Positions 1 to 36,588 of a stretch of 36,588 nt of DNA are shown one piece after another. The first letter of the stretch is position 1. Each line of letters starts with the position of its first letter. This stretch comes from a virus. Location: positions 1 to 36,588 of the IMG/VR virus record IMGVR_UViG_3300029989_000091; one strand, given 5' to 3'. The translations under genes and the position numbers were made by a program. The notes beneath the pieces are model-generated. The model was not told the DNA's origin, did no database searches, and saw nothing but the letters and a program-made list of their open reading frames with translations.

Positions 1-112
1 GCCAGAGCCGATTAACTCTCGCATCGACACAGGGGCACCCTCGGGCAAATCCCTTGAAAACATGTCGATGGACGAATTCATCGCGGCGCGCAACTCACAG
101 TCCAAAAGGTAA
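1..112 (+). CDS. Scaffolding protein, C-terminal fragment
   Basis: Only the last 36 codons and the TAA stop are present, because the window begins inside the gene. The bases are identical to the end of the complete scaffold gene at 35248-36000. A P22-type scaffold acts inside the procapsid and leaves before or during DNA packaging; its C-terminal end contacts the coat protein. The fragment ends six bases before the coat start, the same spacing as at the other window end. It is a duplicated assembly or terminal overlap rather than a separate gene. Confidence 0.85.
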   Translation, partial: PEPINSRIDTGAPSGKSLENMSMDEFIAARNSQSKR

Positions 113-700
113 CCAGTCATGGCCAACTCACTTTTAACGATCAGCATGATTACCCGAGAAGCGCTGCGCCTGTTCATGAACAGCAATGCCTTCCTCAAAA
201 ACATCGACCGTCAGTACGACAACCAGTTCGCAAAACAAGGCGCGAAAATCGGTTCGACTCTGAAAATTCGGCTGCCCAACGATTACATTGTGCGTTCTGG
301 CGCGGTGGCAACCCCGGCTGACACGGTTGAACAGTTCACCTCACTGACAGTCAGCGCCCAAAAAGGTGTTGATATGGCGTTCACCTCGGTGGACATGGCC
401 CTGTCGTTGGATGACTTTTCAAAGCGCATCCTGTTGCCTGCCATGAACAACCTGGCGGGTGCTGTTGCCGCCGACGTTATGACCGCAACAGAGAGCGCGT
501 CGGCGTTCATCTTCAAAGATGGTGGCTCCGGTGTGATCTCTACGCCAACCATGACCGAGTGGTTGCTTGCTGGCGCCAAGCTGGACAACAACAGCGCACC
601 GCGTACCAGTGCATCGCGCCGTGCCATGCTTGATCCGCTGACCCAGGCCCGTACCGTGTCGAGCCTGTCCGGTCTGTTCCAAAGCCAAACCAAGTTGAAG
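1..700 (+). repeat. Imperfect end-to-end direct repeat (copy 1 of 2)
   Basis: Bases 1-700 align without gaps to 35889-36588 (constant offset of 35888). The first ~128 bases, covering the scaffold end and coat start, are identical. The rest of the shared coat sequence differs at roughly 39 positions by eye. Such an overlap is expected when a circularly permuted genome is assembled as a linear contig, but terminal redundancy within one virion population should be identical. Confidence 0.9.
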
Positions 701-1324
701 GATCAATTTGAAACCGGCCAAATGGCAAACGACGTGCTGGGCTTCGACTGGTACATGGATCAAACCATCCTGAAACACACGCCTGGCAGCTTCACCGCAG
801 GCACCGTCAACGGCGCTTCGCAAACCGGCTCGACGCTCACCACGAACGCCATCACCGGTACACTGAAAAAAGGCGACATCATCACCATCGCTGGTGTTTT
901 TGCCGTTAACCGCATCACCAAGCAATCGACTGGCGAACTGCAACAGTTCAACGTTACCGCTGACGTACTGACTGCGGCCACCTCGATTCCGATCTATCCG
1001 GCAATCGTTGTTGCTCCAGCGGCCTACGGCACCGTAACTGCATCCCCGGCTAACTCGGCGGTGATCAGCTTGCTCGGCGCACCGAACACCATCTACCGTA
1101 AAAACCTGGCCTATGTGCCGGAAGCCATCACTATGGCAACGGCTGACCTTGAGTTGCCGAATGGCGTACAGCAAGCGGCTCGCGAATCCTACGGCGGCGT
1201 AAGCCTGCGTATCGTCGGCCAGTACGACATCATCAACGACCGCTTTATCTGGCGTCTCGACATCTTGTACGGCTTTGTCGCCGTGCGTCCTGAGTGGATT
1301 TGCGTCGTTGGTGACGCACTTTAA
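119..1324 (+). CDS. Major capsid (coat) protein, P22 gp5-like
   Basis: This 401-residue protein has the character of P22-type coat proteins: an N-terminal segment beginning MANSLLTISMITREALRLF, then a region carrying RQYDNQFAKQGAKIG, and a Thr/Val/Ala-rich middle (about 225-320) that could be the inserted beta-rich I-domain. P22 gp5 is 430 residues. It would form the icosahedral shell with the scaffold encoded immediately upstream and the portal further upstream. Gene order scaffold-coat-gp4-gp10 supports the call. The ATG follows the scaffold stop by six bases. A rho-independent terminator lies just downstream. A second, diverged 5' copy sits at the right end of the window. Confidence 0.9.
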   Translation: MANSLLTISMITREALRLFMNSNAFLKNIDRQYDNQFAKQGAKIGSTLKIRLPNDYIVRSGAVATPADTVEQFTSLTVSAQKGVDMAFTSVDMALSLDDFSKRILLPAMNNLAGAVAADVMTATESASAFIFKDGGSGVISTPTMTEWLLAGAKLDNNSAPRTSASRRAMLDPLTQARTVSSLSGLFQSQTKLKDQFETGQMANDVLGFDWYMDQTILKHTPGSFTAGTVNGASQTGSTLTTNAITGTLKKGDIITIAGVFAVNRITKQSTGELQQFNVTADVLTAATSIPIYPAIVVAPAAYGTVTASPANSAVISLLGAPNTIYRKNLAYVPEAITMATADLELPNGVQQAARESYGGVSLRIVGQYDIINDRFIWRLDILYGFVAVRPEWICVVGDAL

Positions 1325-1352
1325 CGCCGACGGGCGTTGACTGTTACACTCG

Positions 1353-1380
1353 AAAGCCTCCCGCATTGGGGGGCTTTTTT
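1353..1380 (+). terminator. Rho-independent terminator after coat gene
   Basis: A ten-base stem (AAAGCCTCCC with GGGGGGCTTT, one T-G pair) closes a five-base loop, GCATT, and is followed by a run of six T. It lies between the coat gene and the next head gene. It may make coat mRNA more abundant than the distal late genes, with partial read-through serving them. Confidence 0.85.
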
Positions 1381-1404
1381 ACTTTCAGAAACGGAGAAAC
1401 AACC

Positions 1405-1731
1405 ATGTTCGAATTCCCTAAATGGAAATACTCGGCAACTGGCGCAGTGATCGTCGATGACGAAGCGGCTGAAACTGCATTGGGCGCCGGTTGGTTCAAC
1501 TTCCCTGACGAGGTGACACACGACACCGAGGACAAGTTAGCGGCAGAGCTGGCAGCAGCCGATCAGGCCAACAAGGATCTGGAAGCCTTGCGTGCTACGG
1601 CGGCAGACCTTGGCATCAAGGTTGATGGACGCTGGCAGGGTCCGCGCCTTGAGGACGAAATTAAGGCGAAGATCCTGGCGAATGGTGAAAACCCAGCCGC
1701 TGATACTACCGCGACAGAAACCGAGGCATAA
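1405..1731 (+). CDS. Small head-region protein of unknown function
   Basis: This 108-residue acidic protein starts MFEFPKWKYS. The ATG at 1405 is preceded by a GGAG-like ribosome site; an in-frame TTG further up lies inside the terminator hairpin and was not used. Residues about 35-75 are rich in Ala, Glu and Asp and probably helical. The tail is Thr/Glu-rich. It lies between coat and the gp4-like gene, with three bases to the next start, so it is part of the head-completion cluster. No family was recognised; a head accessory role is inferred from position only. Confidence 0.75.
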   Translation: MFEFPKWKYSATGAVIVDDEAAETALGAGWFNFPDEVTHDTEDKLAAELAAADQANKDLEALRATAADLGIKVDGRWQGPRLEDEIKAKILANGENPAADTTATETEA

Positions 1732-1734
1732 GCC

Positions 1735-2454
1735 ATGACGACGCCCGTAGAACTGATCAACCTTGCGCTCAAACAATCGGGCGTCATTGGTGTCGGACAA
1801 ACCGCCTCGGCAGAGGATATGCAGGACTGCTTTAAGCTCATGCAAATGATGCTTGCGCAGTGGCAGACCAAGCGATACATGATGTACCACTTGGTCAACC
1901 TGTCTATTCCCTGCACCGGGGCACTGTCCTATTCCATCGGACCGGCTGGCGACATCGCAATGGCTTCACGCCCGAACGAGATCATAAGCGCCTTTATCCG
2001 GCTTCCCGCTGTCGGATCGACCAACAAGATTGACTACTCGTTGAACATCATCAGGGCGCGTGAGGATTACGACCGCATCCTGGCAAAGACGATGGGTTCC
2101 ATGCCGTCGTTCCTGTTTTATGACTCAGGGTTCCCGCTCGGCATGCTCTACGCCTGGCCGGTTCCGTCGAGCGTCTACGAACTTCACGTTACCGTTCTGG
2201 ACCAGTTCCAGACCTTTGCCACGGTAGCGGACACGTTCGTCCTGCCTGCGCAGTATGAGGAGGCGATCATGTACAACTTGGCTGGTCGCCTGCGCCCAAT
2301 GTACGGAATGCAGCCTGACCCATCTATCACCGCACTGGCGAAGGCTTCGCTTAACTGCCTGCAATCGGCAAACATCCAGCTACCGCGTATGCAGGTTCAA
2401 CCATTCCTGACCTCTCGTGGCCGCTATAACATTTACACCGACCAGGGGAATTGA
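1735..2454 (+). CDS. Head-completion / tail accessory factor, P22 gp4-like
   Basis: The 239-residue product begins MTTPVELINLALKQSGVIG, followed by a helical stretch with AEDMQDCFKLMQMMLAQW. This resembles the N-terminal helical part of P22 gp4, which binds under the portal ring after packaging and seals DNA in the head. P22 gp4 is 166 residues, so this one has an extended C-terminal half. The gene sits directly before the gp10-like gene, as in P22. Start and stop spacing of three bases on both sides points to a co-translated late operon. Assignment is by N-terminal pattern and synteny. Confidence 0.75.
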   Translation: MTTPVELINLALKQSGVIGVGQTASAEDMQDCFKLMQMMLAQWQTKRYMMYHLVNLSIPCTGALSYSIGPAGDIAMASRPNEIISAFIRLPAVGSTNKIDYSLNIIRAREDYDRILAKTMGSMPSFLFYDSGFPLGMLYAWPVPSSVYELHVTVLDQFQTFATVADTFVLPAQYEEAIMYNLAGRLRPMYGMQPDPSITALAKASLNCLQSANIQLPRMQVQPFLTSRGRYNIYTDQGN

Positions 2455-2457
2455 TCG

Positions 2458-3882
2458 ATGAAAGTCCCTCTAAGTGGCAGCGCCTACACCGCTCGCAGCG
2501 TGATTGCCAGTGCGCAGCGCAGCGTCAACCTGTACGGTGAACACAACCCAGAAGACGCACCCTATCCGGCGACCTATTACCCAACCCCTGGAATTACCAC
2601 CATTGCTACGGCACCCGTCACCGGCTGGCGCTGCCTGTACACGGCCACGTCTGGCGCTGTTTTTGGCGTGGTGAACACAATGGTCTATCAGATCAACAGT
2701 GACTTTTCGCTGACCTATATCGGGTTCATCGGTTCGCCCGCTGGCCCGGTGTCGATGGTTGATAATGGAATTAGCCTTCTGATCGTGGACGGATCGAGTT
2801 CGGGCTGGGTTTACGACATGTTTGCAAAGACGTTCATTGTCATAAACAGCCTCAATAACTTCTATGGCGCCGACCGTGTTGACCTCGTTGACGGGTTTTT
2901 CATCCTCAACCGTACACTGTCCAATCAGTGGTATATCTCAAACTTCTTGAGTGCGACATTCGACCCGCTAGACTTCGCCGCCAAGACGGGATTTTCCGAT
3001 AACGTGGTAGCCGTGGCAGCAGCTAAGCGGCAGGTGTTCGTGTTCGGCACGTTCACGACCGAGGTCTGGTACAACTCCGGCGCCGCCGCCTTCCCGTTCG
3101 CCCGCATGCCTGGCGCGTTCATCCAGTTCGGGTGCGCGGCGCCTTCGACCGTGCAGCAGATTGACGGATCAATCTATTGGCTGGCCCGCTCGCCAAGTGG
3201 TGGTGTTCTGGTCATGCGCACCGAGAACTATGACCGGGCGCGTCTATCGACCTTCGCCATCGAAAAGGAATTCCAGAGCTACGGCTACATCACCGACGCC
3301 CAGGCCTATATCTATCAACAGGACGGCCACGCCTTCTATGTGATCAGCTTCCCAACGGCTAACAAGACGTGGGTCTTCGACATCGCCACCAACGAATGGC
3401 ACGAGCGGGTGTGGCATGACACCAGTGGCAACGAGAACAGGCAGCGCCAGTGCTGTCACGCGATCATGGACGGCTACAAACACATCGTTGGCGACTGGCA
3501 GACCGGGCAGCTTTACCTGATGGACAACAACACTTACACCGACGATGGTGCCCCGGTTCGACGCATCCGGTCATTCCCGCACTTGCTGTCTGACGGTGAT
3601 CGGGTCATGTACCGCACATTGATCGCCGACATGGAAGTTGGGCGCGGCGTGCCGTCATCGACAGAGGCGCCGGAGATCCGCCTGCGCTGGTCCGACACCC
3701 GGGGCATATCGTGGGGGAATTACGTTTCGCAGGATCTCGGTCCCACTGGTGATTTTCTGACATGCGTCCAGTTCCAGCGCCTCGGTATGGCCCGCGACCG
3801 GGTGTTTGAGCTGTCATGGTCTGGCAACTGCAAAACAGCCCTGTCCGGCGCATTCATTGATGCCCAGCCAGCGAGTAGCTAA
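2458..3882 (+). CDS. Packaged-DNA stabilisation / tail hub protein, P22 gp10-like
   Basis: At 474 residues this is almost the same length as P22 gp10 (472). It opens with MKVPLSGSAYTARSVIASAQRSVNLYGE, where the RSVNLY...NPE...PATYYPTPG pattern is typical of the gp10 stabilisation family. The rest is beta-rich with many aromatic residues, consistent with the propeller-like fold of the tail hub. gp10 assembles on gp4 and carries the tailspikes and needle. The gene follows the gp4-like gene by three bases and precedes the needle gene, exactly the P22 order. Confidence 0.85.
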   Translation: MKVPLSGSAYTARSVIASAQRSVNLYGEHNPEDAPYPATYYPTPGITTIATAPVTGWRCLYTATSGAVFGVVNTMVYQINSDFSLTYIGFIGSPAGPVSMVDNGISLLIVDGSSSGWVYDMFAKTFIVINSLNNFYGADRVDLVDGFFILNRTLSNQWYISNFLSATFDPLDFAAKTGFSDNVVAVAAAKRQVFVFGTFTTEVWYNSGAAAFPFARMPGAFIQFGCAAPSTVQQIDGSIYWLARSPSGGVLVMRTENYDRARLSTFAIEKEFQSYGYITDAQAYIYQQDGHAFYVISFPTANKTWVFDIATNEWHERVWHDTSGNENRQRQCCHAIMDGYKHIVGDWQTGQLYLMDNNTYTDDGAPVRRIRSFPHLLSDGDRVMYRTLIADMEVGRGVPSSTEAPEIRLRWSDTRGISWGNYVSQDLGPTGDFLTCVQFQRLGMARDRVFELSWSGNCKTALSGAFIDAQPASS

Positions 3883-3885
3883 GCC

Positions 3886-5001
3886 ATGAACCTCGACACG
3901 ACAGTACCGGACTTTTCCATCCCTTTCGTTAATCCGCAAACGGGCCAGATCGATTACATTTGGTTTCAGTTCATGATCAAGTTGCTCGACAGGACCACGG
4001 CCTCTACGTCGTCAGTCCTGTCGGTTTCCGGGTCAACTCCCATCGTTTCGTCAGGAGGGGCAACCCCAGCCATCAGCATCCTGGCGGCCAGCGTATCCAA
4101 CGCCGGATCGATGTCAGCAGCCGACAAAGCGAAACTCAATTCGATGTCTAACGGCGCCGCTGTCGCATCAGTGTCCGGCACGGCGCCGATCACCTCAACT
4201 GGCGGGGCATCGCCAACTATTGCCATTACCAACGCCACGATCAGCGCTGACGGCGCCATGTCTGCGCTCGATAAGGTGAAGTTGAACGGGATCGGCACCG
4301 GGGCGACGGTTACAGGCGTTACCGGCACGGCACCAATCGTTTCGAGTGGTGGCGCGGCTCCGGCGATCAGCATCACGAATGCCACAACGTCGGCTGACGG
4401 ATCGATGACAGCGGCAGATAAAACCAAACTGAATGGCATAGGGACTGGCGCCACAGTGGTCAGCGTAACGGGTACGGCGCCTATCGTGAGTTCGGGCGGC
4501 GCCAACCCAGCGCTCAGCATCAATGCGGCCACTACATCAACGGCTGGCTCAATGTCGGCGGCGGATAAGACAAAGCTTGATGGCTTGGTTATCGCCAACA
4601 TGAGCAACTTCATGGTTCACCAGACCGTATCGCAGTCGGTAGTCGGTGGTGTGCCGCTCAAGGCGACGTTTACCACGAAAGACTTTGACGACCTGACCGA
4701 GTACGACACGGCCACCTCCCGGTTTATTTGCAACAACACCGGGACGTATGTCTTTGCGGCGGGCGTCGTTGGTAGTCAGGCCACATTAGTTCGTCGGCAG
4801 CTCGCTATTTACGTCAACGCGGTCATGTATCAGATCATCCAGGACGCATGGAGTACGGGGCCTATGTGCATCGCTGGGAGTTCGGCGCCGATCAAGTTGA
4901 ATGCCTTTGATCAGGTGTCTGTCGAGTATTACAGCGACCAGCCGGAGACAACGACCACTGGCAAACAGAACACCTATTTCGGCGGCTGGCGCATCAAATA
5001 A
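3886..5001 (+). CDS. Repeat-containing tail needle / fibre with C1q/TNF-like tip
   Basis: The 371-residue protein occupies the place of the P22 needle gene 26. Residues 1-40 (VPDFSIPFVNPQTGQIDYIWFQF) form a likely attachment end. Residues 46 to about 240 hold four copies of a 49-residue unit with the pattern SVTGTAPIVSSGGAxPAISI...SMSAADKTKLNGI. The last ~130 residues (NTGTYVFAAGV..., then FDQVSVEYYSDQ) look like a C1q/TNF-type jelly roll. Needle gp26 of Sf6 is known to end in a TNF-like knob. The protein would plug the tail hub and touch the cell surface. The role rests on synteny and the tip pattern; a receptor-binding fibre is the alternative. Confidence 0.65.
   Translation: MNLDTTVPDFSIPFVNPQTGQIDYIWFQFMIKLLDRTTASTSSVLSVSGSTPIVSSGGATPAISILAASVSNAGSMSAADKAKLNSMSNGAAVASVSGTAPITSTGGASPTIAITNATISADGAMSALDKVKLNGIGTGATVTGVTGTAPIVSSGGAAPAISITNATTSADGSMTAADKTKLNGIGTGATVVSVTGTAPIVSSGGANPALSINAATTSTAGSMSAADKTKLDGLVIANMSNFMVHQTVSQSVVGGVPLKATFTTKDFDDLTEYDTATSRFICNNTGTYVFAAGVVGSQATLVRRQLAIYVNAVMYQIIQDAWSTGPMCIAGSSAPIKLNAFDQVSVEYYSDQPETTTTGKQNTYFGGWRIK
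4021..4597 (+). repeat. Four in-frame 147-bp repeats inside the needle/fibre gene
   Basis: The encoded 49-residue unit starts near residues 46, 95, 144 and 193, giving direct repeats of 147 bp (the fourth slightly shorter at its end). Units two to four are most alike in protein. DNA identity is lower than protein identity, so the duplication is not recent. Copy-number change by recombination could alter shaft length. Confidence 0.85.
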
Positions 5002-5074
5002 GCCTTGATTGGCACAGTCTTTGAAAAGGCCGATAATCGCCAAAACCCCTACATTCGACAGGACAAAAATTAAC

Positions 5075-5641
5075 ATGCGGAACTTCCTACTGATCGGCCA
5101 AGGCATCAACACCACGCCATTGCTGGCCGCTATCGCTCGCAAACCGGAGCTTTGGACCGCTGACACCTATCTCCGCGACTACCCACAGGGGCCGTTCGGG
5201 GAGATCGATTCAATCATTCTTCGCTTCCCGGTCAAGTCGGTGAAGGAAACCGAAGCCGAGGTGCTTGATCACTTTTCGAAGTACGACCAGCACGAATGTA
5301 TTGACCAGCCAGCCTATGCCCTGTTGCCAGAAGCTCGCCCACTCATCATGGCCCTGATGGCCTATGTAGGCGGCACTCGGCTCGGGCGCGTCATGATCAA
5401 CCGAATCAAGCCTGGCGGCGTGATATTCCCGCATTGCGACACGCCAGAACATGCGGAATATTGGTCGCGGCACCATATCTGTCTACAGGCAGAGCCGGGG
5501 GTGGTTTTCCGTTGTGAAGACGAGCGCGTTTACATGGGACCGGGCGAGACGTGGTACTTCGACAACTCGCTGGAACACGAGGTCATCAACAACAGCCGGA
5601 CAGACCGTATCTCAATGGTCGTCGATGTGAGGTGCGCATGA
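5075..5641 (+). CDS. Aspartyl/asparaginyl beta-hydroxylase-like 2OG-Fe(II) oxygenase
   Basis: The 188-residue product starts MRNFLLIGQGIN at an ATG preceded by AGGA; an in-frame TTG at 5009 would add 22 residues but has no good ribosome site. The C-terminal half carries a cupin-type iron site: HCD within GGVIFPHCDTPEHAEY, then WYFDNSLEHEVINNS and RISMVVDVR. This gives the H-x-D...H triad and the late Arg for 2-oxoglutarate, as in the aspartyl/asparaginyl beta-hydroxylase family. The substrate is unknown. It overlaps the GNAT gene by ATGA and sits inside the morphogenesis operon, suggesting a structural protein or host protein as target. Confidence 0.75.
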   Translation: MRNFLLIGQGINTTPLLAAIARKPELWTADTYLRDYPQGPFGEIDSIILRFPVKSVKETEAEVLDHFSKYDQHECIDQPAYALLPEARPLIMALMAYVGGTRLGRVMINRIKPGGVIFPHCDTPEHAEYWSRHHICLQAEPGVVFRCEDERVYMGPGETWYFDNSLEHEVINNSRTDRISMVVDVRCA

Positions 5642-6093
5642 TTACCGTAATGGTCGAATCGCTTGAAGAACACTTGCCGGAGCTGATGCCGCTGCTTCCA
5701 CTTCACTTTGAAGAACTGGCACTTAATAAGGATAAAGTCCCTCTTTCTCCGCAATATGACGTCTACCTTGGCCGTGAACGCCAAGGCCAGCTGATGTTTA
5801 TGGTGGTGCGCGACGGCGGCGAACTGATCGGGTACTTCATCGGCTTCGTTGCTCCGGGCCTGCATTACTCGACCTGCTTAACTCTGATCATGGATATTTT
5901 CTATATCCACCCAGACCACCGAGGGAACAGCACCGGTTATAAGCTGTTCAAGGCTGTCGAGGAAGAGGCGCGGCGCCGTGGTGTGGATCGTATGTTTGTC
6001 GGCTCTAAAGTCCACCTTGATGCATCCTGGCTCTTTGAGCGCCTTGGGTATGAAAAGGTAGAAACCACTTACACGCTCTGGATGGGGGAATAA
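5638..6093 (+). CDS. GNAT-family N-acetyltransferase-like protein
   Basis: A 151-residue protein beginning MITVMVESLEEHLPEL; the ATG overlaps the oxygenase stop as ATGA. The middle reads DIFYIHPDHRGNSTGYKLFKAVEEEARRRG, the acetyl-CoA-binding beta4-loop-alpha3 element of GNAT enzymes (R-G-N-S-T-G matching the R/Q-x-x-G-x-G/A signature). The C-terminal end, ASWLFERLGYEKVETTYTLW, is also typical of the fold. It lies between the needle and the first ejection protein, where P22 keeps head-assembly gene 14, so it may be a structural-assembly GNAT rather than a modifier of host molecules. Target unknown. Confidence 0.8.
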   Translation: MITVMVESLEEHLPELMPLLPLHFEELALNKDKVPLSPQYDVYLGRERQGQLMFMVVRDGGELIGYFIGFVAPGLHYSTCLTLIMDIFYIHPDHRGNSTGYKLFKAVEEEARRRGVDRMFVGSKVHLDASWLFERLGYEKVETTYTLWMGE

Positions 6094-6096
6094 ATC

Positions 6097-6978
6097 ATGG
6101 TCGCAGCAGCAGTAGTTGGCAGCGCCGTCGTTGGCGGCGTTGCTTCAAACATGGCGGCAGGAACTCAAGCAGATGCCGCGAACAGATCGGCAGATATGCA
6201 GCAGCAGGCCGCGCAAGATGCAGCAGGTCGCCTACAACCCTATGCGGCAGCCGGACAGCAGGCTTTAAACCCGCTTTGGTCCGCTATGGGATATACAAAC
6301 CAATCTGACCCGGCAGCCGTTTCTCAAGCACAAAGCAAATTGCAAGGTCTTATCGACCTGAAAAACAAAAACGGATGGAGCGGCCAGATTGACCAGGCAA
6401 TTTCCAGCGCTCAATCAGAATTAGAAAGCGCGCAAAAAGGACCTTTGGCTGTTGATCCAAATTCAACGCTACAGAAGCAGTTCAGTTTTAATCCGTCCGA
6501 CCTGCAAAACACCCCAGGCTATCAATTCACAATGCAGCAGGGCCTGCGCGGCGTGCAGAACCAAATGTCTAGCCAAGGGCTTGGGTTGTCAGGTGCCCAG
6601 ATCAAGGGGGCTGAGACGTACGCAACGGGGCTTGCTGACAACACCTATAACCAGCAATACAACAACGCTCTAAGCACCTATAACACCAATTATCAGACAG
6701 CATCAAACAACGTTAACCGCCTGCAAAACATGGTGAATATGGGGCAGAACTCGGCAGCAGGCCAAGGGCAAGCGGGCATGGCTGGCGCGGCCGGTGCGGG
6801 CAACTACACCACCCAGGCAGGCAACGCGACCGCTTCTGGCTACATGGGCATGGCGAACGCTGCAAACTCCGGCGCGCAGAACTACATGACCTATAACGCC
6901 CTGTACGGGGACAGCGCAAACAGCGGGACACCATCGTCTGTAAACCTTGGCGATACTTTCAGCGGCTTCAACTTCTAA
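6097..6978 (+). CDS. Ejection (pilot) protein, P22 gp7 position
   Basis: The 293-residue protein begins with a small-residue-rich hydrophobic stretch, MVAAAVVGSAVVGGVASNMAAG, which resembles a glycine-zipper membrane segment or a cleavable leader like that of P22 gp7. The rest is rich in Gln, Asn, Ala, Ser and Tyr, with GYQFTMQQGLRGVQNQMSSQGLGLSGAQ typical of phage DNA-transfer proteins. It is the first of three ejection genes in a row. P22 gp7 is 229 residues. It would be packaged in the head and enter the cell envelope ahead of DNA. Identification is by position and composition. Confidence 0.65.
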   Translation: MVAAAVVGSAVVGGVASNMAAGTQADAANRSADMQQQAAQDAAGRLQPYAAAGQQALNPLWSAMGYTNQSDPAAVSQAQSKLQGLIDLKNKNGWSGQIDQAISSAQSELESAQKGPLAVDPNSTLQKQFSFNPSDLQNTPGYQFTMQQGLRGVQNQMSSQGLGLSGAQIKGAETYATGLADNTYNQQYNNALSTYNTNYQTASNNVNRLQNMVNMGQNSAAGQGQAGMAGAAGAGNYTTQAGNATASGYMGMANAANSGAQNYMTYNALYGDSANSGTPSSVNLGDTFSGFNF

Positions 6979-6990
6979 GGGGCGCATGCC

Positions 6991-8526
6991 ATGCCAATTG
7001 ATCCAACCATAGCTGTCGGGCAAGCGCCTCAGAACTTCACACAGACGCTTGGCAATATTTCCCAGCTCAAGGGGCAGATGCTCCAGCAAAACCAGCTCAC
7101 GCAACAGATGGGCGCCAATCAGGCTACATCACAGGCCATCCAGCAATCTACCGACCCGACCACTGGGAAAATTGATACCAATAAGCTCTCAGCGATCATG
7201 TCCCAAGATCCACGAGCGGCTTACAACCTGCTGCCAACACAGAATTCAATTCTGGAGAATCAGCAGAAACAAATCGGTATTGACTCAAGTCAGTTCGATT
7301 TGGCTAAAAAACGAAGCGACTACATGCAAGGGGCTATGGGTAGCCTGCTGAGCAAGCCAAATATATCTCCAGATGATTTTTACACCATCGCCGCCGATGC
7401 CGTTAAAAATGGCGTAATACCCGCCGATATGGCTGCTAAGCAGTTGTCTAGTCTGCCCACCGATCCAACTGCCCTACGCGAAAAGGCACAACAAATGTTG
7501 TTCCAGGCCCAGGATACAGCCGGGAAGCTCCAGATGATGATGCCGCAGAACAATGTAATGGATCTTGGCGGGGCAAAAGTCGCCACAAGCACGAACGCCA
7601 TGACGGGTCAGGTCACGCCAATGGCTCAGTTCAACAACACAATGGCACCCGGCGATGCGAACAGCATGGTGCAGGTCTACAACCCACAAACACAGTCAAT
7701 GGTCATGGTCACCAAGGCCCAGGCTGCGCAGATGGCGAACGGCGGCGGTCAAGGCCAGCAAGATCCGTCAACAATGGGCCTTCCGGGCACTGGCGCGAAC
7801 GGGCGTTATCCGCAGCAGCAACAACAGCCAATGATGCCGGGTATCCCGGGCGGCGGGCTGTCGGCAGGCCCGTCGTTGGGAGCTGGCGCGGCGGCGGATG
7901 TTACGGCGGCAGGGGCGGCGAAGAATGCACTGTCATTGCAGGCCAACGCCGAAGGATCGCCACAGCGCGTTATGTTCCTGCAAAACATGGCGAAGGAATT
8001 GCAGAACTTCAATGCAGGCCCAGCCGCAGATTGGACAGCGAAGGCCAAGGCACTCGCATTGCAGGCATTCCCCGGTGCGTCGGTGGCAGCAGGAATCGAT
8101 CCGTCAACCGTGGCATCGAAAGAAGAGTTCACGAAATACGCCACGAACTTGGCGATGAACTCAGCAGCAGGATTGGGCGGCGGCACCGACTCACAACTGG
8201 CGACGGCGGTATCTGGTAACCCCCATGCCGAACTCAGCAGCCTCGGCAACGCGCAGATCATTCAAGTGCTGACAGGGATCGAACGCGGCGTGCAGGCCAA
8301 AAACATGGCCTGGCAGAACTCCGGCGTTCCTCCTGAGCAGTACGGCAAATGGTCGGCGCAGTGGTCCAAACAGGTTGACCCGCGTGTTTTTGTTGCGCCT
8401 GAAATGTCCCAGGAAGATCGCGCCAAGATGTACAACGCATTGAAACCGGCAGATCAAGAGCGGTTTATGCAGTCGTACCGCACCGCGATTCAGAGCGGGA
8501 TCATTCAACGCCCAACGCAGCAATAG
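6991..8526 (+). CDS. Ejection (pilot) protein, P22 gp20 position
   Basis: A 511-residue protein rich in Gln, Ala, Met and Asn, with coiled-coil-prone N-terminal Gln stretches (LKGQMLQQNQLTQQM) and a low-complexity Gly/Pro/Gln linker near residues 250-300. No enzymatic motif is seen. It lies second in the three-gene ejection set, as gp20 (471 residues) does in P22. Such proteins form part of the conduit across the envelope for DNA delivery. The start ATG follows AGGGGCG. Function is inferred from order, size and composition. Confidence 0.65.
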   Translation: MPIDPTIAVGQAPQNFTQTLGNISQLKGQMLQQNQLTQQMGANQATSQAIQQSTDPTTGKIDTNKLSAIMSQDPRAAYNLLPTQNSILENQQKQIGIDSSQFDLAKKRSDYMQGAMGSLLSKPNISPDDFYTIAADAVKNGVIPADMAAKQLSSLPTDPTALREKAQQMLFQAQDTAGKLQMMMPQNNVMDLGGAKVATSTNAMTGQVTPMAQFNNTMAPGDANSMVQVYNPQTQSMVMVTKAQAAQMANGGGQGQQDPSTMGLPGTGANGRYPQQQQQPMMPGIPGGGLSAGPSLGAGAAADVTAAGAAKNALSLQANAEGSPQRVMFLQNMAKELQNFNAGPAADWTAKAKALALQAFPGASVAAGIDPSTVASKEEFTKYATNLAMNSAAGLGGGTDSQLATAVSGNPHAELSSLGNAQIIQVLTGIERGVQAKNMAWQNSGVPPEQYGKWSAQWSKQVDPRVFVAPEMSQEDRAKMYNALKPADQERFMQSYRTAIQSGIIQRPTQQ

Positions 8527-8537
8527 GGGCTTGAGCC

Positions 8538-11162
8538 ATGTCATTTGAGAAACTGTTAGACCAGGCCGGACGCGTTTATAACGTCGATCCGGCCTTATTG
8601 CGTGCGCAGATGATGGCGGAAAGCGGTGGCAACCCTAATGCCGTCTCAAACCAGAACGCGCAAGGGGCGATGCAGATCATCCCATCAACCCAAAAAGCTT
8701 TGGGCGTCACCGACCCGTATGACCCGGCGCAGTCAATCAACGGCGCTGCCAAACTGATGGCAGAGAATCTAGACCGCTATGGGAACGTGGCGGACGCCGT
8801 ACGCGCCTATCACGGGGGGACGGACCAGGCCAATTGGGGGCCAAAGACTCAGGCGTACGCGCAGAAGGTTTTGAACAGCTACGGCGGCGCGGCGCCACAA
8901 CCGCAGGGAAACCAGCAAATGAGAACTGCACAACAGCCGCAGGATGACTTGGCGAACGACTTCGCTATGCCGAGTGCAAAAGCGGCGCCGGTTTCAGCGC
9001 CAGCCCAGGCCCCGGCAATGATGGGCGGTATTCCGCAGGCCCAGGCCCAGCAAGCCCCGGCTGATGACTTGGCGAATGACTTTATGATGCCATCCGCCAA
9101 AGCTCCTACAGCAGCCGTAGCGCCTCAATCACCACAACAAGCGGCGATGGCTCAGCAGCAGCCAGTAAACGCCGCGCAGGCACCTAACCAGCAGCAAGGT
9201 GGCATTCTTAATGGCATTTACAACTATGCCAAGGACGCCATCAATCCAGAACTCATCGGCGCCGCCGCAGTCGAGGGCCTGAAACGCGGCGTCGATACTC
9301 CGGTCGAGTACCTGACGAAGTGGATGGGCGGCGATTACAACGCCCAGGTTGCCACCGATAAGGCTCGGCGCGATGCCTACGACGCAACCAAGCCGGGAGC
9401 GGCGGCTACCATTGCAAGGCTTGGCGGTGAAATGGCAGGCCCAGCCGGTGAAATGCTGGGTGCTGGTCGTATCGCCACAGCCGGGGGCAATGCGCTGTTG
9501 AGTGGAATGCGCGCCACTGAGGCAGGATCGGCAGTGGCTCCGGCACTGGCATCCGCAGGAAATTTCCTTGCGGGCAACGGTGGGTTCCTTTCCCGTGTGG
9601 CGAATATGTCGGGGCAAGGCGCAGTGGGTGCCGCGCTGACTTCTGGCGGCGGAAACCCTATTCCTGTTGATGATCAGATCGCCGTAGGTGCCGCATTGGG
9701 CGCAGCAATCCCTATTGCGGGCGGAATCATTGGGGGCGCCGGTAAGGTTGCCAAGGGTATCTATCAGGGTGCCAACCGATTGGCTGGCGGTGGGCAGGAT
9801 GCAGCCCTGAATGATCTGGTTGGCAGTGCAGCTCAAAACGCATCGCCCGCTCTGGCATCGCTACCAAAAGGCGCAACCCTTGATGAGATTGGTCAAGCAG
9901 CCAATGTCAGGAATGCGGCTTCCCAATCGAACGTGCTGGAAAATGCCTTGGCCGGTAAGTCTTCGGGCGCCCCGGTCGGTGCGGACTTTACGCAATACAT
10001 TCCAGGCGCACCACCGCCAACGCTAGCGCAGGCGACCGGAAACTCTGGCATAGCTGAAATTGAGCGGGCCATGAACAGCCGGAACTCGGCGCCGTTCAAT
10101 GCGCACGAAATGGCTACCAACGCAGCTCGGGGGAACTTCCTACAGCAGATCCGTGGCACTCCTGACACGCTGGCAGAGCTTCAAACGGCAAGGGACACCG
10201 TTACGGCGCCGATGCGTGAAGCGGCCTTGGCTAACACCACAGGACCGGCAGACGCCAAGCCAGTCGCTGACCTGATCGATAACATGCTGGCCGGTCCTGA
10301 CGGCAAGCAAAGTGCCGTACGCGCCGCGCTCAATAAGGCGAAGGCTGGCCTGTTTGACCCAGCAGGTAACCTTGAGACTGATCCGTCCATGCTTTACGGC
10401 GTGCGCAAGGAGATCAACAACCTCATCGACCCACTCGCAGGATCTCCAACCTCTGACACGAAACTGGCAGCGGCGCAGCTCGGCAAGGTAAAGGACGCAC
10501 TCGACGGCGTGATTGAGCCGGTAGCTCCAGGCTTTGGCGCTTACATCAAGACGTTTGCCGACATGTCGAAGCCAATCGAAGCGCAACGGTTCCTGCAAAG
10601 CCGTGATCTTACAGACTCGACCGGGAATCAGTTTTCGCTGAACAAGACGAAGCAGCTCATGCTGACAATCCAGAAAATGCAGTCGGCCCCTGGCGCCAAC
10701 CCAGCCAAGTCTATTACCCCTGAACAAATGAGCGGCCTACAAGCGCTTCACGCGGATCTCCAGCGTCAAGCAAACTCGCAGCTTGGGATCGGCAAGAACT
10801 CAGCCACAGCCCAGCTATTGAACGGCAATTCATTGATCAATGGGATTACCGGAAACGGGGCCTTAGCTCAATTCGGCCCTCATACCTTGGGCGCCTCAGT
10901 GGGCGGCATGGTCGCCGGACCTTTGGGCGCCGCCGTAGGTGGCGGGGTTGGTCACTTGGCTGGCAGCGCCATGAACAGCGTTGCCGAGGCCCGGTCCGCG
11001 GAACTCAATTCAAAGCTTATCGATTTGCTTCTGGGCAAGGGTGGGCCTGAGTCTTTGAACATGCTCATGCCGAAGGCGCAACAGGGCTCCAGTAATGGGC
11101 TTAGCGAGCTGCTTGGCCGGGGGCTTGGCGCGGCGGCTACCACTGGCGTAAAGAACAAGTAA
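8538..11162 (+). CDS. Ejection protein with lytic transglycosylase domain, P22 gp16 position
   Basis: This is the largest product, 874 residues. Residues 1-115 form an SLT-type transglycosylase: MMAESGGNPNAVS with catalytic Glu28, then QGAMQIIPSTQKALG and an AVRAYHGG motif. It would open peptidoglycan locally during DNA entry. A Gln/Ala/Pro linker follows, with a duplicated DDLANDF-MPSAKA motif (residues ~135-195). Glycine-zipper stretches, AVGAALGAAIPIAGGIIGG and a later GGMVAGPLGAAVGGGVG, suggest membrane insertion. P22 gp16 is 609 residues, so this version is long. The third position in the ejection set supports the call. Confidence 0.8.
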   Translation: MSFEKLLDQAGRVYNVDPALLRAQMMAESGGNPNAVSNQNAQGAMQIIPSTQKALGVTDPYDPAQSINGAAKLMAENLDRYGNVADAVRAYHGGTDQANWGPKTQAYAQKVLNSYGGAAPQPQGNQQMRTAQQPQDDLANDFAMPSAKAAPVSAPAQAPAMMGGIPQAQAQQAPADDLANDFMMPSAKAPTAAVAPQSPQQAAMAQQQPVNAAQAPNQQQGGILNGIYNYAKDAINPELIGAAAVEGLKRGVDTPVEYLTKWMGGDYNAQVATDKARRDAYDATKPGAAATIARLGGEMAGPAGEMLGAGRIATAGGNALLSGMRATEAGSAVAPALASAGNFLAGNGGFLSRVANMSGQGAVGAALTSGGGNPIPVDDQIAVGAALGAAIPIAGGIIGGAGKVAKGIYQGANRLAGGGQDAALNDLVGSAAQNASPALASLPKGATLDEIGQAANVRNAASQSNVLENALAGKSSGAPVGADFTQYIPGAPPPTLAQATGNSGIAEIERAMNSRNSAPFNAHEMATNAARGNFLQQIRGTPDTLAELQTARDTVTAPMREAALANTTGPADAKPVADLIDNMLAGPDGKQSAVRAALNKAKAGLFDPAGNLETDPSMLYGVRKEINNLIDPLAGSPTSDTKLAAAQLGKVKDALDGVIEPVAPGFGAYIKTFADMSKPIEAQRFLQSRDLTDSTGNQFSLNKTKQLMLTIQKMQSAPGANPAKSITPEQMSGLQALHADLQRQANSQLGIGKNSATAQLLNGNSLINGITGNGALAQFGPHTLGASVGGMVAGPLGAAVGGGVGHLAGSAMNSVAEARSAELNSKLIDLLLGKGGPESLNMLMPKAQQGSSNGLSELLGRGLGAAATTGVKNK

Positions 11163-11173
11163 CAATACCGGCA

Positions 11174-11196
11174 GGGCGGGGGCTATCAACCCGCCC
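11174..11196 (+). other. GC-rich hairpin after ejection genes
   Basis: GGGCGGG pairs with CCCGCCC around a nine-base loop. No T run follows, so it is not a standard intrinsic terminator. It could protect mRNA 3' ends or weakly pause transcription between the ejection genes and the tail fibre. Confidence 0.5.
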
Positions 11197-11232
11197 GTAA
11201 ACAAGTCAGCAAGAGCCATAGGAAAAAACCTC

Positions 11233-12168
11233 ATGAGCCAGAACATCCCGATGGGGAAGCAGCAGTTTTTCGATATTAACGGTAAACCGTTGGTAGGCGG
11301 GAAAGTGTTCAACTACGTCGTGGGCACCACCACTCCGTTAACGACGTATCAGGATTCAGGTCTGACGGTGCCCAATACTAACCCGGTCATTCTCGATGCT
11401 CGCGGGCAATGCTCGATGTATGGGAACGGCAACTATCGGCAGATCCTTCAAGACTCAACCGGTGTGCAGATTTGGGATCAAGTCATCCTTGATGCCGCTG
11501 CAAACATCGTCATACCCGCAAAAGCAAACAGCATTCTTAACGTTCAAGTTTTCACTACGAATGGAACTTATACGCCGACAACAGGGATGAAAAATTGCTA
11601 CGTCAAGTATTGCGGTGGTGGTGGTGGATCTGGCGTGGTCACCAACACATCGGCAAGCCAAGTTTCGGCGGCGGGCGGTGGTGCGTCTGGCAGTTACGGG
11701 GAGGCATGGCTTACGGCATTGCAGATCGGCGCCAACAAAGCCATCACCGTGGGTGCGGGCGGAACGGCGGGGACCGGCTCAAGTAACGGTGGCAACGGCG
11801 GCGTGTCCTCAATGGGCGTTCTGCTTATTGCTCCAGGCGGCGGTGGTTCCCCATTGGGCCCAGCCATCAGCACAGCAGCAGCGTTCATTATCTCTGGCGG
11901 AATTCCTGGCGGCGTCGTAACGGGCGGCAATGTAATTTCCGGTAATGGAACTGGTGGATCTCCAGGCCTTTGCATGCTCACGGCTTCCATTGGCGGCTCT
12001 GGCGGATCAACTCCGATAGGTATTGGCGGTCAAACCGGCGCCTCGATCACCGCAGGCTCTGGATATGGCGCGGGCGCAGCCGGTCAGTTTTCAGGTCCAT
12101 CTAACGCTTTGGCAAAGGACGGGCTACCTGGAATCGGCGGGGCCTTTATAATCATCGAATATTCATAA
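11233..12168 (+). CDS. Tail fibre/appendage with head-binding-like N-terminus and Gly-rich tip
   Basis: The 311-residue protein starts MSQNIPMGKQQFFDINGKPL. Its pattern GKPLVGGKVFNYVVGTTTPLTTYQDSGLTVPNTNPVILDARG is a phage appendage N-terminal domain similar in style to P22 tailspike head-binding domains. From about residue 105 a transition (FTTNGTYTPTTGMKN) leads into a glycine-rich domain full of GGGGG and GGxGG runs, as in glycine-rich tail-fibre tips. No depolymerase motif is seen. It may bind the host surface together with the spike encoded two genes downstream. An AGGA ribosome site precedes the ATG. Confidence 0.7.
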   Translation: MSQNIPMGKQQFFDINGKPLVGGKVFNYVVGTTTPLTTYQDSGLTVPNTNPVILDARGQCSMYGNGNYRQILQDSTGVQIWDQVILDAAANIVIPAKANSILNVQVFTTNGTYTPTTGMKNCYVKYCGGGGGSGVVTNTSASQVSAAGGGASGSYGEAWLTALQIGANKAITVGAGGTAGTGSSNGGNGGVSSMGVLLIAPGGGGSPLGPAISTAAAFIISGGIPGGVVTGGNVISGNGTGGSPGLCMLTASIGGSGGSTPIGIGGQTGASITAGSGYGAGAAGQFSGPSNALAKDGLPGIGGAFIIIEYS

Positions 12169-12172
12169 ACAG

Positions 12173-12192
12173 TCGCCCGAAAGGGCGATTTT
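12173..12192 (+). terminator. Short intrinsic terminator after tail fibre gene
   Basis: TCGCCC and GGGCGA pair around a GAAA tetraloop, followed by TTTT. The stem is short but the tetraloop is stabilising. It separates the fibre from the lysis/spike genes and is probably only partly effective. Confidence 0.6.
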
Positions 12193-12216
12193 ACTATCTG
12201 GAAAATAGGGGCGGGT

Positions 12217-12537
12217 ATGCAAATCAATGATCAGGCAGGAAGCACACGAGGGATGGGTGACAGGATTGGGGCGCTGGAACAGGATATGAAAGTTGTGGTG
12301 TGGCGACTTGGTGAGGTTGACCGGCGCCACGACAGCTCACCGGAACGACTCGCAAAGGTGGAACAGGTCATGGCATACCAATCTGAAAAGCTTGATGACA
12401 TGGAACAGGGCATAACTCGCATTCAAAGGTCAGTGGAAAAAATGGGCACTAAAATAACGTGGGGCTTGAGTGCGGCGGCAACGCTGATGATCGTTCTCGA
12501 TAAGGCATGGCCGTTCATCGTTGGGGGGCTTTCCTGA
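12217..12537 (+). CDS. Coiled-coil, single-membrane-segment protein (holin/antiholin candidate)
   Basis: The 106-residue product has a long charged helical N-terminal part (DRIGALEQDMKVVVWRLGEVDRR..., RLAKVEQVMAYQSEKLDDMEQGI) and one C-terminal hydrophobic segment near residues 80-103 (WGLSAAATLMIVLDKAWPFIVGGL). This layout resembles XhlA-type haemolysin/holin accessory proteins. The stop overlaps the spike start by one base (TGATG), so the two are translationally coupled. A lysis role is inferred from topology and closeness to the endolysin; it could instead be a spike-related membrane protein. Confidence 0.65.
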   Translation: MQINDQAGSTRGMGDRIGALEQDMKVVVWRLGEVDRRHDSSPERLAKVEQVMAYQSEKLDDMEQGITRIQRSVEKMGTKITWGLSAAATLMIVLDKAWPFIVGGLS

Positions 12538-14033
12538 TGGCTCGCCAACTCGATCTAAAAGACCTCGGCGCCGTAGGCGATGGCGTAGCAAATGACACCG
12601 CCGTGGTGAATGCCGCGCTTGCTGCCAACAAAGCCACCTATGCACCCGAAGGAAAGTACCTTGTTACATCGCTGACCAATGAGCTTGGGAACGTGATTTA
12701 CGGACCGGGCCAGATTATCAAGGCGACAGCAGTGGGGAAAAAGCTGCTCAACACACACACCGACGACAATCAAAACTGCTTTGGTCTGGAATACCTGCTT
12801 GCCATTAACACCAAGTTGAACAACAACGTGCAGCAAGTGAAAGTCGTTCTATCTGGCGACTCGACCACAGAAGGCGGAGGCTCACACTCCCCATCACCGC
12901 GCACTATGGCCGAACAGCTCAAGATCGCCGCAGCGGATCGCGGGTTTTGGGCGAACTGCATCAACGCAGGCCATGCGGGCATGTCAACTGACACATGGGT
13001 TTCGTCCTATGTCGCCAATGACGCAGCCCAGGCGCCAGACCTGTACATCGTGCGCTGGGGCCTCAACGATGTTTATTACGGGCGCACCATACAGCAATTC
13101 GCCGCATCGCTCCGGGCTGGCCTGACGATCTTCCGTAACGCCAGATCAATATCGCAATCTTCCATCCTGTTGTTGCCACCAAGCGCCGCGTCTGACGATG
13201 CTGGCGGTCGGAATGAGCTTTGGAACGTCGCCGCGAACAAGGTGGTGCGTCAGGTAGCTCGGGAGTTCGGGTGTGCCTATCTGGACATCTACGCGGCGGC
13301 TGCTGATGCGGATATGGGATCTGGTTTGTGGCTCGACGGCACCGTTGGTGGGCGTAACGGCATTCACCCGCTCGGGCAAGTGAACATGGTCTATTGCGAT
13401 CTGATCGCTGACATCGTGTTTAAGAGGAACCTCAACCCGCGAGTCGCGCCGTGGACCCAGAAAATCATGCTGGCGTCTGACCTCCCCAACAAATACCCCA
13501 TCGGCTGGTCGCTCTACACCGCAAATGGCTTCTCGGCCAGCTTTGGTACTGCCCAGGTTATGACCTTGCGTTCGGCTGACGGGTACTGCATTCAGCACGT
13601 TTTCAGTGGGCAGGACGTGGGCGGGATCGTCAACAGCAACGAAGGCACCCGGATCGGTAATGCAAACAACAACTCGTGGGGAGAATTCATCACCCGTGAC
13701 CCGGTTGGCATTGCACTGGCCGGGTCTTTCGTTGGCCTGGCGGGTATCAGTCCAGCACCGCAAGCCGCCATCGCCAACCGTATCTGCCACTTGACCGGTT
13801 TTATTTCGCTGGCGACCGTGGCGTCTGTTCCAGACGGAGCGCTTCTTGGCACACTACCGGTATCGTTCCGGCCTCAATCAACAGTCGAACAGTTTGTCGT
13901 TCCAATCAACGACGGCACATCGCTGGGCATTGGGAACGTGTCCATCAGCAGTGGCGGTCAAATCACCAAGATCGGAACCGGTAATTTCAAATACATGGCC
14001 CTCGGGGGCATTAGCTTCCTGGTCGGGAACTGA
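12537..14033 (+). CDS. Tailspike-like SGNH/GDSL esterase
   Basis: The 498-residue protein starts MARQLDLKDLGAVGDGVANDTA, the short entry motif seen at the start of many phage spike and pectate-lyase-like domains. An SGNH hydrolase core follows: LSGDST with nucleophile Ser109, a block II Gly in NAGHAGMS, GLND with Asn177, and NGIHP with His277. The usual Asp three residues before the His is Asn here. The remaining ~200 residues are beta-rich. It may remove acetyl groups from capsule or O-antigen during adsorption. The ATG at 12537 overlaps the previous stop and has a G-rich ribosome site nine bases upstream. Confidence 0.8.
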   Translation: MARQLDLKDLGAVGDGVANDTAVVNAALAANKATYAPEGKYLVTSLTNELGNVIYGPGQIIKATAVGKKLLNTHTDDNQNCFGLEYLLAINTKLNNNVQQVKVVLSGDSTTEGGGSHSPSPRTMAEQLKIAAADRGFWANCINAGHAGMSTDTWVSSYVANDAAQAPDLYIVRWGLNDVYYGRTIQQFAASLRAGLTIFRNARSISQSSILLLPPSAASDDAGGRNELWNVAANKVVRQVAREFGCAYLDIYAAAADADMGSGLWLDGTVGGRNGIHPLGQVNMVYCDLIADIVFKRNLNPRVAPWTQKIMLASDLPNKYPIGWSLYTANGFSASFGTAQVMTLRSADGYCIQHVFSGQDVGGIVNSNEGTRIGNANNNSWGEFITRDPVGIALAGSFVGLAGISPAPQAAIANRICHLTGFISLATVASVPDGALLGTLPVSFRPQSTVEQFVVPINDGTSLGIGNVSISSGGQITKIGTGNFKYMALGGISFLVGN

Positions 14034-14040
14034 GGTGGTT

Positions 14041-14277
14041 ATGCAGCTAATTTCGCAGTGGAAAAAATGGCATCGTCGGTACAGCGTGCATATCGTGTCG
14101 CTGATGCCGGTTATCGCTACCGCCCGCGATCAAGTCCCACAGATCCGCGAGTTCCTGCCACCGGCTGTTTACTCGGCTGTCATGGTGGGGCTGTTCGTGG
14201 TGTTCTTGGTCGCGCTCAACGTCAAGCAAGAGTCGCTATCGCAGGAGGCTAGTAATGGACCTGACAAGACTGTCTGA
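14041..14277 (+). CDS. Putative holin, small membrane protein
   Basis: The 78-residue protein begins MQLISQWKKWHRRYSVHIVSLMPV: a basic, Trp-containing N-terminus followed by an amphipathic stretch. One clear membrane segment (AVYSAVMVGLFVVFLVALNV) lies near residues 42-62. The layout matches small putative holins placed before endolysins in Pseudomonas phages. It would form membrane lesions that time lysis. The gene overlaps the endolysin by 23 bases, and an AGGAGG site for the endolysin is inside its 3' end. Start ATG at 14041 follows GAGGTGG. Confidence 0.7.
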   Translation: MQLISQWKKWHRRYSVHIVSLMPVIATARDQVPQIREFLPPAVYSAVMVGLFVVFLVALNVKQESLSQEASNGPDKTV

Positions 14278-14680
14278 CCAGCTCAGCATGGACGAGGGGC
14301 GCAAGACGCGGATCTATCTCGACACGGCAACCCCGCCAAAGGTAACTGGCGGCGTTGGCCGAAACCTGACGGACAAGGGTTTCAGTCAGGATGAAATTGA
14401 TCTGATGCTGTCGAACGATATCGTCGAGGCGATATCGACTGCCCGTGCGCTGGTCCCAGGCTTCGACCAGCTCAGCGATGTCCGGCAAGAGGTGATCGTG
14501 AACATGGCGTTCAATCTTGGTTACAACCGACTGTCTGGTTTCAAGATGTTTTTGGCCTCGGTCAACTCCAGTTCATGGGACGACGCCGCAGCCGAAATGC
14601 TCCAGTCAAAATGGGCAACTCAAGTGGGCGCACGGGCAACGCGCCTTTCCTATGCCATGAAACACGGGGTGTTCCAATGA
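14255..14680 (+). CDS. Endolysin, T4-type lysozyme (GH24)
   Basis: A 141-residue muramidase. The N-terminal sequence LSMDEGRKTRIYLDTATPPKVTGGVG contains the E-8x-D-T triad of T4-type lysozymes: Glu14, Asp23 and Thr31. Later FDQLSDVRQEVIVNMAFNLG and the C-terminal region ATQVGARATRLSYAM match the family end. It cleaves MurNAc-GlcNAc bonds of peptidoglycan. No signal peptide or SAR segment is visible, so it needs a holin for export, and holin candidates lie directly upstream. AGGAGG precedes the ATG. The stop overlaps the next start as ATGA. Confidence 0.9.
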   Translation: MDLTRLSDQLSMDEGRKTRIYLDTATPPKVTGGVGRNLTDKGFSQDEIDLMLSNDIVEAISTARALVPGFDQLSDVRQEVIVNMAFNLGYNRLSGFKMFLASVNSSSWDDAAAEMLQSKWATQVGARATRLSYAMKHGVFQ

Positions 14681-14931
14681 GCCTGTCTATGATCATCCTG
14701 GCGATTGTGTCCGTTGTGTCTGCAATCATCGGGGCATTCGTCGGCCACCCATTCAGCAAAGCAGCAGGCAAGGCACAGGGCGCGCAGGAAGTAACGCAAG
14801 CCCAGGTGGTTGATCAGGCAAAGGCGACGGTGGAAGCCGTCCAGGAGCGCGCAAGTGTTGAAAAAACTGTTAATTCCTCTACTGATAGCGCTCTCAACGA
14901 CAAGTTGTCAGAGTTCAATCGTTCGGATTGA
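14677..14931 (+). CDS. Inner-membrane spanin, Rz-like
   Basis: The 84-residue protein starts MSLSMIILAIVSVVSAIIGAF, an N-terminal signal-anchor segment, then a periplasmic helical region rich in Ala, Gln and Glu. This is i-spanin topology. Its start overlaps the endolysin stop (ATGA). An Rz1-like lipoprotein frame starts inside its 3' part and runs past its end, the classic Rz/Rz1 overlap. Together they would fuse inner and outer membranes at the end of lysis. It is shorter than lambda Rz (153 residues). Confidence 0.75.
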   Translation: MSLSMIILAIVSVVSAIIGAFVGHPFSKAAGKAQGAQEVTQAQVVDQAKATVEAVQERASVEKTVNSSTDSALNDKLSEFNRSD

Positions 14932-15061
14932 CACGGCCTGTTCATGGGTCAAGCCGATATCAACGACAGCGCAGGACCGGGCCACGCTAAGCCGTGGAAC
15001 CAAGGAGGAAATAGCCGCCCATAACGATTTATGGAAGGCGCATTGTTTGACAGCGAAATGA
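14855..15061 (+). CDS. Outer-membrane spanin lipoprotein, Rz1-like
   Basis: A 68-residue frame starting at GTG 14855, with AGGAG seven bases upstream inside the Rz-like gene. It has a lipoprotein signal: two Lys, a hydrophobic core (LLIPLLIAL), then STTSC, with Cys at about residue 18. The residue at -3 is Thr rather than the usual Leu, so the lipobox is imperfect. The mature part is short. Position in an alternative frame overlapping the i-spanin is the main support. It ends just before the lysis terminator. Confidence 0.75.
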   Translation: MLKKLLIPLLIALSTTSCQSSIVRIDTACSWVKPISTTAQDRATLSRGTKEEIAAHNDLWKAHCLTAK

Positions 15062-15062
15062 G

Positions 15063-15091
15063 AAAGGGCGCCGATTATGGCGCCCTTTTTT
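15063..15091. terminator. Bidirectional terminator between convergent blocks
   Basis: AAAGGGCGCC and GGCGCCCTTT form a ten-base perfect stem around GATTAT. Six T follow on the plus strand, ending the late transcript after the spanins. On the minus strand the stem is followed by TTTCTCATTT, a weaker tract, so it can also end the leftward block. Confidence 0.85.
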
Positions 15092-15099
15092 GTGGTCTG

Positions 15100-15213
15100 T
15101 TATTCGAAGTTTCGCCGGATGAAAACGTAATTCTTGCCGACCTGCATCAGTCCATATCCGGGGCTTTTTATCCTATCCATCAGCTCTTTGAAGGTGTACA
15201 GACGAATTTTCAT
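15100..15213 (-). CDS. Very small hypothetical protein (37 aa)
   Basis: Reading leftward, ATG at 15213 opens a 37-residue frame starting MKIRLYTFKELMDRIKSP and ending FIRRNFE before TAA. It overlaps the end of the preceding CxxC protein by 41 bases. A GGGAG lies 12 bases or more upstream, so the ribosome site is weak. The balanced composition suggests a real small protein, but nothing identifies it. It is the last gene of the leftward operon before the shared terminator. Confidence 0.4.
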   Translation of the reverse strand: MKIRLYTFKELMDRIKSPGYGLMQVGKNYVFIRRNFE

Positions 15214-15355
15214 TTCTCATGCGCTCCCTTTCCTGATATGCCAATTGGCGTATTTTGCTGCATTTATCATGCTTGCGGGTGTTGCGCGACTTTCCGCAAA
15301 TATCGCACATGCCGTCCTGCAAAATTATGGTCCCTTTCGGGATTCCGTTGGTCAT
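15173..15355 (-). CDS. Small zinc-finger-like protein
   Basis: The 60-residue frame starts at ATG 15355, overlapping the upstream stop as ATGA; an in-frame GTG three codons earlier is the alternative. Residues about 17-33 read CDICGKSRNTRKHDKC, a C-x2-C...H-x2-C cluster that could bind one zinc. The C-terminal part is basic and helical (RQLAYQERERMRNE). Such small phage proteins often bind nucleic acid or host proteins, but no specific function can be assigned. Confidence 0.6.
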   Translation of the reverse strand: MTNGIPKGTIILQDGMCDICGKSRNTRKHDKCSKIRQLAYQERERMRNENSSVHLQRADG

Positions 15356-15558
15356 GCCTTCCACGCCTCAACCCATCCAACAACCTGCGTCACGCCTTCT
15401 GCAAATGAAGGCGGCTTGTTCGCACACCCGTTGCGCAGGTTGTCCAGCAGATCGTCGATCAATGACGGCTCCGTCAAGGTCTTCTGTGCGTCCATTAGAA
15501 CGTCGAGAGCGTATTGCTTGCCCTGGCGGAACTGGTAGTTATCGTTTCGTCTGGTCAT
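15352..15558 (-). CDS. Small hypothetical protein, leftward operon
   Basis: The 68-residue protein starts MTRRNDNYQFRQGKQYALDVLMDAQ, is mostly helical by composition and ends VVGWVEAWKA. Its ATG overlaps the stop of the DnaQ-like exonuclease (ATGA), and its own stop overlaps the next start the same way, so it is firmly in the operon. No family was recognised. Coupling to the exonuclease suggests a DNA-metabolism or accessory role, as inference only. Confidence 0.65.
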   Translation of the reverse strand: MTRRNDNYQFRQGKQYALDVLMDAQKTLTEPSLIDDLLDNLRNGCANKPPSFAEGVTQVVGWVEAWKA

Positions 15559-16271
15559 TTCCCAGCCCTCTTGAACGCTTCCAAAACGTATTGGTCAGTC
15601 TCAGCCTGGCCGCGATACCACTTCACATAACTGCTCGGCACGTCAGAGATCGGTTCGCCTTTATGCTTTCCAAAGCCCATCACCGTAGGAATACGCGCGC
15701 AGTCGCTCAACAAAAGAACTTGGTCCCAGGTATCGATGCATAGGTCGCGCTTCTTGATCTCGAGCAGTAGGAATTTCAGAAGAATGGCGCAGCACTTCAC
15801 GTCAGCCAAAGCCGAGTGCGCGTTTTGCACCATGTTTCGCGCCCAGCCTAGATTGCCAATGGTCGAGCCGATGAAATAGATCATCGTTGTTTGCTTATGG
15901 TTGTCCATTTCTGGGAATAGCCAGCGGCTCAGGGCCAAGGTGCAGATGCGTTTAACGTCTGGCTCACCAAAGATCCGGTGGTCAAAGTCGATATTATGGC
16001 CTATCAGGAATTCAACCTCCTCTTCAAACTCAAACAGGCTTGATGCGGCCATTCCATCCAGATCACTTGGGATGATGTTGTGTGTAGCCATAGCGCCTAG
16101 CTCGATACTGCAAGAAGGCTGGAAACGCTGGTGATAGAACGGCAGCGCCAACGGCTTGGCAAGCGCTATAAACTCTTCCGGAGTTCCTGGCAGAATCAAC
16201 CATGCCGCCTCAATAATCTCCGCGTCCTGGCCGGTACCAGTTGTTTCACTGTCTGCAATTATCGTCCTCAT
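15555..16271 (-). CDS. DnaQ-like DEDD 3'-5' exonuclease
   Basis: The 238-residue product opens MRTIIADSETTGTG, the ExoI motif D-x-E-T-T-G. GHNIDFDHRIF gives the ExoII Asp, and AHSALADVKCC gives the ExoIII H-x4-D motif. The C-terminal ~50 residues (IPTVMGFGKHKGEPISDVPSSYVKWYRGQ) match the small FGKHKG...P-x-x-YxxW domain attached to some exodeoxyribonuclease X-like proteins. It degrades single strands 3'-5', perhaps in recombination or repair. Its start overlaps the stop of the SbcC-like ATPase gene (ATGA), suggesting the two act together. Confidence 0.85.
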   Translation of the reverse strand: MRTIIADSETTGTGQDAEIIEAAWLILPGTPEEFIALAKPLALPFYHQRFQPSCSIELGAMATHNIIPSDLDGMAASSLFEFEEEVEFLIGHNIDFDHRIFGEPDVKRICTLALSRWLFPEMDNHKQTTMIYFIGSTIGNLGWARNMVQNAHSALADVKCCAILLKFLLLEIKKRDLCIDTWDQVLLLSDCARIPTVMGFGKHKGEPISDVPSSYVKWYRGQAETDQYVLEAFKRAGK

Positions 16272-18001
16272 GCTGTCAGCTCCGCGATACCGTTTTCGAT
16301 CCAGACACCACCCACAGTCGGCGGTAGTGCTGGAAGCGCCTTCAAGGTCCCCGACAGAAGCATGGTGTCCATCGACTCCAGCTTACCCAGCTTGATCAGC
16401 ATCATCAGTAAGGCCGTCCGTGACTTGAGATCCAGAACATCGAAGCGGTCCAGCACCACCAAACGGAGCTGACTGATTTGGGCAACAGCCAGCGCGATAA
16501 GGCAATCGACACGCCATTTCTCAGACTCGCTGCAAAGGCCGTACAGGCGCCCGCCGAACGTAACTGCCATATCGGTATCGATTTCAGCCTTAGACCAGCC
16601 ACACATGCCAGCAAGCACGGACATCGACTGATTTACCGGCGCCATCGCGTCAGCAAGCAGTTCGCCGGGGATGCCGTCAGGTGCCAGCGCATCACCAACC
16701 GAGATCCAGGCCTTAACGTCGGCGTGCGCCTTGGCTGCGTCCTTGGTTTTGGTCACGCATGATTCAGCGTCATACCGCGCCTGTTGTTTAGCGTTGAACT
16801 CTTCACGAGCGGCAGTGATCATCCCGGCTAGCTTCTCGACCGACACCAACGCACGGTCAAGTTTGTCTTGGTCAACCTTGTCGAAAACCTCGGCGCTGAT
16901 GGTTTTGAATTGCTCGGCAGCGTTTTCAGATTGCGAGATATCCCGCAGGTCGTTGTCGCGGGTGCGGCGCATGAGGGCAATGGCTTCTTTCGCCTTGGTC
17001 ACTTCCAATGCTAGGGTTTGGGCGCGCCCGGTGTCGGCTTTCAGACCGGCGAACTTTTCAAGCTTGCCATCAACGAAACGAAGGTCCTCATCACAGCACG
17101 GGCACTTAATCGGCTCGGCCCCAGCGCGGCACTCGGCCAGGGTTTCAACCAAACCTGGCAACTTGGATTCCCAGGCGGCAAGATCCTTTTCTGTCTCGGC
17201 CAACTTGGCTTTACGGCGCGGCAACAGCTCGGCAGTTTCATCTGCATCGCTCAGTCTTTGGTGCCAGCTATTCGTTGCCTCAGACAGCCCGCGTTGATAA
17301 GCGATATAGGCCAGCCCATCTTCGCGGTTTTTTTGGTGCTTGGTTGCCTTTGCAAGCAGTTCGTCTAGTTCCTCTTTGGTAGGAGCCTTCCCCTCTGGTT
17401 TCGGAGCGCTCCAGCCTTCGGCAACGACGCTTCCCCATACTTGCCCGGTGATTGCCTTCCATGCGCCTTTTGCAGCCGTAGCGCGTGCGTACGCCTCTTT
17501 GCTGGCAGCAGGGAATCCACCGTGCAGCATAGGCGAGAACTCTTCCACCATTTCTTCGCTGATGCCGCGCTCGATCAGCTTATCGGCGATCAGCTTGCCG
17601 CTGGCCTTGATTCCTGTCAGGCCGAACAGCATGGTCCGGCGTGCGTCTGCATCGACCTCACAGAACAGCGACGGGCGCAGCACGAAAGGCAGGAACTCTG
17701 CCCCGGCGATTGCTGGCGCGCCATGCTCACCCTTTGGCAGCCGGAACTCGGCGGCATCCTCAATGCCTTCGAACGTGACATTGATCCGGCCTTTCTCGGC
17801 GCCGTTGTTCAATGCTTGATTGAGATTCTTTTTCAGGTCAACCCGGGCAGGCTTGCCAAGAATCGCCATCGACAGGCAATCACCAATGCTGGACTTCCCA
17901 GCCGCGTTATCTCCGGCCAACAGCGTTACGGCGTTTTTCAGATTGAGATCAGCGCGGGCAATACCCAGCACGGAGCTGATGGTGATTTGATTAATTTTCA
18001 T
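16268..18001 (-). CDS. SbcC/Rad50-like SMC-type ATPase with CPCC hook
   Basis: The 577-residue protein starts MKINQITISSVLGI. Walker A is GDNAAGKS at 30-37. A coiled-coil region about 210-440 is broken by CPCC at 300-303, a Rad50-type zinc-hook motif. A signature-like CSESEKWR lies near 488, and Walker B VVLDRFD near 515-521. It is short for SbcC (about 1000 residues), like other phage Rad50-type ATPases. Normally the partner is an SbcD/Mre11 nuclease; none is visible, and a DnaQ-like exonuclease is coupled downstream instead. AAGGA precedes the ATG. Confidence 0.85.
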   Translation of the reverse strand: MKINQITISSVLGIARADLNLKNAVTLLAGDNAAGKSSIGDCLSMAILGKPARVDLKKNLNQALNNGAEKGRINVTFEGIEDAAEFRLPKGEHGAPAIAGAEFLPFVLRPSLFCEVDADARRTMLFGLTGIKASGKLIADKLIERGISEEMVEEFSPMLHGGFPAASKEAYARATAAKGAWKAITGQVWGSVVAEGWSAPKPEGKAPTKEELDELLAKATKHQKNREDGLAYIAYQRGLSEATNSWHQRLSDADETAELLPRRKAKLAETEKDLAAWESKLPGLVETLAECRAGAEPIKCPCCDEDLRFVDGKLEKFAGLKADTGRAQTLALEVTKAKEAIALMRRTRDNDLRDISQSENAAEQFKTISAEVFDKVDQDKLDRALVSVEKLAGMITAAREEFNAKQQARYDAESCVTKTKDAAKAHADVKAWISVGDALAPDGIPGELLADAMAPVNQSMSVLAGMCGWSKAEIDTDMAVTFGGRLYGLCSESEKWRVDCLIALAVAQISQLRLVVLDRFDVLDLKSRTALLMMLIKLGKLESMDTMLLSGTLKALPALPPTVGGVWIENGIAELTA

Positions 18002-18003
18002 TA

Positions 18004-18642
18004 TTAAGCATCCTTTTCAATTTGCGCGGTAGATCCGGTCCACTCACCATCATTGATCAGTTGGCGTAGGCGTTGCTCTTGGGCGTCCCGTGCTGCGTCC
18101 CGTGCTGCGTACCATGCTTCGTCCCCTGCTGCGTACCGTGCTGCGGCCAGTGCTGCGTACAGTGCTGCGTCCTCTGCTGCGTCCTCTGCTGCGTCCTCTG
18201 CTGCGGCCCATGCTGCGCCCCCTGCTGCGTCCTCTGCTGCGTCCTCTGCTGCGTCCTCTGCTGCGTCCTCTGCTGCGGCCCATGCTGCGGCCCATGCTGC
18301 GGCCCATGCTGCGGCCCATGCTGCGGCCAGTGCTGCGTCGTCACAAAGGCCGTTTGCAAACTGCTCAGCAACGTCCAGCGCATTCAAGCTGCGAGGGTCG
18401 GTCATCAGGTGCTGTACTTGGCGAGCAGCCCATACAGCGAGCAGACGAAAATCTCTGTCATGGTTTTTAACGGCCCGCATCGACCACAACGCGTCATCTA
18501 GGCCATTACTATCGAGGATAGTAAGTAGCGAAATAGGCTCGTCATCTGCTTTAGTTTTCCCAAGCGTCCCGAGAAGCTTTTTCCATCCCTCGGTGCACGG
18601 ATCGCATTCCCGGATTTGGTTCAGCGTGGTTATAAATTTCAT
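18004..18642 (-). CDS. Alanine-rich repeat protein, Imm5-like
   Basis: The 212-residue protein starts MKFITTLNQIRECDPCTEGWKKLL. The early C-x2-C-x2-G-W motif, then LDDALWSMRAVKN and LLAVWAARQVQHL, followed by an Ala-rich segment, match the layout of Imm5-like putative immunity proteins that are common in phages with unknown function. Residues 103-186 are 21 tandem tetrapeptides (AAWA, AAED, AARD and variants), probably one long helix or a helical repeat. It is followed two bases later by the SbcC-like gene. Its start shares the recurrent GACCAA leader. Confidence 0.65.
   Translation of the reverse strand: MKFITTLNQIRECDPCTEGWKKLLGTLGKTKADDEPISLLTILDSNGLDDALWSMRAVKNHDRDFRLLAVWAARQVQHLMTDPRSLNALDVAEQFANGLCDDAALAAAWAAAWAAAWAAAWAAAEDAAEDAAEDAAEDAAGGAAWAAAEDAAEDAAEDAALYAALAAARYAAGDEAWYAARDAARDAQEQRLRQLINDGEWTGSTAQIEKDA
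18085..18336 (-). repeat. 12-bp tandem repeats encoding Ala-rich tetrapeptides
   Basis: About 21 units of 12 bp lie head to tail, mainly of two types on the minus strand: one encoding AAED and one encoding AAWA. Near-identical neighbours suggest recent slippage or unequal recombination. The repeat opens reading frames in several other frames on both strands, which are artefacts. Confidence 0.85.
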
Positions 18643-18659
18643 TGGTCTGACTCCTTTGT

Positions 18660-18818
18660 CTATTTGGTCAATGCTTCCATTACTTTTTTCAGGTCGTATC
18701 GCTTAGAAGCTCCGATGACGACATGGGGAATTTCGCCTCCCCTGGTCCAGCGCCTGACTGTCTCAACATTTACCGTCAATATTTTGGCCAAGTCTTTGGC
18801 CTTTAGCAGCTCGTTCAT
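18660..18818 (-). CDS. Small MerR/excisionase-like HTH protein
   Basis: The 52-residue protein starts MNELLKAKDLAKILTVNVETVRRWTRGGEIPHVVIGASKRYDLKKVMEALTK. KDLAKILTVNVETVRRW is a helix-turn-helix and GGEIP...ASKRYDLKKV is the wing seen in excisionase/HTH_17 domains. The ATG at 18818 has AAGGTGG upstream; a longer frame to 18902 lacks a site and would cross the promoter. It is first in an operon led by the 18870-18898 promoter, with a dyad in its leader, so it could be autoregulatory. With no integrase in the window, a regulator is more likely than an excisionase. Confidence 0.75.
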   Translation of the reverse strand: MNELLKAKDLAKILTVNVETVRRWTRGGEIPHVVIGASKRYDLKKVMEALTK

Positions 18819-18826
18819 AACCCACC

Positions 18827-18851
18827 TTGTCAAAGTTGGCCAGTTCGACAA
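18827..18851. promoter_or_regulatory. Imperfect dyad in the 5' leader (possible operator)
   Basis: TTGTC and GACAA flank a TGGCCA core over 25 bp. It lies just downstream of the predicted start point of the 18870-18898 promoter and before the HTH gene. Position and symmetry fit an operator for a repressor, perhaps the HTH protein itself. The arms are offset by one base. Confidence 0.4.
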
Positions 18852-18869
18852 AGTACCGGCCACACACGC

Positions 18870-18898
18870 AATGTAGCGTTTTGTTGTATTTATGTCAA
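18870..18898 (-). promoter_or_regulatory. Sigma70-type promoter for HTH-SbcC-exonuclease operon
   Basis: On the minus strand TTGACA (perfect -35) is followed by 17 bases and TACATT (-10, four of six). The predicted start near 18862 leaves about a 44-base leader before the ATG at 18818. It stands immediately after a terminator, as expected for a new leftward unit. Confidence 0.7.
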
Positions 18899-18902
18899 GC
18901 AC

Positions 18903-18931
18903 AAAAAAGCCCCGGATGATTAGTCCGGGGC
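18903..18931 (-). terminator. Rho-independent terminator, leftward
   Basis: GCCCCGGA and TCCGGGGC form an eight-base stem around a seven-base loop. On the minus strand six T follow. It ends the RecT/exonuclease operon after the winged-helix gene. Confidence 0.9.
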
Positions 18932-18952
18932 CTCGGTTACAGATGGTTGACG

Positions 18953-19966
18953 TTACGCGGTTTCACCAATGATCAGGCGCAGGCCCATGTCATCTTCCGG
19001 TGAAATGAAGCCTTCCAGCTCCAGGCGCTCGATGGCTTGTGTCGCCAGCGCTTCAGACAGGTCGAAGGAAACAATCAGGCCGCTTGCATATATCTCGCCG
19101 TCACGCACTGCCTTGGCGCGGATCTTTTCCAGCAGGTCATCGGTCAGCTCAGTAGGGTTATCCGAAAAATCATTGAGGCATCCAGATTCATCGGCGGTCA
19201 CTTCTTTGGCTTCCTCGGCCTTTTTAGCTATGACCATTTCCCATCCGCCTTCCAGATCGCTACCAACAAACTCAACGACCCCTTCCGCAGCCAGTGCTGA
19301 AAGCAGGGCATTGGCTTTATTGAAACCTATGCTCAAGCGGTTTTGCAGGCCTGCAATGCTGGCGTTCTTGTTGGTCACAACAAAGTCGCGGGCCTTATCG
19401 AGCATTTCAGCTTCGATCACCACCGGCTTTGCTTCTGCCTTTGGCTTTGGATCGGCTTTTGCTTTGCGTACAGGCTTGGCTTTTTCAGAAGGATCTACCG
19501 TATCAACAGGCTCATCAATTGGCAGCGACTTCTGTTGCTTCTCGCCGCGGTGCGCGTCCATACCTTGCAAGAAGTCACGTTCATTCAGGATCACCAACAC
19601 ATCGGCTTGGTCGGTGGCCGCGTCAAGCAGTTCATGCTTCCACTCTTCTGTTGCGCTGACTTCACCGGTGACCTTGAGTTTCTTGCCAACCGCACAGCTT
19701 TTCAGGCTAAGGCGAACGGTTTTGGTAGCCTGCGCACCGATGATAGATACGGCGGTTTTGATCGCCTCCTTCAAGCCGTCCTGCATTTCAGCGATGGCCG
19801 CATCTTGCTGGATCTCTGACATATTCTTGAAGGCGACGGCGTGTTTTTTCATCTGCACCAGCATGAGGTCAAGCAGGTCATGCCCCATCAGCTCCTCGGC
19901 AAGCTCCATTGGAAGCAGGCCGTCACGGGTAGCGCGCTGAACGATTGCTTTATGTTCATATTTCAT
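18953..19966 (-). CDS. Winged-helix protein of recombination operon (FtsK-gamma-like domain)
   Basis: The 337-residue protein has an N-terminal region with MELAEELMGHDLLDLMLVQ. A Lys/Pro/Ala-rich linker follows (about 150-185). Then EMLDKARDFVVTNKNASIAGLQNRLSIGFNKANALLSALAAEGVVEF strongly resembles the FtsK gamma winged helix that binds KOPS DNA. The last ~60 residues (ASGLIVSFDLSEALATQAIERLELEGFI) look like a second, degraded winged helix. It lies after RecT in the same operon, ahead of a terminator. A DNA-binding role in recombination or replication is likely; the exact job is unknown. Confidence 0.6.
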   Translation of the reverse strand: MKYEHKAIVQRATRDGLLPMELAEELMGHDLLDLMLVQMKKHAVAFKNMSEIQQDAAIAEMQDGLKEAIKTAVSIIGAQATKTVRLSLKSCAVGKKLKVTGEVSATEEWKHELLDAATDQADVLVILNERDFLQGMDAHRGEKQQKSLPIDEPVDTVDPSEKAKPVRKAKADPKPKAEAKPVVIEAEMLDKARDFVVTNKNASIAGLQNRLSIGFNKANALLSALAAEGVVEFVGSDLEGGWEMVIAKKAEEAKEVTADESGCLNDFSDNPTELTDDLLEKIRAKAVRDGEIYASGLIVSFDLSEALATQAIERLELEGFISPEDDMGLRLIIGETA

Positions 19967-20031
19967 GGGATCTCGCTTTTTTGGTTGGGTTGGTCAAAGT
20001 GGTTGGCGCAGCTTTCACCGCGCCCGGTCAA

Positions 20032-20973
20032 TCATTCCATCGAAAAATCTTCGTCAAACTCTTCATCGGGAATCGGGGTTTTAGCTTCGGCCACTGGATC
20101 GGCTTTTTTCTCCGGCTTAGCCTTTGGCTCGGGCTTAGCTTTCTGCTCAGATTTCACTTCCGGCTTGATCTCGCCTGTCGCAGTGTCAACCGTTTCAGCC
20201 TGACCACGGTCTACCGATTCACGCGGCTGCTCGGCCAGGTCAATCACAATGCCGTTCTCGATGATAGTGCCACGGCCTTCCTCGGCTGCTTGGCTGACAG
20301 CGAGCGCGTTGCTCATTTCGATGCTGCTCGGCATGTACTTGATGACCTGCAACAGCGGGATCTTGCGGCAATACATTTCCCAATTGCCATATGAATAATG
20401 ACGCTGGCCGACCTTATTGTAATGGTCCCGGTGTTTTCGGATCTTGCCGACAGTCCACAGCTCGATGATGGGCATCGACGAATCTTTGACCCAGCCTACC
20501 GCGTAGGCATGGGTGATATTGTCCGGTCCGTCGAGTTCGGTTTCGTTGTGAATGACCAGATCGCGGCGGGCACCATCGGTGAAGGTGTATTCCTGATCGC
20601 TCATAATCACGCCAGTGAACACTGTACCGCGCCCGGAGCGCGACACCAGATCAACCAAGCCTTTCCAGCCTGGAACAAAGGTGCAGGTGTCTTTGTACGG
20701 GATCAGGTAACCGGCGCCATTTACCCCAGGCTCAAGGCCAAGCTGTGCGGCGGTCATGATCGATGCAGCAATACTTTGGTGCGTACAGCGCTGAAGATGT
20801 TGCGAAGTACTGAATGCAGTCATCGCCAAGCGAGCCATACGGTCGCTGGTCAGGTGTTTCGGCAAAGCCAAAGCCAATTGCGGCTTTAGCTTGTCCATGA
20901 AATTGGAGAACTCGGTGACAGGCTTGGCGACACGCTGGGCGCCGACGGCTTGGCGTAGGTCATTCGTTGACAT
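20032..20973 (-). CDS. recT: RecT-family single-strand annealing protein
   Basis: A 313-residue protein. The core reads LALPKHLTSDRMARLAMTAFS, then AASIMTAAQLGLEPG, GAGYLIPYKDTCTFVPGWKGLVDLVSRSG and WTVGKIRKHRDHYNK, all typical of RecT/Bet-type annealases. The C-terminal ~80 residues are Lys/Pro/Glu-rich, ending in an acidic DEEFDEDFSME tail. It anneals single strands made by its partner exonuclease, encoded 10 bases upstream. AGAGGATC precedes the ATG. The pair forms a phage recombinase, useful for recombination-dependent replication and concatemer formation. Confidence 0.92.
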   Translation of the reverse strand: MSTNDLRQAVGAQRVAKPVTEFSNFMDKLKPQLALALPKHLTSDRMARLAMTAFSTSQHLQRCTHQSIAASIMTAAQLGLEPGVNGAGYLIPYKDTCTFVPGWKGLVDLVSRSGRGTVFTGVIMSDQEYTFTDGARRDLVIHNETELDGPDNITHAYAVGWVKDSSMPIIELWTVGKIRKHRDHYNKVGQRHYSYGNWEMYCRKIPLLQVIKYMPSSIEMSNALAVSQAAEEGRGTIIENGIVIDLAEQPRESVDRGQAETVDTATGEIKPEVKSEQKAKPEPKAKPEKKADPVAEAKTPIPDEEFDEDFSME

Positions 20974-20983
20974 GGTAGATCCT

Positions 20984-21898
20984 CTATTTCAGGCGTAGGA
21001 CGCGGCTGGCGCTGGTTTTTGTGTACTTCTTGGCGATTACCGGATGGGCAGCCCGGAAAGTGTTGATATCGAATCGGTCGGTGTTCTGAGACTTCCAGGT
21101 CAGCAGCTTGTCAGCGCCGAACTGTAATACCTGATGCTCACCGAGGAACAGCTTTATCAGGCTTTCCTGTTCTCCAATGTCAGATTCGATCAGCTTTAGG
21201 CGCTTTTTCAGATCCTTGAGTTCAAGGTAAGCGTCCCGCACTTCCACGGATGCCTGAATGACTGAGCCGTGATCCCACGGAAATAGGCGCTCGATATCTG
21301 ATACGGTTTTGGCCGGTGGGGCATCCAGGCGCTGGATGCGATCCCACATTTCGATCTCAGCTTGGCGCAGGTATGTGATTACTTCGTCGTCGCGCTTGAC
21401 GTGGTACAGGCGAAAATCATCAACGCCAATCAGGACCGGGAAGATTGTTTCCTGACTACAGCGGACCATCATCCCGTGTTGCGCCTGCGCGTTGTAATAG
21501 ATCGGCACGTCATCGGTGTACTGCTCACCCCACGAACCTTTGCCATAAAAGTTGGCCGACTTGGCCTCTACGTTTTTGCCGTCGTCCGTTTCCGCGTCCA
21601 GCTCAGCAGCAAGAAAGGGCAGTTCCTTATCAAGGTGGCGGCGGCTGCGCTTGCCATCATCAAAGCGAAGTAGGCGAATTCCATGCTCATCTTCCAGCAT
21701 GTCGAGAATGTACGGCTCAAGGCGATGGCCGCGCTTGAAGATTGCTGCTTTCTCAGGGGTGATCGGCTCGGGGCCGCTGGTTTTATCGAGGTACACATCC
21801 AACGCCGTACGCCAAGGCGATACGCCCAGGATTGCCGCTGCGTCTGATGATCCGATGTACGTCTTACGGTCGATATTTCCGACTGTTTGAGTGGTCAT
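20984..21898 (-). CDS. YqaJ-type (lambda exonuclease family) recombination nuclease
   Basis: 304 residues from ATG 21898; an in-frame TTG at 21910 is the alternative. IGSSDAAAILGVSPWRTALDVYLDK is the YqaJ/lambda-exo opening motif. RGHRLEP gives the upstream Glu, LDAETDDGKNVEAK the Asp101 and Glu111-x-Lys113 of the PD-(D/E)xK site, and YYNAQAQHGMMV the Gln motif. It is a processive 5'-3' exonuclease on double-strand ends that loads the RecT partner encoded next. The start shares the GACCAA leader and lies below a TATAAT promoter. Confidence 0.9.
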   Translation of the reverse strand: MTTQTVGNIDRKTYIGSSDAAAILGVSPWRTALDVYLDKTSGPEPITPEKAAIFKRGHRLEPYILDMLEDEHGIRLLRFDDGKRSRRHLDKELPFLAAELDAETDDGKNVEAKSANFYGKGSWGEQYTDDVPIYYNAQAQHGMMVRCSQETIFPVLIGVDDFRLYHVKRDDEVITYLRQAEIEMWDRIQRLDAPPAKTVSDIERLFPWDHGSVIQASVEVRDAYLELKDLKKRLKLIESDIGEQESLIKLFLGEHQVLQFGADKLLTWKSQNTDRFDINTFRAAHPVIAKKYTKTSASRVLRLK

Positions 21899-21929
21899 GG
21901 TCTGTTCCAATGGTCATTTGGTCTGGTCA

Positions 21930-21957
21930 ATTATACAGCGTTGAATTGCGCCAGCAA
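21930..21957 (-). promoter_or_regulatory. Possible promoter for exonuclease-RecT operon
   Basis: A perfect minus-strand -10, TATAAT, is preceded by 16 bases and TTGCTG, a weak -35 (three of six). The predicted start is near 21923, giving a short leader made almost entirely of the GACCA-rich motif before ATG 21898. Confidence 0.5.
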
Positions 21958-21990
21958 GTAGAATAATTATTTCCGGAAAGAAATTAATGT

Positions 21991-22308
21991 TTATTTGCCG
22001 TAAAGCCAGCGCTGCAACTGACGGGCTGAGAATCCGGTCTTTTTCTCGATCTGATCCCAGGTCTTTTCATTTCCGCGCATCGCCTTTGCGATTTCTACAA
22101 CTCCACCTTGTATCTGGCGCGGTGCACCACGACAACCCAGGGTGACGCCACGTTGTTTCAGGTAGCGCCGAACAGTTGACCTGGAAAATCCAACCTCTTC
22201 TGCGATGACGCCAGTTGATCGACCGGCGTTATACATGCGCACCATTTCATCGACCTTTCTTTCCATACCGGCAAGAAGGCGAGTCTCAATAGGATCTAGA
22301 TTTTTCAC
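21991..22308 (-). CDS. Helix-turn-helix protein (two HTH-like segments)
   Basis: The 105-residue basic protein starts at GTG 22308 inside a GTGA overlap with the upstream stop; GAGG lies upstream. KVDEMVRMYNAGRSTGVIAEEVGFSRSTVRRYLKQRGV is a classic resolvase/Hin-type HTH. A second candidate, KTWDQIEKKTGFSARQLQRWLYG, is near the C-terminus. It resembles small phage DNA-binding regulators. It is the last gene before the exonuclease-RecT promoter, so it may act on that promoter, as inference. Confidence 0.7.
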   Translation of the reverse strand: MKNLDPIETRLLAGMERKVDEMVRMYNAGRSTGVIAEEVGFSRSTVRRYLKQRGVTLGCRGAPRQIQGGVVEIAKAMRGNEKTWDQIEKKTGFSARQLQRWLYGK

Positions 22309-22721
22309 GGATTCAACCTCTTAAATTCGTCAAGGCACGCGTTCCAGCCACGAGATAGAGAAAATTCAGAAAGAGGAATTTCAGCCGGAATAAACCTGTA
22401 TTCAGGCAGCACCACCGCAATCGGCGCGGACTGCTCGGTGTAGAGCTTAATAACATTGCGCGCTTGGCCCGACTCGATGGCCCACTGCGGTGGCGCTTCA
22501 CGTTCAATACAAGCCTTGAAGTCTTTAGGGCCTTCGGTGCTGATCCATCCGGCCCACTCATACGCCCAAGCATATGGCGCCACCGGCTCGCCATGGCGCT
22601 GGGCGGCTGGTTTGGCGAGAAGGGCGCGCAGCTCTTCAGCCAAAGACCAGCCCATAGCCTCGGCACCATTCATAAGGCTTTCAGCCAGCTCCCGCGTGAT
22701 TTCGATCTTGTTGTTATTCAT
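22305..22721 (-). CDS. Hypothetical phage accessory protein
   Basis: A 138-residue protein with EPVAPYAWAYEWAGWISTEGPKDF, then APPQWAIESGQARNVIKLYTEQ and a C-terminal RGWNACLDEF. This style of modular sequence is common among phage early proteins of unknown function that mix and match short domains. The N-terminal ~35 residues are helical. The start overlaps the upstream small gene (ATGA) and the stop overlaps the HTH gene (GTGA). Confidence 0.6.
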   Translation of the reverse strand: MNNNKIEITRELAESLMNGAEAMGWSLAEELRALLAKPAAQRHGEPVAPYAWAYEWAGWISTEGPKDFKACIEREAPPQWAIESGQARNVIKLYTEQSAPIAVVLPEYRFIPAEIPLSEFSLSRGWNACLDEFKRLNP

Positions 22722-22894
22722 GGCTTGCTCCAGCTTTCAATTATTTTCAGACAGCGCTTGCAGGTCACTTGGTCGTGGCTATGCGTCATTTCCGGGTCAC
22801 CACTTTCAGTTCCGCACATCAGCGTGTCCGGATGATCAGTATCGGCTTCGGTGCCACCATCCCAGTCGTCATAGTGGATCGCGCACTTGCTCAT
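22718..22894 (-). CDS. Small Cys-rich protein (58 aa)
   Basis: Frame from ATG 22894 to TGA: starts MSKCAIHYDDWDGGTEADTD and ends VTCKRCLKIIESWSKP. Four Cys plus several His (C-x3...C, then THSH and C-K-R-C) suggest a zinc-binding fold. Both ends overlap neighbouring genes by ATGA, which strongly supports it as real although it is short. No function recognised. Confidence 0.65.
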   Translation of the reverse strand: MSKCAIHYDDWDGGTEADTDHPDTLMCGTESGDPEMTHSHDQVTCKRCLKIIESWSKP

Positions 22895-23166
22895 TCGCTT
22901 GCTCCCGATTCGGTGGGTTTGCGTTGTGAATCCAGAAAGTCGCGGACATTCTTCGCCAATCCCGCTCTTGGGTTGAGGACGGATAGACCGGAAGCGAGAA
23001 GCCTTGTTGCAAGCTGTAGGGATACAGATGTTTCCGCATTCCGCTGCTCGGAGATAGCCATCTTATTGTGCAACGCGATGTAGTCTAAAAATCTGACATA
23101 AGCTCCGGTTGGTAATTCTTCCATACCTTCCTCGCCAGCCCAGTCGAATCGCTTAGCCTTGTTCAT
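22891..23166 (-). CDS. Hypothetical protein, leftward early cluster
   Basis: A 91-residue protein starting MNKAKRFDWAGEEGMEELPTG with a helical middle (YVRFLDYIALHNKMAISEQRNAETS). No membrane segment or known motif. It overlaps both neighbours by four bases (ATGA), so it is translated as part of the cluster. Confidence 0.6.
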   Translation of the reverse strand: MNKAKRFDWAGEEGMEELPTGAYVRFLDYIALHNKMAISEQRNAETSVSLQLATRLLASGLSVLNPRAGLAKNVRDFLDSQRKPTESGASE

Positions 23167-23471
23167 AGTTTGAACTCCCGCGCCTTAACGAGATTTGAAA
23201 TTTTTTCAGAAAGGGATTTAGGCCATATCAGTCCGTCAAACTCAAACAACACGCCAGAAAGCGCATTTTCCAGCTCATCAACGCGCTGGTCTGCTGCATC
23301 AAGCTGGCGGCAGTAGGAGTCACGAATCAACTTGTCGTGTTCCACTTGCGCTTCCAGGTAGCGCACGCGCTGCAACAGGGGCTTTACATCGTTCGGGCAA
23401 GCATCCCGCAGTCTTTTTTGGTTAAGCATGGTTTGTACAGCGTCTAGGCTTTGGTCTATTTGGTCTTTCAT
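23163..23471 (-). CDS. Coiled-coil small protein
   Basis: The 102-residue product is strongly helical: LLQRVRYLEAQVEHDKLIRDSYCRQLDAADQRVDELENAL has heptad-like spacing of Leu and Val. Its first codons contain the GACCAA repeats seen in other leaders (MKDQIDQ), and CGGAGTAA precedes the ATG. Similar short coiled-coil proteins are common in phage early regions. Function unknown. Confidence 0.6.
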   Translation of the reverse strand: MKDQIDQSLDAVQTMLNQKRLRDACPNDVKPLLQRVRYLEAQVEHDKLIRDSYCRQLDAADQRVDELENALSGVLFEFDGLIWPKSLSEKISNLVKAREFKL

Positions 23472-23474
23472 GGG

Positions 23475-23597
23475 TTACTCCGGGTAGTCGTTGTTTTCTG
23501 CATCATCGAAAGAGTCCTGTTCAGGATCATCGTCATCGTCTGGCGGATCAAGCGGTGGGCTCCCGACATAAACACTATTCGTTGGTTTCACCACCAT
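23475..23597 (-). CDS. Acidic small protein (40 aa), start uncertain
   Basis: From ATG 23597 the protein is 40 residues (MVVKPTNSVYVGSPPLDPPDDDDDPEQ...), very acidic. This start overlaps the end of the upstream membrane-protein gene by ten bases and has GGGG close by. An upstream ATG at 23657 would give 60 residues but has no ribosome site and would overlap the upstream gene by 70 bases. Acidic phage micro-proteins sometimes mimic DNA; that is only a possibility here. Confidence 0.5.
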   Translation of the reverse strand: MVVKPTNSVYVGSPPLDPPDDDDDPEQDSFDDAENNDYPE

Positions 23598-23824
23598 CCC
23601 CGCATCGATCCAAAAACGATCAGTGTGACGATGGCGATAGTTGCCAGGAGATCCCATTTTCGGGCGCCATCGTGGTCACCGACCATCCGCTCGCCAAGGG
23701 CGCGTTGGCGCTGGATATGTAGCTCGGTATGTTCTGTCGTGCAGCGTTCGGCCTGAGCCTTCAAGGCCTCTTTGAGGCGCTTACTTGGATGAAAGTCGCC
23801 TTTCACCATATAAATCTTTTTCAT
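23588..23824 (-). CDS. Small membrane protein, C-terminal anchor
   Basis: A 78-residue protein. The N-terminal ~55 residues are basic and helical (KRLKEALKAQAERCTTEHTELHIQRQRALGER), and the end, LLATIAIVTLIVFGSMRGWW, is a single membrane segment. The start overlaps the upstream stop by ATGA. Tail-anchored topology would leave the helical part in the cytoplasm. No family recognised. Confidence 0.6.
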   Translation of the reverse strand: MKKIYMVKGDFHPSKRLKEALKAQAERCTTEHTELHIQRQRALGERMVGDHDGARKWDLLATIAIVTLIVFGSMRGWW

Positions 23825-24054
23825 GCGATTCTCCGATCTTCAATAAAGTTGTTGACCATCAGCGACAGAAACCAAATCGCTTCAAGCATGGAATAAAACG
23901 TTTTGATCTCGATGTAATAATTGTTCACGTCACGGAAGGCTGAAAAAACCCTTAACTCCTTTTCCGTTACATCGACCCTGACGATGTAACTGTCGATTTG
24001 CGCGACGTATTGGCAGGTCCAATGCATGCCATCCTTCAAGCGTTTGCGGGCCAT
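23821..24054 (-). CDS. Hypothetical protein, leftward early cluster
   Basis: 77 residues from ATG 24054 (MARKRLKDGMHWTCQYVAQIDSY). The start is one base after the upstream stop and has AAGGGG upstream; a longer frame to 24099 would overlap that gene. The sequence alternates beta-like segments (SYIVRVDVTEKELRVFSAF) with a hydrophobic stretch (LEAIWFLSLMVNNF) that is too polar for a sure membrane span. Function unknown. Confidence 0.6.
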   Translation of the reverse strand: MARKRLKDGMHWTCQYVAQIDSYIVRVDVTEKELRVFSAFRDVNNYYIEIKTFYSMLEAIWFLSLMVNNFIEDRRIA

Positions 24055-24055
24055 A

Positions 24056-24268
24056 TCACATCCCCTTTTTGTAGAAAAATGGGAACAGGCAAATCGCAAA
24101 AGAAGCCCCGATGATTATCCATACGACGTACTTGTCTTGCGGACTTCCAGCAAGATGAAAAAGCCACTCAGCCAACATCATTGGGATGGACACCAGCGCC
24201 ATCAGGACGATGCCAGGGCCAAATGCCCAGCAGGCGAGCAACAGCAAGATAATCAGGAATATTTTCAT
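24056..24268 (-). CDS. Small membrane protein, two segments
   Basis: The 70-residue protein starts MKIFLIILLLLACWAFGPGIVLMALVSIPMML, one long or two short membrane spans, then a loop, then VVWIIIGASFAICLFPFFY, another span. The Cys in the first segment is not in a clear lipobox. The start has AGGA and the GACCAA-type leader. Unknown function; early phage membrane proteins can act in superinfection exclusion. Confidence 0.6.
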   Translation of the reverse strand: MKIFLIILLLLACWAFGPGIVLMALVSIPMMLAEWLFHLAGSPQDKYVVWIIIGASFAICLFPFFYKKGM

Positions 24269-24323
24269 GGTCTTAGTTCCTTGGTTTGGCCTAGGTTAAG
24301 GGGCTTAGGGTAGGAAGGTTGGT

Positions 24324-24533
24324 TTATGAAAGCGCGGACATTACCTGTTTTATAGAGGATCTTTCCCCGTCCATACGAAAGCGAAAACTTTCGATGCGGC
24401 GACCGTTACGGGTCTGTGCAACGGACATGCAATAGATTTTTTTGCCGTTGATAGCCTTAACCGAGTCGCAGCTATCAGAAGATTGCGCTTCTTGCATCAG
24501 CTTATGCAGTTCATTCAGATTTGGATTACTCAT
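24324..24533 (-). CDS. First gene of leftward early operon, hypothetical
   Basis: A 69-residue protein starting MSNPNLNELHKLMQEAQSSDSCD and ending RFRMDGERSSIKQVMSALS. No motif recognised. It is the promoter-proximal gene after the strong leftward promoter, with GGAG and the GACCAA leader upstream, so it should be expressed early and well. A 55-base gap separates it from the next gene. Confidence 0.6.
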   Translation of the reverse strand: MSNPNLNELHKLMQEAQSSDSCDSVKAINGKKIYCMSVAQTRNGRRIESFRFRMDGERSSIKQVMSALS

Positions 24534-24576
24534 GATGTCTTACTCCGTTGTTTGGTTGGTCGCTGCTTGTGACCTA

Positions 24577-24604
24577 ATCATAGCGCAAGGAGGAATTGCG
24601 TCAA
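24577..24604 (-). promoter_or_regulatory. Leftward early promoter (PL-like)
   Basis: Minus-strand TTGACG (five of six) is followed by 16 bases and TATGAT (five of six). It reads into the 24533 gene and the whole leftward early cluster, and lies in the divergent gap beside the XRE regulator gene. The rest of the gap (24605-24694) is very A/T-rich and probably holds the rightward promoter, but no good match was seen there. Confidence 0.75.
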
Positions 24605-24694
24605 GATAAAATTGCTAAAAAAATAGTAAAATATAAATTGCCATCCTTTATAGATGTGAATAACCTTCACTCCATCAACAGCGAGGGCATATCA

Positions 24695-24895
24695 ATGCAC
24701 ATTGGACGATCCACACGAATAGCTATGGCCCAGCGCGGTATGCGCAGCAAGGATCTGGCGCAGATTTTAGGCATGACCCAAACGTCAATCAGCTTGGTAC
24801 TTTCCAGAGAAAGCAGCCCAGGCGGCCTGGTCAAGAAGCTGGCCGAAGTGTTCGGCATGAAGGCGAGCGAATTTGTAGCACTTGGGGAGGACTGA
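24695..24895 (+). CDS. Small XRE/Cro-like regulator
   Basis: 66 residues from ATG 24695, with GCGAGGG upstream; a longer TTG frame from 24596 has its Shine-Dalgarno only two bases away and overlaps the leftward promoter. STRIAMAQRGMRSKDLAQILGMTQTSISLVLSRESSPGGLVKKLAEVFGMKASEFVAL is a complete XRE-type HTH. There is no protease or oligomer domain, so it is Cro-like rather than CI-like. Its place next to the divergent promoter suggests it controls the early leftward and rightward switch. Confidence 0.85.
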   Translation: MHIGRSTRIAMAQRGMRSKDLAQILGMTQTSISLVLSRESSPGGLVKKLAEVFGMKASEFVALGED

Positions 24896-24897
24896 TT

Positions 24898-25122
24898 ATG
24901 GAAATTGAAGGCAAAAAAACCTTGGTAGCTGAATGGACCTCATGCGGTGAACTCATCATCGGTCAGGGGAATAACGTTATTGAGCTGTCACCTCAGCAGG
25001 CAGCAGAATTGCTAAGGTTTATCGATGAAAGGGATGACCCAGCAATTAAGAATTACCAGGGTGAAAAGGAAGCCCTTACGGCTTGGGAAAAATCAAAAAT
25101 TGCCAAAGGCAAGGTGAAATAA
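24898..25122 (+). CDS. Hypothetical protein before replication gene
   Basis: The 74-residue product starts MEIEGKKTLVAEWTSCGELIIGQGNNVIELSPQQAAELLRFIDERD: a short beta sheet followed by a helix. It starts three bases after the regulator stop with GGGGAGGA upstream and ends just before the replication initiator. Nothing identifies its role; it is possibly an auxiliary regulator or replication helper. Confidence 0.65.
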   Translation: MEIEGKKTLVAEWTSCGELIIGQGNNVIELSPQQAAELLRFIDERDDPAIKNYQGEKEALTAWEKSKIAKGKVK

Positions 25123-25123
25123 A

Positions 25124-25876
25124 ATGTCTTCATGGGTAAAGGTGTCTCGAAAGCTGCTCACGAGCGCCATAGCCTCTAAACCCGAGTACCTGGCCGTGTG
25201 GCTTCACCTTCTGCTTTCTGCAAATTACAAGGAGGGTGATTTTGTCGCGGGACGGCAGATTGTCAGGTTAAAACCGGGCGATTTGATATTCGGACGGCAT
25301 AAATTCTCTGAGAAAACGGGGGTTTCCGAGAGTATCATCCGTGGTGCTCTAAAAGCGCTCGAAAATCTCCAACAGATAACCATCAAAAGCTATTCAAAAT
25401 TCTCAGTAATATCAATAACTAACTGGGCGCGCTATCAGGTCGATGACCAGCAGATGACCAGCAGATCGCCAGCAGTTGACCAGCAGATGACCACTTCTAA
25501 AGAAGGTAAAGAAATACAAGAAGAAGATATAAATCAAAAACCCTTGTCATCTGGCAATGACGATCCGCCGAAAACGAGAACACGAAAAGCTGACGAAACC
25601 CCGTATCAGAATTTCATGGAAACCTATCAACAGATTTGCGGTGGACGATTCAAGCCAGCCGAGAAGCTAAACCCAAAACGAAAAATTGCGATCAAGCGGG
25701 CATGGGACTACACCGTCAGGAACACCCACCCATTCCGCAACGACGGGTTTTTGGAAAAGTACCTTGGGAAATGCATATTGGATAAATTCATGTGCGGCGA
25801 GAACGCAAGGGGCTGGAAGGCAGACATCGAATACGTTTTCCGCGAAAAGACCATAAACGACCAGATTGGAGTTTGA
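25124..25876 (+). CDS. Replication initiator / helicase-loader-like protein (phage O type)
   Basis: A 250-residue protein. Residues 1-105 (SSWVKVSRKLLTSAIASKPEYLAVWLHLLLSAN..., KFSEKTGVSESIIRGALKALENLQQI) form a winged-helix domain of the phage replication-protein type. A low-complexity middle (DDQQMTSRSPAVDQQMTTS, then acidic and Lys-rich) is encoded by the iteron array. The C-terminal ~90 residues (YQNFMETYQQICGGRFKPAEKLNPKRK...) fit a helicase-interacting domain. It directly precedes dnaB, like the initiator-helicase gene pairs of lambdoid phages, and probably binds the array and recruits the helicase. Confidence 0.75.
   Translation: MSSWVKVSRKLLTSAIASKPEYLAVWLHLLLSANYKEGDFVAGRQIVRLKPGDLIFGRHKFSEKTGVSESIIRGALKALENLQQITIKSYSKFSVISITNWARYQVDDQQMTSRSPAVDQQMTTSKEGKEIQEEDINQKPLSSGNDDPPKTRTRKADETPYQNFMETYQQICGGRFKPAEKLNPKRKIAIKRAWDYTVRNTHPFRNDGFLEKYLGKCILDKFMCGENARGWKADIEYVFREKTINDQIGV
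25442..25496 (+). repeat. Five 11-bp iterons inside the initiator gene, candidate replication origin
   Basis: Five head-to-tail 11-mers: GATGACCAGCA twice, GATCGCCAGCA, GTTGACCAGCA, then GATGACCACTT. The next ~50 bases (25497-25545) are A-rich. The same layout, iterons inside the initiator gene followed by an A/T-rich unwinding region, defines the lambda ori within O. The period is not a multiple of three, so it is not driven by a repeated peptide. Confidence 0.65.
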
Positions 25877-25879
25877 CCA

Positions 25880-27238
25880 ATGCGTGACCCGTATAGCCAA
25901 GAGGCCGAGCAAGGTTTGCTGGGCGCCATGCTCATCAAGCCTGAGCTAATCGACATCCTGAGCGCCGATGTTCAGGTCAGTGATTTTTATTTTGATTACA
26001 ACCGGGATGTGTACCGGGCAATTCTGGCGCTACGGTCCCGCAACGCATCGGTGGACATCCTCACCGTGGCAGACCAAATCGGGACATGGGGCACCGAGGC
26101 ATCACCGCTGGCCTACTGCGCCGACCTGGACCGCAACACACCCAGCGCGGCCAATGCCAAGGAATACGCACGCATCGTCCTGGAGCGCAGCATTGACCGC
26201 GCCATGATCGAAGTTGCGCGCACCATCCACGAATCGGCGCACAGCGATGCAGCAACCGAGGATAAAATCGCACTGGCCCAGGCCGAGGTGCTGTCGATCA
26301 GTGCTGAGTCAGCCACTCCAGAGATCGTGTCAGCCGCCGATGTTATGCGCGCCCACGTCGCAGAGCTTGATCGCCGCGATGGCCTCAAGGGCGAAATTGA
26401 TGGCCTATCCACCGGCATTGAAACGCTTGACGCACGCCTGATGGGCATGAAGCCCGAGCAACTGATCGTGATCGCCGGTCGGGCCAAGATGGGTAAAACC
26501 ACACTGGCAATGAATATCGCCGCATCGAACGCCATTCGTGATGGGAAAAAGGTGCTTGTGGTGTCACTTGAGATGTCGCAGGGACAACTCATGGACAGAA
26601 TGCTAGCCTCTACGGGCTGTATACCCCTTCACAGCCTAAAAGACGGCTCAGCCACCCTGACCCATAGCTTACAGTTGTTAAACGCCTCTAGCGCGATTAT
26701 AGGAAGCGGGCTAAAACTCTCGGCAAGGCGCGGGCTGACCATCAACCGAATTCGCTCGATGGCCCGCCGTGAAAAAATGCTGAACGGCCTGGATTTGCTA
26801 GTGATTGACCATATTGGCTTGGTTGACGTTGATGACCCTAGGGCTAACAGCGTGGTCCGTATCAGTGAAATTACTCGCCAATCGAAGTTGCTCGCGGCAG
26901 AGCTGGGCATCCCGGTGATTATCCTGTCGCAGCTCAACCGCTCGCTGGAATCGCGCCCGGACAAGCGCCCTATCCCGTCTGACCTGCGCGACAGTGGTTC
27001 GATTGAGCAGGACGCCGACTTGATCCTGTTCGTTTACCGCGATGAGGTTTACCACCCGCATAGCGAAGCCAAGGGCACGGCAGAGATCATCATCGGTGTG
27101 GCGCGGGATATCGAGGCCGGGATGGTGCGCGTGCAGTACCAGGGCAAATACTCGACCTTTTGCGACATCAAGGGTTATGAGGGAGAAGCAAAATATACGA
27201 CAACAAAATCTTATGCATCGAGTTCATTGCTCGACTGA
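25880..27238 (+). CDS. dnaB: Replicative DNA helicase, DnaB family
   Basis: The 452-residue protein opens with the DnaB N-terminal domain: SQEAEQGLLGAMLIKPELID, then DFYFDYNRDVYRAILAL. After the linker, GLSTGIETLDARLMGMKPEQLIVIAGRAKMGKTT carries Walker A (GRAKMGKT). VVSLEMSQGQLMDRML, LLVIDHIGLVD (Walker B), LSQLNRSLESRPDKRPIPSDLRDSGSIEQDAD and ILFVYRDE follow, covering helicase motifs. It unwinds the fork 5'-3' and would be loaded by the upstream O-like protein. The start is part of the GACCA/TTGGAG leader, four bases after the initiator stop. Confidence 0.95.
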   Translation: MRDPYSQEAEQGLLGAMLIKPELIDILSADVQVSDFYFDYNRDVYRAILALRSRNASVDILTVADQIGTWGTEASPLAYCADLDRNTPSAANAKEYARIVLERSIDRAMIEVARTIHESAHSDAATEDKIALAQAEVLSISAESATPEIVSAADVMRAHVAELDRRDGLKGEIDGLSTGIETLDARLMGMKPEQLIVIAGRAKMGKTTLAMNIAASNAIRDGKKVLVVSLEMSQGQLMDRMLASTGCIPLHSLKDGSATLTHSLQLLNASSAIIGSGLKLSARRGLTINRIRSMARREKMLNGLDLLVIDHIGLVDVDDPRANSVVRISEITRQSKLLAAELGIPVIILSQLNRSLESRPDKRPIPSDLRDSGSIEQDADLILFVYRDEVYHPHSEAKGTAEIIIGVARDIEAGMVRVQYQGKYSTFCDIKGYEGEAKYTTTKSYASSSLLD

Positions 27239-27249
27239 GAGGTAACGCC

Positions 27250-27387
27250 ATGCAACAAGGCAGCGTGTTTATTGCTCTTTTGCTGAAACGCTGGATAAAG
27301 GACTGTAAGAGTGAAAAACGCAAGAAAGAGTTAGTAGAATTACTGACCGATTTGACAAAACCAAAGACCACAGAACGGGACCGATAA
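27250..27387 (+). CDS. Small basic protein (45 aa)
   Basis: ATG 27250 with GAGAGGT upstream opens a 45-residue frame starting MQQGSVFIALLLKRWIKDCK and ending KPKTTERDR. It is highly basic with a short hydrophobic N-terminal part. It fits exactly between dnaB and the next gene, with one base between its stop and the next ATG, which supports coding. Function unknown. Confidence 0.6.
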   Translation: MQQGSVFIALLLKRWIKDCKSEKRKKELVELLTDLTKPKTTERDR

Positions 27388-27388
27388 A

Positions 27389-27820
27389 ATGAGCAGATCA
27401 CAAGAACGATTCAATGCATTACAAGTATCAATAAACGAACTCATGAGCGATCACAAGATTGCTATTGACGCGATGGATTCAACAAATAAAGCATTCGTCA
27501 AGATTCTGAACGAGCGCGACGAAATTCAAGGGCGTTTGCAGGCAATTGACCATGCCTACGCGAACAGCCAGCAAGCCAACAAAGCAGCCGGTGAAGAGAT
27601 CCGTAGGCTCAAGGCTGAGAACGCAGAAATGGCATGTAAGCTGGACAATTCCTTTGTTATTAATAACCGCATGAAAGCCGTACAGCGGATTGTTCATGAA
27701 TGGCTTGTCCCAGACAGTAATTTGCGCGCAAGGCTTGCGATTCATAGAATTGTTGCGGCGGTCGATGACGAAAAAATTTGCAATGCTCAAAAGATGCTCA
27801 CTGCCAATAAAAGCGAATGA
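27389..27820 (+). CDS. Coiled-coil hypothetical protein
   Basis: The 143-residue product is mostly helical with heptad-like stretches (MDSTNKAFVKILNERDEIQGRLQAI, NKAAGEEIRRLKAENAEMACKLDN). The C-terminal ~45 residues (AVQRIVHEWLVPDSNLRARLAIHRIVAAV) look like a separate small helical domain. Its stop overlaps the next start (ATGA). No family recognised; it lies in the replication-proximal cluster. Confidence 0.65.
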   Translation: MSRSQERFNALQVSINELMSDHKIAIDAMDSTNKAFVKILNERDEIQGRLQAIDHAYANSQQANKAAGEEIRRLKAENAEMACKLDNSFVINNRMKAVQRIVHEWLVPDSNLRARLAIHRIVAAVDDEKICNAQKMLTANKSE

Positions 27821-27951
27821 AAAAGACGGCCTGGACGGTCCTTCTCCCCGGCCGCCCGTCCTTCCAGATGGTGGTGCTTGAGGGGAAGGTTTCACAAGCT
27901 CAAGCGCTCGAAATAGCACGGTCAATATGGCCTAACTGCACAGTTGAATAA
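27817..27951 (+). CDS. Small hypothetical protein (44 aa)
   Basis: ATG 27817 overlaps the previous stop (ATGA). The frame encodes MKKTAWTVLLPGRPSFQMVV, then VSQAQALEIARSIWPNCTVE: a beta hairpin followed by a helix, with the look of a conserved phage micro-protein. It ends eight bases before the next gene. Function unknown. Confidence 0.65.
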   Translation: MKKTAWTVLLPGRPSFQMVVLEGKVSQAQALEIARSIWPNCTVE

Positions 27952-27961
27952 GGCGGAAATG

Positions 27962-28225
27962 ATGAAAACACAAGTCGAAATTGAAGACATGTTTAAAGAG
28001 GAAATGGGCGCCTTTATCAGCTCATGCGATCCTGAAAATCAAAGTGATGTTTCAAATATCCTGATAAAAATGATATCTCTTTGCTCGATAAGTTTTGCTG
28101 GTTTAGTGCAAGACGAAAAAACAATCTTGGATATTCTTGAGCAGATTTGCGAATACGCGATAAAGAAAAAAGATTTTATAAAGATGGTTCCAGTAGCAGC
28201 AGGCTATATCCAGACAAAACACTGA
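27962..28225 (+). CDS. Helical hypothetical protein
   Basis: 87 residues from ATG 27962 (an adjacent ATG at 27959 is equally possible), with AAGGCGG upstream. MKTQVEIEDMFKEEMGAFISSC, then VSNILIKMISLCSISFAGLV and a basic end. It is all-helical by composition, with a central hydrophobic stretch. The codons are more A/T-rich than those of the late genes, hinting at different origin. No function recognised. Confidence 0.6.
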   Translation: MKTQVEIEDMFKEEMGAFISSCDPENQSDVSNILIKMISLCSISFAGLVQDEKTILDILEQICEYAIKKKDFIKMVPVAAGYIQTKH

Positions 28226-28239
28226 TAGTTGAGGCGACC

Positions 28240-28455
28240 ATGAAAACTATAGACCAGATCAAATCAATATTTGAAGAGCTTTATTCCGAAAACAACGACA
28301 TCCCAGCGTCGTCACTGATCCAGTATCGGTGGCACTCTCAGGACGGCTATAGGCTTCCGGCTTTAGCGCGGGCATGGCGCTATTTTGTGTCCGGGTATTC
28401 GATGGGTCGTCTCGATCCACCTTCAATCATGCCGGTTCGGAGTGAAACGCCATGA
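28240..28455 (+). CDS. Hypothetical protein
   Basis: 71 residues from ATG 28240, with GAGGCGACC upstream. MKTIDQIKSIFEELYSENNDIPASSLIQYRWHSQDGYRLPALARAWRYFVSGYSMGRL. An N-terminal helix is followed by an aromatic-rich part. The stop overlaps the next ATG (ATGA). It lies upstream of rusA. No motif identified. Confidence 0.55.
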   Translation: MKTIDQIKSIFEELYSENNDIPASSLIQYRWHSQDGYRLPALARAWRYFVSGYSMGRLDPPSIMPVRSETP

Positions 28456-28757
28456 TCTGCACAACAAAGACAAATCCGAAGGTCTACCAGGGGCATTACT
28501 CGCCGTCAGATCGCAGGCTGCGCGTACTAGCGAACGCCTTCTACGGCTTGCCGATCTATTCCGGGCTTGAGTCAACCGGCACCGAACGGCGCGCAACAGA
28601 GGCCACCATCAGATTCTTGAAGCAAAAGGCGCTGCTCGACCAGCAGTATAAGATCACCGACCAGGGCGAACGCATGCTGTCTCTGGTATGGCTGCGCGGG
28701 CATCGACGGAACACCAACGTGCAAAACAAGGGTGAAGGTCATGCAAAGCAATCTTGA
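28452..28757 (+). CDS. Hypothetical protein upstream of rusA
   Basis: A 101-residue basic protein (MICTTKTNPKVYQGHYSPSDRRLRVLANAF). The middle (RRATEATIRFLKQKALLDQQYKITDQGERMLSL) looks like a winged-helix, with the ITDQGERML pattern common to wing-adjacent helices, so DNA or RNA binding is possible. It overlaps the rusA start by 17 bases. In lambdoid phages the antiterminator Q often lies near rusA; this gene is a weak candidate for such a regulator. Confidence 0.6.
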   Translation: MICTTKTNPKVYQGHYSPSDRRLRVLANAFYGLPIYSGLESTGTERRATEATIRFLKQKALLDQQYKITDQGERMLSLVWLRGHRRNTNVQNKGEGHAKQS

Positions 28758-29196
28758 TCTGACATCGATCCCAGCGCAGTCGGTGTTCATCCTTTGCCCA
28801 GGAAAGCCAGTGCCAAAGGGAAGGCCGAGAGCGGTAAGGCAGGGTGGGTTTATCCGTATGTATACCCCAAAAACAACACAGCAATATGAGGATTCAATCA
28901 GGGAAGAGGCCCGTATCTCTATGCGAGGACGCAAGCCTTTCGATTGCGCTGTCGAGGTAAAGCTACAGGTTTTTGTCCCGATCCCATCAAGCTTTACAAA
29001 GGCAAAAAAAGAGGCTTGTAGGACTGGAAAGCTATTTCCTACGGCAACGGCTGACCTTGATAACGTCTGCAAGTCGGTACTTGACGCTATGAATGGAATT
29101 GTATTTTTGGATGATTCCCAGGTAGTGGACGCGCACTTGACCAAGCGCTACGCCGATGAGCCGTGCATAATTTGCATAATCAAGCAGGTGGAATGA
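28741..29196 (+). CDS. rusA: RusA-family Holliday junction resolvase
   Basis: 151 residues from ATG 28741. FILCPGKPVPKGRPRAVRQGG is the RusA opening motif. YTPKTTQQYEDSIREEA follows, then ATADLDNVCKSVLDAMNGIVFLDDSQVVDAHLTKRYAD carries the catalytic acidic residues (DLDN and DDSQV). RusA dimers cut four-way junctions symmetrically, clearing recombination intermediates made by the RecT pathway before packaging. An in-frame GTG three codons upstream is a possible alternative start. Confidence 0.93.
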   Translation: MQSNLDLTSIPAQSVFILCPGKPVPKGRPRAVRQGGFIRMYTPKTTQQYEDSIREEARISMRGRKPFDCAVEVKLQVFVPIPSSFTKAKKEACRTGKLFPTATADLDNVCKSVLDAMNGIVFLDDSQVVDAHLTKRYADEPCIICIIKQVE

Positions 29197-29720
29197 TGCA
29201 AAAACAGAAAATTAAGGTCATGTCTGACAGAATTCTTGTGCCTTTGCATGGCCGTAAAAAGTTCTATGGATGGGCTATAGCGGACCTATCTGATTTTGCT
29301 GAAATATCTAAAACGTGCTGGACGCTTGATGCAAGAGGATATGTTACTGGAAGGCCGCCAAATGCAGAAAATTGCGTTCCACTGCATCGATTTTTGATGA
29401 TGGGGCTATCCAAAGGCGGATTAGTTGACCACCGAACCGGGGATAAGCTTGATTGTCGGCGCTCAAATCTGAGAATGGCAACAAGGGCAGGTAATGCACA
29501 AAATACGCGGCTTGCAAAAAATAACAGCACAGGATTTAAGGGAATTCGCCTCACCAGTCATGGGAAGTGGAACGCTAGAATCACCGTAAACCATAAAGAA
29601 AAGCATGTCGGGAACTACGGCACTAGGGAGGAGGCAGCGGCAGCGTATGACATCGCCGCCATGGAATACCACGGTGAATTTGCAAGCACCAACGAATCAC
29701 TTGATTTGAAGTCCTGCTAA
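29193..29720 (+). CDS. HNH endonuclease with AP2 DNA-binding domain
   Basis: A 175-residue protein from ATG 29193, overlapping the rusA stop (ATGA). CVPLHRFLMMGLSKGGLVDHRTGDKLDCRRSNLRMATRAGNAQN is an HNH nuclease (central DH and final N in the SNLR motif). NNSTGFKGIRLTSHGKWNARITVNHKEKHVGNYGTREEAAAAYDIAAMEYHGEFASTN is an AP2 domain. This combination is typical of free-standing phage homing endonucleases. It sits at the end of the early operon where lambdoid phages usually carry Q, so it may have inserted there. Confidence 0.92.
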   Translation: MMQKQKIKVMSDRILVPLHGRKKFYGWAIADLSDFAEISKTCWTLDARGYVTGRPPNAENCVPLHRFLMMGLSKGGLVDHRTGDKLDCRRSNLRMATRAGNAQNTRLAKNNSTGFKGIRLTSHGKWNARITVNHKEKHVGNYGTREEAAAAYDIAAMEYHGEFASTNESLDLKSC

Positions 29721-29730
29721 TGGCTAGTAT
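29701..29730 (+). promoter_or_regulatory. Possible late promoter, overlapping the HNH gene end
   Basis: TTGATT (four of six) is followed by 18 bases and TAGTAT (four of six). A start near 29737 would begin the transcript exactly at the inverted repeats described next. The match is modest; position is the main argument. Confidence 0.35.
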
Positions 29731-29736
29731 CGCGGC

Positions 29737-29834
29737 ACGGGTCTGGGCATGGTCTGCCCAGGTTGGTCGCCTATAGACCCGAGACAGGACAGTCTATAAA
29801 CGATCCAGCCCCCGCCTAAAAACCGGGGGCTTTT
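29737..29834 (+). ncRNA. Candidate structured leader RNA before packaging genes
   Basis: The 286-base gap 29721-30006 has no gene. CGGGTCT (29738-29744) can pair with AGACCCG (29775-29781), enclosing an inner hairpin GGGCA-loop-TGCCC (29745-29759). Alternatively TATAGAC (29772-29778) can pair with GTCTATA (29792-29798). The two outer pairings share bases and exclude each other. An intrinsic terminator follows at once. This looks like an attenuator, a lambda 6S-like terminated late leader, or an antitermination RNA. Fold is by eye only. Confidence 0.4.
29807..29834 (+). terminator. Rho-independent terminator 1 at the early/late junction
   Basis: AGCCCCCG pairs with CGGGGGCT around loop CCTAAAAAC, followed by TTTC. 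It ends the early replication transcript or the short leader RNA. Confidence 0.85.
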
Positions 29835-29962
29835 CTTTACCTGAGATCCGGGGTAAAGTCTGGCCATCAACCAACGCCGTCGATGCTTGTAACCTTCGGG
29901 CTATGCTACTGAGCAATCAGGAAATGCAACTGATACTAAGCAAGCCAGCCCGCACAAGCGGT

Positions 29963-29990
29963 AAGCCCAGCCTAAAAACTGGGCTTTTTT
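29963..29990 (+). terminator. Rho-independent terminator 2 at the early/late junction
   Basis: AAGCCCAG pairs with CTGGGCTT around CCTAAAAA, followed by TTTTTT. The loop shares CCTAAAAA with terminator 1. About 130 bases between the terminators hold no convincing gene. Confidence 0.9.
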
Positions 29991-30045
29991 ACGACCGACG
30001 CATAGAATGACCGACCAATACAACCAACCCAACGAGATCAGACCA

Positions 30046-30609
30046 ATGACCCAGCAACTCGACCGTATCTTGATGCAAGACGCCCTTGCACTGTCCCAGG
30101 CAGCTTGCTACGCCAGCATGGCAGCCAAAGAACACCGGGAAGGTTCGGAGCAGTCCATCGCTATGCTGATGATGACTCAAAAGCTCACCGCTATGACGAT
30201 CTCGGCGCTCGACGCCGCCGTTCTGCCTGAGATCGTCGCCAAGCCCGGAGAACCAACGCTTGAAGACTATGTGAACCAGGCCAAGGCCGCAGCCGCAGCA
30301 GGCCAGCCAGTGCCGGAGATCGTGCAAACAATTGATATCCCGACACCACCACCATTTCCAGCCCCAGCAGATGCAGAAACAGCAATCGCTGACCAGTCGA
30401 TCACGCTGGCCGATTCTGAATATGCTCCAGGCGTTACGAACATCATTGGCGACAGCGAGTACAAGCCTTTGCCGGTTCCTATGCCAGCTCCAGCCGCTAC
30501 GGTGTCACTTCCCTCGGCCACTGAGCTGGCGTCAGCGACTTTGGATGTGGCTTCGCCAGTAGAGCCAGCACCTAAAGCGGTTTCTGTTTCTGATGAGGAA
30601 ATGTTTTAA
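30046..30609 (+). CDS. Ala/Pro-rich hypothetical protein at start of late block
   Basis: 187 residues from ATG 30046, chosen because it is preceded by the same GACCAA...GAGATCAGACCA leader as other genes; an upstream in-frame ATG at 30007 has no ribosome site. Residues 1-75 are helical (LDRILMQDALALSQAACYASMAAKEHREG). The rest is a Pro/Ala/Ser/Thr-rich, probably disordered tail. It stands between two terminators and just before the small terminase. Function unknown; a packaging or regulatory accessory is possible by position. Confidence 0.65.
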   Translation: MTQQLDRILMQDALALSQAACYASMAAKEHREGSEQSIAMLMMTQKLTAMTISALDAAVLPEIVAKPGEPTLEDYVNQAKAAAAAGQPVPEIVQTIDIPTPPPFPAPADAETAIADQSITLADSEYAPGVTNIIGDSEYKPLPVPMPAPAATVSLPSATELASATLDVASPVEPAPKAVSVSDEEMF

Positions 30610-30643
30610 AGCCCCATAACGGCTTACAATCAACGCAACACTC

Positions 30644-30670
30644 AACCCCGGCCATAGTGTCGGGGTTTTT
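30644..30670 (+). terminator. Rho-independent terminator before terminase
   Basis: AACCCCG pairs with CGGGGTT around a ten-base loop, followed by five T. It lies in the gap between the Ala/Pro-rich gene and the small terminase, making a third terminator within 900 bases, so late read-through probably needs antitermination. Confidence 0.8.
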
Positions 30671-30686
30671 ACTTTAAGGGGGCCGT

Positions 30687-31109
30687 ATGGCTAAGGTAGG
30701 GCGACCAACTCGCTATACAATCGAGCATGCACGTCTTGCCGAAAACTATGCGCTGATTGGTTTTGATGACATTCGGATGGCTGATGCGTTTGAAGTTAGC
30801 GTGGCTACTTTGACCAAATGGAAAAAAGCCCATCCCGAATTTGTTGCGGCCATAAAAGCAGGCAAGGATGTTGCGGACGGAAACGTAGCCATTTCCATGT
30901 ACAAGATGGCGACCGGGTTTGTCGGTCCAGACGGCAAATACTATCCGCCCAATGCTACATCTCAGATATTCTGGATGAAGAACAGGCAGAAGCTGGGGTG
31001 GCGTGAGAAACAGGAGGTCGAGCATTCCGGGCAGATCACCTACAAGGACATGACCGATGACGAACTCGACGCAAAAATCAGACAGCTCCAGAAAGATGAG
31101 CCGCAATGA
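30687..31109 (+). CDS. Terminase small subunit
   Basis: A 140-residue protein starting MAKVGRPTRYTIEHARLAENYALIGFDDIRMADAFEVSVATLTKWKKAHPEF, an HTH DNA-recognition domain. GKDVADGNVAISMYKMATGF and SQIFWMKNRQKLGWREKQEVEHSG follow, the pattern of phage small terminases. It recognises the pac site, often located within its own gene in headful phages, and regulates the large subunit. The P22 equivalent gp3 is 162 residues. It overlaps the large-subunit gene start by 14 bases. Confidence 0.85.
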   Translation: MAKVGRPTRYTIEHARLAENYALIGFDDIRMADAFEVSVATLTKWKKAHPEFVAAIKAGKDVADGNVAISMYKMATGFVGPDGKYYPPNATSQIFWMKNRQKLGWREKQEVEHSGQITYKDMTDDELDAKIRQLQKDEPQ

Positions 31110-32547
31110 ACAGATCCAGCTCCTGGCGCTGCTTGAGGAAAAGCAACGGCGCCGGGACAGGGAGAAGTTCAAGCAACGGTTCGATACGCTGTATTTCTGG
31201 CAGCACACTTTCATCAAGGCTACGGCTGGCAACACCGCGTGCATGCTGATGGCAGCCAACCGGGTGGGCAAGACCATGACCGGACTGACCATCGACGCCG
31301 CGCACCTGCTGGGCGATTACCCTGAATCTTGGGATGGGCACCGCTTCGACTTTGCTCCGATGTGCTGGCTGCTTGGCTACTCCATGGAGAAAACCCGTGA
31401 CCTACTTCAAAATGTGCTTTTCGGCATTTATGCGAATGGCGCTTGGTCTGGTGGTCTTGTTCCTGCTGACCGCATCGTTGGGTATCTTTCCGCATCGGGC
31501 ACCACCGGCGCAATGCGGCAGGTCACCGTCCGGCACGCAACGGGCGGCACATCCACTGTTCAGTTCTGGTCATATTCCCAGGGCCAGCACGCAATCATGG
31601 GCGACACCGTCGATTGGTATCACATCGACGAAGAGCCTCGCGACAAGGCCATATTCCCTCAAGTCCTGACCCGTACAGCTACAGGTGATCGTGGTCGTGG
31701 CGGGCGTGGCATCCTCACGTTTACGCCAGAGAACGGGCGAACAGAGCTTGTCGTCCAGTTCATGGATGCGGCCAACGAAGGCCAGTATCTCCAGCGCGCC
31801 ACTTGGGATGATGCACCGCACCTAACCGAACAGACCAAGCGCACGCTCCTGGCGATGTACCCAGAATGGCAAAGGGCGATGCGTACCCGGGGCGAACCGC
31901 TTCTAGGCTCCGGCCTGATCTTCGATATGGCCGACAGCGTGTTTTCGTGCCAGGCGTTTGAGATCCCCGATCATTGGTATCTCATCAACGGCATGGACTA
32001 CGGATGGGATCACCCCCAGGCACACATCCAGCTCGCTTGGGACAAGGACAGCGACACGGTCTACGTTACCCATGCCTGGAAGAAGTCCAACACCGTGCCA
32101 GAGCTTGCATGGTCAGCCGTCAAGCCGTGGGCCAATGGCATCATCACCGCATGGCCGCACGACGGACACCAACACGACAAAGGCAGCGGCAAGGCCCTGT
32201 CGGAGACGTACAAGGCCGCAGGATGGAAGATGTGCAACGAGATGGCATCGTGGCCCACGGGAGGCAACTCGGTTGAGGCTGGTCTAGTCGAGATATATTC
32301 AAGGATGGAAAAGGGCACGTTCAAAGTGTTCTCACACCTCACGCCGTGGTTCGAAGAAAAGATGAACTACCACCGCAAGGAAGACGGGACTATTGCCAAG
32401 GTCAACGACGACATCCTGTCAGCCACCCGCTACGCCTACATGATGCGGCGCTATGCCGTCCAAAAGGGCAAGGTCGGCGCCGTAGTCGATATCAAGCCTA
32501 GAATTGCACAAGGCCCAACGCCCGGTGGTACGTCATGGATGGGTTGA
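31096..32547 (+). CDS. Terminase large subunit
   Basis: 483 residues from ATG 31096; an alternative ATG at 31057 would add 13 residues. ACMLMAANRVGKTMTGLTID contains a Walker A variant (ANRVGKT). VDWYHIDEEPR is Walker B with the catalytic Glu. TFTPENG follows as motif III. The C-terminal half is an RNase H-like nuclease: LINGMDYGWDHPQAHI supplies the first Asp and NDDILSATRYAYMMRR the last. The motor packages DNA by headful. P22 gp2 is 499 residues. Confidence 0.93.
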   Translation: MSRNEQIQLLALLEEKQRRRDREKFKQRFDTLYFWQHTFIKATAGNTACMLMAANRVGKTMTGLTIDAAHLLGDYPESWDGHRFDFAPMCWLLGYSMEKTRDLLQNVLFGIYANGAWSGGLVPADRIVGYLSASGTTGAMRQVTVRHATGGTSTVQFWSYSQGQHAIMGDTVDWYHIDEEPRDKAIFPQVLTRTATGDRGRGGRGILTFTPENGRTELVVQFMDAANEGQYLQRATWDDAPHLTEQTKRTLLAMYPEWQRAMRTRGEPLLGSGLIFDMADSVFSCQAFEIPDHWYLINGMDYGWDHPQAHIQLAWDKDSDTVYVTHAWKKSNTVPELAWSAVKPWANGIITAWPHDGHQHDKGSGKALSETYKAAGWKMCNEMASWPTGGNSVEAGLVEIYSRMEKGTFKVFSHLTPWFEEKMNYHRKEDGTIAKVNDDILSATRYAYMMRRYAVQKGKVGAVVDIKPRIAQGPTPGGTSWMG

Positions 32548-32606
32548 AAGCCAGTCATGATAAAGTCGCCAAACCCAACGCCTCCGGGCATTAACGAGTA
32601 TTCCCC

Positions 32607-34790
32607 ATGAGCAAAGAAGACGACGACAGCATTGTGCAGACGGCACACGACCGGTTCAAACTGGTCAAGGATTATGAGGCTGACTTTCGAGTTCTCTACG
32701 TCGATGACGTGAAGTTCTGCAACGCCGACAGCGACAACAAATTCCAGTGGCCCGCAGCGATGACGCAGAGCCGGGAACTAGATGCGCGGCCTTGCCTGAC
32801 CATCAACAAGACGCGACAGCACGCGCTGATGATCCAGAACGAGATAAAGCAGAACTTGCCCGCGATCAAGATCAGCCCCGTGGGCGGCGACGCGACGGTG
32901 GACGCGGCCAGCGTATTCATGGGCCTGGCTCGTTACATCGAGTACAACAGCAATGCGGCAGACGCCTACAGCACGGCCATGATGCATCAGGTTCAAGGCG
33001 GCATCGGCTATTGGCGCGTTGTGACCGACTACAAGGACGAGGACTCGTTTGACCAAGAGATATTCATTCGTCGGATCAAAAACCCGCTGTCGGTCTATCT
33101 GGACATGAGCGGCGACCAAGAGGACGGGTCAGACGCTCAATACGGGTTCATCTTTGAAGACATGCCGCGTGAAGAGTACGAACGCAAATATCCCAAGTTC
33201 AAGTCCATCGGTGACCGCTCCGTCTTTGGTAACGCCACCGACTGGCTGAGCAAGGACAAGGTGCGCGTAGCCGAGTATTTCTACATCGAATATGAAAAGG
33301 ATTGGCTCGTTGCGATGCCTGTCCGCGATCCTATGACGGAGCAGCCCGTCCCAGGCCAATACGACACTATGCGCTTGTCGGAGATCCCACAGCAGTTGCG
33401 CCAAGCCGTCAAGGACTCCCCCGACATCAAGAAACGCCGCGTGCAGGTTCCACGGGTGAAGTGGTGCATGATCGCCGGGGACGAGATCATCGACCGCAAA
33501 GACTGGCCCGGTAAGTACATTCCCATTGTCCGCGTGGTTGGCGAAGAGCAGGTGATTGACGGTGAACTTGACCGCAAGGGCCACGTTCGCAACCTGAAAG
33601 ACCCGCAGCGCATGTACAACTACTGGACTAGCTCAGCCGTTGAGCAGGTGGCATTACAGGGGAAGCAACCCTACATGGCTTCGGCCCAGGCCATCGCCGG
33701 TTATGAGTCGTACTATCAGAACGCCAACCGAATCAATTATCCCTATCTGCCATATAACGGCGTTGACGAACAAGGTCAGCCATTGCAGGCGCCTCAGCGT
33801 GAACAGCCACCACAAATGGCCGGGGCTTACATCAGCGGCATGCAGATCGCCGCCGAAGAAATGAAGATGGTTTCCGGCCAGCAAGATCCAACGATGGGCG
33901 CGCAGGCCAACGAGATCGCAGGCGTTGCCATTCAGAAGCGGATCAAGCAGGGCGATAAGGCGACGTATCACTACATTGACCAAATGTCGAAGTCGATCCG
34001 CTTTACCGGCAAGATTATCGTTGACTTGATCCCGAAGATTTACGACACCGCACGGGTGATCCAGATCCGGGCCGAGGATGGCAGCGACGAACAGATCAGT
34101 ATCGACCCGAACCAGAAAGAGGCGCTTACTACTCAGAAGGAAGACGAACGCGAGAACGAGGCTTCGCGGATCTTCAACCCATCAGTGGGCAAGTACGATG
34201 TAGTGGCCCAGGCCGGTCCGTCCTACGCCACCAAGCGTGAAGAGGCGGCAGAGTCGATGACCGCCATTGCGATTGGCAACCCGGGCTTTATGGATAAGGC
34301 CGGTGACATCTTCTTTAAGACAATGGACTTTCCAGGCAGCGAGGAACTTGCCGAACGCTATCGAAACTCGATTGCCCCGCAGTTGCTTGGCGAAGGCCCA
34401 ACCCCAGCCGAACAGCAGCTACAGCAGCAATTGCAGGACGCACAGCAGCAGCTCCAGAACACGCAATCAATGCTCGCCTCGGCATTGCAGGAGTCGGCAG
34501 ACAAAGCGCGCACCCTGGACGATAAAGAGAAGCGAACCGAGATCGAGGCTTACCGGGCGATGACGACTCGCTTGAACGACATGTTCACCCGCATGGAAGC
34601 GATGGGCACCACCCCAGCTCTGGCCGCTGTACAGGCTCAGACCATCGTCTCAGCCCACCAACAGCCGCATCCTACGACTGATGTACAATCATACCCAGAG
34701 GCACCGGAACCAATGCCACAGCAGGCAATGCCAGCGCCTCAACCCCAGGTACCACAACCGGGCGCGATGATGCCCAACCAACCGCAATAA
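32607..34790 (+). CDS. Portal protein, P22 gp1-like
   Basis: At 727 residues it matches P22 gp1 (725). It begins MSKEDDDSIVQTAHDRFKLVKDYEADFRVLYVDDVKF. The pattern LTINKTRQHALMIQNEIKQNLPAIKISPVG, then YSTAMMHQVQGGIGYWRVVTDY, and SAVEQVALQGKQPYMASAQAI is characteristic of the P22 portal family. The C-terminal ~130 residues are Gln/Ala/Pro-rich with a coiled-coil segment (AEQQLQQQLQDAQQQLQNTQSML), like the helical barrel of P22 that reaches into the head. The dodecamer forms the DNA channel and docks the terminase and gp4. Confidence 0.93.
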   Translation: MSKEDDDSIVQTAHDRFKLVKDYEADFRVLYVDDVKFCNADSDNKFQWPAAMTQSRELDARPCLTINKTRQHALMIQNEIKQNLPAIKISPVGGDATVDAASVFMGLARYIEYNSNAADAYSTAMMHQVQGGIGYWRVVTDYKDEDSFDQEIFIRRIKNPLSVYLDMSGDQEDGSDAQYGFIFEDMPREEYERKYPKFKSIGDRSVFGNATDWLSKDKVRVAEYFYIEYEKDWLVAMPVRDPMTEQPVPGQYDTMRLSEIPQQLRQAVKDSPDIKKRRVQVPRVKWCMIAGDEIIDRKDWPGKYIPIVRVVGEEQVIDGELDRKGHVRNLKDPQRMYNYWTSSAVEQVALQGKQPYMASAQAIAGYESYYQNANRINYPYLPYNGVDEQGQPLQAPQREQPPQMAGAYISGMQIAAEEMKMVSGQQDPTMGAQANEIAGVAIQKRIKQGDKATYHYIDQMSKSIRFTGKIIVDLIPKIYDTARVIQIRAEDGSDEQISIDPNQKEALTTQKEDERENEASRIFNPSVGKYDVVAQAGPSYATKREEAAESMTAIAIGNPGFMDKAGDIFFKTMDFPGSEELAERYRNSIAPQLLGEGPTPAEQQLQQQLQDAQQQLQNTQSMLASALQESADKARTLDDKEKRTEIEAYRAMTTRLNDMFTRMEAMGTTPALAAVQAQTIVSAHQQPHPTTDVQSYPEAPEPMPQQAMPAPQPQVPQPGAMMPNQPQ

Positions 34791-34805
34791 CTGGAGAACT
34801 ACATC

Positions 34806-35144
34806 ATGGCTAACGCACTCGGCGTCATGACTGACGAACCAACCTTGAACACTTTGGTTTTTAAGGCCCTTCCATCCAGCCCTATCCGCGCAATGGCGCG
34901 CGTGAGCCAATCCCTCACCCCGGTATCTGTAGGCGCGGCAACTTGTGCTGAACAGAACTTCACCGTGGCAGGCCTGCTAGTTGGCGACTTTGTTGATGTA
35001 ACGCCGCCGAGCATTACCGCAGGCGTTGCCGCTGTAACTGCCCGCGTGAGCTTGGCGAACACTTTGACGGTGACTTTCGTGAACCCAACAGCGGGCGCAC
35101 TCGTTCCAGCCGCTGGCGTTTACCAGATCCAGGTAACGCGCTAA
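34806..35144 (+). CDS. Small beta-rich head protein, possible decoration protein
   Basis: A 112-residue protein starting MANALGVMTDEPTLNTLVFKALPSSP. The remainder (QSLTPVSVGAATCAEQNFTVAGLLVGDFVDVTPPSITAGVAAVTARVSLANTLTVTFVNP) is beta-rich, with short strands and Thr/Val/Ala. It sits between portal and scaffold with a GGAG site. Small beta proteins at this place often decorate or stabilise capsids, but no family is certain. Confidence 0.65.
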   Translation: MANALGVMTDEPTLNTLVFKALPSSPIRAMARVSQSLTPVSVGAATCAEQNFTVAGLLVGDFVDVTPPSITAGVAAVTARVSLANTLTVTFVNPTAGALVPAAGVYQIQVTR

Positions 35145-35166
35145 AAGCAAGAAAGTTCGACAATTC

Positions 35167-35193
35167 GTGCGCGCAGGTTAATAATCTGCGCAC
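35167..35193 (+). other. Hairpin in the gap before the scaffold gene
   Basis: GTGCGCGCAG pairs with CTGCGCAC, leaving a two-base bulge, around GTTAATAAT. No T run follows. It lies in a 103-base gap that also holds a small CCCG-AAGCTTG-CGGG hairpin. It may shape mRNA stability or scaffold translation. Confidence 0.45.
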
Positions 35194-35247
35194 GCGATAC
35201 CCGAAGCTTGCGGGATTACAAGCGCTGACCACTTGGGAAACCATGCA

Positions 35248-36000
35248 ATGACTGATGAAACTTTGGGCGAGACTACCGAACAACCAGAAATGTTGGACGT
35301 TGAACAGTCGCAACAGGCCGAAAACAGCGACAGTGAGGCCGGGTCGCAAGCCGCGCAGGAATTAGCAGCAGAGCAGGCAAACAAAACCCCTGAGTGGGTC
35401 CAACGCCGATTCGCTGAAATGACCCGCGCTAGACATGATGCACAACGGGAAGCCGACACGCTCCGGGCAGAGGCAGACACCTATCGCCGCTTGCTTGAAG
35501 CCACGCAACAAGGCGAACAGCCGGACCAGACTCAGCAACCAGCGGTGAAAGCGCCGGTAAATGACGAGGAACGCATCCGCCAAGCTGCGCAGAAGCTCAA
35601 CGCTGAACAAAGCTTTAACGCTCGATGCAACTCCGTCTTTGAAACGGGAAAGGCAGAGCTTCCAGGCTTTGAAGAAAGCGTTAAGAACTTGGGAATGCTG
35701 GGCGTACCTCAGGATTTCATCGCGGGCGTTGTTGGCCTGGATGACGCTCACAAGGTGCTGCACGCCTTGGGATCGAATCCTGATGAGGCAATCCGCATTC
35801 TGTCCCTTCCCCCATTGCAGCAGGGCCGAGAACTTGAACGCATTGCGTCCAAAGCCCCGGCCCGAGTCACCAAACCGGTATCCAACGCGCCAGAGCCGAT
35901 TAACTCTCGCATCGACACAGGGGCACCCTCGGGCAAATCCCTTGAAAACATGTCGATGGACGAATTCATCGCGGCGCGCAACTCACAGTCCAAAAGGTAA
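35248..36000 (+). CDS. Scaffolding protein, P22 gp8-like
   Basis: 250 residues from ATG 35248; a TTG at 35233 is in frame but has no advantage. It is very acidic and Gln/Ala/Glu-rich, with a long charged helix (PEWVQRRFAEMTRARHDAQREADTLRAEADTYRRLLEA) and a second helical part (DEERIRQAAQKLNAEQ). The C-terminus ends in a basic ARNSQSKR. This composition and the place just before coat fit P22 gp8 (303 residues), which binds coat through a basic C-terminal helix-turn-helix. It directs procapsid assembly and is then released. Confidence 0.85.
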   Translation: MTDETLGETTEQPEMLDVEQSQQAENSDSEAGSQAAQELAAEQANKTPEWVQRRFAEMTRARHDAQREADTLRAEADTYRRLLEATQQGEQPDQTQQPAVKAPVNDEERIRQAAQKLNAEQSFNARCNSVFETGKAELPGFEESVKNLGMLGVPQDFIAGVVGLDDAHKVLHALGSNPDEAIRILSLPPLQQGRELERIASKAPARVTKPVSNAPEPINSRIDTGAPSGKSLENMSMDEFIAARNSQSKR

Positions 36001-36588
36001 CCAGTCATGGCCAACACACTTTTAACGATCAGCATGATCACCCGAGAAGCGCTGCGCCTGTTCATGAACAGCAATGCCTTCCTCAAAAACGTTGACCGTC
36101 AGTACGACAACCAGTTCGCAAAACAAGGCGCGAAAATCGGTTCGACTCTGAAAATTCGTCTGCCCAACGATTACATCGTGCGTTCTGGCGCGGTGGCATC
36201 TCCGTCTGACACGGTTGAACAGTTCACCTCTCTGACTGTCAGCGCCCAAAAGGGTGTTGATATGGCGTTCACGTCGGTAGACATGGCCCTGTCGTTGGAT
36301 AACTTTTCGAAGCGTATCCTGTTGCCAGCCATGAATAACTTGGCTGGCGCTGTAGCGGCGGACGTGATGACCGCCGCAGAGAGCGCATCGGCGTTCATCT
36401 TCAAGGACGGCGGCTCTGGCGTGATCTCTACGCCGACCATGACCGAATGGTTGCTGGCTGGCGCCAAGCTGGACAACAACAGCGCACCGCGTACCAGTGC
36501 ATCGCGCCGTGCCATGCTTGATCCGCTGACCCAGGCCCGTACCGTTTCGAGCCTGTCCGGTCTGTTCCAAAGCCAAACCAAATTGAAG
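35889..36588 (+). repeat. Imperfect end-to-end direct repeat (copy 2 of 2)
   Basis: Counterpart of bases 1-700 with the same gene content and no gaps. Differences begin inside the coat gene, are densest around 36190-36430, and become rare again in the last ~100 bases. Confidence 0.9.
36007..36588 (+). CDS. Major coat protein, second 5' copy, cut by window end
   Basis: 194 codons, in frame and without a stop, covering the coat N-terminal half. Compared with the complete gene at 119-1324 there are six amino-acid changes: S4T, I29V, T65S, A67S, D99N and T124A. The other differences, over thirty by eye, are silent, so both copies look functional. The scaffold spacing is identical. It may be an alternative allele captured at the end of a circular assembly, or the start of a real second coat gene. 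Confidence 0.85.
   Translation, partial: MANTLLTISMITREALRLFMNSNAFLKNVDRQYDNQFAKQGAKIGSTLKIRLPNDYIVRSGAVASPSDTVEQFTSLTVSAQKGVDMAFTSVDMALSLDNFSKRILLPAMNNLAGAVAADVMTAAESASAFIFKDGGSGVISTPTMTEWLLAGAKLDNNSAPRTSASRRAMLDPLTQARTVSSLSGLFQSQTKLK

Follow-up and report, generated by a model that had tools for sequence, protein, structure and literature searches.

In bacteriophage lambda, the initiator O binds iterons and opens a 40-bp A+T region, O and P contacting the single-stranded DNA (excerpts of PMC5043065 and PMC7466680); the iterons lie inside gene O itself, and DnaB is handed over through P (excerpts of PMC5043065). The replisome organizers of phages TP901-1 and Tuc2009, and the gene 38/oriL system of SPP1, are described in the same terms, with an initiator that binds direct repeats within its own gene and thereby marks the origin (excerpts of PMC8965321 and PMC6316719). 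For the RepA_N initiators, excerpts of PMC7145576 describe the iterons as semi-palindromic and cite the structure 4PT7 beside staphylococcal plasmid RepA proteins.

Here we analyzed a virus record of 36,588 bases, hereafter the window, whose ends share no repeat of 10 bases or more. From the sequence alone, an iteron array and adjoining A-rich bases inside a putative initiator gene had been predicted to form a lambda-type origin. Our results support this reading as the best explanation of the locus, which has iterons followed by a melting tract, within the gene and in the same polarity as in lambda: the window carries direct repeats inside the phage's own initiator coding sequence, of the lambda/SPP1/TP901-1 kind, and a stability scan finds an easily melted AT-rich tract next to them. 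We thus consider it highly probable that array and tract constitute a replication origin, lying in the part of the initiator gene that is predicted to encode a linker. The features on which the argument relies are as follows.

24695..24895, + strand: Cro/CI-type helix-turn-helix protein, the first rightward gene (HTH_3, 1.1e-05)
25124..25876, + strand: initiator gene, 250 aa (PHROG 2514, DnaD-like helicase loader, residues 1-171, 2.3e-29; PHROG 345, O-like, residues 6-243, 7.7e-25; AlphaFold2 model)
25124..25438, + strand: winged-helix domain, residues 1-105, proposed iteron binder (model, fold matches, co-variation with the iteron core)
25442..25493, + strand: 11-bp direct iterons with core ACCAGCA, four of them full and the fifth truncated (TRF; synonymous-recoding test)
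25494..~25545, + strand: proposed DNA unwinding tract, including the junction to the last iteron, purine-rich on this strand (stability; junction and register in relatives)
25500..25526, + strand: three 9-bp tract units, AAGAAGGTA, AAGAAATAC and AAGAAGAAG (sequence; 9-bp register as in relatives; spacing class)
25601..25867, + strand: helical C-terminal domain, about residues 160-248, proposed helicase recruiter (common to P22/HK97-type initiators)
25880..27238, + strand: DnaB-type replicative helicase (DnaB_C, 3.2e-75; DnaB N, 6e-24)

The AlphaFold2 model of the initiator (29-row alignment) comprises a winged helix up to about residue 105, a disordered segment at residues 108-143 with pLDDT below 50, and a helical C-terminal domain from about residue 160, both domains being mostly above pLDDT 90; array and tract encode the predicted linker between the two. 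Fold matches of the N-terminal domain were mainly CRP and CodY winged helices, and also included 4pql (Z 8.4 over 89 residues) and 4pt7 (Z 8.2 over 98), chains titled DNA binding protein or initiator. A Foldseek search of the PDB returned nothing at E ≤ 0.001, and a sequence search of solved structures gave a single marginal match, the GntR regulator 2di3. Pfam showed no match to RepA_N (PF06970) and, at E ≤ 0.1, none to DnaD_N (PF21984), DnaB_2 (PF07261) or Phage_rep_O (PF04492) in this protein; a Staphylococcus relative (L011) does carry DnaB_2. The original prediction had placed the repeats in the middle of an O-like gene with dnaB next. The mid-gene position and the neighboring helicase gene are confirmed, while the likeness to O holds for PHROG 345 and not for the Pfam domain, and an hhalign comparison of the window and lambda O N-termini gave a probability of 0.1, detecting no relation.

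Cumulative GC skew, suggested beforehand as a check, has its minimum at 24179, 1.3 kb off the array, which agrees with an origin here but is weak evidence because transcription changes strand at about 24.5-24.7 kb. A promoter scan of 24300-25200 gave a result at chance level. Elsewhere in the window, a leftward block at 15555-21910 (- strand) holds genes for a RecE-like exonuclease, a RecT-like annealing protein, an SbcC-like protein and a polymerase-exonuclease, and the genes for terminase and a P22-like portal lie to the right, at 31057-34790. Another repeat, of 21 copies of a 12-bp unit at 18083-18339, is in frame within a - strand gene (18004-18642; PHROG 18326) and encodes alanine-rich repeats of AAWA/AAED type.

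Tandem Repeats Finder (TRF) reports the array with period 11, 4.7 copies and a score of 83, its units reading, in order, GATGACCAGCA, GATGACCAGCA, GATCGCCAGCA, GTTGACCAGCA and a truncated GATGACCA. The tandem arrangement is thus as predicted, except that the fifth of the five announced units is an 8-base partial. At up to one mismatch, GATGACCAGCA occurs four times in the window against 0.85 expected, a count reached by 0 of 100 shuffles, with one of the four copies outside the array, at 20341. The 18-19-bp palindromic iterons of lambda O type were not found in the array. Behind it, the expected stretch of about 50 A-rich bases is present and turns out to be more than A-rich, as AAGAA recurs at 25500, 25509 and 25518, in a 9-bp register common with relatives. 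In a scan of 50-mer stability, only one locus of the window, at 24606, ranks below the tract; of 36,539 50-mers, 21 are less stable than the one starting at 25492. The purine content of the tract stands at the 99th percentile. We set aside an identity with the DnaA-trio, whose triplets do not appear to match. A role at the RNA level was considered and rejected, with folding barely above that of shuffles (z -1.5; 15 of 200 equally good) and no Rfam match in 24500-27500.

To collect relatives, we searched phage records and the contigs of viruses and bacterial genomes with nothing but the N-terminal domain. Clustering at 93% identity left 65 of the 114 loci found, a group of 44 Staphylococcus-type loci counting as one. 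Loci L002-L007 and L013-L016 stayed outside this set as duplicates or near-duplicates, as carriers of a different N-terminus, or, for CUS-3, to be treated apart. An 11-bp array (score ≥ 12) lies at the same place in the gene in 55 of the 65, and in the other ten, one of which (L039) is cut off, it falls below the threshold. Rotated to a common phase, the units of array-bearing relatives share the core A[AC]CA[AG]CA; core and junction are common to relatives with whole-protein identities of about 25-35%. The comparison with orthologous genes, as had been proposed, bears out the array through its position, its shared core and the 9-bp register. Titles of array-bearing genome contigs name Planctomycetota (including Phycisphaerae), Bacillota genera, Verrucomicrobia, Elusimicrobia and Flavobacterium, host names that are provisional because several of these loci are metagenome bins; Pseudomonas phages are among the array-bearing relatives as well. 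Four enterobacterial loci (L118, L120, L122, L123) have short split arrays, and the canonical tract is not directly behind the first part. Like CUS-3, this branch deviates from the 11-bp/9-bp plan, and both, together with the ten relatives below the threshold, count against the origin reading. In Vibrio phage 1.189.B, the repeats are of 23 bp and resemble 11 + 12 bp; a junction close to the canonical one follows. PLSDB holds twelve plasmid records with the N-terminal domain, several of them of 27-43 kb, which may be phage-plasmids or misfiled prophage genomes. Three phage records probably contain errors: the initiator region of Listeria phage P9 is labelled as a tail tape-measure protein, Staphylococcus phage SA 1298 Kay gives a P22-type enterobacterial initiator match, and genes neighboring the lambda locus (J02459) wrongly bear the cII product name.

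In the family, a junction (often CAAACAAGAATG) adjoins the last iteron, and AAGAA then repeats at 9 bp. Junction and register were counted in 54 arrays, one of the 55 being dropped since it has no tail, with the array end set by the repeat alone. For the junction we used the 12-base motif C A W W M A A G A A K G, which was derived after inspection of the very sequences that were scored. At least 10 of its 12 positions agree precisely where the array stops in 39 of the 54, against 0-5 at the other offsets reported and 21 of 2750 control windows from the same genes. In the iteron-only set, which overlaps the first, 30 of 63 among the matches listed reach this level. Occurrences of AGAA peak at +6 (34 arrays), +15 (28), +24 (23) and +33 (15) after the array, the window belonging to a spacing class whose first AAGAA sits one base farther out.

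DNA patterns alone recover the same loci. A search with the tract pattern found at least 80 loci, 60 of them distinct; among the matches listed, 58 of the 60 fall within genes that encode the N-terminal domain, 57 have an array scoring at least 12, and in 54 array and tract are joined gaplessly. The two exceptions, L172 and L200, match near the end of their own locus. With the iteron pattern, at least 80 loci (71 distinct) were found, and 63 of the 71 among the matches listed have the N-terminal domain; as for the matches that do not, L254, L255 and L291 start at the edge of a contig or locus, the reading frame in L300 is no more than a short one, and L253, L271, L305 and L318 are apparently unrelated coding repeats.

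The 11-base period, being out of phase with codons, had been taken as a sign of selection on DNA. The contrary reading is that the repeats were selected as a peptide linker, rich in Gln, Thr and Ser and then in Lys, Asn and Glu, or that they are the product of neutral slippage in an unconstrained linker; the predicted disorder of the region and the recurrence of the peptide DQQMT 11 residues on in the window speak for it. We compared each array with a null in which the peptide is fixed and the codons are redrawn 2000 times from the usage of its own gene. None of the 2000 redraws reaches the 11-bp score of the window (27.8 against a mean of 7.0; p = 0.0005, the floor), and among the relatives, two of the 65 being too short for the test, 58 of 63 beat recoding at p < 0.05 and 50 of 63 at p < 0.005. 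For the tract, the 9-bp lag alone beats recoding (0.05) in just 18 of 63, and the 9-bp claim thus rests on codon bias, register and frame switching. In genes picked by the array only and with the junction excluded, Lys codons AAG:AAA stand at 54:20 in the tract against 188:364 in the rest of the same genes, and in the other frame Glu codons GAA:GAG stand at 32:3 against 124:114, while Glu codons in the first frame, a control, are unbiased in the tract. Moreover, each of the three codon phases occurs at the array end (65, 29 and 14 of 108 arrays deduplicated from 125). For the first base of AAGAA, codon positions 0, 1 and 2 account for 40, 39 and 1 of 80 arrays, after removal of 28 of the 108 without AAGAA in the stretch searched. 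The common form ATGTAA would contain a stop in the third frame, which would explain why that frame is nearly absent. A quick tree built from the N-terminal domain (about 104 columns) requires at least 17 changes of tract frame and at least 24 of array phase. As an individual example of a frame shift, the pair formed by the window and L017, a near relative, was considered and rejected, as their alignment could equally reflect a unit lost on one side and gained on the other; the family-wide frame count was used instead. Across the family, the DNA is preserved while the encoded peptide has changed, bearing out the original argument. A repeat that synonymous recoding destroys, a stretch of DNA that serves two codon frames and has changed frame at least 17 times, and a core and junction kept at such low protein identity already contradict the peptide-linker and slippage reading, which we regard as very unlikely.

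Both domains of the initiator flank the array, and the iteron core varies with one of them. Distances between cores correlate with N-terminal distances (Mantel r 0.445, p 0.0005; 0.44 with C-terminal distance removed) and not with C-terminal distances once the N-terminal ones are removed (r -0.07, p 0.98). In addition, HU1, PSA04, Omnitron, V3 and HK97 combine the C-terminal domain of the window with another N-terminus, and carry at the same place repeats spaced 20-24 bp, palindromic in several of them; a sixth phage with a different N-terminus, JBD44, has 15- and 22-bp repeats. The N-terminal domain is thus exchanged together with the repeat type. Such co-variation and joint exchange are the modular behavior expected if the N-terminus binds the repeats, and we propose the winged helix as the iteron-binding domain. 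Binding by this domain would account equally well for the co-variation if the array were an operator through which the initiator controls its own gene or the helicase gene, the origin activity being elsewhere; that reading leaves unexplained both the low-stability purine tract in 9-bp register behind the array and the location within the gene instead of at a promoter, and we judge it improbable. Domain exchange across the linker also raises the idea that the array is a joint for swapping N- and C-terminal domains, kept since it recombines. Given that the repeat type changes with the N-terminal domain, there is no common sequence by which modules could pair, and this idea appears extremely improbable.

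For the origin that we favor, we infer, by analogy with lambda, binding, opening and helicase loading in the following order. Initiator molecules would line up head to tail on the 11-bp direct repeats through their winged-helix domains, at a spacing of roughly one turn of the helix. The resulting initiator filament may strain or open the adjoining tract, where the 9-bp AAGAA-type units stand in fixed register to the last iteron, and the C-terminal domain would help to place the phage DnaB, encoded next to it, on the opened strand.

Going beyond this locus, we tentatively suggest a widespread and unnamed class of bipartite phage origins, in which a fixed junction connects 11-bp winged-helix sites, arranged head to tail, with 9-bp units of the AAGAATG type, which may serve as sequence-specific sites on the opened strand (compare the oriC 13-mers and DnaA-trios), the whole being a DNA module kept through frame changes and exchange of the C-terminal domain. 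Phages of very different bacteria would then have a two-part origin plan in common, replication starts of uncultured phages could be found by DNA pattern alone, and natural co-variation might reveal the code by which the winged-helix initiator recognizes the iteron core. In the frame switching, a single piece of DNA plainly answers to two demands at once. The fixed 9-bp register beside the iterons gives a concrete model of melting-tract order, probably of most use to origin specialists because it is testable at once. In lambda (J02459) and three further loci (L247, L248, L249), the AT-rich tract has a common start, approximately ACACAAAAGA, directly behind the last iteron. Ordered tracts may thus be general, since lambda-type origins too have a common tract start.

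How, then, does this origin relate to known systems? Proteins of the RepA_N plasmids and satellites have an N-terminal winged-helix domain of similar fold (4pql and 4pt7, at middling Z). The origins of TP901-1 and Tuc2009, known from experiment, were considered as members of the same class and rejected, as their N-termini do not match the window domain and their repeats are other than 11-bp. Initiators of P22/HK97 type (gene 18/O with a phage DnaB) have a related C-terminal domain and dnaB as next gene, while HK97 differs in having a repeat spacing of roughly 23-24 bp and an N-terminus of lambda type; conversely, CUS-3 has the N-terminal domain in common (HMM, 4e-21) but 12-bp repeats. The kind of origin is already known; the bipartite class, its frame-independent conservation and the winged-helix co-variation exceed the open papers searched, and no description of an 11-bp/9-bp class was found in the open-licence papers searched. 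The closest likeness in layout is to ori-lambda, whose sequence we inspected, with iterons within gene O and an AT-rich, purine-rich tract on the same side. The gene following O in lambda is the loader gene P, whereas dnaB itself follows in the window. Dimers bind the lambda iterons, inverted repeats of 18-19 bp, and the asymmetric 11-bp spacing of the window units suggests monomers bound head to tail instead. The best reading is thus an origin that is lambda-like in its working, with short, asymmetric iterons and an initiator not detectably related to lambda O.
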